DNA from: an uncultured Ruminococcus sp.
GTDB taxonomy: Bacteria; Bacillota; Clostridia; Oscillospirales; Acutalibacteraceae
Reading direction: 5' to 3'
DNA: 64,000 nt
Assembly (NCBI GenBank): GCA_902766885.1
Contig: CACXFS010000010.1
Location: 30,127 to 94,126 of the forward strand
Made by a program: the position numbers and the translations under genes. Shown one piece after another: positions 1-64,000 of this stretch; positions within the stretch are counted from its first letter, which is position 1; every line of letters begins with the position of its first letter. Under the pieces are notes generated by a model. The model saw only the letters and a list, made by a program, of their open reading frames with translations, was not told the origin of the DNA and ran no database searches.

Positions 1-328
1 AATTCGTTAAAGGGCAACAAAAGCGTAATATTTTTATTTCCAAATTTTTTGTAAATATTTTATGCATAGTAGCTAAAAATATTTTTATTTTTTTACTACT
101 TGCACAAGGTCGAGTGCCTCGACACGCAAAATAAATGATTGTAGCGGCGAACCGTGTTTGCCGGAATGAATAAATTGTTTCACAATTTATTCACAGGGAC
201 GTCTGGGAAGCCGTCCCCTACGGCGATACAGAAAACGTTTATATTACAGCATCAATAATTTGAGCAATATACTTTTGAATTATTGTAATTTTTCGGGCGA
301 AAGCTAATTACGAATTACGCATTCCGCA
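1..328. repeat. Intergenic repeat mosaic downstream of PBP2
   Basis: There is no credible gene here. A copy of the GTCGAGTGCCTCGAC palindrome (family F) lies at 109-130. A gtagcggcgaa..tttgccg palindrome (family E) lies near 140-163, and a gggacgtctgggaag..ccgtcccc hairpin (family B) at 196-222. The stretch ends in the ttacgcattccgcatt motif (family G) at about 310-330. These motifs recur in most gaps of the window. The family B hairpin may end PBP2 transcription, but it has no T-run. Confidence 0.7.
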
Positions 329-2371
329 TTATTTAAAGTAAGCGTCAAGCAAATCCTTTGCTACCTGCATTGAATATCTGCCCTTTGCGCCGTGCTCAAT
401 TACAACCGCAACTGCAACCTCGGGCTTATCGTAGGGTGCATAGCAGATAAACGTCGTGTGGTCAGAGCCTGCGTTTTCAGCTGTGCCCGTTTTTGCCGCA
501 ACCTTTACCTTGTAATCTCCAAACATTGAGTACGCCGTTCCGTCCTCGCTTTGCGTTACTTCAAGCATTGCTTTCTGCACGATTTCAAGGTTTTCTTTTG
601 AAATTCCGCAGGTATCGACAACTGTCGGGTTGCTGTAATCTTCAATCGTCTTGGTACGTTCGTAGTCGGTAATCTTGCTTACAACGTGGGTTTTCAGCCT
701 TGTGCCGTCGTTTGCAAGCGTAGCCGCATAGGTGGCAAGCTGCAGCGGAGTGAACGCATTGTCAGACTGACCGATTGCCGCCTGAACGGTGTTGCCGGGC
801 ATCCAGTCTGTACTGTCACGCCCTGCAAGAGTGCCCTTTGACTCCTCAATTTCAATTCCCGTATATTCACCGAGCCCGAATTTTTCGGAGTAGAGGTACA
901 TTGTTTCAATTCCGAGTCGTCTGCCTGTTTCGGCGAAAAAGTAGTTGCACGACTGCGCAATTGCTCCCGTTACGTCCAAATCGCCGTGATAGTGCATACA
1001 GTGCACAACGTTGCTGGGATAGTAGTCGTATTCCTGTTTGCAGAAAATTTCGGTATCCTTTGTAATCGTCTTTTCTTCAAGCGCCGCACAAGCAACGCAC
1101 GGCTTGTAAACCGAGCCGCAGGCAAAACTTCCGACAGATATCCGGTTATACATAGGTGAGTTTTTATTTTCGGAAAGCTTTACATAATAGTCGCCGTACT
1201 GACTGTATTTATTCAAATCATAGGTGGGGTAGCTTGCCGCCGCAAGCACGGAAAAATCCTTGACCGACAGCATTACAACCGCACCAGTTTCGCAGTCCTC
1301 GCCGTAGCCGCTGCCGCCGTATGCCTGTTTTTCGGAAACGCCCTGTGCCTTTGCCGCCTTTACGTTTTCGGCAAGCGACTTTACAGCCGTTTCCTGCAAT
1401 TTTTTGTCGAGCGTGAGGTAAACGGTATTGCCCGGCTTTGAGTCAATCGTTTCAACCGTATCTACGATTGTGCCGTCGGAATTTCTCTTGATAATCTTCA
1501 TTCCGCCCTCGCCCTTGAGTTGACTTTCAAAGGCAAGCTCTATGCCGAATTTGCCTACGCTGTCGGTGAGGGTGTAGGTTTTTTCTCCGTCCTTTAATTC
1601 ATCGTATTCTTCCTCGGTTATTGCACCGAGAGCACCGAGAACGTGGGGCGCAAGGTCAGCGTCCTGCGCTTGTCTGACAAGATAGGTCTGCACGTCAATT
1701 CCGCTTACGCCCTGCGTATTTTCGCTGACTGCGCTGACGGTACTGCGCTTTATGTCCTTTGCAAAAATGTAGGGATTTGAGCTTGAGTACCCTGTAAGTT
1801 CCATATTATAACGAACAGAAACGAGGTTTCTCTGCTCTTTAAGCGACAGATTTTCGTCAATCTCATAACGCTCAAGCAGTTTATTAAAGCAGTCATGAGC
1901 CGTTGTGTTTTCGTCGAGATTCAAAAAGTCCTCCGACAAAAGCGTTGCGATTTCGTCCTCTGCGCACTTTTTGTAGGAAAGCGTGTTTCCCGAAAGTTCA
2001 ATCGGCAGAGTATCCTCCCACTTGTCGCCCGTCAAACTCATCAGATTTATGAGCGCAAGCAAATTTGTATCGAGCGTTTTTTCATTTGCGTAAAGCTTGT
2101 CAATCACGATTTTGTAGTGGGTGGTGTTCACCACAAGTCCGTCGCCGTTTTTGTCGAGGATTTCGCCCCTTGTTGCGTCGGTCTGAACGGTGTAGCTTGT
2201 GGAACGCTTTGCAAGCTCGCTGTACTCACTGCCGTGAATAATCTGCCAGTCAACAAGACGTGCGGTGAAAATCGCAAAGAAAACAAGCGTAATTATAATG
2301 CAGACGGTAATCGTCGTTTTGGAGTATTTATTTTTTGACTCACGCTTTTTGCGCCTTTTGAAAAAATCCAT
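329..2371 (-). CDS. mrdA: Penicillin-binding protein 2, class B transpeptidase of the elongasome
   Basis: This is a class B PBP that cross-links peptidoglycan during cell elongation. The 680-residue protein has a basic cytoplasmic N-terminus and one membrane anchor at about residues 21-41 (TVCIIITLVFFAIFTARLVD). A PBP dimerisation domain follows (ATRGEILDKNG), then a C-terminal transpeptidase domain. The catalytic motifs are visible: SxxK as SVYK within FACGSVYKP, SxN as SCN in AQSCNYFF, and KTG in AAKTGTAENAG. It is the last gene of mreB-mreC-mreD-mrdA, so it most likely works with the MreB cytoskeleton. It follows mreD after a 138 bp gap that holds a family A repeat. Assignment to PBP2 rather than a sporulation PBP rests mainly on this operon context. 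Confidence 0.93.
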   Translation of the reverse strand: MDFFKRRKKRESKNKYSKTTITVCIIITLVFFAIFTARLVDWQIIHGSEYSELAKRSTSYTVQTDATRGEILDKNGDGLVVNTTHYKIVIDKLYANEKTLDTNLLALINLMSLTGDKWEDTLPIELSGNTLSYKKCAEDEIATLLSEDFLNLDENTTAHDCFNKLLERYEIDENLSLKEQRNLVSVRYNMELTGYSSSNPYIFAKDIKRSTVSAVSENTQGVSGIDVQTYLVRQAQDADLAPHVLGALGAITEEEYDELKDGEKTYTLTDSVGKFGIELAFESQLKGEGGMKIIKRNSDGTIVDTVETIDSKPGNTVYLTLDKKLQETAVKSLAENVKAAKAQGVSEKQAYGGSGYGEDCETGAVVMLSVKDFSVLAAASYPTYDLNKYSQYGDYYVKLSENKNSPMYNRISVGSFACGSVYKPCVACAALEEKTITKDTEIFCKQEYDYYPSNVVHCMHYHGDLDVTGAIAQSCNYFFAETGRRLGIETMYLYSEKFGLGEYTGIEIEESKGTLAGRDSTDWMPGNTVQAAIGQSDNAFTPLQLATYAATLANDGTRLKTHVVSKITDYERTKTIEDYSNPTVVDTCGISKENLEIVQKAMLEVTQSEDGTAYSMFGDYKVKVAAKTGTAENAGSDHTTFICYAPYDKPEVAVAVVIEHGAKGRYSMQVAKDLLDAYFK

Positions 2372-2422
2372 ATGTATTGCTCTCTGAATTGAATTAACGA
2401 TTGGCGATTGGTTAATTTATTG

Positions 2423-2502
2423 TGTAGGGAACAGTCTTGACTGTTCCGGAAAAATCAGAAGTCGTCTGTAAATCAACGGAACGGTCAAGACCGTTCCCTA
2501 CA
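2423..2502. repeat. Family A paired-palindrome element
   Basis: Two 20 bp perfect palindromes, GGAACAGTCTTGACTGTTCC and GGAACGGTCAAGACCGTTCC, are flanked by outward tgtag and ctaca. The whole unit is also an imperfect inverted repeat. It lies between mreD and the PBP2 gene. Similar units occur at 10279, 23050, 29284, 33695, 36687 and 39457, with a solo form at 17653. Confidence 0.85.
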
Positions 2503-2509
2503 ATGTTGT

Positions 2510-3013
2510 TTAACTCTTAAAACTTTTATGCAGAAACCGTACCAACAGACATACTGGAATGAACATAACAAACGTATATACAATCCGTGAAACGTAGTGG
2601 TTAACAAACAGAATCTGCCAGTCGGGAATGCCCGAAAACACCTTGAATATCAGAAAATAAACTCCGATTGAAAGCACAGTTGCGATTGCGGAGTAAACCG
2701 TTGCCGAAAAAATATTCGGCACGAAATATGTACTGAACACATGCGACTCAAAGTAACAAATCAGCGTCAGAATTATCGCAAAATAGCCTATTCCTGAGCC
2801 GGCGGCAAGGTCCGTAAGACCTCCGCAGACTGCGCCGAATACAAGCGACGGGACTTCCTTTTCAACCGAGGAAATCGCCAGCGCAAGCGGCAAGAGCAAA
2901 AGCGGTTTTGAGCCGAAAAGTTCGGGCATTAAATTAGGCGTTGCCTGCAAAACATAGAGCAGTATCACCAGCAGGGAATAGGAAAGATATTTAAAAAATC
3001 CGAGGTTTCTCAT
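2510..3013 (-). CDS. mreD: Rod shape-determining protein MreD
   Basis: This 167-residue integral membrane protein belongs to the elongasome that links MreB filaments to cell-wall synthesis. The sequence is almost entirely hydrophobic, with about five predicted membrane spans, including a first helix near YLSYSLLVILLYVLQ and a C-terminal span before a short basic tail. The length is typical for MreD. Its start codon overlaps the end of mreC by 4 bp, which implies translational coupling. Sequence conservation in MreD is low, so the gene order mreB-mreC-mreD-mrdA supports the call strongly. Confidence 0.9.
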   Translation of the reverse strand: MRNLGFFKYLSYSLLVILLYVLQATPNLMPELFGSKPLLLLPLALAISSVEKEVPSLVFGAVCGGLTDLAAGSGIGYFAIILTLICYFESHVFSTYFVPNIFSATVYSAIATVLSIGVYFLIFKVFSGIPDWQILFVNHYVSRIVYTFVMFIPVCLLVRFLHKSFKS

Positions 3014-3840
3014 TGTGTGTTTTTAACCTCGCCTTTCGTGTCAAAGTCGGTGATGACAGCCGCCGAGGTTATTTTGCGAATGTCCTCATACGGCTCAACA
3101 ATTGCATAGCGTGAGGTGTCGTAGGAATTGTACTTTATCTCCTTTACCTTGCCGATAATCAGGTTACCGGGGTATATTCCGCCCGTACCCGAGGTGACAA
3201 TCATATCGCCCTCTTTAATCTTGTTGTTCTCCTCTATTTTTGTAAGGCTTGTGAGGTTGTCGTCGCAGAGTGACGCACTTCCGCTGATGATTCCGCTGTC
3301 GCCTGACTGCTTGTCCACAGCGCCCGCCTTGGTGTCGGGAGAGAGGATTGTCTTGACCTTGCAGGTGGTTAAATCCGCCTTGCATACCCAGCCGACAAGT
3401 CCGTTTTCAGTAATTACGGGGTTATTGACGGCAACACCCGAGGAAGTGCCGATGTCGAGCGTAAAGGAGTAAAAATCGTCGTTTGCGTCACGCATAATCA
3501 CAGTTGCAGGCTGAATTTTATACGACGGATTCTGCTTTTTTAAATCGTAGTATTTCCAGAGCTTTTCATTCTCCTGCTTTACGTCGTAATAGTCGGCAAG
3601 CTGCTCTCTGAGCTCGGCATTTTCCTTTTTGAGCTTTTCGTTTTCGGCTTTTAAATCGTCATAGCCTGCACTGTCGGCGCTTGCAGTTGCATTCGCCGTC
3701 ACGCTGAAAATTCCGTTTGTAAAGGCGTTTACGGCACTCGGAATGACCGAGTTTTCGCCGAGCGACAAAACAGCCGCCACGCAAAGAATCACAAGCGTTA
3801 TTATAAGAGGTTTAAGGTTTTTGTTCTTTATCCGTTTCAT
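3010..3840 (-). CDS. mreC: Rod shape-determining protein MreC
   Basis: MreC is the bitopic scaffold protein of the elongasome and contacts MreB, MreD and PBP2. The 276-residue protein has a short basic N-terminus, one membrane helix at about residues 10-28, a coiled coil rich in Glu, Lys and Leu (YDDLKAENEKLKKENAEL, about residues 60-95), and a C-terminal beta-barrel region. The motif VTSGTGGIYPGNLIIGKV near residue 220 is characteristic of the MreC domain. It lies 45 bp after mreB, and its last 4 bp overlap mreD. Confidence 0.95.
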   Translation of the reverse strand: MKRIKNKNLKPLIITLVILCVAAVLSLGENSVIPSAVNAFTNGIFSVTANATASADSAGYDDLKAENEKLKKENAELREQLADYYDVKQENEKLWKYYDLKKQNPSYKIQPATVIMRDANDDFYSFTLDIGTSSGVAVNNPVITENGLVGWVCKADLTTCKVKTILSPDTKAGAVDKQSGDSGIISGSASLCDDNLTSLTKIEENNKIKEGDMIVTSGTGGIYPGNLIIGKVKEIKYNSYDTSRYAIVEPYEDIRKITSAAVITDFDTKGEVKNTQ

Positions 3841-3885
3841 ATAGTTAATGCATTTATATTAATAAATTCCGAATTCCGAATTAAT

Positions 3886-4896
3886 TTATCTGTTGTGCTT
3901 ATACTGAACGCCCGCAGGCTTGCCGAGCCTTTTTCCTGCGCCGTCAACAACGCAGTCGAGCGGTCTGTCGGCAATGTGAACGGGCATACCCGTCTGCTGC
4001 ATAACGAGCATATCAATTCCTCTTAAAAGCGCACCGCCGCCTGTCAGCATAATTCCGTGGTCGATAATATCCGCCGAAAGCTCGGGCGGAGTTTTTTCAA
4101 GCGTTGTCTTAATCGCCTCAACAATCGTCATAAGCGGGTCTGCAAGTGCGTCACGCACCTCGGAAGCTGTAATTGTAATGTCCTTTGGAAGTCCGTCAAC
4201 AAGGTTTCTGCCTTTTACAACAAGGCTCTTTTCGTCCTCATAGGGGTAGGCAGAGCCGATTTTGATTTTAATATCCTCGGCAGTTCTCTCGCCGATTAAA
4301 AGGTTGTACTTCTTCTTTATATAGGTAGAAATCGACTCGTCAAACTTGTCGCCTGCAACACGCACAGAGCATGCTGTTACGATGTCGCCGAGCGAAATTA
4401 CGGCTACTTCGCTTGTGCCGCCGCCGATATCTACTACCATACTGCCCGTAGGCTCGTCAACGGGCATTCCTGCTCCGATTGCCGCCGCCATAGGCTCCTC
4501 AATCAGAATTACGGGAGGCTTTGCGCCTGCCTCGTATGCGGCGTCCTCAACAGCCTTGCGTTCAACCTCGGTAACACCCGTCGGCATACAGATTATAACC
4601 CTCGGTTTGCTGAAAATTCCGGGCTTTACAGCCTTTTTGATAAAATGCTGGAGCATTTTTGCGGTAATCTTGAAGTCGGCAATCACGCCGTCCTTGAGCG
4701 GACGGACTGCAACGATTGAGCCCGGTGTTCTGCCTATCATATCCTTTGCCTGCGAGCCGACTGCAAGCACGTTGTCACTTCTTATGTCAACCGCAACAAC
4801 CGACGGCTCACGCAGAATTATTCCCTTGCCCTTAAGGCACACAAGCGTATTGGCTGTACCGAGGTCGATTCCTATATCCTTTGAAAATGAAAACAT
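3886..4896 (-). CDS. mreB: Rod shape-determining actin homologue MreB
   Basis: MreB is the bacterial actin that organises lateral wall growth. The 336-residue protein has the actin-fold motifs: phosphate-1 loop [12 protein letters not shown] near the N-terminus, phosphate-2 region [15 protein letters not shown] near residue 157, and the C-terminal adenosine loop [12 protein letters not shown] near residue 285. The length is normal. It is the first gene of a four-gene minus-strand operon. The Shine-Dalgarno GGGGAG lies just upstream, and a promoter with 17 bp spacing is at 4935-4963. Confidence 0.97.
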
Positions 4897-4934
4897 TTTA
4901 ACAGCTCCCCGTTTTTTAAATTTATTATTACTTC

Positions 4935-4963
4935 ATTTTAATATATCACTTATGCAGTATCAA
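4935..4963 (-). promoter_or_regulatory. Probable promoter of the mreB operon
   Basis: Read on the minus strand, TTGATA (4958-4963) and TAAAAT (4935-4940) are separated by 17 bp and sit about 40 bp upstream of the mreB start. They resemble a vegetative sigma-A promoter. This is a pattern match only. Confidence 0.55.
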
Positions 4964-5006
4964 GCTGTTCCTGTCGAAAAACACTTGATTTGTTTTTATT
5001 GTTATA

Positions 5007-5035
5007 TTGACTTTTTTGACACAATAATATATAAT
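5007..5035 (+). promoter_or_regulatory. Promoter of small RNA in module 1
   Basis: TTGACT (5007-5012) and a consensus TATAAT (5030-5035) are separated by exactly 17 bp. No plus-strand gene follows. A short transcribed stretch ends in a strong hairpin at 5095-5130, so this promoter most likely drives a small RNA. Confidence 0.7.
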
Positions 5036-5041
5036 AATGTT

Positions 5042-5135
5042 ACAGGGAAAACCGTCAAAGCGGTTAGCCTCTATGAAAATTGAAAATTATAAAAAATAAT
5101 CGCCTTTCATTCGACCGTCGGGCGATTATTTTTTT
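5042..5135 (+). ncRNA. Candidate antitoxin small RNA of module 1
   Basis: This is a predicted RNA of about 95 nt that starts just after the promoter at 5007-5035 and ends at the shared terminator at 5095-5130. Its 3' half is antisense to the end of the tiny peptide gene on the minus strand. Near its 5' end it contains CGTCAAA (5053-5059). The same sequence appears at 5229-5235 in the leader of the peptide mRNA, which reads the other strand, so the two RNAs are complementary there. It also carries GCGGTTAGCC, shared with the small RNAs at 10.6 and 11.8 kb. The role as antitoxin is inferred from par/Fst-type architecture. Confidence 0.55.
5095..5130. terminator. Shared bidirectional terminator of module 1
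   Basis: A perfect 10 bp stem, AATAATCGCC paired with GGCGATTATT, has an A-tract on its left and a T-tract on its right. It can therefore end transcription from both directions. The stop codon of the minus-strand peptide gene lies in the right arm. Confidence 0.75.
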
Positions 5136-5197
5136 ATGTACTTAACGACCTCTGCAATTGCTACCAATAATACTATAAGTAAAACTGTTTCAGTCAT
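5126..5197 (-). CDS. Tiny hydrophobic peptide, candidate type I toxin (module 1)
   Basis: A 23-codon gene encodes a single membrane helix: it begins MTETVLLIVLLVAIAEVV and ends in a Lys-rich tail. The start is well supported by the strong Shine-Dalgarno GGAGGTGAT, spaced 5 nt from the ATG. The gene has its own promoter (5272-5300), a leader of about 65 nt with an ACGTC/GACGT hairpin just before the Shine-Dalgarno, and a terminator shared with the opposing small RNA. Short hydrophobic peptides with a basic tail opposed by an antisense RNA are typical of type I toxins. It has no Fst or Ldr signature that I recognise, so toxicity is an inference. Confidence 0.6.
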   Translation of the reverse strand: MTETVLLIVLLVAIAEVVKYIKK

Positions 5198-5271
5198 AGT
5201 GCATCACCTCCAACGTCACGTTTTGCGACGTCAAAAGTGCTAACCGCCTTAACTTCCCTGTAACAATTCAA

Positions 5272-5300
5272 ATTCTATTACAGATTATACAATTTGTCAA
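5272..5300 (-). promoter_or_regulatory. Promoter of the tiny peptide gene in module 1
   Basis: On the minus strand, consensus TTGACA (5295-5300) and TAGAAT (5272-5277) are spaced 17 bp apart. The predicted transcript begins with GTTACAGGGAA (5254-5264). The same 11 nt lie at the start of the opposing small RNA (5039-5049), so the module is bounded by an inverted repeat. Confidence 0.65.
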
Positions 5301-5380
5301 CGTTTCCCAATATTGCAATTACTTTTATTTTTTGGTATTATATGATAAATAGACTTTACTACAAAATATCGAGGTATATT

Positions 5381-6109
5381 ATGGCTTGGTTTTTTACGGA
5401 ACACAATATTAAAGGCGACCAGTACATTATTTCGGGCGAGGACGCAAAGCACATTTCAAAGGTTCTGCGTATGAGCAGGGGCGAGGAGCTTACTATCGTG
5501 ACACCCGACAAAACCCAGTGTTTATGCGAGGTTTTCAGCATTAACAGCGACAGCGTGACCGTTGACGTAATTTCAAAAAAGCCCTGCAAAAACGAGCCCG
5601 ACGTGTTCGTAACGCTCTATCAGGCTCTTCCCAAAAGCGACAAAATGGACTTTATCGTGCAGAAATGCGTTGAGCTGGGTGTAAGCAGGATTGTCCCTAT
5701 GCTGTCGGCTCGGTGCGTGTCACGTCCCGACGCAAAGTCGCTTGTAAAAAAGCGTGAGCGCTGGCAAAAAATCGCACTTCAGGCGGCTATGCAGAGCAGG
5801 AGAGGAATTATCCCCGAGGTCTGCCCCTGCGTTTCGTTTCAGAATGCAGCTGAGCTTACAAAATCAAATGAACAGACGATTATTTTCTACGAAATGGGCG
5901 GCGCTCCCGTGAGGGAAATTATCAAGGACAATCCGAAAACAATCGGGATGTTCATCGGCAGTGAGGGCGGCTTTGAGCAAAGCGAGGTTGATTTGATTAC
6001 AAAATCGGGCGGCACTGCGGCAACGCTCGGCAAAAGGATTTTAAGAGCCGAAACTGCGCCATTGGCGGCTTTGTCGGTGATTATGTATCAGACGGGAAAT
6101 TTTGATTAA
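5381..6109 (+). CDS. rsmE: 16S rRNA m3U1498 methyltransferase RsmE
   Basis: RsmE is a SPOUT-class, SAM-dependent methyltransferase that methylates N3 of U1498 in 16S rRNA. The open frame extends back to 5294, but the ATG at 5381 is preferred. It follows GAGGT at a suitable distance and gives the usual N-terminus MAWFFTEHNIKGDQYIISG (242 residues). An N-terminal PUA-like domain is followed by the SPOUT domain, which carries the knot motifs IGMFIGSEGGFEQSEVDL and LGKRILRAETAPLAALSVI. The mtnN gene follows after 28 bp, so the two are probably co-transcribed. Confidence 0.95.
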   Translation: MAWFFTEHNIKGDQYIISGEDAKHISKVLRMSRGEELTIVTPDKTQCLCEVFSINSDSVTVDVISKKPCKNEPDVFVTLYQALPKSDKMDFIVQKCVELGVSRIVPMLSARCVSRPDAKSLVKKRERWQKIALQAAMQSRRGIIPEVCPCVSFQNAAELTKSNEQTIIFYEMGGAPVREIIKDNPKTIGMFIGSEGGFEQSEVDLITKSGGTAATLGKRILRAETAPLAALSVIMYQTGNFD

Positions 6110-6137
6110 CATTTAAAATTAAATATAGGTGAATAAA

Positions 6138-6845
6138 ATGATAGGAATTATTTGTGCAATGCAGATTGAGGCTGACGGAATAATCACCCTCTGCGAAAAC
6201 GTAAAGACAAGAACTCACGCAAAAATGAAATTTACTCTCGGAACTCTCCACGGCAAGGACGTATGCGTTGTTGTGTGCGGAGTCGGCAAGGTGAACGCCG
6301 CAATGTGTGCGCTTATGCTGATTGAAAAATACAAGCCCGATATTGTGCTCAACAGCGGCGTTGCAGGCTCGCTTTCACCGATTGTCGGCATAGGCGACAT
6401 CGTGGTTGCCACAAAGTCGGTTGAGCACGATATGAACGGTACTGCTCTCGGCGACAAACAGGGCGAAATCACCTTTCCCGACGGCAATATGATGTTCTTT
6501 GAGTGCGACAAGCAGGCGTCAACTCTGCTCGCCGCAATATGCAAGGAAATTCCCGACACAAAGGTTGCGCAGGGAATTATCGCAAGCGGAGATATTTTTG
6601 TTTCAGACCGCAAGCAGAGATTCAAGATTAACGACCGTTTCGGTGCGCTTGCGTGTGAAATGGAGGGTGCGGCTATCGGTCACGTCTGCGCAAGGTGCGA
6701 GGTACCCTACGGGATTATCCGTGCAATTTCCGATGATCTGGACGAGAACAAGGGTATGGATTTTGTAAAATTCTGCGAGCTTGCAAGCAAAAAGACCGTT
6801 GCGGCAGTCAGCGGATTTGTTAAAGCGTATTCCGACAAAATGTGA
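6138..6845 (+). CDS. mtnN: 5'-methylthioadenosine/S-adenosylhomocysteine nucleosidase
   Basis: The enzyme hydrolyses methylthioadenosine and S-adenosylhomocysteine to adenine and the thiosugar, recycling SAM by-products. The protein (235 residues from the ATG at 6138, after the Shine-Dalgarno AGGTG) has the family start MIGIICAMQIEADGI and the purine-binding segment VLNSGVAGSL. The motif GALACEMEGAAIGHVC carries the substrate-contacting Met-Glu, and the catalytic Asp is in AISDDLD. An in-frame GTG at 6129 would add three residues but overlaps the Shine-Dalgarno. It lies next to rsmE, whose SAM-dependent chemistry fits but does not prove a functional link. Confidence 0.95.
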   Translation: MIGIICAMQIEADGIITLCENVKTRTHAKMKFTLGTLHGKDVCVVVCGVGKVNAAMCALMLIEKYKPDIVLNSGVAGSLSPIVGIGDIVVATKSVEHDMNGTALGDKQGEITFPDGNMMFFECDKQASTLLAAICKEIPDTKVAQGIIASGDIFVSDRKQRFKINDRFGALACEMEGAAIGHVCARCEVPYGIIRAISDDLDENKGMDFVKFCELASKKTVAAVSGFVKAYSDKM

Positions 6846-6854
6846 GTTTTTCTA

Positions 6855-6883
6855 TTGACAACAACGCTTTAATTAAGTAAAAT
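6855..6883 (+). promoter_or_regulatory. Promoter upstream of ilvB
   Basis: Consensus TTGACA (6855-6860) and TAAAAT (6878-6883) are spaced 17 bp apart, about 50 bp before ilvB. The short leader leaves no room for a T-box or a leader-peptide attenuator, so control by branched-chain amino acids is not evident in the sequence. Confidence 0.65.
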
Positions 6884-6934
6884 TAATAGTTAGTCATTGA
6901 TTTATGATACCTGATATATAAGGAGAGATATATA

Positions 6935-8602
6935 ATGCAGCTTACAGGTGCAGAAATAATTTGTGAATGTCTGCTTGAACAGGGGGTTGACACCGTTTTC
7001 GGTTATCCCGGCGGTGCGGCGCTGAATACATACGACGCCCTCTACAAGTACAGCGACAGAATCAATCATATTCTCACGGCTCACGAACAGGGAGCTTCCC
7101 ACGCCGCTGACGGCTATGCACGTTCAACAGGAAAAACAGGCGTTGTTATGACAACCTCGGGTCCCGGTGCAACAAACATTGTAACAGGACTTGCAACAGC
7201 TAACATCGACAGCATTCCGCTTGTTGCAATTACGGGCAACGTAACAACCGACCAGCTCGGACGTGACAGCTTTCAGGAGGTTGACATCGTCGACATCGTA
7301 AAGCCTGTTACAAAGGCAAGCTACCTTGTTGAAAAGGTCGAAGACCTCGCCGACACAATCCGAAAAGCTTTTGCTCTTGCGCAACACGGCAGAAAAGGTC
7401 CTGTACTCGTTGACGTGCCTAAGGACGTAACTGCAAACAAAACAGAATTTACTCCCAAAGCACCCGAAAAGCCGGAGCTTTTTGAAATTAAAAATCCCGA
7501 AAGCGTAAGACGTGTTCAGGAACTTATCAGAAATTCAAAGCGTCCGATGATTTACGCAGGCGGCGGTATTCTGAGTGCAAACGCAAGTCCCGAATTCAAG
7601 GCTTTTGCAGAGCTTATTGACGCTCCGGTCTGCTGTTCGCTTATGGGACTCGGCTGTATTCCTGCAAGTCACCCGCTCTGCGTGGGCAACATAGGTATGC
7701 ACGGCGGCTATGAATCGGGAATGGCTACTGCGGAATGTGACCTTATGATTGCGTGCGGCGCAAGATTCTCTGACCGAGTTGCAGGCGACCGTGAAAAATT
7801 CGGCGAACAGGCTAAGATTGTTCAGCTTGAAATTGACGAAAAGGAAATCAACAAAAATGTTAAGGTTGACGAGTACATTCTCGGCGACATCAAGAATATA
7901 TTAATTGCACTTACCGTCGGTCTTGAACAGCAGAAGCATGAGGACTGGCTTGCAAAGATTGAGGAGTGGAAGCACCACTTTGACGACGTAAAAGCACCCG
8001 AAAGCGAATATCCGCTTCCGCAGGATATTTTACAGGCTATCAACGAAATCAAGGCTGACGACGACATTATTGCAACCGACGTGGGACAGCACCAGATGTG
8101 GGTTGCACAGTATAGCAGAATTGAGGCAAGAAAAACTCTGCTCACCTCGGGCGGAATGGGCACAATGGGTTACGGTATGGGTGCCGCAATCGGCGCACAG
8201 GTTTCACACCCCGACAAGAGAGTTTTCCTCATTACGGGTGACGGAAGCTTTCATATGAACTTAAACGAACTTGTAACGATGAAGTCGTATGATTTGCCCG
8301 TTGTAGTTGTTGTTATGAACAACAGCGTGCTCGGTATGGTAAGGCAGTGGCAAAAGCTGTTTTACGGCAGTCGTTTTTCACAGACAGACCCCCACAGGGC
8401 AACGGATTTTGTAAAGCTTGCAAACGCATTCGGCGTTGAGGGAATGAGAATTACAAAGCCCGAGGAGATTAAGCCTGTTTTGCAGAAGGCATTTGATTTG
8501 AAGAAACCCGTTGTGGTTGACTGCGTAATCAGTCCCGATGTGAATGTTCTCCCGATGATTCCTCCGGGAAAAACAATTGCAGAAATTGTAACTGAAATGT
8601 AG
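6935..8602 (+). CDS. ilvB: Acetolactate synthase, large (catalytic) subunit
   Basis: This thiamine diphosphate enzyme condenses pyruvate into 2-acetolactate or 2-aceto-2-hydroxybutyrate at the start of valine, leucine and isoleucine synthesis. The 555-residue protein has the TPP-activating Glu in LTAHEQGASHAADGYAR. It then has a FAD-binding central domain and the TPP/Mg motif ITGDGSFHMN ending in MNNSVLGMVRQWQ. The start has GGAGAG upstream. No small regulatory subunit (ilvN/ilvH), ilvC or ilvD lies beside it, which is unusual for a biosynthetic acetolactate synthase. A catabolic type is less likely, because the FAD-region sequence resembles the anabolic class. Confidence 0.93.
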   Translation: MQLTGAEIICECLLEQGVDTVFGYPGGAALNTYDALYKYSDRINHILTAHEQGASHAADGYARSTGKTGVVMTTSGPGATNIVTGLATANIDSIPLVAITGNVTTDQLGRDSFQEVDIVDIVKPVTKASYLVEKVEDLADTIRKAFALAQHGRKGPVLVDVPKDVTANKTEFTPKAPEKPELFEIKNPESVRRVQELIRNSKRPMIYAGGGILSANASPEFKAFAELIDAPVCCSLMGLGCIPASHPLCVGNIGMHGGYESGMATAECDLMIACGARFSDRVAGDREKFGEQAKIVQLEIDEKEINKNVKVDEYILGDIKNILIALTVGLEQQKHEDWLAKIEEWKHHFDDVKAPESEYPLPQDILQAINEIKADDDIIATDVGQHQMWVAQYSRIEARKTLLTSGGMGTMGYGMGAAIGAQVSHPDKRVFLITGDGSFHMNLNELVTMKSYDLPVVVVVMNNSVLGMVRQWQKLFYGSRFSQTDPHRATDFVKLANAFGVEGMRITKPEEIKPVLQKAFDLKKPVVVDCVISPDVNVLPMIPPGKTIAEIVTEM

Positions 8603-8831
8603 TCGAGTACCTCGACACGCAATCCGGCAGGGTACCCCTTCAGGCAATTCGGCAGGGTGCCCCTGCGGGCAATTCGAGCCTAAAAGTTAGTTTGTAAGAA
8701 AAAATGGCAGCCCGACTTTTATGTTGATATATCGGTTGCGTTTCTTACATTATTAGAAATCCGGAGCGAAGCGACCATTAATTCCGAATTACGCATTCCG
8801 AATTCCGAATTTATTCAAATACGGTGATACT
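8602..8831. repeat. Repeat mosaic after ilvB
   Basis: A family F palindrome starts on the last base of the ilvB stop codon (gtcgagtacctcgac). Two short tandem units follow (ggcagggt.cccc..aggcaattc). Next comes an inverted pair around aaaagtt..ccgacttttatgttgatatatcggt, and the gap ends with family G motifs (attccgaattacgcattccgaatt) just before the next gene. No open frame is supported. Confidence 0.7.
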
Positions 8832-9278
8832 ATGACCAAAGGTGAAATTGCAAAACAGAATTTCGAAAACGGCTACAACTGCGCTCAGGCGGTACTGCTT
8901 GCTTTCTGCGACGAGTTGGGTTTTGACAAAAACACCGCCGCAATGCTTGCCGCTCCGTTCGGCGGAGGTATGGGCAGGTTGCGTGAGGTTTGCGGAACTG
9001 TAAGCGGAATGTATATGGTTCTGGGACTTGCAAACGGTGACGACGAAAAAGCTCAGCTTTATAAAAACGTTCAGTCGCTTGCGGAAAAGTTCAAAACCGA
9101 CAACGGCTCGATAATCTGCCGTGAACTGCTCGGACTTCGCATAGATGGCAAGGACGACCCCACTCCGCAAAAGCGCACGGCTCAGTATTACAAAAGCCGT
9201 CCGTGCTCCGAGCTTTGCCGCTATGCCGCAGATTTAATTGACGAATTTCTTTCTGAAAACAAAAAGGAAAACATATGA
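8832..9278 (+). CDS. C_GCAxxG_C_C family protein (putative redox protein)
   Basis: This 148-residue cytosolic protein belongs to the family named for its cysteine pattern. C-GCA appears as YNCAQAVLLAF near residue 17, followed by AAPFGGGMGRLREVCGTVSG, a later Cys in IICRELLG, and CSELCRYAA near the C-terminus. The family is common in anaerobes and is thought to bind metal or act in redox chemistry, but the activity is not established. GGTGATACT precedes the ATG. The following HAD gene overlaps by 4 bp, so the pair is translationally coupled. Confidence 0.85.
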   Translation: MTKGEIAKQNFENGYNCAQAVLLAFCDELGFDKNTAAMLAAPFGGGMGRLREVCGTVSGMYMVLGLANGDDEKAQLYKNVQSLAEKFKTDNGSIICRELLGLRIDGKDDPTPQKRTAQYYKSRPCSELCRYAADLIDEFLSENKKENI

Positions 9279-10129
9279 ATTCAAAAGATATAAAACTTAT
9301 CGCCCTTGACCTTGACGGCACTGTTCTGACCGACAACAACACGCTTTCCGACAGGGTAAAGCGCTCACTTGAAAAGGCGATTCAAAGCGGAATTGAGGTT
9401 GTTGCCGCAAGCGGCAGACCGTACGGCTCAATGCCGAAAAACGTACTTGAAATCGAAGGACTTAATTACTCGATAACCTCAAACGGTGCGGCTGTTCACG
9501 ACAAAAGCGGCAGGCGTATTCATTCCACTCCGGTAAGTGAAAATGACGTAATAAGTCTGCTGAAAATCACCGAGGGACACGATTTGATTTTCGAGGCTTA
9601 CGTTGACGGACTGACCTACACCGACAGCCGATACACTTCAAATCCACTGAAATACGGTTGCAGTGAGGCTTACGTTGATTACGTCAAGGCTTCGCACGGA
9701 CACATTGATAATATGCGTGACTTTATCTACAATCACCGCAAAGAGCTTGACAGCATTGAAATTATCTGCACCGATGCGAAAAAAAGAGCGTACATAAGAC
9801 AGCTTATCAGCGACAACACAAGCGGATTTTACATAACCACATCGTCCGAAAATTTCATTGAATTTATGGACAGGAGCGCAACAAAGGGCAGTGGTGTGGA
9901 ATGGCTTTGCAACCATCTGGACATTAATAAAGAACACACCTGCGCCTGCGGAAACGCCGACAACGACGCCGATATGATTGAACAGGCGGGACTTGGAGCG
10001 GCTGTTGAAAATGCGTCAAAGCTTTGTCTTGACTGCGCCGACATTATCGTTCCCTCAAACAACAACGACGGCGTTGCAAGGCTGATTGAAATTATACTTA
10101 ATACAAACGAACAGGGCAGCTCAAACTGA
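9275..10129 (+). CDS. Cof-type HAD-IIB family phosphatase
   Basis: This 284-residue haloacid dehalogenase superfamily hydrolase most likely dephosphorylates sugar phosphates or similar small molecules. Motif I is LIALDLDGTVLTD (nucleophile and acid Asp), motif II is VAASGRP, and motif III/IV is CGNADNDADMIEQAG. The C2 cap between them places it in the Cof/YbiV subfamily. The ATG overlaps the end of the preceding gene. A terminator begins inside its last codons. Substrate specificity cannot be read from the sequence. Confidence 0.92.
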   Translation: MNSKDIKLIALDLDGTVLTDNNTLSDRVKRSLEKAIQSGIEVVAASGRPYGSMPKNVLEIEGLNYSITSNGAAVHDKSGRRIHSTPVSENDVISLLKITEGHDLIFEAYVDGLTYTDSRYTSNPLKYGCSEAYVDYVKASHGHIDNMRDFIYNHRKELDSIEIICTDAKKRAYIRQLISDNTSGFYITTSSENFIEFMDRSATKGSGVEWLCNHLDINKEHTCACGNADNDADMIEQAGLGAAVENASKLCLDCADIIVPSNNNDGVARLIEIILNTNEQGSSN

Positions 10130-10150
10130 AAAGCTGTCCTGTTGTTTTAT
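10110..10150 (+). terminator. Terminator of the C_GCAxxG_C_C-HAD pair
   Basis: The stem AACAGG.CAGCT pairs with AGCTGTCCTGTT and is followed by tgtttt. The left arm lies in the last codons of the HAD gene. Confidence 0.7.
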
Positions 10151-10171
10151 ACTATTATTGCAATAAAAAAG
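10146..10171 (+). pseudogene. Possible 3' remnant of a module-2-type toxin gene
   Basis: TTTATACTATTATTGCAATA followed by an A-run matches the 3' end of the intact peptide gene at 11749-11771 at roughly 24 of 26 positions. The 5' part and start codon are missing. A family F repeat begins exactly after the A-run. An orphan antitoxin-like RNA lies 370 bp downstream in the expected orientation. The sequence is short and AT-rich, so chance similarity is possible. Confidence 0.35.
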
Positions 10172-10475
10172 TCGAGTGCCTCGACACGCAAATCTCCGAA
10201 TTTATAATAGTGCGTGTTGTATAGAAAGGTTTGTTTGCTGAATTAATGTTGATATATTGGTAACGTATAGCCTTTCAGTGTAGGGAACAGTCTTGACTGT
10301 TCCGTGGGTTTACAGCTAACCTATAGGTAATCGGAACGGTCAAGACCGTTCCCTACACTAGTAAAATATACAAAAATCCAAACCTGCGGCAACGCCGCAT
10401 ATAAATTAATTCGGGCATTAAACTTTTGATTTATTCCAACCTATCCACTCGACCTCAATTCCGAATTCCGCATTT
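10171..10475. repeat. Composite intergenic repeat (families F, core, A, G)
   Basis: This is one of the fullest mosaics. Family F palindrome is at 10171-10193. A core with tgcgtgttgtatagaaaggtt and ttgatatattggtaacgta follows. Family A paired palindromes are at 10279-10357. A gcggcaacgccgc mini-hairpin is near 10386, and a family G tail (caattccgaattccgcattt) is near 10456-10475. The core also occurs at 29243-29470, 39457-39643 and 50230-50330. Confidence 0.75.
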
Positions 10476-10537
10476 AAATAAATTATGGTTTATCGTCACA
10501 AATAATGACTGAAAATAAAACTTACCTGAATGGATAG

Positions 10538-10638
10538 TCAAAAAATAAAAATAGCCGCCCAACCCTGGAAAAGTTAGCGGCTAAATTCTTTCAGTTTTAC
10601 CTTTTAGGGGCTAACCGCTTATACGGTCTGCCTTATCT
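10538..10638 (-). ncRNA. Orphan antitoxin-like small RNA
   Basis: A transcript of about 100 nt is predicted on the minus strand. It runs from a consensus promoter (10645-10672) to a hairpin with stem TAGCCGC/GCGGCTA (10552-10583) and a T-run. Its first roughly 40 nt match those of the small RNA at 11762-11855 almost exactly, including ACCGTATA (10620-10627) and GCGGTTAGCCCC. No intact peptide gene faces it. It could therefore act in trans on the peptide mRNA at 11.65-11.8 kb, or be a relic of a broken module. Confidence 0.55.
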
Positions 10639-10644
10639 GTTTTT

Positions 10645-10672
10645 ATTATATCAAATTTTCAAAAATTGTCAA
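10645..10672 (-). promoter_or_regulatory. Promoter of the orphan small RNA
   Basis: On the minus strand, TTGACA (10667-10672) and TATAAT (10645-10650), both perfect consensus, are spaced 16 bp apart. The -35 to +45 region is nearly identical to that of the small RNA in module 2. Confidence 0.75.
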
Positions 10673-10680
10673 ATCAGCGG

Positions 10681-11469
10681 TTACTCAACTTCGCTAACGG
10701 AAATTTTTTCGTACTCGTAACCGTTTAATTTGAGCGTATCGCCCTCAAGCGAATACTCGTACTCGTCTGTCATTTCATCTCCCATTGAATAGGTTGCTTT
10801 AATCTTCGAATTTTCTGCCGTATAAGCGGCGTAGTTGAACATGGTGTTGTACTGGTTGTGATACATTATTCCGCTTCCGTCAAAGTAAAAAGTTTCCTCG
10901 TCCTCCGACTTCCACGCACCAAGCAAATCTTCGTCAATTTTTACGTTTTCAACGCTCGGAACGCAGTCAAATCCATCGAGCCTCTGCATAGAAGTTGTTG
11001 AGCCGTCCTCGTTTTTGGTGAGCGTAATTGTATTCTTATCGTCCGAGAGCTTGTAGGTGTACTCGCCGTTTAGTCCGAAAATCATCTGAGTTGTAAAGGT
11101 GTTTTTGCCGTTCTTCTGCTCTACCTCGTATTTACCGAAGTATCCTGCATTATCAATGACCATAGCCGCTCTGCCCTCGCCGTTAAAGCTGAATACAAAA
11201 CTACCGTACTGAGAGCCCTCGCCCTCGGTGATTTTCCACGCACCCGTAAAATCATCACCTTTTTCGGCGTATTTCGGGAACGGAAGATTTGTGTTTTCTG
11301 CATTACCGTTTGACGAGGTGCTCGGCTGAGTAGTTTCCTGCACTGTAGTTACAGGGGCAGTTGTCTGATGTTCGGACGATGACGAGCCGTTGTCGCCGCA
11401 GCCCGAAAAAGCCGCCGCTGTTACGGCTACAAGTATAAGCGAAATGATTTTTGCGTATATTTTTTTCAT
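10681..11469 (-). CDS. Lipoprotein with two beta-rich repeat domains, function unknown
   Basis: This is a secreted, lipid-anchored protein of 262 residues. The open frame extends to 11535, but the ATG at 11467-11469 is preferred. It follows GGGAGA and gives a proper lipoprotein signal peptide, MKKIYAKIISLILVAVTAAA, ending at lipobox FSGC. A Ser/Thr/Gln-rich linker follows. Two related beta-rich units then begin FTGAWKITEGEG and LLGAWKSEDEE, each about 75 residues, with aromatic residues at similar places. This resembles lipocalin-like or META-like solute-interacting domains. I do not recognise a specific family, and the neighbours give no pathway. Confidence 0.75.
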   Translation of the reverse strand: MKKIYAKIISLILVAVTAAAFSGCGDNGSSSSEHQTTAPVTTVQETTQPSTSSNGNAENTNLPFPKYAEKGDDFTGAWKITEGEGSQYGSFVFSFNGEGRAAMVIDNAGYFGKYEVEQKNGKNTFTTQMIFGLNGEYTYKLSDDKNTITLTKNEDGSTTSMQRLDGFDCVPSVENVKIDEDLLGAWKSEDEETFYFDGSGIMYHNQYNTMFNYAAYTAENSKIKATYSMGDEMTDEYEYSLEGDTLKLNGYEYEKISVSEVE

Positions 11470-11615
11470 TATAATTATCTCCCATATAAAAAGTATAACT
11501 AAACATAATGCGTAATAAACGCATGTGTGTTTCACAGCAACTTTCTATCTTAAAAAAGTGTTCTGCAACAACAATTTTATATTTTATACTCTGCGTTGTC
11601 AATATACAAAAATAA

Positions 11616-11644
11616 TTGATTTTCCTGTTGAATTATGATATGAT
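11616..11644 (+). promoter_or_regulatory. Promoter of the tiny peptide gene in module 2
   Basis: TTGATT (11616-11621) and TATGAT (11639-11644) are spaced 17 bp apart. The predicted mRNA starts near 11650 and leaves a leader of about 60 nt before the peptide ATG. Confidence 0.6.
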
Positions 11645-11709
11645 TTTTGAAAATAAGGCAACCTATACGGTAGGCGGTTAAGTCTTGTCCCTGCAAGGGG
11701 GTGTTGCTG

Positions 11710-11775
11710 ATGGAATACATAATAATAGCTTTTGCAATTATTCTTTATACTGTCATTGCAATAAAAAAGAAATAA
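11710..11775 (+). CDS. Tiny hydrophobic peptide, candidate type I toxin (module 2)
   Basis: A 21-residue membrane peptide begins MEYIIIAFAIILYTVIAI and ends in three lysines. AAGGGGGTG precedes the ATG, and a CCCTGCAAGGGG hairpin in the leader overlaps that Shine-Dalgarno, so translation may be controlled by structure. The stop codon lies in the stem of a bidirectional terminator shared with a convergent small RNA. The leader carries TATACGGT (11664-11671), which is complementary to ACCGTATA near the 5' end of the small RNA. It has the same layout as module 1 but a different peptide. Toxicity is inferred from architecture only. Confidence 0.62.
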   Translation: MEYIIIAFAIILYTVIAIKKK

Positions 11776-11855
11776 ACCGCCACTCTCCACAGTAGACGGT
11801 TTATTTTTTAATCTTTCGCTTTGGGGCTAACCGCTTATACGGTCTGCCTTATCTG
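11762..11855 (-). ncRNA. Candidate antitoxin small RNA of module 2
   Basis: An RNA of about 95 nt is predicted on the minus strand. It starts just after the promoter at 11861-11888 and ends in the shared terminator. It overlaps the 3' end of the peptide gene as an antisense RNA. Its 5' part can form a hairpin (GGC..ACCG with CGGT..GCC) whose ACCGTATA segment (11836-11843) can pair 8 of 8 with the peptide mRNA leader. The direct repeat read from opposite strands resembles DRa/DRb of the enterococcal par loci. Confidence 0.58.
11771..11805. terminator. Shared bidirectional terminator of module 2
   Basis: A perfect 9 bp stem, AATAAACCG with CGGTTTATT, is flanked by an A-run on the left and a T-run on the right. 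It includes the peptide stop codon. Confidence 0.75.
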
Positions 11856-11860
11856 TTTTT

Positions 11861-11888
11861 ATTATATCAGATTTACTACAATTGTCAA
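11861..11888 (-). promoter_or_regulatory. Promoter of the small RNA in module 2
   Basis: Perfect consensus TTGACA (11883-11888) and TATAAT (11861-11866) lie on the minus strand with 16 bp spacing. It is stronger by consensus than the facing peptide promoter, as expected for an antitoxin RNA in excess. Confidence 0.75.
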
Positions 11889-11962
11889 GAGGTAGGGACA
11901 ATTCCAAAAATCATAAGTAATACAACCAAATAAAATAATTGAGTAAAATTTATATTTTGTTA

Positions 11963-11991
11963 TTGATAAACCGAAAGTGATTTGTTATAAT
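11963..11991 (+). promoter_or_regulatory. Promoter of guaB
   Basis: TTGATA (11963-11968) and consensus TATAAT (11986-11991) are spaced 17 bp apart, with the guaB ATG about 50 bp downstream. I see no purine riboswitch in the short leader. Confidence 0.65.
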
Positions 11992-12015
11992 AAAAGTTAA
12001 TAACTAATTCTTTAA

Positions 12016-13521
<1,506 letters not shown>

Positions 13522-13527
13522 TAATCA

Positions 13528-13580
13528 ATTCGGAGCGGAGCGACCAATAATTCCGAATTACGCATTACGCATTACGAATT
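13528..13580. repeat. Family G repeat between guaB and glcK
   Basis: The sequence attcggagcggagcgaccaa is followed by a run of attccgaatt and acgcatt units. The same block occurs at about 8757-8815, 17741-17767, 19211-19241, 26626-26653, 39650-39683 and 57727-57757. Confidence 0.75.
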
Positions 13581-13611
13581 AAAAAAAATAAATTATAAAG
13601 GATGTTCTAAA

Positions 13612-14562
13612 ATGTATAGACTCGGTATTGACCTCGGCGGTACTAACATTGTAGCCGGCGTAGTTGACAAAAAATACAAAATCGTTGCTAAGGCTTCCTG
13701 CAAAACTGCCGTTCCCCGTCCCGAAAGCGAAATCTGCGACAGCATGGCAGAGGTTGCAAAGAAAGCCGTTGAAAAAGCAAAGCTCACTATGGACGACATT
13801 GAGTCCGTAGGTATCGGCGTTCCGGGTGCAGTTAACCCGAAAACAGGCATAATCGAATACTCCGCAAACCTCTTTTTCCACAACTGGGAAGTTGTCCAGA
13901 TGATGGAGGAAAGACTCGGCAAAAAGGTTCACATTGAGAACGACGCTAATGCGGCAGCTCTCGGCGAGTACCTTGCAGGCAGTGCAAAAGGTGCAAGAAA
14001 CGCAGTTGCAATCACACTCGGCACAGGCGTAGGCGGCGGAATTATCATTGACGGCAAAATCTACAGCGGCTCAAACTTTGCAGGCGCTGAGCTCGGTCAT
14101 ATGGTTATCGTCAAGGACGGCAAGGAATGTGCCTGCGGCAGACGAGGCTGTTGGGAAACATACGCTTCCGCAACAGGACTTATCAACCTTACAAAACAGA
14201 AGATTCTTTCAGAAAAGCTTGAATTCAGCTATATGCTCAAGCTCTGCGACGGCGACATCAACAAGGTAAACGGCAGAACAGCGTTTGACGCAATGCGTGA
14301 CGGCGACCCGACTGCAAAATCCGTTGTTGAGGAGTACATAAGCTATCTTTCATGCGGACTTGTAAACATAATCAACATTTTCCAGCCCGACGTTCTCTGC
14401 ATCGGCGGCGGAATTTCAAACGAGGGCGAAAATCTCCTCGGTCCCGTTCGTTCATACGTTGAGCGTGAACGCTACACAAAGCACAACGACAAACAGACAG
14501 TCATCTGCAAATGCACGCTCGGCAACGATGCAGGCATTATCGGAGCTGCTTATTTGAACTGA
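13612..14562 (+). CDS. glcK: ROK family glucokinase
   Basis: This enzyme phosphorylates glucose to glucose 6-phosphate with ATP. The 316-residue protein has the ATP-binding start RLGIDLGGTNIVAGVV and the substrate segment IENDANAAALGEYLAGSAK with catalytic Asp. It also has the phosphate loop LGTGVGGGII, the ROK motif LGHM near residue 160, and the zinc-binding CACGRRGCWE cluster. There is no N-terminal DNA-binding domain, so it is a kinase rather than a ROK repressor. AAAGGATG precedes the ATG. It probably feeds free glucose released by MalQ and amylase, encoded elsewhere in this window, into glycolysis. Confidence 0.93.
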   Translation: MYRLGIDLGGTNIVAGVVDKKYKIVAKASCKTAVPRPESEICDSMAEVAKKAVEKAKLTMDDIESVGIGVPGAVNPKTGIIEYSANLFFHNWEVVQMMEERLGKKVHIENDANAAALGEYLAGSAKGARNAVAITLGTGVGGGIIIDGKIYSGSNFAGAELGHMVIVKDGKECACGRRGCWETYASATGLINLTKQKILSEKLEFSYMLKLCDGDINKVNGRTAFDAMRDGDPTAKSVVEEYISYLSCGLVNIINIFQPDVLCIGGGISNEGENLLGPVRSYVERERYTKHNDKQTVICKCTLGNDAGIIGAAYLN

Positions 14563-14584
14563 TTCCGTTGTAACACAAAAAATC

Positions 14585-14620
14585 ACCGCCTTGTACGCAT
14601 ATATAAGGCGGTTTATTTAT
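14585..14620 (+). terminator. Terminator after glcK
   Basis: The stem ACCGCCTT pairs with AAGGCGGT across a 12-nt loop and is followed by ttatttat. It separates glcK from the rpmH promoter. Confidence 0.75.
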
Positions 14621-14732
14621 ATTAACCGCTTCTTTATATTGTGACGGTCAATACCACCAACTACATTATATTGTATAATAAAAAATGCGCTTTCATGCCA
14701 TAACAAAATTTTCTCTTTCCGAAATAAAACAC

Positions 14733-14761
14733 TTGACGAAATTTGAAAACTACGGTATAAT
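14733..14761 (+). promoter_or_regulatory. Promoter of rpmH
   Basis: TTGACG (14733-14738) and TATAAT (14756-14761) are spaced 17 bp apart, about 40 bp before rpmH. No plus-strand promoter this strong is obvious elsewhere between rpmH and jag. Confidence 0.7.
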
Positions 14762-14802
14762 GCTATATTGCAAGGTTATATTTTGAAGGGAGGTTTTCAC
14801 TT

Positions 14803-14937
14803 ATGTTGAGAACATATCAGCCTAAGAAGCTCCACAGAAAAAAGGAGCACGGTTTCAGAAAGAGAATGGCTACATCTAACGGTAAGAAAGTTTTAGCAAG
14901 AAGAAGAGCTAAAGGTAGAAAAAGGTTGTCTTATTAA
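14803..14937 (+). CDS. rpmH: 50S ribosomal protein L34
   Basis: This is a 44-residue, highly basic ribosomal protein. It begins [18 protein letters not shown], continues with [20 protein letters not shown] and ends RKRLSY, which is the invariant L34 pattern. GAAGGGAGG precedes the ATG. It heads the conserved cluster rpmH-rnpA-yidD-yidC-jag. It is short enough to be missed by length-limited gene calling. Confidence 0.98.
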
Positions 14938-14942
14938 GAAAA

Positions 14943-14975
14943 AAGGCCACTTTGTTCGGTGGTCTTTCTTTTTTA
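14943..14975 (+). terminator. Attenuating terminator between rpmH and rnpA
   Basis: The stem GGCCAC pairs with GTGGTC (one G-U) and is followed by tttctttttt. Its position 6 bp after rpmH suggests partial termination, giving more L34 mRNA than rnpA mRNA. Confidence 0.65.
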
Positions 14976-15003
14976 GTGCGCTTGATTGCCCGGTGGTGTA
15001 ACA

Positions 15004-15339
15004 ATGAGTGAATATGTCACTTTGAAGGATAACAGGGATTTTTCCCGTCTGTATAAAAGGGGAAAATCCTTTGTAAGTCCTGTACTTGTAACTTATGTAA
15101 TGAAAAATAAAAACAATAACCTGCGTTTCGGAATTACCACAGGCAAAAAGGTCGGCAAGGCTGTTAAACGCTCCAGAGCAAGGCGTGTTATCAGAGCAGC
15201 TTACTACGAACTCTATCCCGATATAAAGCAGGGATACGACTTTGTTTTTGTCGCAAGGGGAAAAACACCCTATGTTAAGTCGCAGACTGTTTTGGACGCT
15301 ATGAAAAAGCAATTAAAAGCTGCTGATGTTTTAAGATGA
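15004..15339 (+). CDS. rnpA: Ribonuclease P protein component
   Basis: This is the basic protein partner of the catalytic RNase P RNA, which trims tRNA 5' ends. It is 111 residues from the ATG at 15004, preceded by GGTGGTG. An upstream in-frame GTG at 14986 would add six residues and overlap that site, so it is less likely. The RNR motif region reads KAVKRSRARRVIRAAYYE, and FGITTGKKVG is the family signature before it. Confidence 0.96.
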   Translation: MSEYVTLKDNRDFSRLYKRGKSFVSPVLVTYVMKNKNNNLRFGITTGKKVGKAVKRSRARRVIRAAYYELYPDIKQGYDFVFVARGKTPYVKSQTVLDAMKKQLKAADVLR

Positions 15340-15359
15340 TTTTATTTGCAAGGTAAAAA

Positions 15360-15593
15360 ATGAAAAAAATACTGATTGCTCTGATTAAATTCTATCAGGC
15401 CGCCATTTCTCCGCACTTAGGAGCTAACTGCAAGTACATTCCAACCTGCTCGCAGTACGGAATCGAGGCTATTGAGCGCTTTGGCGCATTAAAGGGCTTT
15501 GCACTCACGCTTTGGCGTATTTTAAGATGCAATCCCTTTTCAAAGGGCGGCTATGACCCTGTTCCCGAAAAAAGGACAGGCAGGAGAAATTAG
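15360..15593 (+). CDS. yidD: Membrane protein insertion efficiency factor YidD
   Basis: This 77-residue protein helps YidC insert membrane proteins. Conserved features are [20 protein letters not shown] and [12 protein letters not shown], then [13 protein letters not shown] near the C-terminus. The spacing of the three cysteines is normal. It lies 20 bp after rnpA and 58 bp before yidC. Confidence 0.96.
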
Positions 15594-15651
15594 CAACACG
15601 CATATTGTATTTGCTGTGATTGCACATTTTACTCAAAAGTGAGGTAACAAT

Positions 15652-16638
15652 ATGCAAATCTTCGGATTTCTCGGAAGCTTGCTGGGCTACATACTCTGGG
15701 GAGCTTTCTATATTCTCAAGGATTTCGGTCTTTCTATTATCGTATTTACGCTCATTGTAAAGCTTATTCTGTTCCCGTTTTCCGTTAAACAGCAGAAGTC
15801 TATGGCGGGTACTGCAAGACTTTCCAAAAAGCAAAAGGAGCTTCAGGAAAAGTACGGCAACAACAGAGAGAAATATTCGGAGGAGCTTAACAAGCTCTAC
15901 GAAAAGGAAGGCGTAAAGCCTATGGGCGGTTGTCTTACGACAATCATTCCTCTGATTGTAATCTTAGGTATCTTCTACGCAGTTGCCTATCCGCTTACTA
16001 ACACGCTTCACTTAAACAGTGAGGACGTTAACAATGCACTTTCCTACATCAACACAATTCCCGGATATTCCGCAAGCGTTAATCCGACTTATCAGGAAAT
16101 CAGCTTGCTGAAAATATTCCCCAACATTATGAACACCGAGGCTGTTCAGGGAATCTTCAATGCTCAGGAAATTTCTACAATCCAGATGTTCACCGCAGGC
16201 TTTAATACCTTTGGTGTGGATTTGCTTGCAATTCCTAAGGATTACGGCATTTTCTCATGGTATATTATGTTCCCGGTACTCTGCTTTGCCTCAAACATCG
16301 GCTCACAGCTTGTTATGACTATGATAAACAAAAACCAGATGGCTCAGCAACAGGGCTGTATGAAGGTTATGCTGTTTGTTCTGCCGTTATTCTCTGCATA
16401 CATTGCTTACACCGTTCCTGCCGCAGTTGCATTCTACTGGATTATTTCGGCTGTAATCAGCCTTGTTCAGTCAATTGTACTCAGCAAGATTTTCAGTCCT
16501 GCTCAGCTTACTGCAAACTCAGAGGCAAGACACGTTGCCGCCATGCTTGAAAACGAGGCAAAAATTCCTTATGTTTACGCACCGCACGAGCTTAAATCAG
16601 GCGATGGTGCAAATTCAAAGAAGAAAAAGAAGAAGTAA
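15652..16638 (+). CDS. yidC: Membrane protein insertase YidC/Oxa1 family
   Basis: This insertase places proteins in the membrane, alone or with SecYEG. The 328-residue protein has the Gram-positive form without the large periplasmic domain. TM1 is near residues 20-42 (LSIIVFTLIVKLILFPF). It is followed by the basic cytoplasmic hairpin QQKSMAGTARLSKKQKELQ with the family Met-Gly-Gly at EGVKPMGGCLTTIIPL. Later helices include PVLCFASNIGSQLVMTMI and AAVAFYWIISAVISLVQS, and a Lys-rich tail ends KKKKKK. The family position of Arg in the first hydrophilic groove is not obvious and may be replaced by Lys (TLIVKLIL). Confidence 0.95.
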   Translation: MQIFGFLGSLLGYILWGAFYILKDFGLSIIVFTLIVKLILFPFSVKQQKSMAGTARLSKKQKELQEKYGNNREKYSEELNKLYEKEGVKPMGGCLTTIIPLIVILGIFYAVAYPLTNTLHLNSEDVNNALSYINTIPGYSASVNPTYQEISLLKIFPNIMNTEAVQGIFNAQEISTIQMFTAGFNTFGVDLLAIPKDYGIFSWYIMFPVLCFASNIGSQLVMTMINKNQMAQQQGCMKVMLFVLPLFSAYIAYTVPAAVAFYWIISAVISLVQSIVLSKIFSPAQLTANSEARHVAAMLENEAKIPYVYAPHELKSGDGANSKKKKKK

Positions 16639-16708
16639 ATTTTTAATATAATCGCAGCGAGCGACGCCATCGTCGCTCAAATTTCAAACGAAATAAAGGT
16701 GAAAAATC

Positions 16709-17497
16709 GTGATAAAAGAAGTAATCGGCGTTGGTGAAACAGAGCTTGACGCTCTTAACGACGCAAAAAGACAGCTTGGTCTTGATGAAACAGACGAGGT
16801 TGAATTTGAACTTATCCAGCGTGCCGAGAAAAAGAAGTTCGGTCTTTTCGGCGGCGCTCCCGCAAAGGTAAAGGTAACACTCAAGGCTACTCCCGAAGAC
16901 AAGGCTGAGGAATTTCTGAGAAATGTCCTCGACAAGATGAATCTTCAGAGTGTTGTAATTGAAAAGAAATCAATCGAAGGCGGCGTTGAGTTTGACCTTT
17001 CGGGTGAGGACGTTGGCTTTGTAATCGGCAGACGAGGCGAAACACTCGACTCTCTCCAGTACCTTACAAGCCTTGTTGCAAATCATGCAGACAGCGGCTA
17101 TTTCAAGGTTACAATCAACACAGGCAACTACAGAGAAAAAAGAGAAAAAACTCTTGAAATTCTCGGCAGAAAGCTTGCTTTCAAGGCTGTCAAGACAGGC
17201 AGAAAGACAAATCTTGAGCCGATGAATCCCTATGAGAGAAGAATTATCCACACAGCCGTTCAGAAGGTAAACGGAGCTATTTCTTGGAGCGAGGGCGAGA
17301 ACGCTAACCGTCACGTTGTTATCGGACCCGACCCTAAGGCTAAGAACAATTTCCACAAGGGCGGCTACAACAAAGGCAGAGGCGGCAGACGTCCCTACAA
17401 CGCTAACCGCAGTCATAATTCTGCTCCCGCTAATCCCGACAGAAAGCCCCTCAACGAGGGCGACGGCACAGGTCTTTACGGAAGAATTGACAAGTGA
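16709..17497 (+). CDS. jag: RNA-binding protein Jag/KhpB
   Basis: Jag/KhpB is an RNA-binding protein linked to cell elongation and division in Firmicutes. The GTG start at 16709 follows AAAGGTG and gives 262 residues. An N-terminal Jag-N domain (GVGETELDALNDAKRQLGL, ending in KKKFGLFGGAPAKVKV) is followed by a KH domain with VGFVIGRRGETLDSLQYL, then an R3H domain with MNPYERRIIHTAVQKV. The C-terminal roughly 55 residues are low-complexity, rich in Gly, Arg and Asn. A family F palindrome begins directly after the stop codon. Confidence 0.95.
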   Translation: MIKEVIGVGETELDALNDAKRQLGLDETDEVEFELIQRAEKKKFGLFGGAPAKVKVTLKATPEDKAEEFLRNVLDKMNLQSVVIEKKSIEGGVEFDLSGEDVGFVIGRRGETLDSLQYLTSLVANHADSGYFKVTINTGNYREKREKTLEILGRKLAFKAVKTGRKTNLEPMNPYERRIIHTAVQKVNGAISWSEGENANRHVVIGPDPKAKNNFHKGGYNKGRGGRRPYNANRSHNSAPANPDRKPLNEGDGTGLYGRIDK

Positions 17498-17778
17498 GTC
17501 GAGTGCCTCGACACGCAATTTTCGCAAAATGAGCTAAATATTTTGCAATTAATATGCCCGTCAATTTTGGGCTGAATCCTATAAAGTTTTAAAAGGGCAG
17601 AGCAATCTGCCCTTGTTTTGTAATATTAACAGTGTTTTTACTGAACATAATCTGTAGGGAACGTCTTGACCGTTCCCTACACTATATTATTAAAATATTG
17701 ATTCGGAGATTTGCGTGTCGAGACACTCGACAGATCTTTAATTCTGAATTACGCATTCCGAATTAAAAATGGTGAACT
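17498..17778. repeat. Repeat mosaic with terminator between jag and mnmE
   Basis: Two family F palindromes in opposite orientation flank this gap, at 17498-17518 and 17709-17731. Between them are the likely jag terminator (AAGGGCAG with CTGCCCTT at 17593-17614, then tgttttgt) and a solo family A palindrome, GGAACGTCTTGACCGTTCC, with tgtag and ctaca ends at 17653-17682. Family G units follow at 17741-17767, just before mnmE. Confidence 0.75.
17593..17621 (+). terminator. Terminator of the rpmH-jag operon
   Basis: An eight-base stem, AAGGGCAG with CTGCCCTT, has a six-base loop and is followed by a T-rich stretch. Confidence 0.7.
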
Positions 17779-19146
17779 ATGAACGAAAAAACAATTGCCG
17801 CTATCAGTACCGCACAGGGCGAGGGCGGAATCGGCGTAATAAGAATTTCGGGTGACAATGCCCTTGAAATTGCCGACAGAATTTTTAAAAATATAAACAA
17901 CAAGAAAATCACCGAGATGAAGGGTTACACAGCCGCCTTCGGCAAAATTTGTCACAACGGCGAGGAAATTGACGAGGCTGTCGCACTCGTCTTTCGTGCG
18001 CCCCACAGCTACACAGGCGAGGACGTTGTCGAGCTTTCGTGTCACGGAGGAATTTATCTGACAAAGCAGGTTCTGCGTGCCGCACTTTCGGCAGGCGCAT
18101 ATCCTGCTCAGGCAGGCGAGTTTACCAAGCGGGCATTTCTCAACGGCAAAATTGACTTAACCGAAGCCGAGGCTATTATAGACTTAATCAGCGCAAAAAG
18201 CAAATCTGCCGCAAGAGCCGCTCTTTTTGTTAAGGACGGCGCACTCCGCAAGAAGATTGACGGTGTAAAAAACGATTTGCTCTCGCTTGTATCTCACCTT
18301 TCCGCCTGGGCGGATTATCCCGAGGAGGATATTGCCGAGGTCACCGACGATATGATTTCCGATATGTGCAAAAATTCGATTGCAACCCTTGAAAAACTGC
18401 TTGCAAGCTACGACAGCGGTCAGGCGGTCAAGCAGGGAATAGATACGGTAATCGCAGGCAAGCCGAATGTCGGCAAAAGCACGCTTATGAATCTGCTTTC
18501 GGGTTGCGAAAAGAGCATTGTCACTGACATTCCCGGAACGACGAGGGATATTGTTGAGGACACCGTTCTTGTCGGCGACGTTATTCTTCGCCTAAGCGAT
18601 ACGGCAGGTCTTCGTGAAACCGAGGACGCTGTTGAGAAAATCGGTGTCGACAGGGCAAGAAAGCGCCTTACACAGTGCGGACTTCTTCTTGCGGTATTTG
18701 ACAACAGCCGTGAGCTTGACGACGAGGACAAGGCTTTGCTTGATTCTGCAAAGGACGTTCCCTCAATTGCAATAATAAATAAAACCGATCTTGAACAAAA
18801 ACTTAATATAAACTATATTTCAGAAAATATCAGCAAGATAGTATATATTTCAGCCGTAAACGGTGAGGGACACGATGAACTTGTCAAAGCCGTTGAAGAA
18901 ATTGCAGGAACGGCAAACCTCAATCCAAGCGAGGGAATACTCTCAAACGAACGCCAGAGATTAGCAGTAGCTAATGCGCTGAACTCAGTCAGAGAGGCTG
19001 AAAACGCACTTTCAATGGGAATGACATTTGATGCGGTGACCGTTTCACTTGAAGACGCAATTTCGGAGCTTTTGGAGCTGACAGGTGAAAAGACGAGCGA
19101 CGAGATAATAGACCGAGTATTCCACAACTTCTGCGTAGGTAAGTAA
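17779..19146 (+). CDS. mnmE: tRNA modification GTPase MnmE
   Basis: MnmE works with MnmG to install the 5-carboxymethylaminomethyl group on wobble uridine 34 of certain tRNAs. The 455-residue protein has an N-terminal folate-binding domain (TIAAISTAQGEGGIGVIRIS) and a helical domain. The G domain has G1 AGKPNVGKSTLMNLL, G2/G3 DIPGTTRDIVEDT and SDTAGLRETED, and G4 INKTD. The C-terminal catalytic Cys is in FHNFCVGK. The length is normal. MnmG follows after 115 bp. Confidence 0.97.
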   Translation: MNEKTIAAISTAQGEGGIGVIRISGDNALEIADRIFKNINNKKITEMKGYTAAFGKICHNGEEIDEAVALVFRAPHSYTGEDVVELSCHGGIYLTKQVLRAALSAGAYPAQAGEFTKRAFLNGKIDLTEAEAIIDLISAKSKSAARAALFVKDGALRKKIDGVKNDLLSLVSHLSAWADYPEEDIAEVTDDMISDMCKNSIATLEKLLASYDSGQAVKQGIDTVIAGKPNVGKSTLMNLLSGCEKSIVTDIPGTTRDIVEDTVLVGDVILRLSDTAGLRETEDAVEKIGVDRARKRLTQCGLLLAVFDNSRELDDEDKALLDSAKDVPSIAIINKTDLEQKLNINYISENISKIVYISAVNGEGHDELVKAVEEIAGTANLNPSEGILSNERQRLAVANALNSVREAENALSMGMTFDAVTVSLEDAISELLELTGEKTSDEIIDRVFHNFCVGK

Positions 19147-19261
19147 GCAACGTGACGTTGCATCCAGCTATGCAAATAGGCATTTTATTTTTTAAGCAAT
19201 TATATTTATTAATTCCGAATTACGCATCCGAATTCCGAATTGAATTATTGGAGTTGATTAT

Positions 19262-21130
19262 ATGACAACTTATTTTGCAGGCAATTACGACGTTGCCGTT
19301 ATCGGCGCAGGCCACGCAGGCATTGAAGCCGCACTTGCGTCTGCACGACTCGGCTGTAAAACTGCGATTTTTACTATAAATATGGACGCTGTCGGCAACT
19401 GTCCCTGCAATCCGTCAATCGGCGGAACTGCAAAGGGACATCTTGTGCGTGAGATTGACGCCCTCGGCGGTGAAATGGGCAAGACGGCTGACGAATGTTT
19501 CTTACAGTCTCGTATGCTCAATCGAGGAAAAGGTCCTGCCGTTCATTCACTGCGTGCGCAGATTGACAGGCGCAAATATTCCGACACTATGAAACACAAG
19601 CTTGAGTTGCAGAAAAACCTTGAACTCCGTCAGGCTGAAATTACTGACATTCAGAAATCCGACTACGGCTACACTCTTACTACGAGAATGTTGGCTGTTT
19701 ACGAGTGCAAGGCTGTTATTATTGCTACAGGCACATACCTCGGCGGACGAATTTTTGTCGGCGAGGTTTCCTACGAAAGCGGCCCCGACGGAATATTTCC
19801 TGCAACCGAGCTTGGCAAAAGCCTTAAAAATCTCGGACTTCCTCTGCGCCGTTTCAAGACAGGAACTCCTGCGAGAGTTCTCAAAAGCTCCATTGACTTC
19901 TCGGAACTTGAAGTGCAGAAAGGTGACGAGCCGCCTCAGCCGTTTTCTTACGAAACCGAAAATCTCGGTGAAAATAAGGTTGACTGCCACATAAGCTGGA
20001 CAAATGAAAATACTAAACAGGTCATTCTTGAAAATATCCACCGTTCTCCTCTCTATGCAGGCAGGATAGAGGGAGTAGGTCCTCGCTACTGTCCGAGCTT
20101 TGAGGACAAAATTATGCGTTTTAAAGACAAACCCCGTCATCAGCTTTTCATTGAGCCTTGCGGACTGAGTACCGAAGAAATGTATTTGCAGGGAATGAGC
20201 TCATCGCTCCCCGAAGAAGTACAGCTCAAATTCTACCACACAATTAAAGGTCTTGAGCACTGCGTGATTATGCGCCCTGCATATGCTATTGAATACGACT
20301 GCGTTGACCCGCTTGCTATGAACGCTACGCTTGAATTCAAAGACTTTCCGAACCTCTACGGTGCCGGTCAGTTCAACGGAAGTTCGGGTTACGAGGAAGC
20401 CGCCGCACAGGGAATTGTTGCAGGAATCAACGCCGCATTAAAGGTGCTCGGCAGAGAGCAGGTTATTTTCACTCGTGACAATTCCTACATCGGTACGCTC
20501 GTTGACGACCTTGTGACTAAAGGTGCAAACGAGCCGTACAGAATGATGACCTCACGCAGTGAATACAGGCTTGTTCTCCGTCAGGACAACGCTGACGAAA
20601 GGCTGACGCCCCTCGGATATGAAATCGGACTTATCAGCGAGGAGCGTTACAATAAATTTCTTAAAAAGCAGGAGCAGAAGAAGGCTGAAATCAAACGCCT
20701 GAAATCAACCGTAATTTCACCGACTGAGGAAATAAACAAGATACTTGTTTCACGTGAAACATCTGAAATAACAACAGGTGTTCGTCTGATTGACTTGCTC
20801 AAACGTCCTCAGCTCGGTTACGAGGAACTCAAAGCTGTTGACACAGACAGACCAAAGCTTGACCCGAATATTTTTGAACAGGTAGAAATTGAAATAAAGT
20901 ACGAGGGTTATATTCAGAAACAGCTAAAGCAGGTTGAGCAGATGAGAAAGCTTGAAACAAAGCTTTTGCCAAAGGATTTTGACTACCGTGAAATCAAGGG
21001 TTTGCGGCTTGAGGCGCAGGAAAAGCTGAACAAAATCAAGCCGTTGAACATCGGTCAGGCATCGAGAATTTCGGGCGTATCACCTGCCGACATCAGCGTT
21101 CTGCTGATTTGGCTTGCGCAGAACAAGTGA
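19262..21130 (+). CDS. mnmG: tRNA uridine-5-carboxymethylaminomethyl modification enzyme MnmG
   Basis: MnmG is the FAD- and NADH-dependent partner of MnmE. The 622-residue protein has the FAD-binding start VIGAGHAGIEAALASARLG, the signature CNPSIGGTAKGHLVREIDA and NAD-binding segments. It also has the family motif QLFIEPCGLSTEEMYLQGMS and a C-terminal helical domain for MnmE binding (ISGVSPADISVLLIWLAQ). A perfect parS site lies inside the gene at 20746-20761. rsmG follows 11 bp after the stop codon. Confidence 0.97.
   Translation: MTTYFAGNYDVAVIGAGHAGIEAALASARLGCKTAIFTINMDAVGNCPCNPSIGGTAKGHLVREIDALGGEMGKTADECFLQSRMLNRGKGPAVHSLRAQIDRRKYSDTMKHKLELQKNLELRQAEITDIQKSDYGYTLTTRMLAVYECKAVIIATGTYLGGRIFVGEVSYESGPDGIFPATELGKSLKNLGLPLRRFKTGTPARVLKSSIDFSELEVQKGDEPPQPFSYETENLGENKVDCHISWTNENTKQVILENIHRSPLYAGRIEGVGPRYCPSFEDKIMRFKDKPRHQLFIEPCGLSTEEMYLQGMSSSLPEEVQLKFYHTIKGLEHCVIMRPAYAIEYDCVDPLAMNATLEFKDFPNLYGAGQFNGSSGYEEAAAQGIVAGINAALKVLGREQVIFTRDNSYIGTLVDDLVTKGANEPYRMMTSRSEYRLVLRQDNADERLTPLGYEIGLISEERYNKFLKKQEQKKAEIKRLKSTVISPTEEINKILVSRETSEITTGVRLIDLLKRPQLGYEELKAVDTDRPKLDPNIFEQVEIEIKYEGYIQKQLKQVEQMRKLETKLLPKDFDYREIKGLRLEAQEKLNKIKPLNIGQASRISGVSPADISVLLIWLAQNK
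20746..20761. promoter_or_regulatory. parS centromere-like site inside mnmG
   Basis: TGTTTCACGTGAAACA is a 16/16 match to the bacterial parS palindrome bound by ParB/Spo0J. It is read in frame in mnmG as part of VSRETS, so the coding sequence accommodates it. The location 3.4 kb from parB is typical for origin-proximal parS. Confidence 0.93.
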
Positions 21131-21141
21131 TAGGTGACAGA

Positions 21142-21855
21142 ATGAACATTAAAGAAATCATAAAATCAGCTACGGCTGACTACAAAATTCAGCTTACCGA
21201 AAATCAGCTTGAACAACTTGAAAAGTATTTTAAATTGTTAGTTGAATGGAACGAGAAAATCAATCTCACAGCAATTACGGACGAACAGGGAGTTGCTGTA
21301 AAGCACTTTGCCGACAGTCTTTCACTATTTAATTGCGTTGATATTCCCGAAAATTCGACGATAATCGACGTCGGCACAGGCGCAGGTTTCCCCGGAATTG
21401 TGCTTAAGATTGCACGTCCGGACATTAAGCTTACTCTGCTTGACAGTCTGCAAAAGCGCCTTAACTTTTTAGATACTGTTTTGTCGGAGCTCTCTCTTGA
21501 CGCAACGCTCATTCACAGCAGAGCAGAGGACGGAGGACAGGACATTGATTTGCGTGAAAGCTTTGACTTTGTTGTTTCCCGTGCAGTTGCAAGGCTGAAT
21601 GTGCTTGCAGAATATTGCATACCGTATGCAAGGCTGAGCGGTAGCTTTATTGCTATGAAAGGTCCTGACGCTGAAACCGAAATAGCAGATGGCAGAAAAG
21701 CAGTTCAGACGCTCGGCGGAAAAATTAAAAAAATACACACATTTTCACTTGCACTTGACGGAGGAGAGAGGACTATTATAGAAATTGAAAAGATTGCTCC
21801 CACTCCCGACAAGTACCCCAGAAACTACGGCAAGATAAAAGCAAAACCCTTATAA
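21142..21855 (+). CDS. rsmG: 16S rRNA m7G527 methyltransferase RsmG
   Basis: This SAM-dependent enzyme methylates N7 of G527 in 16S rRNA. It is 237 residues from the ATG at 21142, preceded by TAGGTGAC. The open frame reaches back to 21109, inside mnmG, but that start lacks a ribosome site. SAM-binding motif I is IDVGTGAGFPGIVLKIARP, motif II is LTLLDSLQKRLNFLD, and FVVSRAVARLNVLAEYC and FIAMKGP follow as in all RsmG proteins. It completes mnmE-mnmG-rsmG. Confidence 0.96.
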   Translation: MNIKEIIKSATADYKIQLTENQLEQLEKYFKLLVEWNEKINLTAITDEQGVAVKHFADSLSLFNCVDIPENSTIIDVGTGAGFPGIVLKIARPDIKLTLLDSLQKRLNFLDTVLSELSLDATLIHSRAEDGGQDIDLRESFDFVVSRAVARLNVLAEYCIPYARLSGSFIAMKGPDAETEIADGRKAVQTLGGKIKKIHTFSLALDGGERTIIEIEKIAPTPDKYPRNYGKIKAKPL

Positions 21856-21860
21856 TTCTG

Positions 21861-21886
21861 AGGACAGCGTTATGCTGTCCTTTTCT
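21861..21886 (+). terminator. Terminator after rsmG
   Basis: GGACAGC pairs with GCTGTCC around a five-base loop and is followed by ttttct. Confidence 0.75.
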
Positions 21887-22046
21887 GTTTTCATAATTCG
21901 ACAATGTTTTTAGAAAATTACCATTTTTTACCAAAACAATATAAAAAAGTTGCTCACAAACCGACACACATCGCATAGGGAAAGTGTTATTATAATAGCA
22001 CAGGGACAACCCCTGAAGGACAAATGAGGACACGGGGCGATCAGGT

Positions 22047-22874
22047 TTGAATTTAATAATTAAAAATGAAAACAAAATCTCTGACATACCCATAATTAAA
22101 ATCAGACCTAACAAAGCTCAGCCCAGAAAGGTTTTCAATGAAGAAGACCTCAACGCTCTGTCGCAGTCAATCACAGAAAACGGTATTCTTCAACCCCTTA
22201 CTGTTCGAAAGGTGAGTGCTACGGAATATGAGCTGATTGCGGGCGAAAGACGACTTCGTGCTTCCGTTCTGGCAGGACTTCGGAAAGTTCCCTGTATAGT
22301 AATCAAGTGCTCCGAAAAAGAGTCAGCAGTATATGCTCTCCTTGAAAATCTCCAACGAAGCGACCTCGGCATGTTCGAGGAAGCTCGTGGGATTTCAAGG
22401 CTGATACGCAGATACGGACTGACCCAGCAGGAGGCGGCTGTCAAGCTCGGCAAAACACAATCCACAATTGCAAACAAGCTAAGACTGTTAAGACTTACAT
22501 ATGAAGAACAGGAATGGATTGAAAACGCAGGACTGAGCGAACGCCACGCAAGAGCGCTGTTAAAGCTCGGTGATGAAGGTGCAAGGCGAGAGGCTCTCTC
22601 GAAAATCATCTCCGAAAACCTAAATGTTCAGCAATCAGAAAATCTTATAAATCTGATGCTAAATTCAAACCCTAAAAACGATAAAAAACAGGGTTTCAGC
22701 AAAGCGGTGATAAAGGACGTCAGAATATTTGTAAATACAATCAACAAAGCTATTGACACAATGCGTCTTGCGGGAATAGACGCACAGTCGGATAAAACCG
22801 ATACAGACAATTTTATCGAATACACAATACGAATTCCCAAAAAACAAATAACTGACGAAGAAAAGACTGCTTAA
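22047..22874 (+). CDS. noc: ParB-family nucleoid occlusion-type protein (Noc)
   Basis: This is a ParB/Noc-family CTP-binding DNA-sliding clamp. The 275-residue protein has the N-terminal motif IKIRPNKAQPRKVFNEEDL, the CTP-binding box YELIAGERRLRASVLAG, ENLQRSDLGMFEEARG, a helix-turn-helix (LTQQEAAVKLGKTQSTIANKLRL), and GLSERHARALLKL. Its place right after rsmG and before soj-parB matches noc in Bacillus, so I name it Noc. A second true parB copy is the alternative. The TTG start is weakly supported. It overlaps the stop codon of an eight-codon ATG frame at 22024-22050, which has GAAGGA upstream. Confidence 0.85.
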   Translation: MNLIIKNENKISDIPIIKIRPNKAQPRKVFNEEDLNALSQSITENGILQPLTVRKVSATEYELIAGERRLRASVLAGLRKVPCIVIKCSEKESAVYALLENLQRSDLGMFEEARGISRLIRRYGLTQQEAAVKLGKTQSTIANKLRLLRLTYEEQEWIENAGLSERHARALLKLGDEGARREALSKIISENLNVQQSENLINLMLNSNPKNDKKQGFSKAVIKDVRIFVNTINKAIDTMRLAGIDAQSDKTDTDNFIEYTIRIPKKQITDEEKTA

Positions 22875-22968
22875 TCGGTGCAGAAACGCACCAAATCAAA
22901 TTACTTTCCAGTTGGATGCGAAAGCATCCGTTCCACTCATACCCATTTCCTTATCTAAACCCCTTGCG

Positions 22969-22998
22969 AAAAGCCGTACAGAAATGTACGGCTTTTTG
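22969..22998 (+). terminator. Terminator after noc
   Basis: AAAGCCGTACA pairs with TGTACGGCTTT around a GAAA tetraloop and runs into a T-tract. The stem is perfect. Confidence 0.85.
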
Positions 22999-23049
22999 CT
23001 TTTTTAGTCCGTTATATAAGTCGGCGATTAGCTAAAAGTAACATTTTAG

Positions 23050-23128
23050 TGTAGGAAACGGTCTTGACCGTTCCGCTGATTAAAAACTAACTTATGTTTT
23101 TTTGGAACAGTCAAGACTGTTGCCTACA
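23050..23128. repeat. Family A paired-palindrome element upstream of soj
   Basis: It carries AAACGGTCTTGACCGTTCC and GGAACAGTCAAGACTGTT with gtgtagg and cctaca ends. One arm of each outer pair has decayed (ggaaac, gttgcc). Confidence 0.8.
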
Positions 23129-23239
23129 TTTAATTATAAAAATATAAAACATATACAGTACTTTACTTTATCAGTCGGGTAAAAGTTATATACATACAAT
23201 CCGACTTTTATGCTCAATTTACCTGCGGAGGAACTCCGC

Positions 23240-23255
23240 TGTTTCACGTGAAACA
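23240..23255. promoter_or_regulatory. parS site upstream of soj-parB
   Basis: A second 16/16 match to TGTTTCACGTGAAACA lies about 140 bp before soj. It may load ParB and may also take part in autoregulation of soj-parB. Confidence 0.93.
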
Positions 23256-23303
23256 ATTTATCTGCCAAACATTTAAAAAATCTCATTATTTTTTAAAATA
23301 TGC

Positions 23304-23332
23304 TTTAAAACACATTATAAATATGCTATAAT
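23304..23332 (+). promoter_or_regulatory. Promoter of soj-parB
   Basis: TTTAAA (23304-23309) and TATAAT (23327-23332) are spaced 17 bp apart with a TG-like extension (tgctataat). The -10 lies about 50 bp upstream of the soj start. Confidence 0.6.
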
Positions 23333-23380
23333 TTAAAAGTATTATCAATACGCCGGAAAATAATTTATAAGGTGATTATC

Positions 23381-24154
23381 TTGGCAAAAATTATAGCAAT
23401 ATCAAACCAAAAGGGCGGTGTAGGCAAAACCACAACCGCCGTTAATCTTGCGGCTTGTCTTGGCGCACAGGGCAAAAAAACTCTGCTCGTTGATGCTGAC
23501 CCTCAGGGAAACGCAACAAGCGGCGTCGCAATTGATAAAAGCAAGGTAAAATATTCAACATATGACATTTTAGTTGAGGGGGCTAAGGCTGAACAGTGCG
23601 TTCTGACAACACCTTACGAAAATCTGCACATTCTCCCGTCAAGTCTTGATTTGGCGGCGGCAGAGCTTGAAATTGCAGAAAAAAGTCACCGTGAGGCACT
23701 GCTCAAAAATGCGCTCTTGCCGATTAAGCAGTATTACGATTACATAATCATCGACTGTCCTCCGTCACTCGGACTTATTACAGCAAATGCACTTACCGTT
23801 GCAGACACATTTTTAGTTCCTATTCAGTGCGAATATTACGCACTTGAAGGACTGTCACAGCTTATGAATACGGTAAGGCGAATCAAACGCCAGTACAACT
23901 ATTCAATAGAGCTTGAGGGCGTTTTGCTGACAATGTATGACGGCAGACTCAACCTTACTCAGCAGGTAGTAAACGAAGTCAAAAAGTTCTTTCCGGGCAA
24001 GGTTTTCAAAACCGTCATTCCGAGGGGCGTAAGACTTTCGGAGGCACCGAGCTTTGGTATGCCCGTAATCTACTACGACAAATCCTGCAAGGGCAGTCAG
24101 TCATATATGGAAATGTCAAAGGAAATTATAGCAAAGGAGCGACATAATGGCTAA
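23381..24154 (+). CDS. soj: Chromosome partitioning ATPase ParA/Soj
   Basis: Soj is a Walker-type ATPase that moves ParB-parS complexes and modulates DnaA. The protein begins MAKIIAISNQKGGVGKTTTA, with the deviant Walker A KGGVGKTT, then LLVDADPQGNATSG, DYIIIDCPPSLGL and a ParA C-terminal region. I choose TTG at 23381, since AAGGTG lies 7 nt before it (257 residues). A GTG at 23372 is in frame but falls on the Shine-Dalgarno. It overlaps parB by 8 bp. Confidence 0.95.
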   Translation: MAKIIAISNQKGGVGKTTTAVNLAACLGAQGKKTLLVDADPQGNATSGVAIDKSKVKYSTYDILVEGAKAEQCVLTTPYENLHILPSSLDLAAAELEIAEKSHREALLKNALLPIKQYYDYIIIDCPPSLGLITANALTVADTFLVPIQCEYYALEGLSQLMNTVRRIKRQYNYSIELEGVLLTMYDGRLNLTQQVVNEVKKFFPGKVFKTVIPRGVRLSEAPSFGMPVIYYDKSCKGSQSYMEMSKEIIAKERHNG

Positions 24155-24995
24155 AAAATTAGGCGGACTCGGCAAAGGACTGAACGCCATTTTTATAGAA
24201 AACGACAGCGAGGATAACAACGGAAGCGTAACGCTGAAAATTTCCGAAATAGAGCCGAACCGTTCTCAGCCGAGAAAAGAGTTTGACGAAAAAGCACTCA
24301 GCGAGCTTGCTGAAAGCATCTCAAAGCACGGACTTTTACAGCCGTTGCTTGTGCGTCCGTTGCCTTTAGGCGGTTACCAGATTGTAGCAGGTGAACGACG
24401 TTACCGTGCATGCCGAATGGCGGGAATAACGGAAGTCCCCGTAATCATCCGAGAACTCGGCGACACAGAAACAATGGAAATTGCGCTGATTGAAAACCTA
24501 CAGCGTGAGGACTTAACCCCGATTGAAGAAGCACTCGGCTATCAGGTACTTATTGACGAGCACGGCTTTTCACAGGAAGAAGTTGCACAGTCGGTTGGAA
24601 AGTCAAGACCTGCTATTGCAAACTCTCTAAGACTTTTAAAACTTCCGCAGAGTATTCTGGATTTGGTGTCGGACGGAAAAATCTCGGCAGGTCACGCAAG
24701 AGCGTTGCTCACACTTGAGGACGAAAAGCTGATGCAGGAGCTTGCCGAGGAGATAATCAAGAAGGATTTATCCGTTCGTCAGGTTGAAAAAATCTGCAAA
24801 CAAAAGCCTAAACCCGAAAAAGAAGAAACTCCCGAAAAGAAACCGTCGTTCTACAGTATGGTAGAGCTTGCTCTCAACGAAAGCCTCGGCAGAAAAATCA
24901 AGGTTTCAAAGAATAAAGGCAAACAGGGCGGAATTTTGCAGATTGAGTTCTACTCAGACGAGGAGTTAACGGAACTGTCAAATAAATTAAAATAG
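24147..24995 (+). CDS. parB: Chromosome partitioning protein ParB/Spo0J
   Basis: ParB binds parS and spreads by CTP-dependent clamping. The 282-residue protein has LGGLGKGLNAIF near the N-terminus (typical of Spo0J, absent from Noc). It also has EIEPNRSQPRKEFDEKAL, the CTP box YQIVAGERRYRACRMAG, ENLQREDLTPIEEA, a helix-turn-helix (FSQEEVAQSVGKSRPAIANS) and GHARALLTLE, followed by a C-terminal dimer domain. The overlap with soj implies coupling. Confidence 0.95.
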   Translation: MAKKLGGLGKGLNAIFIENDSEDNNGSVTLKISEIEPNRSQPRKEFDEKALSELAESISKHGLLQPLLVRPLPLGGYQIVAGERRYRACRMAGITEVPVIIRELGDTETMEIALIENLQREDLTPIEEALGYQVLIDEHGFSQEEVAQSVGKSRPAIANSLRLLKLPQSILDLVSDGKISAGHARALLTLEDEKLMQELAEEIIKKDLSVRQVEKICKQKPKPEKEETPEKKPSFYSMVELALNESLGRKIKVSKNKGKQGGILQIEFYSDEELTELSNKLK

Positions 24996-25249
24996 AAATA
25001 TTTAATTTACAATTAATAACTAACAATTGAAGTTCACTTCACTCCAAATTTTAAATAGTGAGTGTTGTATGGAAAAGATTGTTTTCTGCGGATTGATTGA
25101 TATATCGGAAATATTTAGGGACGTGTAGGAACCCGTCCCCTACGAAATGAAATACAAACGTTTCCTCTATATCCGTAGGGGACGGCTTTCCAGACGTCCC
25201 ATTAATAGTAGATTGTTAATTAAAATATATTAATTGAGGAGAAATAAAA
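24996..25249. repeat. Repeat mosaic between parB and serS
   Basis: A family C hairpin (gggacgtgtaggaacccgtcccc) is at 25119-25145 and a family B hairpin (taggggacggctttccagacgtccc) at 25172-25200. The core tgttgtatggaaaagattgtt and ttgatatatcggaa precede them. No gene is seen. serS is preceded by GAGGAG. Confidence 0.7.
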
Positions 25250-26530
25250 ATGATTGATATTAAGTTTTTAAGAGAAAATCCCGACGCAGTAAAGGAAAAC
25301 ATAAAGAAGAAGTTTCAGGACAACAAGCTTGAACTCGTTGACAAGGTAATTGAGCTTGACGCTGAAAGCCGTGCCGTTAAACAGCAGGCTGACGAGCTCC
25401 GTTCAAACCGCAACAAGATTTCAAAGCAAATCGGCGCACTTATGGCTCAGGGCAAAAAAGAAGAAGGTATGGCACTCAAAGATGAGGTTACACGTCAGGC
25501 ACAACTCCTGTCAGAGCTTGAAGAAAAGGAAACAAAGCTTTCCGAGCAGGTAACCGAAATTATGATGCAGATTCCGCAGATGATTGACAAAAAAGTTCCG
25601 ATTGGCAAGGACGATTCACAGAACGTTGAGATTGAGCGTTTCGGTGAGCCGGTTGTGCCCGACTACGAAATTCCGTATCATACAGAAATTATGGAAAAGC
25701 TTAACGGAATCGACCTTGACTCTGCAAGAAAGGTTGCAGGCAACGGATTCTACTATCTTATGGGCGATATTGCAAGACTGCACAGCGCAGTAATTTCATA
25801 CGCACGAGATTTTATGATTGACAGAGGCTTTACCTACTGCGTACCTCCGTTTATGATAAGAAGTAACGTTGTAACAGGCGTTATGAGCTTTGCGGAAATG
25901 GACTCAATGATGTATAAGATTGAGGGTGAGGATCTCTATCTTATCGGTACAAGCGAACATTCAATGATTGGTAAATTCATCGACACAATAAACAAGGAGG
26001 AAAATCTTCCTTACACCCTCACAAGCTACTCACCCTGTTTCAGAAAAGAAAAGGGTGCGCACGGCATTGAGGAGAGAGGCGTTTACAGAATCCACCAGTT
26101 TGAAAAACAGGAGATGATTGTTGTCTGCAAGCCCGAAGAAAGCGAAATGTGGTTTGACAAACTCTGGCAGAACACTGTTGATTTGTTCCGTTCAATGGAT
26201 ATTCCGGTAAGAACTCTTGAATGTTGCTCAGGCGACCTTGCAGATTTAAAGGTTCGTTCACTCGACGTCGAGGCGTGGTCACCACGTCAGAAAAAGTATT
26301 TTGAGGTAGGCTCATGTTCAAATCTCGGTGACGCTCAGGCTCGCAGACTTAAAATCAGAGTATCGGGCGAGGGCGGAAAAAAGTACTTTGCACATACCCT
26401 CAACAATACAGTTGTTGCTCCTCCGAGAATGCTTATTGCATTCCTCGAAAACAATCTTAACGAGGACGGCTCCGTAAGAATTCCCGTTGCATTAAGACCA
26501 TATATGGGCGGCAAAGAAGTTATTAAATAA
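25250..26530 (+). CDS. serS: Serine-tRNA ligase
   Basis: This class II synthetase charges tRNA-Ser. The 426-residue protein begins MIDIKFLRENPDAVKENIKK, followed by the long antiparallel coiled-coil arm at about residues 25-105 that grips tRNA. Motif 2 is FRKEKGAHGIEERGVYRIHQFEKQE written across residues 264-288 (key FRKE, G, HQFEK), and motif 3 is ALRP with preceding NEDGSVRIP. Downstream is a clear terminator. The length is normal. Confidence 0.97.
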   Translation: MIDIKFLRENPDAVKENIKKKFQDNKLELVDKVIELDAESRAVKQQADELRSNRNKISKQIGALMAQGKKEEGMALKDEVTRQAQLLSELEEKETKLSEQVTEIMMQIPQMIDKKVPIGKDDSQNVEIERFGEPVVPDYEIPYHTEIMEKLNGIDLDSARKVAGNGFYYLMGDIARLHSAVISYARDFMIDRGFTYCVPPFMIRSNVVTGVMSFAEMDSMMYKIEGEDLYLIGTSEHSMIGKFIDTINKEENLPYTLTSYSPCFRKEKGAHGIEERGVYRIHQFEKQEMIVVCKPEESEMWFDKLWQNTVDLFRSMDIPVRTLECCSGDLADLKVRSLDVEAWSPRQKKYFEVGSCSNLGDAQARRLKIRVSGEGGKKYFAHTLNNTVVAPPRMLIAFLENNLNEDGSVRIPVALRPYMGGKEVIK

Positions 26531-26582
26531 TGCGGATTTCGGAATTAAGTATTAACAATTAAATGCAGAGAACATAAATAAG

Positions 26583-26615
26583 AAGGACTGTCGAGTTTGA
26601 AGACAGTCCTTTTTA
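26583..26615 (+). terminator. Terminator after serS
   Basis: AAGGACTGTC pairs with GACAGTCCTT around a nine-base loop and is followed by tttt. The stem is a perfect 10 bp. Confidence 0.85.
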
Positions 26616-26652
26616 ATGTATTAATTCAGCATTACGCATTCCGAATTCCGCA

Positions 26653-27051
26653 TTAATTTAACGGTGCAAGAAAACTGAAATACGGGATATTTCTCAGCAC
26701 ACCGAACAAAACAAAACAGCATATCAATAATATCACAATGATATTAAACCACCTGCTGTGCGGCATATTACCTGTTTTAATATATGTGACAACCGACGCA
26801 ATTGCAAGAATAAGAAACAGAGGAGACAAAATCAGAACAGCGGCATTCTGATGCAGTGCTGACACAAAATCAAGCTGAAACAGACTTATGAACATTCTTG
26901 AAATTCCGCATCCCGGACAATATAGTCCCGTAACAAAATGAAAAGGACATGGTATTGCAAAGCCGGTCAGTCTGTAAATTACATAATATAAAATTCCGGC
27001 TGCGAGCAGAATTGCCGCAGCCGTAATTGTCTTTTTTATTCTTTTTTTCAT
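26653..27051 (-). CDS. DUF2752 membrane protein
   Basis: This 132-residue membrane protein has three predicted spans, at about residues 10-30, 65-87 and 104-122. It has the DUF2752 signature IPCPFHFVTGLYCPGCGISR, with the paired Cys-Pro-x-Cys-Gly motif, and a downstream FQLDFVSALHQNA segment. The family function is unknown; the cysteines could bind metal or a redox partner. It lies 9 bp after the DUF4234 gene on the same strand, so the two are likely co-transcribed. A DUF4234-DUF2752 pair is common in Clostridia. Confidence 0.85.
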   Translation of the reverse strand: MKKRIKKTITAAAILLAAGILYYVIYRLTGFAIPCPFHFVTGLYCPGCGISRMFISLFQLDFVSALHQNAAVLILSPLFLILAIASVVTYIKTGNMPHSRWFNIIVILLICCFVLFGVLRNIPYFSFLAPLN

Positions 27052-27060
27052 CAGTAAGAA

Positions 27061-27405
27061 TTATGACATTTTGTTGAGTTCGCTCTGCATAAGAGCATAA
27101 GCGACAATGCCTAAACCGAAAAGTTCAAGAATAAGATAAAGAATACCTGCATTTGAGTCAGCAGGCATATTTCTCATAGCCTTAGCCTCGTTAATTTTTT
27201 CTCCCTGCTTGTAAGCCCAATAGATACCATAGATACCGCAAGTTACAAGTGTAAGAAGAAATACCATACCGCCTGAAGTACCGTCCTGAGCGTGGCCTGA
27301 AGCAATATTAGTTTCATTTGCAAGAACAATCATCCAATAAATTGCATAAATACCGCAAGTTATGATTGAAAGTACAATGCATAAACCTACATTTCTCTTA
27401 ACCAT
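27061..27405 (-). CDS. DUF4234 membrane protein
   Basis: This 114-residue protein has three predicted membrane spans and two copies of the DUF4234-type motif, at IITCGIYAIYWMIVLANE and LVTCGIYGIYWAYKQGEKI. Each has the Cys-Gly-Ile-Tyr-x-Ile-Tyr-Trp pattern. TAGGAGGTAG precedes the start. The function is unknown. It is the first gene of a two-gene minus-strand unit just upstream of dnaA. Confidence 0.85.
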   Translation of the reverse strand: MVKRNVGLCIVLSIITCGIYAIYWMIVLANETNIASGHAQDGTSGGMVFLLTLVTCGIYGIYWAYKQGEKINEAKAMRNMPADSNAGILYLILELFGLGIVAYALMQSELNKMS

Positions 27406-27873
27406 TTGTCTACCTCCTATAATTTGGTAATTAGATTATATATTAATTTGCTTTAGTAGTCAATAGATTTTTGCACAAAAGTGAAATATTCTGACAAAAA
27501 AATCCACAAAATTTGTTACTTGAGGTCGAGTGCCTTAACAGGATAGCCTCTACAGATAATCTTTCGCAGTATATCCGAAATGAAATTCAAGCGAACAGAA
27601 TTACAAAAAGTCAGTTTTTTCTTAAATAAAGCATAGATAAATGTATGACTTCCGAGATACCGTGCAAAATTTAAAACCGACTTTATAGGGCAAACTAAAA
27701 AACTCCCGAAATACAGAGTTTACAGCTAAAATACAACGTATATAAAGGGCTAAAACACTTGCATTATCAGCGGTTTTGAGGTATAATTATATGGAATGGT
27801 ATTTTGATAATGGGATAAAATTCGGAAACTAAAATAAGTGCAGATTCTGACTGCATTTTTATGAGAGGAAGGT
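27406..27873. other. Region between DUF4234 gene and dnaA
   Basis: This 468 bp AT-rich gap holds a truncated family F motif (gtcgagtgccttaac, near 27526) and a family H repeat (27630-27702: acttccgag..ccgac(t)ttatagggc..actaaaaaa). The dnaA promoter (27759-27787) is also here. I find no match to the DnaA box TTATCCACA within one mismatch. The nearest is aaatccaca near 27500. A minor origin role cannot be excluded. Confidence 0.55.
27759..27787 (+). promoter_or_regulatory. Promoter of dnaA
   Basis: TTGCAT (27759-27764) and consensus TATAAT (27782-27787) are spaced 17 bp apart. The leader to dnaA is about 80 nt. Confidence 0.6.
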
Positions 27874-29208
27874 ATGAATTTGATGGATTCTTTTGATGAC
27901 GCTTGGGAGGTAATTTGCTCCTATTGCAAAACCAAAATAACCGACGTCGCATATAACACCTGGATTAGCAGAATCAAACCTTTACAGCTTGACTTTGAAA
28001 ATAATACAGCATATCTGGTTGTTCCAAACGATTTTCACCGCCAGACTTTGACACGCTGTTACATTCCGCTTCTGAACGAGGCTTTTGAGGCTGTTTTTGA
28101 CAATAAATTTATTATTTCATTCAAAACCCCCGAAGAAGTAGAGGAGTATAAGTCAAAAACTCCCGAAATCAAAGAAGAAGTAAAGGATACAAACTACGAA
28201 TACACCTTTGACACATTCATTGTCGGTTCTTCAAACAAATTTGCCCACGCAGCATGTCTTGCGGTTGCTACAAACCCGTCGCACGCATACAATCCGCTGT
28301 TTCTCTGGGGAAACTCCGGACTCGGCAAAACCCACCTGCTTTACGCAATCGGTAATGAAATCAAGAAAAACGACCCCTCAAAGGTTATCTGCTACATAAA
28401 GGGCGACGACTTTACAAATGAGCTTATTGAATCTCTGCGCCTTGCAAAGATGAGCGAGTTCAGACATAAATACAGACAAGCTGACATTCTGCTTGTCGAT
28501 GACGTTCAGTTTATCGGCGGTAAAGAGAGTACGCAGGAGGAGTTTTTCCACACCTTCAACGCTCTTTATGACGCCAAAAAGCAGATTGTTCTCACATCAG
28601 ACCGTCCGCCAAAGGAAATCAAAACGCTTGACGACCGTCTGCGTTCTCGCTTTGAGCAGGATCTGATTGCCGATATTCAGCCGCCTGATATTGAAACGAG
28701 AATTGCAATTATCAAGCGCAAGGCTGAACTTCTTGAAATTGATTTGTCAAATGAGGTTTGCGAATATATTGCGTCAAAAATCAAGGCTAATATCCGCCAG
28801 CTTGAGGGCACTGTTAAAAAGTTAAAGGCAAAGTCGCTTTTAAATCACGAAAAGCCGACAATTTCTTCTGTTCAGGAGGTTATTGCCGACATTCTGAACA
28901 ACGACGTTCCGCCCGAGGTTACGGTTGAGCGTATTATTGACGAAGTTGCAAGAACCTACGGCGTTTCAGCCGATGAAATCCGCTCGCAGAAAAACAGGAG
29001 TGCAAACATCAGCAACGCACGTCATATTGCAATTTACGTTACAAGAGAGCTGACGACGCTTTCTATGGTTGCAATCGGCGAGGAGTTCGGCAACAGACAC
29101 TATTCAACAATTATCTACACGCTCAAAAAGGTACAGGAAATGATGGAAAAAGACCGCAAGGTCAAAGAAATCATTGACGACACAATCAAGAATATAAGAG
29201 ACAGATAA
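27874..29208 (+). CDS. dnaA: Chromosomal replication initiator DnaA
   Basis: DnaA opens the replication origin. The 444-residue protein has domain I (AWEVICSYCKTKITDVAYNTWIS) and a short acidic linker. AAA+ domain III has Walker A LWGNSGLGKTHLLYAIG, Walker B ADILLVDDVQFIGGKE, sensor I and the RSRFEQ box. C-terminal DNA-binding domain IV is also present. The usual recognition motif GRDHTT is replaced by FGNRHYSTIIYT near residue 420. The first ATG is only 1 nt from the AGGAAGG ribosome site; the in-frame ATG at 27883, three codons on, has better spacing (10 nt). Confidence 0.97.
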   Translation: MNLMDSFDDAWEVICSYCKTKITDVAYNTWISRIKPLQLDFENNTAYLVVPNDFHRQTLTRCYIPLLNEAFEAVFDNKFIISFKTPEEVEEYKSKTPEIKEEVKDTNYEYTFDTFIVGSSNKFAHAACLAVATNPSHAYNPLFLWGNSGLGKTHLLYAIGNEIKKNDPSKVICYIKGDDFTNELIESLRLAKMSEFRHKYRQADILLVDDVQFIGGKESTQEEFFHTFNALYDAKKQIVLTSDRPPKEIKTLDDRLRSRFEQDLIADIQPPDIETRIAIIKRKAELLEIDLSNEVCEYIASKIKANIRQLEGTVKKLKAKSLLNHEKPTISSVQEVIADILNNDVPPEVTVERIIDEVARTYGVSADEIRSQKNRSANISNARHIAIYVTRELTTLSMVAIGEEFGNRHYSTIIYTLKKVQEMMEKDRKVKEIIDDTIKNIRDR

Positions 29209-29242
29209 TATTTGAGTGTGGAGTTTGGAGTGTGGAGTTTCG

Positions 29243-29470
29243 GTCGAGTGCCTCGACACGCAAATTTTTGTATTTTTAACTAATGTAGGGAACGGTCTTG
29301 ACCGTTCCGATTACCTATAGGTTAGCTGTAACCCCACGGAACAGTCAATACTGTTCCCTACACTAAAAAACAAAACGTCATCAATATATCAAGATAAATT
29401 CAGCAATCAAACATTTCCAAGCAACACGCACAATTAAAAATTCGGAGCGCAGCGATCTACAATTCCGCAT
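29243..29470. repeat. Composite repeat downstream of dnaA
   Basis: A family F palindrome is at 29243-29265, 34 bp after the dnaA stop. A family A pair is at 29284-29362. The inverted core (atcaatatatcaagataaattcagcaatcaaacatttccaa..acacgcac) follows, and family G (attcggagcgcagcgatctacaattccgcatt) ends near 29470. The same modules in the reverse order occur at 10171. Confidence 0.75.
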
Positions 29471-29737
29471 TAGAACAATCACACTCTTCCTATATATTAA
29501 AACTTTTGTGTATTAACCTAACATATTCATCAACATTCCACTAACATCAATCAACGCATTGTTGAATGTTAAAAATTTGTTGAATATTGTTTAGCTTTTA
29601 TAAACATTTATCAAATTCAGCTTGTGGACGTAAAAGCTCAGCGTACAAGCCTTAATTTCAGGTTTTTCTATATTTTAACATCATCTACTACGACTACGAA
29701 AAAATAAATATTATTAAGATAGGAGAAGAAAACTGCC
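29471..29737. other. Candidate origin region (dnaA-dnaN intergenic)
   Basis: This non-repetitive, very AT-rich stretch lies between dnaA and dnaN, a common place for oriC in Firmicutes. Four sites resemble a DnaA box read backward (TGTGGATAA): TGTGTATTA (29507), TGTTGAATG (29560), TGTTGAATA (29578) and TGTGGACGT (29623). The middle two start 18 bp apart. None is perfect. With the altered DnaA recognition motif, the true box may differ from consensus. This is inference. Confidence 0.35.
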
Positions 29738-30844
29738 GTGAAAATTTCGTGTTTAAGAACCGACCTTGCAAATGCAGTGTCAAATGTTTCAAGAGCCGTT
29801 TCTACAAAAGCTGCTCTACCTGCACTTGAAGGCGTACTGATAAAAGCATACGATAATAAACTTAATATCTCCGGATACAATCTTGAAATCGGAATTACAA
29901 CAGACATCGAGGCTACAATTCAGGCCGAGGGTGAAATTGTTGTCAGCGCAAAACTGTTTTTGGATATCGTTCGCCGTCTGCCCGAAGAAATAGTGATGAT
30001 TGAAACCGACGACAGAATGGTTACATACATAACCTGCGGCCACGTTGATTACCAGATTGTTGGTATGTCATCAGTTGAATATCCGGATTTGCCGAGCTTT
30101 GAACAGACTGACGGAGTTACCGTGAATGCAAAAATTCTGCGTGAGATGATTCGTCAGACGGTTTATGCAGTCAGCGAAAACACAGCTAAGCCTATTTACA
30201 CAGGCTCTCTGTTTGAAATTGAGAACGGCAACTTCAGAATTGTCGCTGTTGACGGCTACAGAATGGCTATCAGAAATGAAAATGTTGACTCTGAGAGCAA
30301 AACAAGCTTTGTAGTTCCGGGTAAGACACAGCAGGAAGTTCTTAAGCTTTTAACAGATGACGATGAAAATGTTGAAATCATCATCGGTCAGCGCCATATT
30401 ACCTTCAAGGTAAAAAATTACCGTGTAATTTCACGTCTTATAGAGGGAACTTTCCTTGACTATAATACGACGATTCCAAAAGAGACAAAAACCGAAATTG
30501 TGATGAATACAAGAAGTATCATTGACGCAATCGAGAGAATGTCGCTTTTAAATAATGACAGAGTACAAAGCCCCGTAAGGTGTATTTTTGCCGACGATGA
30601 AATAAAGCTTTCGTGTGCGTCTGCCGTTGGTAAGGCGAGCGACGTGTTGTCGGTTCCGATAATCGGCGATCCGGTTGAAATCGGCTTTAACAACCGCTAT
30701 ATGCTCGACGCTCTTAAAAACACAGACACAGATGAAATCAAGCTGATTTTAAACGGACCTACCGCTCCTATGATTATTAAACCCGTAAAGGGCGACGCAT
30801 TTTTGTGTTTCGTTCTTCCGATGAGGCTTGCAAATGAGAACTGA
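29738..30844 (+). CDS. dnaN: DNA polymerase III beta sliding clamp
   Basis: This is the ring-shaped processivity clamp of the replicative polymerase. The 368-residue protein has three repeated clamp domains. The N-terminus is [21 protein letters not shown], the middle domain has [15 protein letters not shown], and the C-terminus [10 protein letters not shown] is the hydrophobic pocket region. The GTG start follows AGGAGAAGAAAA. The S4 gene starts within its last codons (11 bp overlap), consistent with a dnaN-yaaA-recF transcript. Confidence 0.96.
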
Positions 30845-31082
30845 GAAGATAAAAATTGACAGCGAATTTATTAAATTGCAGGATTTATTAAAGCTCGGCG
30901 GAGCTGTTGACACAGGCGGAATGGCAAAAGTTATCATTCAGAACGGCGAGGTCGAGGTAAACGGCGAGGTCTGCACAATGCGTGGAAAAAAGATGCGCAA
31001 TGGCGACTTTGCAGTTTTTGACGATTTAAAATTAGAAGTAGAAGTCGAGTGCCTCGACACGCAAATCGGCGGTGCGAACTGA
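30834..31082 (+). CDS. yaaA: S4 domain RNA-binding protein YaaA (RlbA-like)
   Basis: This is a small S4-fold RNA-binding protein found between dnaN and recF in many Firmicutes. From the ATG at 30834 it has 82 residues. The S4 core is clear: [20 protein letters not shown], then [19 protein letters not shown]. Homologues stop at about 70 residues. Here the last about 12 residues ([12 protein letters not shown]) are encoded by a family F intergenic repeat at 31044-31066 that is fused in frame to the gene. A TTG at 30828 is a possible earlier start. Confidence 0.9.
31044..31066 (+). repeat. Family F palindrome inside the S4 gene
   Basis: GTCGAGTGCCTCGACACGCA continues with aat and is identical to the intergenic copies at 109, 10171, 29243, 35966 and 63442. 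It is read as VECLDTQI at the C-terminus of the S4 protein. Confidence 0.9.
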
Positions 31083-31168
31083 GGGCAAATTGAGAATAAA
31101 ATCGGATTTTATATAAAGCGATTACTCGACCATTAAATTTTAAAATAGATGAAGTAAAAGGGATTCTT

Positions 31169-31247
31169 GCGTCAGAAATAGAAAAATGTCCGACTCCCGA
31201 GCTACCGAGTTATAGTTCAAAACCGACTTATAGGGCGGACTAAAAAA
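31169..31247 (+). repeat. Family H repeat, supplies recF ribosome site
   Basis: The segment gcgtcagaaatagaaaaatg ... gactcccgagctaccgag ... accgacttatagggcgga ends at the recF start codon. It matches 63545-63622 closely and 27630-27702 more distantly. Its AGGGCGG lies 9 nt before the recF ATG and serves as the Shine-Dalgarno. Confidence 0.7.
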
Positions 31248-32345
31248 ATGAAAGTATTGGCAATAAAATTTGAAAATTACAGAAATCTGAAAAATGACAT
31301 AATACAGCCCTGCGAGGGCGTGAACATCATCTACGGTGACAACGCTCAGGGAAAAACAAATCTGCTTGAGGCAATCTGGCTGTTCTGCGGTGGACATTCA
31401 TTCCGGAATGCAAAGGACAGCGAGATGATTAAGTGGAATGAAAGTTTTGCCGGTCTTGAAATGAGATTTTTCGGGCAGGAGCGTGAACAGACTGCAAAGC
31501 TTATATTAAGCGGCAACAAAAAGCAGGTCGAAATCAACGGTGTTGAAAAGAAATCTGCGGCGGCTCTGATTGAAAAATTCTGCGCCGTTGTGTTTTCACC
31601 CGAACATCTTAATTTGATAAAGAGAGGACCTTCGCAGAGAAGAAAATTCATTGACAGCGCAATTTGCAGAGAAAAATTGCAAAACGCGGTAATCCTCTCA
31701 AAATTCAACAGAGTTTTAGTACAGCGAAATTCGCTTTTAAAAGATATTTACAGACGTCCGTCGCTTGAGGACACACTGTCCGTCTGGGACGAGCCGCTTA
31801 TTTTAAACGGTGCAATGCTCATAAAAAAGCGTATGGACTATGTAGAAATGCTCTTAAACAGGGCAAAAAGCTACCACGACGGAATTTCAAAAAACAGTGA
31901 AAATCTTGAAATAAAATATATTTCCTCGATTGACGCCGAAATGTCCGACAGCGTAGAAGAAATTGCAGAAAAGTTTCGAAAAAAGCTTATTGATAACAGA
32001 AAAGACGACATACGCACAGGAGTTACCAACTTCGGACCGCATAGGGACGATATCGAAATTCTGATAAACGGCAAAAACGCCAGAGCCTTCGGCTCTCAGG
32101 GACAGCAGAGAAGCGCAGTTTTGTCGCTTAAGCTTGCCGAAGCCTCGGTGCTGAAGGAGAGAATGGGCGAGGAGCCCGTTATTCTGCTTGACGACGTTCT
32201 CTCCGAGCTCGACTCAAAACGTCAGGATTTTCTGCTCAACGAGCTTAAGGGTTGTCAGGTTTTCATAACCTGCTGTGAAAAGTCTAACAAGGAACAGCTT
32301 AAAGAGGGAAAAATCTTTCTGCTTAAAAACGGGGAGGTCTGCTGA
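31248..32345 (+). CDS. recF: DNA replication and repair protein RecF
   Basis: RecF is an SMC-like ATPase that loads RecA at gaps. The 365-residue protein has Walker A NIIYGDNAQGKTNLLEAIW and the family segment FSPEHLNLIKRGPSQRRKFID. The signature is FGSQGQQRSAVLSLKLAE, and Walker B is PVILLDDVLSELDSKRQ. Its last base overlaps the remB start (TGATG arrangement), so the two are coupled. A family H repeat lies directly upstream. Confidence 0.96.
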   Translation: MKVLAIKFENYRNLKNDIIQPCEGVNIIYGDNAQGKTNLLEAIWLFCGGHSFRNAKDSEMIKWNESFAGLEMRFFGQEREQTAKLILSGNKKQVEINGVEKKSAAALIEKFCAVVFSPEHLNLIKRGPSQRRKFIDSAICREKLQNAVILSKFNRVLVQRNSLLKDIYRRPSLEDTLSVWDEPLILNGAMLIKKRMDYVEMLLNRAKSYHDGISKNSENLEIKYISSIDAEMSDSVEEIAEKFRKKLIDNRKDDIRTGVTNFGPHRDDIEILINGKNARAFGSQGQQRSAVLSLKLAEASVLKERMGEEPVILLDDVLSELDSKRQDFLLNELKGCQVFITCCEKSNKEQLKEGKIFLLKNGEVC

Positions 32346-32602
32346 TGTATCTTCATCTGGGACAGGACACGGTTATCACAACCGAAAGCATTGTTGCAAT
32401 GTTTGACATTGACGCCTGCACCGTTTCAAAAAAGACGAGGGATTTTCTTGCGAGCGCCGAGAAAAACGGCGAGGTTGTAAACGTTTCTTACGAACTGCCA
32501 AAGTCGTTTGTCGTGTGCGAAAAGCAGGGAAAAACCGTTGTGTATATCACCCAGCTTTCCACAAAAACACTGTTATTGAGAATTGGAAAGACAAACTTTT
32601 AA
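32345..32602 (+). CDS. remB: Extracellular matrix regulator RemB (DUF370)
   Basis: This 85-residue protein of the RemA/RemB family contains the pattern MYLHLGQDTVITTESIVAMF, then DACTVSKKTRDFL and a C-terminal VYITQLSTKTLLLR. In Bacillus the homologue (YaaB) lies in the same dnaN-yaaA-recF-yaaB-gyrB order and affects biofilm matrix genes. The role in this organism is inferred. It overlaps recF by 1 bp. Confidence 0.92.
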   Translation: MYLHLGQDTVITTESIVAMFDIDACTVSKKTRDFLASAEKNGEVVNVSYELPKSFVVCEKQGKTVVYITQLSTKTLLLRIGKTNF

Positions 32603-32641
32603 ACCAATTACACCGATTTATTTCATAGAGGTGATGAATAT

Positions 32642-33367
32642 ATGGAAAATAGGAAATGTCCTTATTGTTCAAAACGAATTTCATATGTATCCGCATACGC
32701 AAGCAGAAGGAAGGCTGAATACGTGTGCGAGAGATGCGGAAAGGAAAGCAGAGTTGTTATAAACCGCAAGGTAATTCCTGCCTTTGTGCTTGCGGCTGTA
32801 ATTGCCGTTGCAATTATGGCAGGGTGGATTTTTGCAGGTCTTGCAGATAACCCTCTCGGAATTTTGCTTGTAGCCGTTCCGTTAATAATTTTTACGGTTA
32901 TTTCTCCGAAATTCGTAAAATTAGTTCCGCTTAAAAAGTACAAAAAATCAATGGAGGCAAGAAAAGCGGGAATTGAATATTCCGACAATCTTGTGACAGC
33001 GGAGCTTGAAGAAAACGAAGGCTACACCTTCGGAGCGTCAGCAGACACAGGCTCGGGATTCAAGATAAATTCCGACGTTTTCAATACGATTAAGGCTGAA
33101 CGCAACGCCGCAAGAGAAAAGCTTATGGACGATGAGCTTATATCAGATTCATCAGAGATTAAAAAGCCTGCCGAAAGCAGCGAAAGCTACGTTCCCGTAA
33201 TCAAGGACGTAAGCGAAAAACATTCGTCAGATGATATTCCGCTGAAGAAGATTCATTCCGACAGCTCTGTAAATATGACAAGAACACGCCACTACATTCC
33301 CTCGCAGGAAGAAAAAGAGCCGAAAAAGCCCGACGGCAACAGATATTCGGCTAACAGGAAATTCTGA
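32642..33367 (+). CDS. Zinc-ribbon membrane protein with long charged tail
   Basis: I do not recognise a named family. The 241-residue protein starts with a zinc ribbon (CPYC at residues 5-8 and CERCG at about 30-34, four cysteines). It then has two membrane helices at about residues 46-67 (IPAFVLAAVIAVAIMAG) and 72-92. A hydrophilic tail of about 130 residues, rich in Glu, Lys and Ser, follows and is probably disordered. AGAGGTGATG precedes the ATG. The next gene encodes a related but shorter protein 5 bp downstream. The pair sits between remB and gyrB, an operon position otherwise occupied by gyrase genes. Confidence 0.75.
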   Translation: MENRKCPYCSKRISYVSAYASRRKAEYVCERCGKESRVVINRKVIPAFVLAAVIAVAIMAGWIFAGLADNPLGILLVAVPLIIFTVISPKFVKLVPLKKYKKSMEARKAGIEYSDNLVTAELEENEGYTFGASADTGSGFKINSDVFNTIKAERNAAREKLMDDELISDSSEIKKPAESSESYVPVIKDVSEKHSSDDIPLKKIHSDSSVNMTRTRHYIPSQEEKEPKKPDGNRYSANRKF

Positions 33368-33372
33368 TAAGT

Positions 33373-33666
33373 ATGTTTAAATTACCCGTTTGTCCGCACT
33401 GTAAGACAATTTACAGATACAAGGACGTTAAAAAAGAATTAAGCAAAAAAGAATGTACGTGCTACCACTGCGGTAAAAAATTCAGAACGTCAAAAAAGAA
33501 AATTTTAATTTTATTTTTAATAATTGCATTAATTACTGCAATTTTTGACGTTCTGGCACTGTATATGATAGCAGGTACAAGCCTTGTCGGAATGATTATA
33601 ATGAACATAATCGCAGTAACGGCAGGATTTTTCCTGATACCGTATTTTGTGGAATTTAAAAAGTGA
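33373..33666 (+). CDS. Small zinc-ribbon membrane protein
   Basis: This 97-residue protein has an N-terminal zinc ribbon (VCPHCKTIYRYK and CTCYHCGKKFR). Two strongly hydrophobic helices follow, at about residues 38-62 (ILILFLIIALITAIFDVLAL) and 67-92. It has the same ribbon-plus-two-helix plan as the gene 5 bp upstream, without that gene's tail, which suggests an old duplication. The function is unknown. Similar CXXC-CXXC membrane proteins occur in Ruminococcaceae. Confidence 0.75.
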   Translation: MFKLPVCPHCKTIYRYKDVKKELSKKECTCYHCGKKFRTSKKKILILFLIIALITAIFDVLALYMIAGTSLVGMIIMNIIAVTAGFFLIPYFVEFKK

Positions 33667-33694
33667 AAATATTAACCGTATTATTTTTACATAA

Positions 33695-33774
33695 TGTAGG
33701 AAACGGTCTTGACCGTTCCGATAATTTAAGATGTTTCCTATATTTTTGCGGAATGGTCAAGACCATTCCCTACA
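33695..33774. repeat. Family A element with a distinct covarying arm
   Basis: The left palindrome is AAACGGTCTTGACCGTTCC. The right one is GGAATGGTCAAGACCATTCC, where T and A have both changed relative to other copies so that pairing is kept. Confidence 0.85.
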
Positions 33775-33832
33775 CTGTTAAAACATAAAAATAACGAATA
33801 TTTTGCATTTTGAAAAGGGAAACAGATAATAA

Positions 33833-35938
<2,106 letters not shown>

Positions 35939-36156
35939 GCGGTGTGCCACCGCAGGCAAATCGAGGTCGAGTGCCTCGACACGCAAATCGAGACGGATAG
36001 ATTTGTTGTAAAGGAAAATACAATTGCCCGAATTTTAGGTTGATATATAGGTAATGTTTGTATTAAAGTCGTAGGGGACGGGTTCCTACACATCCCGAAA
36101 CGTTACCGATATAGCGAGATAATATCAGAATACACTATCAAAAAGGGGTTGTGAAA
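35939..36156. repeat. Repeat mosaic between gyrB and the thioesterase gene
   Basis: A gcggtgtgccaccgc mini-hairpin follows the gyrB stop. Family F is at 35966-35988. The core tgatatataggtaatgtttgt follows, then a family C hairpin (gtaggggacgggttcctacac) near 36071-36098. No gene is seen. Confidence 0.7.
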
Positions 36157-36588
36157 ATGCATTCTAGGTCAAAAATCACCGTAAGATATGCCGAAACCGA
36201 CAAAATGGGAATTGCGCACCATTCAAATTATCCCGTCTGGTATGAGGTCGGCAGGTCTGATTATATAAAAATGTTCGGTACAAGCTACACAGAAATGGAA
36301 GAAGCAGGAGTAATGACTCCGCTGAGAAATCTCAACTGCCATTTCAAGCTTCCCGCCTGCTATGAGGACGAACTGATTATCCGCACGTGGTGTACTGCTA
36401 TGACAGCCGCAAGAATTGAGTTTTCCTATACGGTAAAGCGCATTGAGCCCGACGGCAGTGAAACCGAGCTCGGCTACGGCTCAACAGAGCACGGCTTTGT
36501 TGATTCCAAAACCTTCAGACCCTGTAATGTCAAAAAAAGACTCCCCGACTTGTTTGAAAAGATTAATAATAATATAAAGCATTTTTAA
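36157..36588 (+). CDS. Acyl-CoA thioesterase, 4HBT/YbgC-like hotdog protein
   Basis: This is a single-hotdog thioesterase of 143 residues from the ATG at 36157. A GTG at 36151 is possible, but AAGGGG spacing favours the ATG. The family start KITVRYAETDKMGIAHHSNYPVWYEVGR contains the catalytic-type Asp in AETDKMG; positions about 8-35. It probably hydrolyses acyl-CoA or acyl thioesters; substrate unknown. It sits alone between repeats within the gyrB-gyrA interval. Confidence 0.9.
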   Translation: MHSRSKITVRYAETDKMGIAHHSNYPVWYEVGRSDYIKMFGTSYTEMEEAGVMTPLRNLNCHFKLPACYEDELIIRTWCTAMTAARIEFSYTVKRIEPDGSETELGYGSTEHGFVDSKTFRPCNVKKRLPDLFEKINNNIKHF

Positions 36589-36686
36589 CAGTGTGAAATT
36601 TGGAGTGTGGAGTTTCAGTCGAGTAGATAGATTGCAATAATATATAAGTTATATTCCCGAATTTATTTATATTTGTGATATAAAAA

Positions 36687-36765
36687 TGTAGGGAACGGTC
36701 TTGACCGTTCCGTTTTACAAAATATTAACTGTAATTCTGCGGAACAGTCAAGACTGTTTCCTACA
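36687..36765. repeat. Family A paired-palindrome element upstream of gyrA
   Basis: GGAACGGTCTTGACCGTTCC and GGAACAGTCAAGACTGTTTCC are separated by about 30 bp, with tgtag and ctaca ends. Confidence 0.85.
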
Positions 36766-36841
36766 CTATTAATAATTACGCACTAAAACAGTTGTATAAC
36801 CGATTTGAAAAATAATATCGATTTATATTCGAGGTAAAAAT

Positions 36842-39298
36842 ATGGATAATGAACGCAATGAACAATTGAATAATGCAAAAATTATTGACGTAGATTTACA
36901 AAATGAGATGCGCAAGAGCTTTCTCGATTACTCAATGAGCGTAATCGTTGCCCGTGCGCTCCCCGACGTTCGTGACGGACTCAAGCCTGTTCACAGACGT
37001 ATTCTCTACACAATGTACGAAAGAGGTCTTGAACCGTCAAAGCCCTACCACAAGTGCGCCGATACGGTAGGTTCAGTGCTCGGTGCGTACCACCCTCACG
37101 GTGACGCTTCCGTTTACGACGCTATGGTCCGACTTGCTCAGGACTTCTCAATGAGATATATGCTTGTTGACGGTCACGGTAACTTCGGTTCAGTTGACGG
37201 CGACCCGCCTGCTGCTTACCGTTACACAGAGGCGAGAATGAGCAAAATCTCTATGGATATGCTCACGGATATCGACAAGGACACCGTTGATTTTATCCCG
37301 AACTACGACGACCGACTCAAAGAGCCTGTTGTATTGCCCAGCCGTTTTCCGAATCTTCTCGTAAACGGTTCAAGCGGTATCGCCGTCGGTATGGCTACCA
37401 ATATTCCTCCGCACAACCTCGGCGAAACAATTGACGCAGTTTGTATGCTTATCGACAACCCCGATGCAGAGGTTGCCGACTTAATGGAGTGTATGCCCGG
37501 TCCCGACTTCCCGACAGGCGGAATTATTATGGGCAGAAGCGGAATTCGTGCCGCTTACGCAACCGGTAAGGGCAAAATTACCGTTCGTGCCAAGACGGAA
37601 ATTGTCGAGGGTAAGAACGGCAGATTCAAGATTATCGTTACCGAGCTTCCGTATCAGGTCAACAAGGCAAGGCTTATTGAGCATATTGCCGACCTTGTAA
37701 AGGACAAGAAAATGGAGGGTATCTCGAACATCGAGGACCACTCCGACCGTCAGGGTATGCACATTGAAATCGACATCAAGCGTGACGCATCACCTCAGAT
37801 TGTGCTCAATCAGCTTTTCTCGTTTACTCAGTTACAGATTACTTTCGGTGCAATAATGCTTGCAATTGTTGACGGCGAGCCGAAAATTCTTACGCTTAAG
37901 GAAATGCTTAAGTGCTACATAGATTTCCAAGAAGACGTTATCCGTCGCCGCACAGAATTTGACCTCAAAAAAGCAAAGGACAGAGAGCATATCCTTGAAG
38001 GCTTGAAAATTGCAATCGACTTTATCGACGAGGTAATTTCAATCATTAGACACAGCAAGGATTTGCCGACGGCAAGGACTTCTCTTATGGAGCGTTTCGG
38101 TCTTGACGAGATTCAGGCGCAGGCTATTGTTCAGATGCGACTCGGACAGCTCACAAATATGGAGCGTGCCAAGATTGAGGACGAAATTGCCGCATTGCAG
38201 GCAAAAATCAAGGAATTTACGGAAATTCTTGCAAGCGAAACAAGAAAGCTTGAAATTGTCAAGGAAGAACTCCTTGCAATCAGAAATAAATACGCTGACC
38301 CAAGACGTACCGAAATCTGCTCAATCAGCGGTGAGGTTGATATTGAGGACCTCATTCCGCAGGAGGAGTGCGTTCTCACGCTCACACAGTTCGGCTACGT
38401 AAAGCGACTCTCGGTTGATACCTACAAGATTCAGCGCAGAGGAGGCAGAGGCGTTTCGGGTATGTCACGCCGTGAAGAAGACGTTGCAACAGAAATGTTC
38501 ATCATTAATTCTCACGACTACGTTCTGTTCTTCACCGACAAGGGCAGAGTCTACAGGCTCAAATGCTACGAGGTTCCTGAGGGTTCAAGGCAGTCAAAGG
38601 GCATTAATATTGCAAATCTTCTGCCGATTTCGCCCGACGAAAAGGTAACCTCAATGATAAGAGTGCCCGAGTTTGACGAGGACAAGTACCTGATTATGGT
38701 AACAAGACAGGGTATCATCAAGCGTATTGCGCTCAATGCGTACAATACGGCTCGTAAGGGCGGACTTATTGCGCTTGAGCTCAACGAGGGCGACGAGCTT
38801 GCGTGGGTAAGAATGACCGACGGCAATCAGCAGGTTATCGTTGCAACAAAGAAAGGCGTTGCAATCCGCTTTAAAGAAACCGATGTCCGTGAAATGGGCA
38901 GACAGGCAAGAGGCGTAAAGGCTCTCAAGCTCAAAGAGGGCGACTGCGTTGTCGGAATGAGCGTTGTGCGTGAGGGCGGACTTGTGCTGACTGTTTCCGA
39001 AACAGGCTACGGCAGACTTTCAAGCCCCGACGATTACCGTATTCAGAGCCGTGGCGGCAAGGGACTTACAAACTACCACGTTGAAAAGTACGGCGACGTT
39101 GCCGCAATCAAGGTTGTTGACCTCGACGACGATATTATCATCATCTCGCAGGAGGGCATAATCATCAGAATTGCCGCAGAGTCAATCAGAGTATGCTCAC
39201 GTCCGTCAAAGGGCGTTACCGTTATGAAGATGAACGGCGATGACAAGGTTGTTACAATCGCACGTGCACCGCACGAATCGGAGGAAGAAAATTCCTAA
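36842..39298 (+). CDS. gyrA: DNA gyrase subunit A
   Basis: This is the DNA-cleaving subunit of gyrase. The 818-residue protein has the quinolone-region motif [18 protein letters not shown] and the catalytic Tyr in [12 protein letters not shown]. The C-terminal DNA-wrapping domain has the GyrA box [10 protein letters not shown], which marks gyrase rather than ParC. The residue equivalent to E. coli Ser83 is Ala. The gene ends in SEEENS at a TAA. The same frame stays open for another 27 acidic codons to a second TAA at 39380, so the stop looks like a recent nonsense change. The ATG is preceded by GAGGTAAAAAT. Confidence 0.97.
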
Positions 39299-39382
39299 AC
39301 CGAGAATGAAACGGAAGAAACTGCAAAGGATAATTCCGTTGAGCAGGAAACACCCACAGACGAAAATAAAGAAAACGAATAA
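39299..39382 (+). pseudogene. Detached acidic C-terminal tail of gyrA
   Basis: Directly after the gyrA TAA the same frame reads 27 codons, beginning TENETEETAKDNSVEQ and ending KENE, then a second TAA. The Glu/Asp/Asn/Thr bias continues that of the last gyrA residues (HESEEENS). A GGGCGG/CCGCCC hairpin follows within 10 bp, which marks this as the ancestral gene end. Readthrough or a sequencing error could also explain it. Confidence 0.6.
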
Positions 39383-39387
39383 AAAAA

Positions 39388-39406
39388 GGGCGGATTTTAT
39401 CCGCCC
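39388..39406 (+). terminator. Hairpin after gyrA
   Basis: GGGCGG pairs with CCGCCC around a seven-base loop, preceded by seven A. It has no good T-run on the plus strand, so as an intrinsic terminator it is weak. Confidence 0.45.
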
Positions 39407-39456
39407 TAATCGTTATAGCAATTAATTGTGTGACAATTTACAATTGACAATTATTA

Positions 39457-39683
39457 TGTAGGGAACGGTCTTGACCGTTCCGATTACCCATAGGTTAGCT
39501 GTAAGTCTGCGGAACAGTCAAGACTGTTCCCTACACTTTATTACAAAGCGTCACCAATATATCGATATAAATTCAGCAAACAAACCTTTCCAAATAACAC
39601 GCACTATTACAAATTCGGAGATTTGCGTGTCGAGGCACTCGACCGACCCTCAATTCCGCATTACGCATTCCGAATTCCGAATT
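39457..39683. repeat. Composite repeat between gyrA and the lipoprotein gene
   Basis: A family A pair is at 39457-39535. The inverted core (tcaccaatatatcgatataaattcagc) follows, then family F inverted at 39621-39643 and family G at about 39650-39683. This is the mirror image of the element at 10171. Confidence 0.8.
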
Positions 39684-39700
39684 AAAAATTGAACCTAAAT

Positions 39701-40435
39701 ATGAAAAAAATAATAACTGCTTTACTTATAATATCAACCGTACTTTTGTGCGGCTGTAATGACAACAACAATTCAATAAACGTTGAACAGCCCGAAAAAA
39801 TTGCAACGGGCGACCAGATATTTTCAGCAAAAAATGAAAACGCCGTTGAAGAAAGCGACAATGTAAACGGTATGCGCTTTACGCTTACGCTCCCTGAGTT
39901 TACCGAAAAGTACAACGAAATTGCAAGAAGAACTGATGGGATTCTTGCAATCAACAAGGAAAAATGGAAAGTAAACGGAGATGTGAAAACCGACACAAAC
40001 GGCGTTGAAGTCCGCTACTATTACTATGATGAAACCGACACCAACTTTACCGTTACGGTAGAGGTGCAGACGGGTAAAATCATGAACATCGGGTGCGGAA
40101 CAACAATGTCAAACTTCGTCGCGCAGGAAGATAATTCAAGCAACAGCGATAAAATTCTGAAAAAATCTGCAATTATGGCAGCGGCAGTCTGCCAGTTTCC
40201 GACCGACAGTCTGGACGTTTTGCAGGACATTTTCTACCGCACAACGTTTGACTCGAGCAGTTCGTTCTGGTATCAGGGCTTTATTTTTACGCTGAGCACT
40301 CAGGAAAATAAGTCCGACAGCGAAAAAAGCGTTATGCTCCTGCGTGTTTTCCCAGTAAAAGACGAGCTCAAGGACGAGTGGAAGGTGACTGACTACGAGG
40401 CCTACGCCGCATCAGCGCCCGCAGCAACGGAATAA
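39701..40435 (+). CDS. Lipoprotein of unknown function
   Basis: This secreted lipoprotein has 244 residues from the ATG at 39701. The signal peptide MKKIITALLIISTVLLCGC ends at a lipobox Cys, followed by an Asn/Asp-rich linker. The mature part has a segment GMRFTLTLPEFTEKYNEIA and several Trp/Tyr-rich beta stretches. I do not recognise the family. No convincing ribosome site precedes either the ATG or the in-frame TTG at 39689. The upstream bases are family G repeat, so the repeat may have replaced the original site. Confidence 0.72.
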   Translation: MKKIITALLIISTVLLCGCNDNNNSINVEQPEKIATGDQIFSAKNENAVEESDNVNGMRFTLTLPEFTEKYNEIARRTDGILAINKEKWKVNGDVKTDTNGVEVRYYYYDETDTNFTVTVEVQTGKIMNIGCGTTMSNFVAQEDNSSNSDKILKKSAIMAAAVCQFPTDSLDVLQDIFYRTTFDSSSSFWYQGFIFTLSTQENKSDSEKSVMLLRVFPVKDELKDEWKVTDYEAYAASAPAATE

Positions 40436-40654
40436 GTTAATTTAATTCGGAATTCGGAATGCGTAATTCGGAATTAGACAGACAATAATTAACATTTCCT
40501 ATGCATTCGTAGGGACACGTCGCGCCGTGTCCGCAGTAGCGATGAAACTTAACCAATTAAACCATAATTATAGAGTAAAACAAACCTTTCCGTAGGGGAC
40601 GGCTTCCCAGACGTCCCATATGTATAAATTGTAAATTATAAAGGGGTAATATAT
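40436..40654. repeat. Repeat mosaic upstream of the cinA-type gene
   Basis: Family G (aattcggaattcggaatgcg) is at 40442-40472. A family D hairpin (gggacacgtcgcgccgtgtcc) is near 40511-40531, and a family B hairpin (taggggacggcttcccagacgtccc) at 40593-40618. No gene is seen. Confidence 0.7.
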
Positions 40655-41209
40655 ATGATAACTCTGACTGAAACAGATATAATTCAGCTTTTGCGAAAAA
40701 ATAATTTAAACGCAGATACGTTGCAGGAAAACATCGTTCATATGCTTATGAAAAAAAAGCTTAAGGTTGCAACAGCCGAAAGCTGCACAGGCGGACTCAT
40801 AAGCGAGCGCATAACACGTGTGAGCGGTTCAAGCGAGGTTTTCAACTGCGGAATATGCTCCTACGCAAATGAAATCAAACACAAGGTCCTCGGTGTAAGC
40901 GAGGAAACACTAAACGTGCTCGGAGCAGTTTCGGCAGAAACGGCAATTCAGATGGCTGAGGGCGTAAAAAAGCTGTCCGGTGCCGACATAGGAATCAGCA
41001 CAACGGGAATTGCAGGACCAACAGGCGGAACTCCCGAAAAACCCGTCGGTCTTGTGTACTGCGGAGTATGCACAAAAAACAAAACTTATGCATTAAAGCT
41101 CGATTTCAGCCTTGCTTCAAACAGGGCTGACGCACGGAATTACATCCGAAAACTTACTTCTGATGCGGCTTTATTCACAATTTTAAACATTATTTATGAG
41201 CAAATGTAA
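40655..41209 (+). CDS. CinA C-terminal domain protein, nicotinamide-nucleotide amidase
   Basis: This 184-residue stand-alone CinA C-terminal domain probably deamidates nicotinamide mononucleotide in NAD recycling (PncC activity). Family motifs are LKVATAESCTGGLISERIT, CSYANEIKHKVLGVSEETL, VSAETAIQMAEGV and GISTTGIAGPTGGTPEKPVG. The catalytic Ser is in AESCTGG. There is no molybdopterin-binding N-terminal domain, only about 35 extra residues. AAAGGGGTAA precedes the ATG. Confidence 0.9.
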   Translation: MITLTETDIIQLLRKNNLNADTLQENIVHMLMKKKLKVATAESCTGGLISERITRVSGSSEVFNCGICSYANEIKHKVLGVSEETLNVLGAVSAETAIQMAEGVKKLSGADIGISTTGIAGPTGGTPEKPVGLVYCGVCTKNKTYALKLDFSLASNRADARNYIRKLTSDAALFTILNIIYEQM

Positions 41210-41246
41210 AACAAAGTTATAATAAAGTAAGAATTCCAAAAAAAAC

Positions 41247-41275
41247 TTGTAAAAAAAACGTTTATGTGCTAATAT
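41247..41275 (+). promoter_or_regulatory. Promoter of malQ-glgP
   Basis: TTGTAA (41247-41252) and TAATAT (41270-41275) are spaced 17 bp apart. The predicted leader is about 100 nt and contains a long hairpin. Confidence 0.5.
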
Positions 41276-41298
41276 TATATTGATACTGTGAAGCTGTG

Positions 41299-41328
41299 GG
41301 GTGTGGTGCGCCCAAACGCAGTGTACCC
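41299..41328 (+). promoter_or_regulatory. Leader hairpin upstream of malQ
   Basis: GGGTGTGGTGCG can pair with CGCAGTGTACCC around a CCCAAA loop: 12 positions with one mismatch and three G-T pairs. It sits in the untranslated leader, 50 bp before malQ. It may be a regulatory RNA element or a protein site. It does not match a riboswitch I recognise. Confidence 0.4.
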
Positions 41329-41379
41329 GAACTTTGCAGAGTTTAAAATTTAATATCCGTCAGAATGGAGTTGATTTTT

Positions 41380-42876
41380 ATGGCTAGAAGCGCAGGTATT
41401 CTTCTTTCGATTACTTCGCTTCCGTCCCCCTACGGAATCGGCACCATCGGCAAAGAGGCCCGCAAGTTTGCTGACTTCCTCAAAAAGGCAGGTCAGACTG
41501 TTTGGCAGATTCTCCCCGTTGGTCCGACAAGCTACGGCGATTCACCGTACCAGTCATTTTCAACCTACGCAGGCAATCCCTATCTGATTGACCTCGACAC
41601 TCTCTGCGACGAAGGTCTTGTTACCAAAGAGCAGATTGAAAGCTTTGACTGGGGCAGTAACAATGCCGAAGTTGATTATGAAAAAATTTACAACAGCAGA
41701 TTCGAAGTTTTGAAGATTGCTTACAACAACTTCAAAAAGCTCAGCAAGGATGAGCAGAAAGCCTTTTCGTCATTCAAGCGCAAAAACTGCAAGTGGCTGA
41801 AAAACTATGCGCTTTATATGGCTGTTAAAAAGAGCTTTAATATGGTTTCGTGGACCGAGTGGCCTGATGAAGAAATCAAAATGCACGAAGAAGCGGCTGT
41901 TAAGCGTTACGAGCGCAAGCTCAAGGACGACGTTGACTTCTGGAAGTTCGTTCAGTTCAAGTTCTACGAGCAGTGGGAGTCCTTCCGTGCATATGTTAAC
42001 GGACTTGGAATCAAGATTCTGGGCGATATGCCTATCTACGTTGCAATGGACAGCGCAGACACATGGGCAAATCCCGAGTTGTTCCAGCTCTATGACGACG
42101 GTGACCCGATTGCGGTTGCAGGCTGTCCGCCCGACTATTTCTCCGAAACAGGTCAGCTCTGGGGCAATCCTCTCTACGACTGGGACTACCTTGAACAGAC
42201 AGATTATGAATGGTGGTTTGAGCGCATCAAGGCGGCTTCAAAGCTGTATGACATTACAAGAATCGACCACTTCAGAGCTTTTGCAAGCTACTATTCAATT
42301 CCGTATCCTGCCGAGAACGCAATCAACGGCGAATGGGTGGTAGGTCCGAGAATCAAGTTCTTCAAGATGATGGAAGAAAATCTGGGCAAGATTGACATTG
42401 TTGCAGAGGACCTTGGTACTCTTACTCCCGACGTAACCGAGCTTATGGAGCAGACAGGCTATCCGGGTATGAAGGTTCTTGAATTTGCTTTTGACAGCGG
42501 CGAGGAAAACGACTATCTGCCGCATAAATATACAGAAAACTGCGTAGTTTACACAGGTACTCACGACAACGACACCCTTATGGGCTGGGTTGAAACTGCT
42601 AATCCCGACGATGTTGCCTACGCAAGAAGTTACTGCAAAATGGCTGAGGACGAGCCTTTTAACTGGGGACTTATCCGCACAGCTTACGAAAGCAAGGCAG
42701 GAATGGCAATCGTTCCTATGCAGGATATTTTAGGTCTTGGCAAGGACGCAAGAATGAACACTCCGTCAACTCTCGGCGGAAACTGGACATGGCGACTTGA
42801 AAGCGATGCTCTCACAGAAGAGCTTGCAGATAAATTAAAAACAATGTCTGTAAATAGCGGACGACTGGAGGACTAA
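41380..42876 (+). CDS. malQ: 4-alpha-glucanotransferase (amylomaltase)
   Basis: This GH77 enzyme disproportionates maltodextrins and frees glucose. The 498-residue protein (ATG at 41380; the frame opens at 41365) has SAGILLSITSLPSPYGIG and WQILPVGPTSYGDSPYQSF. The nucleophile region is ITRIDHFRAFASYYSIP (Asp), the acid/base Glu is in VAEDLGTLTP, and YTGTHDNDTLMGW is also present. It is 3 bp before glgP, so the two form an operon for maltodextrin and glycogen breakdown. Confidence 0.96.
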   Translation: MARSAGILLSITSLPSPYGIGTIGKEARKFADFLKKAGQTVWQILPVGPTSYGDSPYQSFSTYAGNPYLIDLDTLCDEGLVTKEQIESFDWGSNNAEVDYEKIYNSRFEVLKIAYNNFKKLSKDEQKAFSSFKRKNCKWLKNYALYMAVKKSFNMVSWTEWPDEEIKMHEEAAVKRYERKLKDDVDFWKFVQFKFYEQWESFRAYVNGLGIKILGDMPIYVAMDSADTWANPELFQLYDDGDPIAVAGCPPDYFSETGQLWGNPLYDWDYLEQTDYEWWFERIKAASKLYDITRIDHFRAFASYYSIPYPAENAINGEWVVGPRIKFFKMMEENLGKIDIVAEDLGTLTPDVTELMEQTGYPGMKVLEFAFDSGEENDYLPHKYTENCVVYTGTHDNDTLMGWVETANPDDVAYARSYCKMAEDEPFNWGLIRTAYESKAGMAIVPMQDILGLGKDARMNTPSTLGGNWTWRLESDALTEELADKLKTMSVNSGRLED

Positions 42877-42879
42877 ACA

Positions 42880-45255
42880 ATGGGTAATATTATGGAAAAG
42901 CTTGAACTCACAGCACAGTCTATGTATTGCAAAAAGGTTGAAGAGCTTACTCCTTCCGAGCTTCATCTTTCTCTCGGCAAGGCTGTTATGGGCGAAATTG
43001 CAGATAACTGGGCTAAGAGCAAGGCTAAACACAACAGCGAACGCAGAGCTTACTATTTCTCAGCAGAGTTCCTTATGGGCAGAATGATGTATAATAACCT
43101 CTACTGCCTCGGAATCCTTGAGGACGTTAAGAAGATGCTCAAGAAAAAGGGCGTTGACATCAACGTATTTGAGGATATCGACGACGCTGCTCTCGGTAAC
43201 GGCGGTCTCGGCAGACTCGCAGCCTGCTATCTTGACAGTGCTGCAACTCAGGAAGTTCCGCTTGACGGCTACGGCATCCGCTATAAATACGGTCTTTTCA
43301 AGCAGCTTATCGAAGACGGCTATCAGGTAGAAGTTGCCGACAACTGGCAGAAATTTGAAGACCCCTGGTGCATCAGAAAAGAGGACGAGGCTGTAACAGT
43401 TTCCTTTAAGGACCAGACTGTTAAGGCTGTTCCCTACGATATGGCTGTTATCGGCTGTAAGACAGACAACATCAACACACTCCGTCTGTGGCAGGCTGAG
43501 GCTGTAAACGATTTTGACTTTACTGCTTTCAACAACACAGAGTACGACAAGGCTGTTAAGGAGAAGAACGACGCTGAGAACATCTCAAAGGTTCTTTATC
43601 CCAACGATAACAAGTACGAGGGCAAGGTGCTCCGTTTAAAGCAGCAGTATTTCTTCTGTTCTGCTTCACTTCAGGACATTATGCGCCGCTACAAGGCTAA
43701 GCACGGCAACGACTTCAGCTTCTTTGCAAAGGAAAACGCAATTCAGCTTAATGATACACACCCCGTATCATGCGTTCCCGAGCTTGTAAGACTTCTTCAG
43801 AACGAAGGTCTTAGCTTTGACGAGGCATTCGAAATCGCAAGAAAGACATGCTCATACACTAACCACACAGTTTTAGGCGAGGCTCTTGAAAAGTGGCCTG
43901 CTGACCTTATGACTCAGGTTATCCCCGAAATTTACCACATCATCTGCCTTATTGCAAACAAGTGTCAGGAAGAACTTACTGCAAAGGGCGTTTCCGAGGA
44001 AATGAAGGCTAAAATGCGCATTATCGACGGCAACGTTGTTCATATGGCAAGACTTGCAACTTATGCCGCTACTTATGTAAACGGTGTTGCACAGCTCCAC
44101 ACTGAAATCCTCAAGGACGACGTTCTCAAGGAGTGGTATCAGGTATATCCCGAGAGATTCCAGAACAAGACAAACGGTATTACACAGCGCCGTTGGTTAG
44201 GTCTTTGCAACCCCGAGCTTTCTGCTCTTATCACAGAAAAGGTTGGCTCTGACGAGTGGCTCACAGACCTTTCACTCATCTCAAAGCTCAACGACTGTAT
44301 GGACGCAAGAACAATTACAAAGTTCAACAACATCAAGAAGAAGAAGAAGGTTCAGCTTGCCGAGTACATTAAGAAGATGGACGGCTTTGACATCAACCCC
44401 GATTCTATCTACGACGTTCAGGTTAAGCGTCTCCACGAGTACAAGAGACAGCTCCTTAACGCTTTCTCCATTATGACAATCTACTTCAGATTAAAGGAGA
44501 AGAAGCTCACTAACTGGACTCCTACAACATTCATCTTCGGTGCAAAGGCTGCTCCCGGTTACGCAAGAGCAAAGGCAATCATCAAGTACATCAACGAGAT
44601 TGCAAATCTTGTAAACAACGACCCCGATACAAAGGATCTCCTTCAGGTTTACTTCATTTCAAACTACAACGTTTCCTACGCTGAAAAGATTGTTGTTGCC
44701 GCTGATATTTCAGAGCAGACTTCAACAGCAGGTCTTGAGGCTTCGGGTACAGGTAATATGAAGTTTATGCTCAACGGTGCAGTTACACTCGGCACATATG
44801 ACGGTGCTAACATCGAAATTGCAGAGTGCGCAGGCGAGGAGAACGAGTACATCTTCGGTGCAAGAGTTGAGGATATCGAAAGACTTAAGAAAGAGGGCTA
44901 TAACCCCAAGGCTCTTTACGACGCTAACCCCGAAATCAAGAGAGTTATCGATACACTTATCGACGGCACATTTGATGATGACGGCGCTCAGGGCGAGGGC
45001 AGCTTCAAAGAACTCCACGACGCACTCCTCAAGGGTACATCATGGCAGGAGGCTGACCACTACTTCCTTATCTATGATCTTCCCCTTTATGTTGACGCAA
45101 AAATCAAGGCTAACGCTGATTATGCAGACAGAAAGGCATTCGGTAAGAAGTGCCTGATGAACGTTGCTAACGCAGGCAAGTTCTCATCAGACCGTGCTAT
45201 CATAGAGTACGCTAAGGAAATCTGGCATACTTCCTACAAGGGTATGAAGAAATAA
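42880..45255 (+). CDS. glgP: Glycogen/maltodextrin phosphorylase
   Basis: This GT35 phosphorylase releases glucose 1-phosphate from alpha-1,4-glucans. The 791-residue protein has RRAYYFSAEFLMGRMMYNNL, LGNGGLGRLAACYLDS and AIQLNDTHPVSCVPELVRL. It also has the PLP site EASGTGNMKFMLNGAVTLGT with the cofactor Lys. The spacing to malQ is 3 bp. With MalQ and the glucokinase at 13.6 kb, it feeds stored or imported dextrins into glycolysis. Codon choice is tidy and typical of a highly expressed gene. Confidence 0.97.
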   Translation: MGNIMEKLELTAQSMYCKKVEELTPSELHLSLGKAVMGEIADNWAKSKAKHNSERRAYYFSAEFLMGRMMYNNLYCLGILEDVKKMLKKKGVDINVFEDIDDAALGNGGLGRLAACYLDSAATQEVPLDGYGIRYKYGLFKQLIEDGYQVEVADNWQKFEDPWCIRKEDEAVTVSFKDQTVKAVPYDMAVIGCKTDNINTLRLWQAEAVNDFDFTAFNNTEYDKAVKEKNDAENISKVLYPNDNKYEGKVLRLKQQYFFCSASLQDIMRRYKAKHGNDFSFFAKENAIQLNDTHPVSCVPELVRLLQNEGLSFDEAFEIARKTCSYTNHTVLGEALEKWPADLMTQVIPEIYHIICLIANKCQEELTAKGVSEEMKAKMRIIDGNVVHMARLATYAATYVNGVAQLHTEILKDDVLKEWYQVYPERFQNKTNGITQRRWLGLCNPELSALITEKVGSDEWLTDLSLISKLNDCMDARTITKFNNIKKKKKVQLAEYIKKMDGFDINPDSIYDVQVKRLHEYKRQLLNAFSIMTIYFRLKEKKLTNWTPTTFIFGAKAAPGYARAKAIIKYINEIANLVNNDPDTKDLLQVYFISNYNVSYAEKIVVAADISEQTSTAGLEASGTGNMKFMLNGAVTLGTYDGANIEIAECAGEENEYIFGARVEDIERLKKEGYNPKALYDANPEIKRVIDTLIDGTFDDDGAQGEGSFKELHDALLKGTSWQEADHYFLIYDLPLYVDAKIKANADYADRKAFGKKCLMNVANAGKFSSDRAIIEYAKEIWHTSYKGMKK

Positions 45256-45293
45256 TTTAGCCGAAAATTCGGCTCGCAATATGCAAATACAAG

Positions 45294-45326
45294 TCGGGCT
45301 GACCGTTTTTGGTCAGCCCGATTTTG
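45294..45326 (+). terminator. Terminator after malQ-glgP
   Basis: TCGGGCTGACC pairs with GGTCAGCCCGA around a five-base T loop and is followed by tttgttttt. Confidence 0.9.
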
Positions 45327-45399
45327 TTTTTATTAAACTTGATTAATTAAAATTACAGATTGTAATTTAGCTAAATCATAATTTAGCGTTGGAATTATA

Positions 45400-45764
45400 G
45401 CAACGTTGACGTAGGGACACGGCGAGCCGTGTCCACACAAAAATTGCAATGCAATTTTTGTGAATGGAACGTGTAGGAACCCGTCCCCTACGGAAAGGTT
45501 TGTTAGTCAAAATAATTTTGATATAATCGGTTGCGTTTGATAGTCAACACGGACACGGCACGCCGTGTTCCTACGACCTTAAAGGAAACGTTTGAATTAT
45601 ATCCGTAGGGGACGGCATCTCTGACGTCCCTAAACGCCACCTATATATCAGCTTGAAATTCGGGCAACCGTTATTTCAAAACAATCCGATTTTTCCACCC
45701 GATTTGCCCGTCGAGGCACTCGACAAATTATGGTTTATCATATTCTATATGGAGGTGCTTTTAT
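45400..45764. repeat. Repeat mosaic between glgP and the DUF5684 gene
   Basis: In order: family D hairpin (gggacacggcgagccgtgtcc, near 45413), an aaattgcaatgcaattt palindrome (45441-45459), family C (gtgtaggaacccgtcccctac, near 45470), a second family D (45548-45571), family B (45605-45631), and an inverted family F (gatttgcccgtcgaggcactcgac, 45701-45724). GGAGGTG precedes the next gene. Confidence 0.75.
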
Positions 45765-46223
45765 ATGTCTAACGCTCTCTTGTCCTTAGCAGGTATTGAA
45801 TTTTACGCATTTTTAATTCAATTTGCACTTTTTATTCTTCAAGTGATTTCATTATGGTTTCTGTTTAAAAAGGCAAATGTCGCAGGGTGGAAGGGTATTA
45901 TCCCGATTTACAACATCTATAAAATGTATCAGATTGTATGGGAAACAAAATTTTTCGGTCTGGAATTTGCACTTTTAATCGTGCGTAATGTAATTCTGTA
46001 CTTAATTAAGAACGTTTTTGTTACAGGTGCTTTTTCAATGGTGCTGTCAGCAGTACAGACTATACTATTGCTTTTGGTCTGTGTAATTGACTTTTTCTTC
46101 TGCCGTCACATTGCTTTTTCATACGGAAAGGGCACAGGCTTTGCAGTCGGACTGTTTTTCCTCTATCCGATTTTCATTCTGATTCTCGCACTCGGCAATT
46201 CAAGATTTGTAGGCAAAAGATAA
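45765..46223 (+). CDS. DUF5684-type membrane protein
   Basis: This 152-residue membrane protein has four predicted helices (about residues 15-35, 64-80, 88-110 and 125-143). The motif ANVAGWKGIIPIYNIYKMYQIVW is the hallmark of DUF5684-like proteins, sometimes annotated as signal peptidase I relatives, though no catalytic Ser/Lys dyad is visible here; key residues are WKGIIPIYN at about 42-50. The function is unknown. It has a strong Shine-Dalgarno and its own terminator. Confidence 0.82.
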   Translation: MSNALLSLAGIEFYAFLIQFALFILQVISLWFLFKKANVAGWKGIIPIYNIYKMYQIVWETKFFGLEFALLIVRNVILYLIKNVFVTGAFSMVLSAVQTILLLLVCVIDFFFCRHIAFSYGKGTGFAVGLFFLYPIFILILALGNSRFVGKR

Positions 46224-46251
46224 TTTAAAAATTTCACACATTATATTAAAA

Positions 46252-46286
46252 CGGAGCACCGCTGATATGCGATGCTCCGAATTTTT
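46252..46286 (+). terminator. Terminator after the DUF5684 gene
   Basis: CGGAGCA pairs with TGCTCCG around a 14-base loop and is followed by attttta. It lies between convergent genes and may also serve purL. Confidence 0.7.
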
Positions 46287-46304
46287 ATGCTTGTAAATCT
46301 TAAA

Positions 46305-49300
46305 TTACTTGAAATACTTAACGCCGCTTTCAAAAATCTGCTGGTCTTTTGCAAACGGTACGTTCTTGTAGAGGTTTTCGCCCTTTCTTTCGCTGTGTCC
46401 CATCTTGCCAAGCACACGTCCGTCGGGAGAAGTGATACCCTCGATTGCACATACAGAGCCGTTTACATTGTATGCAATATCCGAGCTGGGCTTGCCGTTC
46501 AAGTCAACGTACTGCGTAGCAATCTGTCCGTTTTCTGCAAGTGCTTTAACGGTTTCGGCGTCAGCCATAAATCTGCCCTCGCCGTGTGATACGGGAACTG
46601 CGAATACGTCGCCTGCGTTCACGTTTGCAAACCACGGTGACTTGACCGAAGTAACTCTTGTGTACGCCATATGCGAAATATGTCTGCCGATTGTGTTGAA
46701 GGTCAGAGTCGGGTCAGTCGGCTTTAACTCACGGATTTCGCCGTAGGGAACAAGTCCGAGCTTGATTAAAGCCTGAAAACCGTTGCAGATACCGAGCATA
46801 AGACCGTCACGGTTCTTTAACAGCTCGTTTACAGCCTCGGCAATTCTCGGATTGCGGAAGGTTGTCGCAATGAACTTGCCCGAGCCGTCAGGTTCGTCAC
46901 CGCCGGAGAATCCGCCGGGGAGCATAATCATCTGCGAGGTCTTGATAATCTGCTCCATTCTGTCGATTGTCTCCTCAATTCCCTTTGAGGTGAGGTTCTT
47001 GACAATCAGCATTTCAACCTCTGCGCCTGCCTTTTCAAAGGCTCTTGCTGTGTCAACCTCGCAGTTTGTGCCGGGGAATACGGGGATAAATACCTTCGGT
47101 TTTGCAACCTTTATCGCCGGTGATTTTGTATTTCTTTCTGTATATAATCCTGCATTGACTTCAATTTCAGGGCATTCTGCCTGCGTCGGGAATACTTTTT
47201 CAAGCGGAGCAGTCCACTTTTCAATGATTTCAGAAATTTCAGCCGACTTTTCGCCCATCGCAACTTTTCCGTCATCTGTAATTACACCCAAATCATAGCT
47301 TAATACACTGCTGTCAAGCTCTGCACCGTCTGCAAGCTCAAGCACAAGCGAGCCGGAAAGCGGAGCAAAAAGCTCGTCATTTGTAAGCTCCTTTGTAAAC
47401 TTAAATCCGTATCCGTTACCAAAGCAAGCCTTGCAAACGCTTGCGCAAGCGCCGCCCTCTTTAACAACGGATGCCGAAAGCACTTTGCCGCTCTCGCAGA
47501 GTGCGAAAACAGCATTATACATTGCAATAAGCTTGTCCCAGTCGGGCATAAGAGTTTCTTTGTTTTCGGGAACAGGAACGTAGATTACCTTTGAGCCTGC
47601 GTTCTTGAACTCGGTGGAGATTGTCTTTGATGCCTTTGTCATTGCAACGGCAAAGCTAACGAGTGTGGGGGGAACGTCAATATCTTCAAACGTACCCGAC
47701 ATACTGTCCTTGCCGCCGATTGACGGAAGTCCGAGCTTGAGCTGAGCCTCCATTGCACCGAGCAGTGCTGCGGCAGGTTTGCCCCAACGTGAGGGAACGT
47801 CCTTTAATCTTTCAAAATATTCCTGAAATGTAAGTCTTGCTGTCATTGGGTTTGCACCGATTGCAAGGAGCTTTGAGAGCGACTCAACAACTGCGTAAGC
47901 CGAGCCGTGGAACGGACTCCAGCGTGAAACGCCGGGGATAAAGCCAAAGCTCATTGCGGTTGCGTCGTCGGTTTCGCCCTTTTCAAGCGGAATTTTAGCC
48001 GCCATAGCCTCCTGCGGAGTGAGCTGGGTTTTGCCGCCGAACGGCATAATTACCGTAGCCGCACCGATTGAGGAGTCAAAACGCTCTGCAAGACCGATTT
48101 GCGAGCAAACCTCAAGTCTGCCCATATTTTCACTAACTGCCTTTTCAAACGGCATATCTCTGAGAACTTCGGGGCACTTTTCTCTGTAGCAGTCCTCTGC
48201 TTTTGGAGCAGTGATATAAGCCTTTGCAACCTGAGTAACGCCGTTTGTATTTAAGAATTCACGGCTGAGGTCAACGATTTTGTCGCCTCTCCAGTTCATA
48301 GTGAGTCTGGGATTCTCGGTTACAACTGCAACAGCGGTAGCCTCAAGGTTTTCCTTTTCAGCCTCGCTGATGAATTTTTCAACATCGTTTTTATCAAGAA
48401 CGACAGCCATTCTCTCCTGACTTTCGGAGATTGCAAGCTCCGTACCGTCAAGACCGTCATATTTCTTCGTCACCATGTCAAGGTCAACCGTCAGACCGTC
48501 TGCAAGCTCGCCGATTGCAACGCAGACGCCGCCTGCGCCGAAATCGTTGCATCTTTTAATCAGCTTTGCAACGTCGGGATTTCTGAACAGACGCTGAATC
48601 TTACGTTCTGTGGGAGGATTACCCTTCTGTACCTCTGCACCGCAGGTTTCAATTGAGCTTTCTGTGTGAGCCTTTGACGAGCCTGTTGCGCCACCGCAGC
48701 CGTCACGTCCCGTTCTGCCGCCGAGAAGTACGATTACGTCGTCGGGAGCAGGAACTTCACGGATTACGTTTTCCTTGGGTGATGCGCCGATAACTGCGCC
48801 GATTTCCATTCTCTTTGCAACGTAGCCCTTGTCGTAAAGCTCAACAACCTGTCCTGTTGCAAGACCAATCTGGTTGCCGTAGGAGCTGTAGCCCTGAGCC
48901 GCACCTGTTGTAATCTTTCTTGACGGGAGCTTGCCGTGCATTGTGTCCTTGAACGGAATTGTCGGGTCGCCCGAGCCTGTTACACGCATAGCCTGATAAA
49001 CATATGAACGTCCCGAAAGCGGATCACGGATTGCACCGCCCAGACAGGTAGCCGCACCGCCGAAAGGCTCGATTTCAGTCGGGTGGTTGTGGGTTTCGTT
49101 CTTGAACTGAACAAGCCATTTTTCTGTTTTGCCGTCGATTGTAACGGGAACTTCAATTGAGCAGGCGTTGATTTCGTCGCTTTCGTCGAGGTCGGGGATA
49201 AGTCCTTTTTTCTTTAAGGACTTCATACCGATTAACGCCATATCCATAAGCGATACGATTCTCGTTGTGTCCTTGCCGTAAACTTCATCTCGTGTGTCGT

Positions 49301-50072
49301 AGTATTCCTGCAAAGCGTCCTCGATAACCTTGCCGAGAGCGTTCTTCTCAACCTCAACCTCGCTTAATCGTGTGAGGAATGTTGTGTGACGGCAGTGGTC
49401 CGACCAGTAGGTGTCGATAACACGCAGTTCTGTAACGCTGGGGTCACGCTTTTCTGTATCACGGAAATAGTCACGGCAGAATTTGAGGTCTGCAAGCGTC
49501 ATTGCAAATCCCATTGAGCCGTAGTAGTCAGCCATTTCTTCGTCATTCCATTTTATAAAGCCTTCAACACGCTTAACGTCATCGGGAACGGGAATTTCCA
49601 TATCAAGCGTTTCGGGCTTTTCAAGAGAGGCAAGACGGCTTTCAACGGGGTTGATGAGGTATTCCTCAACCTTTGTAAGCTCGTCGTTTGTTATGTCGCC
49701 TTTAAGAGCGATAACTCTTGCAGTCAGCACCTTGCATCTGTCGCCCTGAGTAAGGAGCTGAACGCACTGCTCGGCAGAGTCGCCTCGCTGGTCGTACTGA
49801 CCTGGGAGATACTCCATAGCAAAAACCTTCCAGCCGCTTTCAACAGGCAGAGTTTCCTCGTAGATAACGTCTGCGTTCGGCTCGGAAAGCACAATGCCCT
49901 TTGCCTTGTCATATTCGTCCTTTGTAAGTCCCTCAATATCGTAGCGCACAACGTAGCGCAAGTCGGTAACGGACTTCATACCCAGATTGTGGCGGATATC
50001 CCACAAGGTCTGCTTTGCAAGGACGTTAAAACCGTCTTTTTTCTCAACAAATAATCTTATTACGTCTGACAT
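46305..50072 (-). CDS. purL: Phosphoribosylformylglycinamidine synthase (single-chain PurL)
   Basis: This enzyme converts FGAR and glutamine to FGAM in purine synthesis. The 1255-residue protein is the fused clostridial form. It has a PurS-like N-terminus (SDVIRLFVEKKDGFNVLAKQ) and two ATP-binding FGAM synthase halves (DTYWSDHCRHTTFLTRL; HNHPTEIEPFGGAATCLGGA; LPSIGGKDSMSGTFEDI). The C-terminal class I glutaminase domain has FPGTNCEVDTARAF, nucleophile Cys in LGICNGFQALIKLG, and His in PVSHGEGRF. GGGAGGCAG precedes the ATG. No purine riboswitch is visible upstream. Confidence 0.97.
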   Translation of the reverse strand: MSDVIRLFVEKKDGFNVLAKQTLWDIRHNLGMKSVTDLRYVVRYDIEGLTKDEYDKAKGIVLSEPNADVIYEETLPVESGWKVFAMEYLPGQYDQRGDSAEQCVQLLTQGDRCKVLTARVIALKGDITNDELTKVEEYLINPVESRLASLEKPETLDMEIPVPDDVKRVEGFIKWNDEEMADYYGSMGFAMTLADLKFCRDYFRDTEKRDPSVTELRVIDTYWSDHCRHTTFLTRLSEVEVEKNALGKVIEDALQEYYDTRDEVYGKDTTRIVSLMDMALIGMKSLKKKGLIPDLDESDEINACSIEVPVTIDGKTEKWLVQFKNETHNHPTEIEPFGGAATCLGGAIRDPLSGRSYVYQAMRVTGSGDPTIPFKDTMHGKLPSRKITTGAAQGYSSYGNQIGLATGQVVELYDKGYVAKRMEIGAVIGASPKENVIREVPAPDDVIVLLGGRTGRDGCGGATGSSKAHTESSIETCGAEVQKGNPPTERKIQRLFRNPDVAKLIKRCNDFGAGGVCVAIGELADGLTVDLDMVTKKYDGLDGTELAISESQERMAVVLDKNDVEKFISEAEKENLEATAVAVVTENPRLTMNWRGDKIVDLSREFLNTNGVTQVAKAYITAPKAEDCYREKCPEVLRDMPFEKAVSENMGRLEVCSQIGLAERFDSSIGAATVIMPFGGKTQLTPQEAMAAKIPLEKGETDDATAMSFGFIPGVSRWSPFHGSAYAVVESLSKLLAIGANPMTARLTFQEYFERLKDVPSRWGKPAAALLGAMEAQLKLGLPSIGGKDSMSGTFEDIDVPPTLVSFAVAMTKASKTISTEFKNAGSKVIYVPVPENKETLMPDWDKLIAMYNAVFALCESGKVLSASVVKEGGACASVCKACFGNGYGFKFTKELTNDELFAPLSGSLVLELADGAELDSSVLSYDLGVITDDGKVAMGEKSAEISEIIEKWTAPLEKVFPTQAECPEIEVNAGLYTERNTKSPAIKVAKPKVFIPVFPGTNCEVDTARAFEKAGAEVEMLIVKNLTSKGIEETIDRMEQIIKTSQMIMLPGGFSGGDEPDGSGKFIATTFRNPRIAEAVNELLKNRDGLMLGICNGFQALIKLGLVPYGEIRELKPTDPTLTFNTIGRHISHMAYTRVTSVKSPWFANVNAGDVFAVPVSHGEGRFMADAETVKALAENGQIATQYVDLNGKPSSDIAYNVNGSVCAIEGITSPDGRVLGKMGHSERKGENLYKNVPFAKDQQIFESGVKYFK

Positions 50073-50548
50073 AATTTATCTGCCTCCCGTATTTTATATT
50101 CCTCTATATAATAACACGGAAAAGGAGCGTTTTATTTCATTTATAGCAAAAAGGCGTTTTTATTAGAGTGGAGTTTGGAGTTGTTTTTTAATGCGGAATT
50201 CGGAATGCGTAATGCGGAATTGAGGGTCGGTCGAGTGCCTCGACACGAAGATTTCCAAATTTATAATAATGCGTGTTGTTCGGAAATGTATGTTCGCTCA
50301 ATTTATATTGATATTTCGGTAACGTTTCGGGACGTGTAGGAACCCGTCCCCTACGGAAATGTTTGTTTGTAACGATAATGATAAATTAATCGGTAAAGTT
50401 TGATAATTACAGCGGACACAGCACGCCGTGTCCCTACGACTGTAAAATAAACGTTTCCTCTATATCCGTAGGGGACGGCTTCCCAGACGTCCCTATGCAT
50501 AAATTGTTCAACAATTTATGCATTATGGCGAACACAGTTCGCCGCTAA
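50073..50548. repeat. Repeat mosaic upstream of purL
   Basis: After the purL leader come family G (50185-50222), family F (50230-50252), the core (tgcgtgttgttcggaaatgt, ttgatatttcggtaacgttt), family C (near 50331-50356), family D (near 50424-50446), family B (near 50468-50495) and family E (atggcgaacacagttcgccgc, near 50524-50545). No gene is seen. Confidence 0.75.
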
Positions 50549-50584
50549 TAAAAAAAACGGAGCACCGTTTTTAACGATGCTCCG
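50549..50584 (-). terminator. Terminator of rubrerythrin
   Basis: On the minus strand, CGGAGCA pairs with TGCTCCG (50558-50584) and runs into seven T. It shares its stem sequence with the terminator at 46252. Confidence 0.8.
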
Positions 50585-50600
50585 ACTTGAATTTATAAAA

Positions 50601-51137
50601 TCAATAGTTTTCCGGCTTAACCTGGAAATAGCTCTGCGGATGTGCGCAAACGGGGCAAACCTCGGGAGCTTTTTTGCCGATGCAGATGTGACCGCAGTTG
50701 ATGCACTGCCAGATAACGTCTTCGTCCTTTGAGAATACGATGTCGCCCTTAACGTTTTCAAGGAGCTTTTTGTAGCGTTCCTCGTGGTGCTTTTCAACCT
50801 CTGCAACTCTGTCAAAGAGGTCGGCAATGTAGTCAAAGCCTTCTTCTCTTGCTTCCTTGGCAAAAGTGGGATACATATCTGTCCACTCGTAGTTTTCGCC
50901 TGCGGCGGCGTCCTCAAGGTTAACTTCAGTTCCCTGAATACCGTCGTGGAGGAGCTTAAACCACATTTTAGCGTGTTCCTTTTCGTTAGCGGCTGTTTCT
51001 TCAAACAAATTAGCTATCTGAACATAGCCGTCCTTCTTTGCCTTTGAAGCATAGTATGTGTACTTGTTTCTTGCCATTGATTCGCCTGCAAAAGCGGCTT
51101 CAAGATTTTTTTCGGTTTTTGAACCTTTTAACTGCAT
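50601..51137 (-). CDS. rbr: Rubrerythrin
   Basis: This is a non-heme di-iron peroxidase that removes hydrogen peroxide in anaerobes. The 178-residue protein has an N-terminal ferritin-like helical domain with the iron ligands in [34 protein letters not shown]-like and [16 protein letters not shown] segments. The C-terminal rubredoxin domain has [12 protein letters not shown] and [11 protein letters not shown] (two CxxC pairs). GGAGAG precedes the start. It is followed on the same strand, after repeats, by nothing else; the upstream neighbour is a rubredoxin-flavoprotein fusion, a likely electron donor. Confidence 0.96.
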
Positions 51138-51423
51138 AGTTATCTCTCCTTATTTTTAAAATTATTACAATGTTGTGAATGGGACGTCTGGGAAGCCGTC
51201 CCCTACGGAAATGTTTGTTTTCCTTTATAATTACAAATTAATCGGTAAAGTTTGTTTGCCACTGCGGACACGGCACGCCGTGTCCCTACGACTGTAAAGG
51301 AAACGTATGTGCGAACTCGTCGCTCACAAAAAACGTTACCTATACATCAATCTTTAATTCGGGCAAACGTTTTAACCTGATTATCCGACTTTTCCACTCG
51401 AATTGTGTGTCGAGGTACTTGAC
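51138..51423. repeat. Repeat mosaic between rubrerythrin and Hrb genes
   Basis: A family B hairpin (gggacgtctgggaagccgtcccc) is near 51181-51203 and a family D hairpin near 51266-51288. The inverted core (acgttacctatacatcaatc) follows, and an inverted, diverged family F copy (gtgtgtcgaggtacttgac) at 51405-51423 touches the stop codon of the next minus-strand gene. Confidence 0.7.
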
Positions 51424-52032
51424 CTACATTTTCTCAAAGTCCGATGCGGGGTGCTTGCAAATCGGGCATATATAGTCCTCGGGCAACTCGTCCCCCTCGT
51501 AAACATATCCGCAGATTTTGCAAACCCAGCGGGTTTTTTCGCTTTTCTTAGCTTCGGGCTTTGGCTTTATGTTCTTGTGGTAGTATGAGTAGGTTGCGCT
51601 CGCATTGTCCGACAGAACTTCGGCGTCCTCAACCTCGGCAATAAAAACGTAGTGAGTGCCTACGTCAACGGTGTCAACAACTTTTGCAGAGAAGAACGCA
51701 TTTGTGCCCTCGGTTACATAGTTTATGCCGTTGGGCGCAGTTTTATACCCTGCAAATCCGCTGAACTTGTCGGTATCTCTGCCGCTTGCAAAGCCGAAAC
51801 GCTTGAACAAGTCGAACTTTGCCGACTCGTCAATACAGCTTACGTTGAACTTACCCGATTTTAAAATCATATCGGTTGTAAAGTTATCCTTGTTTACTGT
51901 GATTGAAATTTTGACAGGCGTTGAAGTTACCTGCATAACGGTGTTGATGATACAGCCGTTCTGCTTTGAGCCGTCGGCTGTTGTCAGAACAAACAAACCG
52001 CAGGCAATGTTATATATAGCTTTATTATTCAT
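51424..52032 (-). CDS. hrb: High-molecular-weight rubredoxin (flavin reductase-rubredoxin fusion)
   Basis: This two-domain redox protein passes electrons from NAD(P)H through FMN to rubredoxin-type partners such as flavodiiron proteins or rubrerythrin. The 202-residue protein has an N-terminal flavin reductase-like domain (residues about 1-150; ACGLFVLTTADGSKQNGCIINTVMQV is its signature region, key CGLFVLT and NGCI). The C-terminal rubredoxin domain has WVCKICGYVYEGDELP and CPICKHPASDFE. The neighbouring rubrerythrin on the same strand suggests a shared oxygen/peroxide defence role. Confidence 0.93.
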   Translation of the reverse strand: MNNKAIYNIACGLFVLTTADGSKQNGCIINTVMQVTSTPVKISITVNKDNFTTDMILKSGKFNVSCIDESAKFDLFKRFGFASGRDTDKFSGFAGYKTAPNGINYVTEGTNAFFSAKVVDTVDVGTHYVFIAEVEDAEVLSDNASATYSYYHKNIKPKPEAKKSEKTRWVCKICGYVYEGDELPEDYICPICKHPASDFEKM

Positions 52033-52139
52033 ATTAACCTCCTTTGTATTTGTATATATTATACAAATTAATTATATTCCTATATTTTTTATTTGTCAAT
52101 GCCTTTATTTCTTTAAAAAAGTTGAATTATATGAAAAAG

Positions 52140-52388
52140 TTATCTCGACCGTTAAGTTGATATATCGGTAACGTTTTGGGACGTGTAGGAACCCGTCCCC
52201 TACGAAATTAATTTTAAACGTTTCCTATATATCCGTAGGGGACGGCTTCCCAGACGTCCCGTTTCATAAATTGCAACGCAATTTATGAAATATGGCGAAC
52301 ACAGTTCACCGCTACAGTATAATACCAATCGTCTTTTTATATCGTATGGGCGACCCTGTGTGGTCGCCCGAAACGTCAAATAATTTTG
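52140..52388. repeat. Repeat mosaic between GH13 and Hrb genes
   Basis: The core (ttgatatatcggtaacgttt, 52157) is followed by family C (near 52180-52204), family B (near 52233-52260), an ataaattgcaacgcaatttat palindrome, family E (near 52292-52313), and a perfect GGGCGACC/GGTCGCCC hairpin at 52347-52369. That hairpin lacks a T-run on the minus strand, so termination of the GH13 gene there is uncertain. Confidence 0.7.
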
Positions 52389-54260
52389 TTAATTAAATTC
52401 TAAAATCAGCATTTCACAGCTCAGCGGGCCGACATACAGCTTGCCGTTTTCAAGCCTTGAGCCGAACAGCGGCTTTGCGTCTGCATATCCCGGCGGCGGG
52501 TCAATCACAACGCCCCTGTCATATAGATTGAACGTGCAGAAAATTGCCGAGTGATCGTCGTGGCGGATATACTCAAGCCTGCGTTCCTTTGCATAGACAT
52601 TGATAAATTCTCCGTCCCAGAGTGCAGAGCAGGATTTGCGCAGATTGCCGAGCTTTTTGTGCCATTCGATAAGCTCTTTGTTTTCTCTGCCCCAAGGGTA
52701 ACAGCAGCGGTTGAACGGGTCACGGTAACCCTCCATTCCAGCCTCGTCACCATAGTAAACGCACGGAAAACCGGGGAGAGTGTACTGCATTGCGGCGGCA
52801 ACCTTGTAAATTTTGATTCCCATTTCACGCTGTTCTTCCGACAGATGAGTTTCCGCCTGCCAGCGGCGGTCACGTCCGTTGAGCGGCTCGCCTGCAATCA
52901 TAGTGAGCGCACGCTCTGTGTCGTGAGTTGAAAGCGAGTTCATAAGCACACGCAGAACGGGACGTGGGTAGTTCTCAATTACACTCATAATCGTGCTCAT
53001 AGTACAGCGTGCGTCCTGACCTTTGCAGAAGTCGAGAATTGCGTTTCTGAAAACATAGTTCATAACCGAGTCAAGCTGTTCGCCGAGCAGGAATTTACGC
53101 CTTGCGCCGTAGCTTTCCTTGTTGCTTGCGTCCTCCCAGACTTCGCCCACGATGAAAGCCTCGGGGTTTTCCTCCTTAACGGACTTGCGCAGATTTTCGA
53201 TGAATTCGTCGGGGAGCTCGTCGGCTACGTCAAGGCGCCAGCCTGAGTTTCCGTAGCGCATATATTTGCGTACAATGCCGTCTTTTCCGTTGATATATTC
53301 GTTGAATTCGGGCGAGGTTTCAATTACCTCGGGGAGCGTGTAAAAGCCCCACCACGAATTGTAGTTGTCAGGCCACTCGTTGAATTTGTACCAGCTGTAG
53401 TACGGCGAATTTTTGTCACGGTAAGCACCGCCGTTGCCGTATCTGCCCGAACGGTTAAAGTAAACGCTGTCGGAGCCTGTGTGCGAGAACACACCGTCGT
53501 TTATGATGTGAATTCCACGCTTTTTTGCCTCCCTGCAAAGCTCCTTGAAGTCCTCGTCAGTGCCCAGAATCGGGTCAACGTGCGAGTAGTCGCCCGTATC
53601 GTAGCGGTGATTTGAGTAGGCTTCACCTATGGGGTTGAGGTAAATACAGCTTACGCCGAGTTCTTCAAGGTAGTCAAGCTTCTGCGTAATTCCCTTGAGG
53701 TCGCCCATAAAGAAGTCGCTGTTTGTAATTTCGCCGTTTTCGTCCGGCTCCCATTTTGGCAGAGCGTACCAGTCCTCGTTGCGTGTAAAATCTGTGCGCT
53801 TGAGATTCTTTTCCTCTCCGCTGAAATTAAAGCGGTCGGGAAAAATCTGATACATAACTCCGCCGACGGGCCATTTTGGAGTAGTAAACCCCTTTTTGTA
53901 GCAGGTAATCTGCCAGCTCCTGCCGGGCGAGGGCTCAATTGTGCTTATGTTATATGGGTCAGACGGCACAATGTAGCGGATTCCCTCATTTGTGTGAAGC
54001 TTGAATCCGTACCAGTAAAGACCGATTCTGTCGGGAGTAAAAGAGCACTCCCAGATTTCGGTGTCATCGTCAAACGTGCCTGCCCAGAGAAAATTTGTAA
54101 AAACCCAGTTGTAGTCGTAGTCGTACTTTACGCAAAGTTCGGCTTTCTGAGTTTTAAGCCTTCTCGGAACGAGTATGCGCAGAAAAATTTTAGTATCCTG
54201 CTCAACTGCGCCGAACGGTGAACGGTAATATAATTTTTGTGAGTCAAAAGGAACGGGCAT
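52389..54260 (-). CDS. GH13 alpha-amylase family protein (neopullulanase/cyclomaltodextrinase-like)
   Basis: This is an intracellular glycoside hydrolase on alpha-glucans: no signal peptide is visible. The 623-residue protein has an N-terminal beta domain (residues about 1-125, similar to CBM34), then the catalytic barrel. The barrel has region I INDGVFSHTG, region II GWRLDVADELP (nucleophile Asp), region III FIVGEVWEDA (acid Glu) and region IV NSLSTHDTERAL (Asp). The MPDRFN-type motif reads YQIFPDRFN. It likely trims maltodextrins for MalQ and GlgP. Exact specificity (neopullulanase, maltogenic or cyclodextrin) is not certain. Confidence 0.93.
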   Translation of the reverse strand: MPVPFDSQKLYYRSPFGAVEQDTKIFLRILVPRRLKTQKAELCVKYDYDYNWVFTNFLWAGTFDDDTEIWECSFTPDRIGLYWYGFKLHTNEGIRYIVPSDPYNISTIEPSPGRSWQITCYKKGFTTPKWPVGGVMYQIFPDRFNFSGEEKNLKRTDFTRNEDWYALPKWEPDENGEITNSDFFMGDLKGITQKLDYLEELGVSCIYLNPIGEAYSNHRYDTGDYSHVDPILGTDEDFKELCREAKKRGIHIINDGVFSHTGSDSVYFNRSGRYGNGGAYRDKNSPYYSWYKFNEWPDNYNSWWGFYTLPEVIETSPEFNEYINGKDGIVRKYMRYGNSGWRLDVADELPDEFIENLRKSVKEENPEAFIVGEVWEDASNKESYGARRKFLLGEQLDSVMNYVFRNAILDFCKGQDARCTMSTIMSVIENYPRPVLRVLMNSLSTHDTERALTMIAGEPLNGRDRRWQAETHLSEEQREMGIKIYKVAAAMQYTLPGFPCVYYGDEAGMEGYRDPFNRCCYPWGRENKELIEWHKKLGNLRKSCSALWDGEFINVYAKERRLEYIRHDDHSAIFCTFNLYDRGVVIDPPPGYADAKPLFGSRLENGKLYVGPLSCEMLILEFN

Positions 54261-54531
54261 AAAATCACTTCCTTGTAATCAATAATATTCATATTACGCA
54301 AAAATGTTTTTGATAAACATAAAATAAACATAAAATTATTCTCACTCATTTTACCACAAATGTGTAAAAAATTCAAACAAATTTAAGTAATTTATGGAAA
54401 ATTCGTCAAAGCAACAATATTTAGTAAAAAATTCCGTAAATATCAAAAATACCCTTTTATATTTCTCGGTTTTATATTATAATTATAATATCTGTAATTA
54501 TATGCAAAATAACGGTATGGGTGGGATTGAA
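54261..54531. other. AT-rich divergent promoter region between GH13 and zapA-like genes
   Basis: This 271 bp gap is strongly AT-rich and free of the repeat families. It should hold the divergent promoters. tatattataattataat near 54474-54490 offers several possible -10 boxes for the plus-strand gene. An in-frame upward extension of the zapA-like gene to 54394 is open, but it crosses this promoter region and lacks a ribosome site. Confidence 0.5.
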
Positions 54532-55068
54532 ATGGTAAAAAAAAGAGTCAGCGTTCAGATTGAGGGCAGGAGCTATGCGCTGATAACCTCTGACGATGAA
54601 AAGTACGTTGAGTCCGTTGCCGACGAAATCACAAAGCGAATTCGCAAGGCGGCTCAGTCGAGCAAGCACCTTGACACTCGTGACTGCGCAATTCTTGTTG
54701 CACTCGACTTGTGCGACGACAGAAACAAGGCGCAGAGGAAGAACAAGGATATTGTCGGCAAGGCTGACAAAATTATTCAGAACACTAATGAGCTCAGCAA
54801 ATCCTGCAAGGAATACAAGGAAAGACTTGCCGAGGCTATTAATGAAAACACGAGCCTTACAAGAAGAATCAGAGTGCTTGAAGAACAGCTCAGAGTTCTT
54901 TCAAAGGAAAACGGCGAGCTTAAAAATCAGCTTGAAAAGTGCGGAAAGCTTGAAGAAGTTGAAAAAGCAATGCAGGAAGAAAAGGCTGAAAAAGCAAAAA
55001 ACGGCTTTGAAATGAAGCAGTATTCTCTGTTTGACAAGGACGATAAAAAGAAAAATGCAAAAAATTGA
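54532..55068 (+). CDS. zapA: ZapA-like cell division protein
   Basis: ZapA binds FtsZ and promotes Z-ring assembly. From the ATG at 54532 (after GGGTGGG) the protein has 178 residues. The N-terminal ZapA domain is RVSVQIEGRSYALITSDDEK, followed by YVESVADEITKRIRKAA and the segment LVALDLCDDRNKAQ. A long coiled coil covers about residues 85-160. A C-terminal tail ends with QYSLFDKDDKKKNAKN, longer than in E. coli ZapA. It overlaps the U32 peptidase gene by 14 bp, a pairing common in Clostridia. Confidence 0.88.
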   Translation: MVKKRVSVQIEGRSYALITSDDEKYVESVADEITKRIRKAAQSSKHLDTRDCAILVALDLCDDRNKAQRKNKDIVGKADKIIQNTNELSKSCKEYKERLAEAINENTSLTRRIRVLEEQLRVLSKENGELKNQLEKCGKLEEVEKAMQEEKAEKAKNGFEMKQYSLFDKDDKKKNAKN

Positions 55069-57118
55069 GATTCTCGCTCCCGCAGGCGGATATGACAGCC
55101 TTGTTGCGGCGGTAAGGAGCGGAGCAGACGCAGTTTATCTGGGTGAAAAGTCGTTTTCTGCCAGAACTTCTGCAAAAAATTTTGATGACGACGAGCTGAA
55201 AAAAGCCGTCGCATATTGCCACGTTCACGGTGTAAAGGTTTATGTTACGATAAATACGCTGATTTTTGACGACGAGTTTGAACAGCTTAAAAAGGCAATT
55301 GTATCAGCCGCCGAGGCAGACGCAGACGCTCTGATTGTTCAGAATCAGGGTGTAGCAAGACTTGCAAAAAAGATTGCGCCAAAGCTCCCGCTGCACGCCT
55401 CAACTCAGATGAGCGTTCACACCGCATCGGGCGTTCGTGCACTGTATGAAATGGGATTCAAGCGAGTTGTGCTCTCCCGTGAAATGAGCAAATACGAAAT
55501 CAAAAAATGCGCTGAAATCCCCGTTGAGCTTGAGGTTTTTGTGCACGGTGCGTTGTGTATGAGCGTGTCGGGACAGTGCTATTTCAGCGCAATGCTCGGC
55601 AGTCGCAGCGGCAATCGCGGAGCTTGTGCACAGACGTGCAGGCTTCCGTTTGCAGTCGGCAAAAACAAGGACGGCTACGCACTCAGCCTTAAAGATAACA
55701 GCCTGATAAATCATATAAGCGAGCTTGAAGAAATCGGCGTTACCTCGGCAAAAATTGAGGGCAGAATGAAACGCCCCGAGTACGTTTCCGCCGCCGTAAG
55801 AGCATGCAGGGAACAGCGTGACTTCGGCTTTGTCAGCGACGAAACCGGAAAGACGCTGAGGGGAGTTTTTTCACGGACAGGCTTTACCGACGGCTATTTT
55901 ACGGGCAGGCTCGGCAGAGAGATGTTCGGCACACGCACAAAAAGCGACGTTGTTTTAGCCGACGAAAAGCTGTTTTCTACAATTAGACAGACGTACAAGG
56001 ACGAAATTCAGAATGTTTTAATCAGCGGAAAATTCACAGCAAGGCTCGGTGAAAATCCCGTACTTGAAATAAGTGACGGAGAGCATACGGTTACCCAAAA
56101 ATCCGACTTGCTCTGCGAAAAGGCAATTAAAACACCGCTTGATTTTGATAAATGCAAATCACAGCTTAGCAAAACAGGCGGTACGGCTTATAAATTTGAA
56201 AAGCTTGAAATTGAAATTGACAGCGACATTTCACTTCCGCTTTCTGCGCTGAATTCGCTCAGGCGAGAGGCTCTCGCAGAGCTTAACGAAAAGCGGAGTA
56301 AAGTGCATAGCTATACTATTAATAATGTAGAAATTTTTGAAAATATTCAGCCGTTTGATGGCAAAAAAAGAGCCGTTCGGGCAAGAACGGCAGGTACAAA
56401 AATCGGAAACGGCTTTAAAGAATGTGAGCTTGTTTTTGTTCCGCTGTTTTCCGACATAAGGGAAATTGAGCGGCTGAAAAACGAGGGTTTTACAATCGGC
56501 GTTGAAATTCCCCGTGGAATGTTCGGACGTGAAAAACAGATTGAAAATGCGCTTAAAAATGTAAAAGCAGTCGGAATAAGTGATGTTTTGTGCCACAATA
56601 TCGGCGCACTTTATCTGGCAAAGTCGCTTGAAATGACGCTTCACGGCGGATTCGGACTCAATCTTGTCAACACCTACGATTTGCTCTGGACGCAGGAGTA
56701 CGGACTAAAGAGCGTTGAGCTGAGCTTTGAGCTTACGTTTGAGCGCATTAACCGACTCGGCGGCACAATTGACAGGGGAATAATCAGCTACGGTTATCTT
56801 CCGCTTATGCTGTGTCGGAACTGCCCGAACAAGAGTAGTGGAATTGATTGCAAAACTTGCAAAAATCATTCAATGATGCAGGATAGAAAGGGCAAACGAT
56901 TTTACCTTAAATGCAACGGTTGCTGCACCGAAGTGCTCAATTGCGTGCCTCTTTTTATTGCCGAAGAAGAAATTTCAAAACTTTCAACATCTTTTAACAT
57001 TTTACGTTTTACTGTTGAAAACTATGTGGAAAACGTGGAAAACATTAAAGATTTCAATGGGTTTTCGATGTTAAAAGACAAATTCACACGAGGTTTATAT
57101 AAAAGAGGTGTTGAATAA
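55055..57118 (+). CDS. U32 family peptidase (RlhA/YhbU-like)
   Basis: Members of this family act in 23S rRNA hydroxylation (RlhA) or are annotated as collagenase-like proteases. The 687-residue protein starts at the ATG at 55055 (MQKIEILAPAGGYDSLVAA). It has VKVYVTINTLIFDDEFEQ, the family signature GQCYFSAMLGSRSGNRGACA with QTCRLPF, and IEGRMKRPEYVSAAV. A DUF3656-type insert and a C-terminal region with several Cys (LCRNCPNKSSGIDCKTCKN; CNGCCTEVLNC) follow, perhaps an iron-sulfur site. Its start lies inside the zapA-like gene. Confidence 0.92.
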   Translation: MQKIEILAPAGGYDSLVAAVRSGADAVYLGEKSFSARTSAKNFDDDELKKAVAYCHVHGVKVYVTINTLIFDDEFEQLKKAIVSAAEADADALIVQNQGVARLAKKIAPKLPLHASTQMSVHTASGVRALYEMGFKRVVLSREMSKYEIKKCAEIPVELEVFVHGALCMSVSGQCYFSAMLGSRSGNRGACAQTCRLPFAVGKNKDGYALSLKDNSLINHISELEEIGVTSAKIEGRMKRPEYVSAAVRACREQRDFGFVSDETGKTLRGVFSRTGFTDGYFTGRLGREMFGTRTKSDVVLADEKLFSTIRQTYKDEIQNVLISGKFTARLGENPVLEISDGEHTVTQKSDLLCEKAIKTPLDFDKCKSQLSKTGGTAYKFEKLEIEIDSDISLPLSALNSLRREALAELNEKRSKVHSYTINNVEIFENIQPFDGKKRAVRARTAGTKIGNGFKECELVFVPLFSDIREIERLKNEGFTIGVEIPRGMFGREKQIENALKNVKAVGISDVLCHNIGALYLAKSLEMTLHGGFGLNLVNTYDLLWTQEYGLKSVELSFELTFERINRLGGTIDRGIISYGYLPLMLCRNCPNKSSGIDCKTCKNHSMMQDRKGKRFYLKCNGCCTEVLNCVPLFIAEEEISKLSTSFNILRFTVENYVENVENIKDFNGFSMLKDKFTRGLYKRGVE

Positions 57119-57119
57119 A

Positions 57120-57230
57120 ATGTCAAAAGTGTTGAAAGACTTTAATTTTGAAAAAGGAATTATAAAAAATTCTTTTGACGAAAATTACAATTCAGTAATA
57201 TTCTTAACGGAAATTTTAAAAAGGAATTAA
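57120..57230 (+). CDS. Possible 36-residue protein between U32 peptidase and dut
   Basis: An ATG directly after the U32 stop opens a 36-codon frame, MSKVLKDFNFEKGIIKNSF..., with AGAGGTG about 11 nt upstream. It has a mixed charged and hydrophobic composition and no known motif. The base composition is much more AT-rich than its neighbours. It may be chance. Confidence 0.25.
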   Translation: MSKVLKDFNFEKGIIKNSFDENYNSVIFLTEILKRN

Positions 57231-57285
57231 AAAATATTTGTGAATAAATTATTCAAAATTTGCAGGAAATGAAGGATGGATAAAA

Positions 57286-57726
57286 ATGGAACTTAAAATA
57301 AAAAAACTAAAGGAAAACGCAAAAATCCCCAAAAGAGCCACAACAGGCTCGGCAGGAATGGATTTATATGCCTGCATTGACGAGCCGATTACGCTTGCTC
57401 CCGGTCAGCTTGCAATCGTTCCTACGGGAATTGCAATCGCTTTGCCCGACAACACCTGTGCGGCGTTTCTCTACGCTCGCAGCGGTCTGGGCGTCAAGCA
57501 CGGAATCTGCCTTTCAAACGGCGTCGGCGTAATCGACAGCGACTACAGAGGTGAAATCTGCGCAGGTCTTTGCAACGTTTCCGACAAGCCCTACACAATC
57601 GAGCCCGACGAGCGTGTGTGCCAGATGGTAATTGCGCCCGTGCTCACCCCCGATGTTGTCGAAGTTGACGAGCTTGACGACACCGACAGAGGTGAGGGCG
57701 GTTTTGGCTCAACAGGCAAGCATTAA
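57286..57726 (+). CDS. dut: Deoxyuridine 5'-triphosphate nucleotidohydrolase
   Basis: dUTPase removes dUTP and makes dUMP for thymidylate synthesis. The 146-residue trimeric-type enzyme has all five motifs: AGMDLYACID, YARSGLGVKHG, GVIDSDYRGEI with the catalytic Asp, ERVCQMVIAPV, and the C-terminal GEGGFGSTGKH. The ATG is preceded by AAGGATGG. Family G repeat begins right after the stop. Confidence 0.97.
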   Translation: MELKIKKLKENAKIPKRATTGSAGMDLYACIDEPITLAPGQLAIVPTGIAIALPDNTCAAFLYARSGLGVKHGICLSNGVGVIDSDYRGEICAGLCNVSDKPYTIEPDERVCQMVIAPVLTPDVVEVDELDDTDRGEGGFGSTGKH

Positions 57727-57852
57727 TTCGGAATTCGGAATGCGTAATTCGGAATTATCGTTCGGGAATATAGGTTGCAATAATATAAAGGGTTAATTCC
57801 CAAAGCGTTACCTATATATCAACATAAAATTCGGGCAACCGTTTTTGCTTAA
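57727..57852. repeat. Family G and core repeat between dut and nth
   Basis: aattcggaattcggaatgcg and reverse units fill 57725-57757. The core (gcgttacctatatatcaacataaaattcgggcaac, key cctatatatcaac) runs up to the nth stop codon. The adjoining family F unit lies inside nth. Confidence 0.7.
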
Positions 57853-58509
57853 CTACCCGACTTTTCCACTCGATTTGCGTGTCGAGGCACTCGACTTACA
57901 GAACTCTTTCATACAGCATTTTTCGCATTTAGGACTGCGTGCGGTGCATACCGCTCTGCCGTGCAGAACAAGCCTGTGGCAAAAGTCGTTGCTCTCCTCG
58001 GGCGGCAGTAAATCCCGCAGAGCAAATTCAATCTTTTTCTGGTCCTTCAGATTGTGAAGTCCCAGCCTTTGCGTAATGCGTATGCAGTGCGTGTCCACAA
58101 CTACGGCAGGCTTGCCGAAAATGTCGCCGCACACAAGGTTTGCGGTTTTTCTGCCGATTCCGGGCAGTTTTATCAAATCGTCAATATTGTCGGGCACTAC
58201 TCCGCCGAAATCGTCACGCAGCATTTTTGCAAGCTCAACAATATCCTTTGACTTCGTCTTGTAAAGTCCGCAGCTTTTGATATACTCTGCAACCTCGTCA
58301 GCTGTTGAATTCGCAAAATCGTCAACCGTCTTGAACCTCTCAAACAGCGCAGGCGTTACCATATTAACCCTTGCGTCTGTGCATTGTGCCGCAAGGCGAG
58401 TAGCAATCAAGAGTTGGAGAGGGTCTGTATAGACAAGCGAGCAGATTGCCTCGGGATATTCTTTTTTCAAGGCGTTTACGGCGTTTAGCGCAATTTGTTT
58501 TTTCGTCAA
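57853..58509 (-). CDS. nth: Endonuclease III
   Basis: This DNA glycosylase/AP lyase removes oxidised pyrimidines. The 218-residue protein has the helix-hairpin-helix LIKLPGIGRKTANLVCGDIF with catalytic Lys, the catalytic Asp in VVDTHCIRI, and the iron-sulfur ligands CTARSPKCEKCCMKEFC (spacing C-x6-C-x2-C-x5-C). Beyond the last Cys, the tail [14 protein letters not shown] is encoded by a family F repeat (57873-57895) and its flank. The element has therefore been fused in frame to the end of the gene. Confidence 0.95.
   Translation of the reverse strand: MTKKQIALNAVNALKKEYPEAICSLVYTDPLQLLIATRLAAQCTDARVNMVTPALFERFKTVDDFANSTADEVAEYIKSCGLYKTKSKDIVELAKMLRDDFGGVVPDNIDDLIKLPGIGRKTANLVCGDIFGKPAVVVDTHCIRITQRLGLHNLKDQKKIEFALRDLLPPEESNDFCHRLVLHGRAVCTARSPKCEKCCMKEFCKSSASTRKSSGKVG
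57873..57895 (-). repeat. Family F palindrome inside the end of nth
   Basis: On the minus strand GTCGAGTGCCTCGACACGCA is read as codons for SSASTR in nth. This is a different frame from the copy in the S4 gene (VECLDTQI). Confidence 0.88.
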
Positions 58510-58659
58510 AAAATCACCCCACTGATTTAAATTCGGAATTGTTTTAATCTTTTACTTTTTGATAATATTTTATCATATCCCGTTTTCTATTGCAATTATA
58601 TTAGGAAACTGGTAGAATAAAATCAAATTTACTTACAAAATACGGACGGTGACTGCACT

Positions 58660-59388
58660 ATGTATAAAAATTATATTTTTGACCTTTACGGAACCCTTAT
58701 CGACATCAACACCGACGAGTGGTGCGACGACTTGTGGAAGAAAATGGCTATCCTTTACGGCTACAAGGGCGCACACTACACATATGACGAGCTCAACAGC
58801 GAGTACGACAGACTTGTCGAGCTTGAAAAAGCCGCTGTAAGAAAGCGCCACCCCGAATACAAGGTGGTTGACATTAAAATTGAAAAGGTTTTCAAAAAGC
58901 TCTTTACTCAAAAGGGCGTCAAGACAACAAAATCTCAGATTGCATTTATTGCCGAGGCTTTCCGCTGCTACTCGACAAAGTACATAAAGCTCTACGACGG
59001 CGTAATTGACTTGCTCGACACGCTCAAGGCAAAGGGCAGGAAGATTTATCTTCTCTCAAACGCTCAGCGTTACTTTACCGAAAACGAGCTCAATATGCTC
59101 GGACTTACCGGGTACTTCGACGGAATTTGCATAAGCTCCGACGAGGAATGTTCAAAGCCCGATTCCTGCTACTACAAAACGCTTTTCGACCGCTACGGCC
59201 TTGAAAAAAGCGAGTCGATTATGATAGGCAACGACTACCTTTCCGACATCGGCGGAGCGGCTGACTTCGGAATCGACAGCCTTTACATTCACCAGAGCAT
59301 TTCACCCGAAATTGAGGGAGAACTCAGGAGCACCTACACGGTAATGGACGGCGACGTTTACAAAATTAAAAAGCTCACGGTAAAATAA
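58660..59388 (+). CDS. HAD family hydrolase (YjjG/5'-nucleotidase-like)
   Basis: This 242-residue haloacid dehalogenase phosphatase has motif I NYIFDLYGTLIDINTDEW, in which the second motif-I Asp is replaced by Tyr-Gly (DLYGT), as in many YjjG-like proteins. A helical cap follows, then motif II IYLLSNAQ, motif III KPDSCYYKTLF and motif IV IMIGNDYLSDIGGA. The substrate is probably a nucleotide or sugar phosphate, not known. Its plus strand is divergent from nth. Confidence 0.9.
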   Translation: MYKNYIFDLYGTLIDINTDEWCDDLWKKMAILYGYKGAHYTYDELNSEYDRLVELEKAAVRKRHPEYKVVDIKIEKVFKKLFTQKGVKTTKSQIAFIAEAFRCYSTKYIKLYDGVIDLLDTLKAKGRKIYLLSNAQRYFTENELNMLGLTGYFDGICISSDEECSKPDSCYYKTLFDRYGLEKSESIMIGNDYLSDIGGAADFGIDSLYIHQSISPEIEGELRSTYTVMDGDVYKIKKLTVK

Positions 59389-59550
59389 AACATTCATAAC
59401 AGTGCACCTTGCTGTATACAATATTAAAAACAGAAACAGCGAGGTCGAGTGCCTTGACACGCAAATCGAGCAGACAGGTTGATGCTATCAATTCTTTTTT
59501 GCCCGACCGTTTCGGAGCAGTTGACTTCAAAAAAACAGCGAGGTGAGAGA
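59389..59550. repeat. Gap with diverged family F copy
   Basis: gtcgagtgccttgacacgca lies at 59443-59462, 55 bp after the HAD gene stop. A point change spoils one arm of the palindrome. The rest has no clear feature except GAGGTGAGAG before the next start. Confidence 0.6.
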
Positions 59551-59736
59551 GTGGAAAACAAAATACCCGACAGCGAAAAGCTTGACCGCATCCACGACAA
59601 GAATATGAACGCCTGCTCAGCATATGACTGCACGGGACTTATTCCCTCGGCAATCACGGATGAGAGCGAAGCTGAATCGTATGAACAGCTTTATCCCTAC
59701 CGTGTTCCGACAGCAGACGACAAAAACAAGGAATAA
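59551..59736 (+). CDS. Small hydrophilic protein, unknown function
   Basis: A GTG at 59551, preceded by AGGTGAGAG, opens 61 codons. The protein starts VENKIPDSEKLDRIHDKNM (GTG read as Met), has two Cys in NACSAYDCTGLIP, and ends in an acidic tail with LYPYRVPTADDKNKE. It is hydrophilic and without membrane helix. A strong terminator follows 15 bp later, which supports a real gene. Similar DxxN...CTGL small proteins appear in related genomes as hypothetical proteins, but I cannot name a family. Confidence 0.65.
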   Translation: MENKIPDSEKLDRIHDKNMNACSAYDCTGLIPSAITDESEAESYEQLYPYRVPTADDKNKE

Positions 59737-59751
59737 AACAACAACTTACTA

Positions 59752-59784
59752 ACGCACACCGCAAAATACGGTGTGCGTTTTTAT
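59752..59784 (+). terminator. Terminator after the small protein gene
   Basis: ACGCACACCG pairs with CGGTGTGCGT around a seven-base loop, followed by ttttattt. The stem is a perfect 10 bp. Confidence 0.9.
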
Positions 59785-59796
59785 TTAATATAATAC

Positions 59797-59825
59797 TTGA
59801 AATAAAACGCAATAAATATTATAAT
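59797..59825 (+). promoter_or_regulatory. Promoter of the tautomerase-like gene
   Basis: TTGAAA (59797-59802) and TATAAT (59820-59825) are spaced 17 bp apart, about 33 bp before the ATG. Confidence 0.65.
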
Positions 59826-59858
59826 ATAGGGTAAGTATCAATTAAAGGTGGTATTATT

Positions 59859-60203
59859 ATGCCGTTTATTAATGTAAAAACAAACGTGTCGCTTGACGAT
59901 ACTGCAAAAAATACAATCGAAAGCCGTCTTTCAAAGGCAATTTCGCTTATCCCCGGCAAGAGCGAGGCATATCTTATGTGCGCTGTCGAGGATGAAATTT
60001 CGATGATGTTTCAGGGAAACAGCAACAAAAATATTGCGTTTGTCGAGGTTAAAATCCTCGGCAGTTCATCAAAGGACAATTACGGCAAGCTGACCGCCGA
60101 AATCTGCAATATTCTTAGCGAAGAAGCAGGAGTTGACGGTGGCAATTGCTATGTGAAATTTGAAGAAGTTCAGTACTGGGGTATGGACGGATTTATGTTC
60201 TGA
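59859..60203 (+). CDS. MIF/tautomerase-fold protein
   Basis: This 114-residue protein resembles macrophage migration inhibitory factor and D-dopachrome tautomerase. The catalytic N-terminal Pro is present after Met (MPFINVKTNVSL). The two-fold beta-alpha-beta plan shows in SYL-like segment AYLMCAVEDEISMMFQGN and in GKLTAEICNILSEEAGV, with the C-terminal WGMDGFMF. It may have keto-enol tautomerase activity on an unknown substrate. GGTGGT precedes the ATG. Confidence 0.88.
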   Translation: MPFINVKTNVSLDDTAKNTIESRLSKAISLIPGKSEAYLMCAVEDEISMMFQGNSNKNIAFVEVKILGSSSKDNYGKLTAEICNILSEEAGVDGGNCYVKFEEVQYWGMDGFMF

Positions 60204-60218
60204 TAAACGGGTGATTTT

Positions 60219-60635
60219 ATGAAAAGCTATCGCAAGGAGCTGTGGTTTAATGTACCTCAGCGCAGAAAAATTATACGCATTACCGAGGACGTTCAGAATG
60301 CAATTGACGAGAGCGGAATCAAAGAAGGTCTGGTTCTTGTAAACGCAATGAACATCACCGCCTCGGTTTTCATAAACGACGACGAAAGCGGACTTCACAG
60401 CGACTATGAACGCTGGCTTGAAAAGCTTGCTCCCGAAAAGCCGTACGATATGTACGCACACAACGGATTTGAGGACAACGCCGACGCTCACCTCAAGCGC
60501 ACGATTATGGGCAGAGAGGTTGTCTGCGCAATAACAGACGGCAGGCTTGACTTCGGTACTTGGGAACAGATTTTTTACTATGAGCTTGACGGCAAACGCC
60601 GCAAACACGCACTTATAAAGATAATCGGAGAATAA
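60219..60635 (+). CDS. YjbQ family protein (UPF0047)
   Basis: This 138-residue protein belongs to the YjbQ/UPF0047 family, some members of which show weak thiamine-phosphate synthase activity. Family motifs are [38 protein letters not shown] and [19 protein letters not shown]. The usual HTTA is MNITAS here, so one conserved His is missing. It is 15 bp after the tautomerase gene and 18 bp before ddl, so these three may form one transcript. Confidence 0.85.
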
Positions 60636-60653
60636 TTTGGGGGAATATTGATT

Positions 60654-61694
60654 ATGAGAATTGTTGTACTTGCAGGAGGACTCAGCACTGAGCGTGACGT
60701 GTCGATTTCATCGGGAATACTCGTTGCCTCTGCGCTGCGTGAAAAAGGTCACGAGGTTGTACTGCTCGACGTTTTCACGGGCTACGAGCAGAATATCTGC
60801 GATATTGACGCACTTTTCAAGCAGAACTACAGCTTTACCGACAAGGCAAATGTCGGAGAAACCGTTTCAGATTTCAGCGAGGTAAAGGAAAACCGACTGA
60901 ATAAATCCGACAGATTTATCGGAACAAATGTAATTGAAATCTGCTCCGAGGCTGACATAACCTTCCTTGCACTCCACGGAGGAGAGGGCGAAAACGGACA
61001 GCTTCAGGCGTCACTTGATTTGCTTGGAATCAAGTACACGGGTACGGGCTATCTCGGCTCGGCTCTTGCAATGAACAAGGGACTAACAAAGAGCGTTTTT
61101 GTTCAGAATAAAATCAACACTCCCGCAGGCGAGATTTTCAAAAGTGCTGAGGACGCAAAGAGCTGGAGCATTTTCCCTTGCGTTGTAAAGCCCTGTTCGG
61201 GCGGCTCAAGCGTGGGAATTGCAAAGGCTGAAAATGAGGAAGAATTTTTAGCTGCTGTCAAGGACGCGTTCAGATACGAAAACGAGATTGTCGTTGAACA
61301 GTTTGTAAAGGGCAGAGAATTTTCCGTCGGAATTTTGGGCGGCAAGGCTCTTCCGCCGATTGAGATTATCCCCAAGTCGGGATTCTACGACTACGCCGCA
61401 AAATATCAGGCAGGCGCAACGGTTGAAATCTGCCCTGCCGACATTGACGAACAGACGGACAAAAAGCTCCGTGATGCGGCAGTTGCGGCTTACAATGCGC
61501 TCCACCTCGACAGCTACGCAAGAGTTGATTTTCTTGTTGACGAAAAAGGCGAGCCGTTCTGCCTTGAGGCGAACACCCTCCCCGGTATGACTCCCACAAG
61601 CCTGCTCCCGCAGGAGGCGGCTGTTGAGGGACTCAATTACGCAGACCTCTGCGAAAAAATAATCGAAATTTCATTGGCAAAATATAAAAAATAA
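60654..61694 (+). CDS. ddl: D-alanine--D-alanine ligase
   Basis: This ATP-grasp ligase makes the D-Ala-D-Ala dipeptide of peptidoglycan. The 346-residue protein (ATG at 60654 after GGGGGA; TTG at 60648 is possible) has MRIVVLAGGLSTERDVSISSG, then LALHGGEGENGQLQASLDLL. The ATP-binding loop is VVKPCSGGSSVGIAKAEN, and YARVDFLVDEKGEPFCLEAN and TLPGMTPTSLLPQEA follow. MurF, 393 bp downstream, uses its product, so the two genes form a functional pair interrupted by a repeat block. Confidence 0.95.
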   Translation: MRIVVLAGGLSTERDVSISSGILVASALREKGHEVVLLDVFTGYEQNICDIDALFKQNYSFTDKANVGETVSDFSEVKENRLNKSDRFIGTNVIEICSEADITFLALHGGEGENGQLQASLDLLGIKYTGTGYLGSALAMNKGLTKSVFVQNKINTPAGEIFKSAEDAKSWSIFPCVVKPCSGGSSVGIAKAENEEEFLAAVKDAFRYENEIVVEQFVKGREFSVGILGGKALPPIEIIPKSGFYDYAAKYQAGATVEICPADIDEQTDKKLRDAAVAAYNALHLDSYARVDFLVDEKGEPFCLEANTLPGMTPTSLLPQEAAVEGLNYADLCEKIIEISLAKYKK

Positions 61695-62087
61695 ATGCCC
61701 CTGATGCGAAATCAAACTGTAGCGGCGAAATGTGTTCGCCATATTTATAAATTGCGTTGCTATTTATAAAATGTATAAAATGGGACGTCAGGGTGATTCC
61801 CCTATTAGGGGAAATGTCGCAAAGCGACAAAAGGGTTGCCGTTTTCGCAGAAAAGCCGTCCCCCTACGGATATAAAGGAAACGTTTGTATTACAGTCGTA
61901 GGGACACGGCGTGCCGTGTCCGCAGTATCAATCAAACTTTATCGATTAAACCGTAGTTATAGAGAAAAACAAACCTTTCCGTAGGGGACGGGTTCCTACA
62001 CGTCCCGAAACATTTCCTGTATATCAACCTGATTGTCGGGCAACTAACGTATTTCTTACTACTGATTTTATATACTCGAGGTAAAAA
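61695..62087. repeat. Repeat mosaic between ddl and murF
   Basis: Family E (gtagcggcgaaatgtgttcgcc, near 61720-61742) is followed by an aattgcgttgctattt block. A family B hairpin split by an extra 50 bp segment lies at 61782-61870. Family D (gggacacggcgtgccgtgtcc) is near 61901-61921, family C near 61982-62008, and the core near 62010-62042. GAGGTAAAAA precedes murF. Confidence 0.75.
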
Positions 62088-63440
62088 ATGAAAAAATTTA
62101 CACTTGGTGAGATTGCCGAGTCCTGCGGCGGAAAATTCGTGGGAAATGACAGCGATAAAAATATTGAAATAACCTCCGTTGAGCGTGACAGCCGTCAGAT
62201 TAAGGACGGCTCGCTTTTCCTTGCAATCAAGGGTGAGCGTGTTGACGGCCACGACTATATTGAAAAGTGCTTTGCAAGCGGAGCGGTATGCGCAGTCTGC
62301 GAAAAACCGCCTGTAAATGCCACAAAGCCTTACATTCTCGTTGACTCAACGCTTGAGGCAGTAAAGAAAATTGCAAAGGCGTACCGTCAGAAGTTTGACA
62401 TTCCCGTTGTCGGAGTGTCGGGCAGTGTCGGCAAAACATCAACGAAGGAAATGCTCTATGCAGTCCTTTCGCAGAAATTCAAAACGCACAAAACGCAGGG
62501 AAACCTCAACAATGAGCTGGGCGTTCCGCTTACCCTGCTTTCAATGCCCGAGGATACTCAGGCGGCTGTAATCGAGATGGGAATTTCCGACTTCGGCGAA
62601 ATGACAAGGCTTTCAGAAATGGTACAACCCACAATCTGCGTGCTCACGATAATCGGTTGCTGTCACCTTGAAAATCTCGGCGACCGTGACGGCGTTTTAA
62701 AGGCAAAAACCGAGATGTTCAAAAATGCCGCCGAGAATGCAGAATATATCCTCAACGGTGACGATGACAAGCTTTATTCGGTAACGGATGTAAACGGCAA
62801 AAAGCCGATTTACTTCGGATTTGCAAGCGACAACGACTACTATGCAGAAGATATTGAAAACAACGGCGAGGGCGGAATTTCCTGCACACTCTGCTTTGAT
62901 AATACAAGACTGAATGTAAATATTCCCGCAATAGGCAGTTATATGGTCAGCAACGCTCTTGCCGCAGTTGCGGCTGGTAAATTGCTCGGTCTGAGCGACG
63001 AACAGCTTATAAACGGAGTGCAGTCCTACAAGACTGTCGGAAGTCGGGCAAACGTGATAAATACAGGCAAAATCAGGATAATTGACGATTGCTACAACGC
63101 AAACCCCACCTCGGTAAAAGCGTCGCTCGATACTTTGGTGAACTTTTCGGGACGAAAGGTTGCAATTCTCGGCGATATGAAAGAGCTCGGGGCAGACGAG
63201 CTCAAGCTCCACCTTGAAACAGGAAAATACGCAAAGGACAAGGGCGTTGACCTTGTAATTGCGGCCGGTTCCCTTGCAAAAGAGCTTGCAAAGGGCGCAG
63301 ACGGAGAGTGGTTTGAAAGCGTTGAGCAGGTGAAATCCGCAATCCCTGCGCTGATTAACGAGGGCGACACCGTGCTCGTCAAAGCCTCGCACTCAATGCA
63401 CTTTGAGGAGATTGTTGATTTTCTGAAAGAGCAGTTTTGA
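62088..63440 (+). CDS. murF: UDP-N-acetylmuramoyl-tripeptide--D-alanyl-D-alanine ligase
   Basis: MurF adds D-Ala-D-Ala to the UDP-MurNAc-tripeptide. The 450-residue protein has an N-terminal Mur domain with VERDSRQIKDGSLFLAIKG. The ATP loop is VVGVSGSVGKTSTKEMLYAV, and the central domain has VIEMGISDFGEMTRLSEM. The C-terminal domain has RIIDDCYNANPTSVKASLD and VAILGDMKELG. A family F palindrome starts one base after the stop codon. Confidence 0.96.
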   Translation: MKKFTLGEIAESCGGKFVGNDSDKNIEITSVERDSRQIKDGSLFLAIKGERVDGHDYIEKCFASGAVCAVCEKPPVNATKPYILVDSTLEAVKKIAKAYRQKFDIPVVGVSGSVGKTSTKEMLYAVLSQKFKTHKTQGNLNNELGVPLTLLSMPEDTQAAVIEMGISDFGEMTRLSEMVQPTICVLTIIGCCHLENLGDRDGVLKAKTEMFKNAAENAEYILNGDDDKLYSVTDVNGKKPIYFGFASDNDYYAEDIENNGEGGISCTLCFDNTRLNVNIPAIGSYMVSNALAAVAAGKLLGLSDEQLINGVQSYKTVGSRANVINTGKIRIIDDCYNANPTSVKASLDTLVNFSGRKVAILGDMKELGADELKLHLETGKYAKDKGVDLVIAAGSLAKELAKGADGEWFESVEQVKSAIPALINEGDTVLVKASHSMHFEEIVDFLKEQF

Positions 63441-63441
63441 G

Positions 63442-63622
63442 GTCGAGTGCCTCGACACGCAAATCGGGTATAAAAGTCGGTTGAAAATGAGTAGAACGGT
63501 GCCCGACTTTTATGTTGTAAAATAGATAAGGTAAGTGGTATCTAGCGTCAGATATAGAAAAATATTTGACTCCCGTGAACCAAGCTATAATTCAAAACCG
63601 ACTTATAGGGCGGACTAAAAAA
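63442..63622 (+). repeat. Family F and H repeats between murF and the tRNA cluster
   Basis: Family F is at 63442-63464. An inverted aaaagtcgg..ccgacttttatgttg pair follows near 63471-63516. Family H is at 63545-63622 (gcgtcagatatagaaaaat .. accgacttatagggcggact). The H copy ends about 20 bp before the tRNA promoter. Confidence 0.75.
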
Positions 63623-63643
63623 ATAAAAAAATCAAAAAAGGTA

Positions 63644-63672
63644 TTGACAAAACGAAAAATATAATATATAAT
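63644..63672 (+). promoter_or_regulatory. Promoter of the tRNA cluster
   Basis: Perfect TTGACA (63644-63649) and TATAAT (63667-63672) are spaced 17 bp apart. The first tRNA begins 33 bp further on. Confidence 0.8.
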
Positions 63673-63704
63673 CAATCTTGCTGATTTTGAGTATCGGCAA
63701 ATAC

Positions 63705-63781
63705 GGCGGAATAGCTCAGCTGGCTAGAGCATTCGGTTCATACCCGAAGTGTCGTAGGTTCAAGTCCTATTTCCGCTACCA
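63705..63781 (+). tRNA. tRNA-Met (CAU)
   Basis: This 77-nt cloverleaf has an acceptor stem GGCGGAA with TTCCGCT, an anticodon loop TTCATAC (anticodon CAT), T-arm GTAGGTTCAAGTCCTAT and encoded CCA. The anticodon stem lacks the three G-C pairs of the initiator, so this is elongator tRNA-Met. A tRNA-Ile2 with modified CAU is the alternative. Confidence 0.93.
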
Positions 63782-63786
63782 TATCC

Positions 63787-63861
63787 GGCCCGGTGGTCAA
63801 GCGGTTAAGACACCGCCCTTTCACGGCGGTAACACGAGTTCGATTCTCGTCCGGGTCACCA
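63787..63861 (+). tRNA. tRNA-Glu (UUC)
   Basis: This 75-nt cloverleaf has acceptor GGCCCGG with CCGGGTC, anticodon stem CCGCC/GGCGG around CTTTCAC (anticodon TTC), T-arm CGAGTTCGATTCTCG and encoded CCA. It is 5 bp after tRNA-Met. Confidence 0.95.
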
Positions 63862-63874
63862 AACATTTTCTAAG

Positions 63875-63906
63875 ACAACACCGTTATAAAGTGCGGTGTT
63901 GTTTTA
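63875..63906 (+). terminator. Terminator between tRNA-Glu and tRNA-Leu
   Basis: ACAACACCG pairs with CGGTGTTGT and is followed by tttt. It suggests that tRNA-Leu is partly or separately transcribed. No clear promoter fits in the few bases before it. Confidence 0.75.
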
Positions 63907-63912
63907 CTAAAT

Positions 63913-64000
63913 GCCGGTGTGGTGGAATAGGCAGACACAAGGGACTTAAAATCCCTCGGACTAATACTCCGTACCGGTTCAAGTCCGGTCACCGGCACCA
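63913..64000 (+). tRNA. tRNA-Leu (UAA)
   Basis: This 88-nt tRNA has acceptor GCCGGTG with CACCGGC, anticodon loop ACTTAAAAT (anticodon TAA), a long variable arm (CGGACTAATACTCCG) typical of Leu, and encoded CCA that ends on the last base of the window. Confidence 0.95.

Follow-up and report, generated by a model that had tools for sequence, protein, structure and literature searches.

Layout of the locus

The window, i.e. the whole stretch of 64,000 nucleotides of DNA that was analysed, carries a compact module between a lipoprotein-like gene (10681-11535, minus strand) and guaB (12040-13521, plus strand), both gene names being read from the translations. The features of the module are listed below, where toxin and antitoxin denote presumed functions.

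11609-11619, left-hand copy of the 11-nt direct repeat AAAATAATTGA that stands on either side of the unit of gain or loss
11616-11644, plus strand, toxin promoter TTGATT-17-TATGAT from a promoter scan (9/12 consensus)
11651-11812, plus strand, predicted toxin mRNA of ~162 nt, folded, with ends placed from the promoter and terminator positions
11653-11671, plus strand, 5' element of the toxin leader, ATAAGGCAACC + TATACGGT, nearly a copy of the antitoxin 5' end in the same sense, and a predicted site of pairing
11664-11671, plus strand, copy 1 of the direct repeat TATACGGT (repeat scan)
11690-11701, plus strand, hairpin CCCTGCAAGGGG predicted to mask the Shine-Dalgarno sequence (fold with 4 pairs including one G-U, covering the G-run)
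11710-11775, plus strand, presumed toxin gene, an ORF for the 21-residue hydrophobic Lys-tailed peptide MEYIIIAFAIILYTVIAIKKK
11767-11809, bidirectional terminator common to both RNAs, with arms 11767-11779 and 11797-11809 (12/13 complementary)
11767-11858, minus strand, predicted antitoxin RNA of ~92 nt, with ends placed from the promoter and a covariance model match
11825-11848, minus strand, antitoxin 5' hairpin GGC-A-GACCG-loop-CGGTT-A-GCC (fold and alignment)
11836-11843, minus strand, copy 2 of the direct repeat, reading TATACGGT on the plus strand and ACCGTATA in the antitoxin RNA (repeat scan)
11861-11888, minus strand, antitoxin promoter TTGACA-16-TATAAT (12/12 consensus, with TG before the -10)
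11932-11942, right copy of the 11-nt direct repeat, the other bound of the unit

An earlier note on this DNA had described a gene for a 21-residue hydrophobic, Lys-tailed peptide with its own promoter, a facing short RNA with a perfect TTGACA/TATAAT promoter, one terminator shared by both RNAs and a hairpin over the ribosome site of the peptide gene. Each of these was located at the positions listed. The stop codon of the toxin gene sits in the 5' arm of the terminator stem. A simple terminator scan left this terminator out, its loop being longer than the scan allows. Within 11600-11900, TATACGGT is the sole direct-repeat family reported, and by our estimate (~0.1) an 8-nt Watson-Crick match is not, alone, a rare event for two RNAs as large as these.

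Distribution of the antitoxin RNA

A DNA search of 98 relatives gave clear homologues within the genus and a single one in another family. A covariance model, here called R1, was built from 16 antitoxin-side sequences; its E-values are per genome and only roughly calibrated, as a shortened calibration was used. At the module in the window R1 matches 11769-11866 with an E-value of 2.1e-17, this sequence being part of the training set. At an E-value of 0.01 R1 matched 85 of the 161 genomes searched in the genus and 82 of the 295 searched in the order; at 0.001 it matched 61 of 291 in the class and 13 of 299 in the phylum, with the own genome counted in each case. We read 138 matches, including 9 training sequences, as well as a second set of 57 matches from class, phylum and plasmid records, including none. 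This recurrence of the module in many genomes is more than chance would give.

Exact matches to the core were found in 16 stretches of named records, of which 15 are labelled metagenome-assembled and one 'uncultured'; all belong to Ruminococcaceae, Ruminococcus, Oscillospiraceae, Clostridia or Clostridiales. The plasmid records gave four R1 matches in Monoglobus pectinilyticus and two in the pure-culture Oscillospiraceae bacterium MB08-C2-2. The four in Monoglobus pectinilyticus are tandem antitoxin matches, three of them with a peptide by the rule given below and none in the gene table, which is incomplete.

No Rfam family reached its threshold at the module; the matches that did score above threshold lay outside the modules, to tRNAs and riboswitches. 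Sub-threshold Rfam matches to MIR856, mir and ncr1175 were taken as chance. A search of phage DNA gave 18 records, the best with an E-value of 0.3, and none was credible. Searches of the open-licence PMC literature listed no title or abstract opening on this antitoxin RNA family or on same-sense 5' ends, and the group of such pairs in Clostridia is large and apparently undescribed.

The gene pair in relatives

Opposite each R1 match we looked for an ORF of 16-45 codons, hydrophobic, preceded by a start signal and with its stop 3-6 nt inside the terminator. Such an ORF faces 115 of the 138 matches (51/58 and 64/80) and 36 of the 57 in the second set. At random positions the rule was passed by 82 of 20,000 (0.4%), and at random positions already holding a stop at that offset by 507 of 20,000 (2.5%); the latter control matters, since the stop is partly built into R1. 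Some of the 23 matches that fail do so through a frameshift, a missing start signal or a contig end, which is not true absence. Hydrophobicity of the peptides across relatives is part of the selection rule. A Lys/Arg tail, with at least two K or R in the last five residues, was found in 103 of 105 distinct peptides.

The promoters were scored against shuffled sequence. For the antitoxin, a perfect -35 TTGACA, which lies outside R1, is present in 104 of 111 modules (shuffled 0/111) and in 40 of 57 in the second set (shuffled 2/1140). For the toxin, whose start was placed by homology with the 5' end of the antitoxin, 48 of 82 modules have a -10 scoring 5/6 or better at the homologous position (shuffled 11/82), and the -35 is perfect in 21 of the 82 (shuffled 0/82). 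A strong antitoxin promoter opposite a weaker toxin promoter fits type I logic. The gene for an antisense or complementary RNA with its own promoter that a type I system calls for is thus found, judged from sequence. Furthermore, a C-run upstream of the Shine-Dalgarno sequence was found by pattern match in 98 of 112 modules. The module is real, conserved and widespread.

In two loci (L069 and L081) the toxin gene has one extra A in an A-run, so that the frame is shifted at its end and the peptide is longer (IKKEINRH...); the run is possibly a spot of slippage or loss of function. At 1858-1924 of locus L064 a leader with the conserved 5' element stands near a contig end with no toxin ORF after it.

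RNA structure and matched 5' ends

For the structure we aligned 118 matches from 100 sources (115 distinct) to R1. Paired cells amount to 94.4%, against 38-51% with the partner slid, and changes on both sides occur in 17 of 18 pairs; as the alignment was fitted to R1, these figures lean towards the model. Among the 115 distinct sequences the terminator helix is 98.0% paired, with both-side changes at all 11 pairs. The antitoxin 5' hairpin is 87.2% paired, one weak pair being broken in 49 sequences, and its 5' arm prefers its own 3' arm in cis (1 of 20,000 permutations, 78 loci).

Near its presumed start the toxin leader carries the opening sequence of the antitoxin RNA in the same sense: GATAAGGCRAACC in the group of the window, and CAAGGAGTTATCC, CAAGGGAAGCC, AGGCACTGCC, GTAAGGCTTAC and others elsewhere. 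In the DNA the matched ends make up an inverted repeat, with one arm at the promoter-proximal end of each gene. The similarity of cognate 5' ends was compared with that of non-cognate ones for 90 loci (111 and then 90 of the 115 being used), for 31 of the 57 in the second set, for 28 mutually dissimilar representatives, and for 57 of the 90 with permutation only within clusters of similar antitoxins. The values were 18.39 against 12.58, 18.29 against 12.50, 17.75 against 12.15 and 18.14 against 16.03, respectively, with 0 of 20,000 permutations in every case. The own antitoxin ranks first for just 15 of the 90 leaders. Module-specific complementarity of the 5' segments was not detected in the antisense control (1416/20000; second set 1845/20000). 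A palindrome may also account for the shared 5' ends: the antitoxin element proved no more self-complementary than shuffles (mean z -0.16, with 9 of 78 below -1), yet the leader element and the antitoxin element pair better with their own partner (19/20000). That both RNAs of one module start alike, in the same sense, is newly observed here.

The 8-nt direct repeat of the earlier note, through which the two RNAs were to pair near their 5' ends, is present at both places in the window, but it is not a general rule among relatives. TATACGGT is found in 14 of 112 leaders and CCGTATA in two of the antitoxins of those 14, which means that the pair is rare and the exact repeat local. The shorter core CGGU/ACCG is common by loose patterns (104/112 and 79/112, respectively).

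Predicted pairing of leader and antitoxin

The best predicted duplex in the window joins the leader GGCAACC-TATACGGT (11657-11671) to the antitoxin ACCGTATA-AGC-GGTT-A-GCC, and the whole leader element is predicted to form with the antitoxin a duplex of -23.3 to -25.8 kcal/mol (duplexfold). Over 80 loci the leader element with the antitoxin hairpin reaches -18.05 kcal/mol against -12.86 kcal/mol for other windows of the same leaders, a comparison uncontrolled for composition; against shuffled leaders the mean z is -0.99, with 38 of 80 below -1. The advantage in duplex energy of the element's own antitoxin over those of other modules is small (461/20000, 80 loci). With leaders of 95 nt the cognate duplex energy gave p 0.024 (49 and then 45 of 51 loci). 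In a separate comparison, shuffling the antitoxin worsened the duplex energies only a little (mean z -0.42). Two anchored tests of cognate pairing on 37 of the 51 loci were negative (12588/20000 and 6695/20000). When the components were taken apart, the leader with the antitoxin element (Xm with Xs) paired better with its own partner (19/20000); the component tests on 78 loci were mixed overall, with 19735/20000 for the mRNA cis hairpin, 17304/20000 for the post-X mRNA with Xs and 8984/20000 with Ps, and 1281/20000 for Xm with Ps. ACGGU, CGGUU and CGGUUAGCC are nearly invariant, and covariation is therefore unable to settle the 5' pairing.

We are fairly confident that the locus in the window is a type I toxin-antitoxin module in which the antitoxin would contact the terminator or the 5' hairpins of the mRNA and then the leader; the small RNA probably silences the peptide. 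The weaker promoter would give an mRNA of ~160 nt for a 21-residue membrane peptide with a single span, the ribosome site being masked by a local hairpin. The near-consensus promoter on the other strand would give an antitoxin RNA of ~90 nt, presumably in excess. Full complementarity of the two predicted RNAs is confined to the shared terminator (~45 nt), and first contact may be made there or between the 5' hairpins. The antitoxin 5' hairpin could then pair with the leader, ACCG with ACGGU and CGGUUAGCC with the GGC-AACC element, and the paired mRNA would be left untranslated and then degraded. The antitoxin 5' domain resembles the leader of the toxin, as if copied from it, and bears a complementary ACCG arm. 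In this model the likely path is contact at the terminator together with 5' pairing, by which the ribosome site would stay closed. The sequence shows the two genes with their promoters, the covariation in terminator and hairpin and the matched 5' ends, from which transcription, the path of pairing, toxicity and neutralisation are inferred.

The main rival to the 5' pairing path is decay through the terminator alone, as in txpA/RatA, where the 3' duplex would recruit RNase III and the antitoxin 5' hairpin would merely stabilise the small RNA; the locus would remain a toxin-antitoxin pair, with a 5' domain that takes no part in pairing. The terminator is, from its position, the sole long perfect complementarity, and the 5' hairpin is cognate-specific in cis while the tests of pairing in trans were mostly weak or negative. 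Precedent exists too: in PMC4147584 the txpA/RatA RNAs overlap by ~75 nt and act mainly through mRNA decay. Terminator-only action leaves unexplained, however, the module-specific 5' sequence common to both RNAs and the CGGT..GGCGGT-like pattern found in 94 of 112 leaders, and the overlap predicted here (~45 nt) is shorter than the 100-140 bp that PMC6562991 gives for the pairs of B. subtilis. We consider it unlikely.

The peptides

The peptide of the window found no family in our searches, with no match to Hol_Tox even at an E-value of 10, so that it stands below the gathering cut-off of PF16935. Peptides at the same place in relatives were taken as a set of 86, i.e. 85 of the 105 distinct ones and that of the third module described below, with near-duplicates and one truncated frame removed by hand. 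Hol_Tox matches 15 of these 86 at an E-value of 0.01. The peptide of one relative scores 32 bits against the cut-off of 23.3, and a 31-residue intermediate that shares the MEYI start scores 23.2 against the same cut-off. Similarity to PepG1 is weak (8/86 at an E-value of 0.1, best 0.00062). A direct search of genomes with Hol_Tox gave 6 of 98 and missed one genome (G247) whose Hol_Tox-like peptides surfaced via the antitoxin. In a codon test restricted to ten genes of 21 residues, pN/pS was 0.63 in frame, with values of 0.40 and 0.92 for the other two frames, and column shuffles gave a value as low as the in-frame one in 80 of 200 cases. Clear purifying selection on the frame, which the earlier note had set as a check through synonymous bias, is not seen in this test.

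BsrG, a known type I toxin according to PMC6562991, itself matches Hol_Tox PF16935. This bears on the reading of the product as a non-toxic membrane peptide, a signal or an envelope modulator, under ordinary antisense control. Such a reading would sit well with the high variability of the peptides (mean column identity 24%) and with the lack of a family match for the window peptide. The same layout, however, carries Hol_Tox peptides in relatives, and that family includes a known toxin; in addition, an antitoxin persists at 10547-10672 without an intact toxin. We hold this alternative to be distinctly improbable.

Further copies and gain or loss of the module

The 31-nt 5' region of the antitoxin occurs twice in the window against 0.00 expected. 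The second occurrence belongs to what we call module 1, and the window holds a third module as well:

10547-10672, minus strand, module 1, apparently an orphan antitoxin with a perfect promoter (R1 E-value 1.3e-14, training sequence)
5030-5132, plus strand, module 3 antitoxin RNA, -35 of 5/6 (R1 E-value 1.3e-8, outside the training set)
5126-5197, minus strand, module 3 toxin gene, an ORF for the peptide MTETVLLIVLLVAIAEVVKYIKK

Module 3 is complete (5030-5197). The 31-nt region of module 1 is identical to that of the module at 11616-11888, and no intact toxin was found opposite this antitoxin gene. A toxin-like 3' fragment, TTTATACTATTATTGCAATAAAAAAG, lies at ~10146-10171, some 400 nt from the orphan antitoxin, which suggests that the two are a broken older module. 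Between them, at 10277-10362, is an imperfect palindrome, TGTAGGGAACAGTC...GACCGTTCCCTACA, which resembles a miniature inverted-repeat element; short parts of it are 90-93% identical to sequence near guaB in two relatives (L293 and L297). Two weak R1 matches on the minus strand, at 45258-45337 (E-value 0.013) and 59688-59795 (E-value 0.044), are possibly copies that have decayed or diverged. A more distantly related module, with the peptide MDYIAIIVIFTFFIVITIKKK, is found on another contig of this genome.

In the relative with the most similar guaB start (92%; G030) the two flanking genes stand side by side with no module between them, and the empty site holds one copy of the repeat, AAAATAATTG, with 10 of 11 nt. 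A flanking direct repeat as long was found in 2 of 1000 shuffles. By this comparison the module is a unit of ~323 bp that was either gained by insertion or lost by deletion between the repeats. R1 found no antitoxin at the guaB loci of 23 relatives (of 37 with a guaB match). Flanking repeats of at least 11 nt were found at 21 of 114 loci against 1.27 expected, two values of 100 being artefact-like and others due to tandem copies; no conclusion is drawn from this count.

A discrete 323-bp unit with a flanking direct repeat, absent in a close relative, and many copies per genome with tandem arrays would also be expected of a selfish or miniature element, whose strong promoter and terminator serve its own spread and whose peptide is incidental. 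We give this very little credence, as the ORF recurs across the class together with its start signal and the place of its stop, and as there is no long inverted repeat at the ends within 11600-11900, a stretch smaller than the whole unit. As toxin-antitoxin modules, these loci would come and go as small units that may protect neighbouring DNA, or may just persist by addiction.

Comparison with known systems

The par locus of pAD1 and its chromosomal homologues (RNA I/RNA II, Fst) has convergent promoters, an overlap of the RNAs limited to a shared bidirectional terminator and a Shine-Dalgarno sequence masked by a 5' stem-loop, as described in PMC7472228 and PMC4147584. All three recur here, the overlap and the masking as predictions. 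As the earlier note had remarked, the peptide lacks the Fst motif: by eye it has no Pro, Gly or Trp, and hence neither the conserved tryptophan nor the PXXXG signature of Fst. In par, DNA direct repeats make the two RNAs complementary, whereas here the two 5' ends copy each other in the same sense; the TATACGGT repeat pair of the window is present in 2 of 112 modules. True membership of par/Fst, despite convergent promoters, bidirectional terminator and masked Shine-Dalgarno sequence as in par, is contradicted by two failed defining features, the signature and the complementary direct repeats, and has next to no probability. The type I reading of the earlier note is supported in part, by the convergent units, the Lys-tailed hydrophobic peptide, the shared terminator, the masked ribosome site and the conservation of the unit in many genomes; its repeat-based complementarity finds no support in the form given.

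With bsrG/SR4 (Rfam RF01412) several relatives' peptides share the Hol_Tox toxin class. In the BsrG leader, too, a similar C-run and G-run cover the ribosome site, which is masked according to PMC6562991. Weak matches to the BsrG model on the toxin strand were seen in 6 of 11 loci and in the window, all below gathering (window 17.2 bits against a gathering score of 55), and R1 has no match to the bsrG region. txpA/RatA and sprG/sprF likewise combine a small membrane toxin with a convergent antitoxin RNA overlapping at the 3' end; the window peptide matches none of these. The pairs of the CD0977.1/RCd11 type in Clostridioides difficile are described as sharing a long complementary region, and by this description they differ from the module.

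Most likely, the module is a type I toxin-antitoxin variant with a par-like layout, a non-Fst toxin, an antitoxin unmatched at threshold in Rfam and same-sense 5' ends. A wider proposal, which we put forward tentatively, is a large, unnamed type I superfamily of Clostridia in which the antitoxin would have arisen by inverted duplication of the leader and would act by strand exchange or as a decoy, with swappable toxins under one RNA switch. If true, the toxin gene would be interchangeable (21-residue peptides, Hol_Tox, others) under one conserved switch. Since the conserved antitoxin RNA can be searched for, it exposes many candidate membrane-toxin genes in Clostridia that are too small for routine annotation, and short unclassified peptides become linked to Hol_Tox toxins via a common RNA switch. 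Through the matched 5' ends, moreover, both the origin of RNA antitoxins and their specificity can be put to a direct test.

Other arrangements

Head-to-tail tandem arrays were seen in two loci, with four antitoxin matches in L268 (2618-3785) and five, one of them weak, in L227 (1501-3072); three matches of each array have the identical peptide MEYVYIIIFMIVFITLIESIKK. At 1744-1803 of locus L063 a second, truncated antitoxin copy abuts sequence resembling a riboswitch fragment, where Rfam gave no match. FMN riboswitches adjoin the modules in L071 (1694-1815) and L072 (1330-1450).
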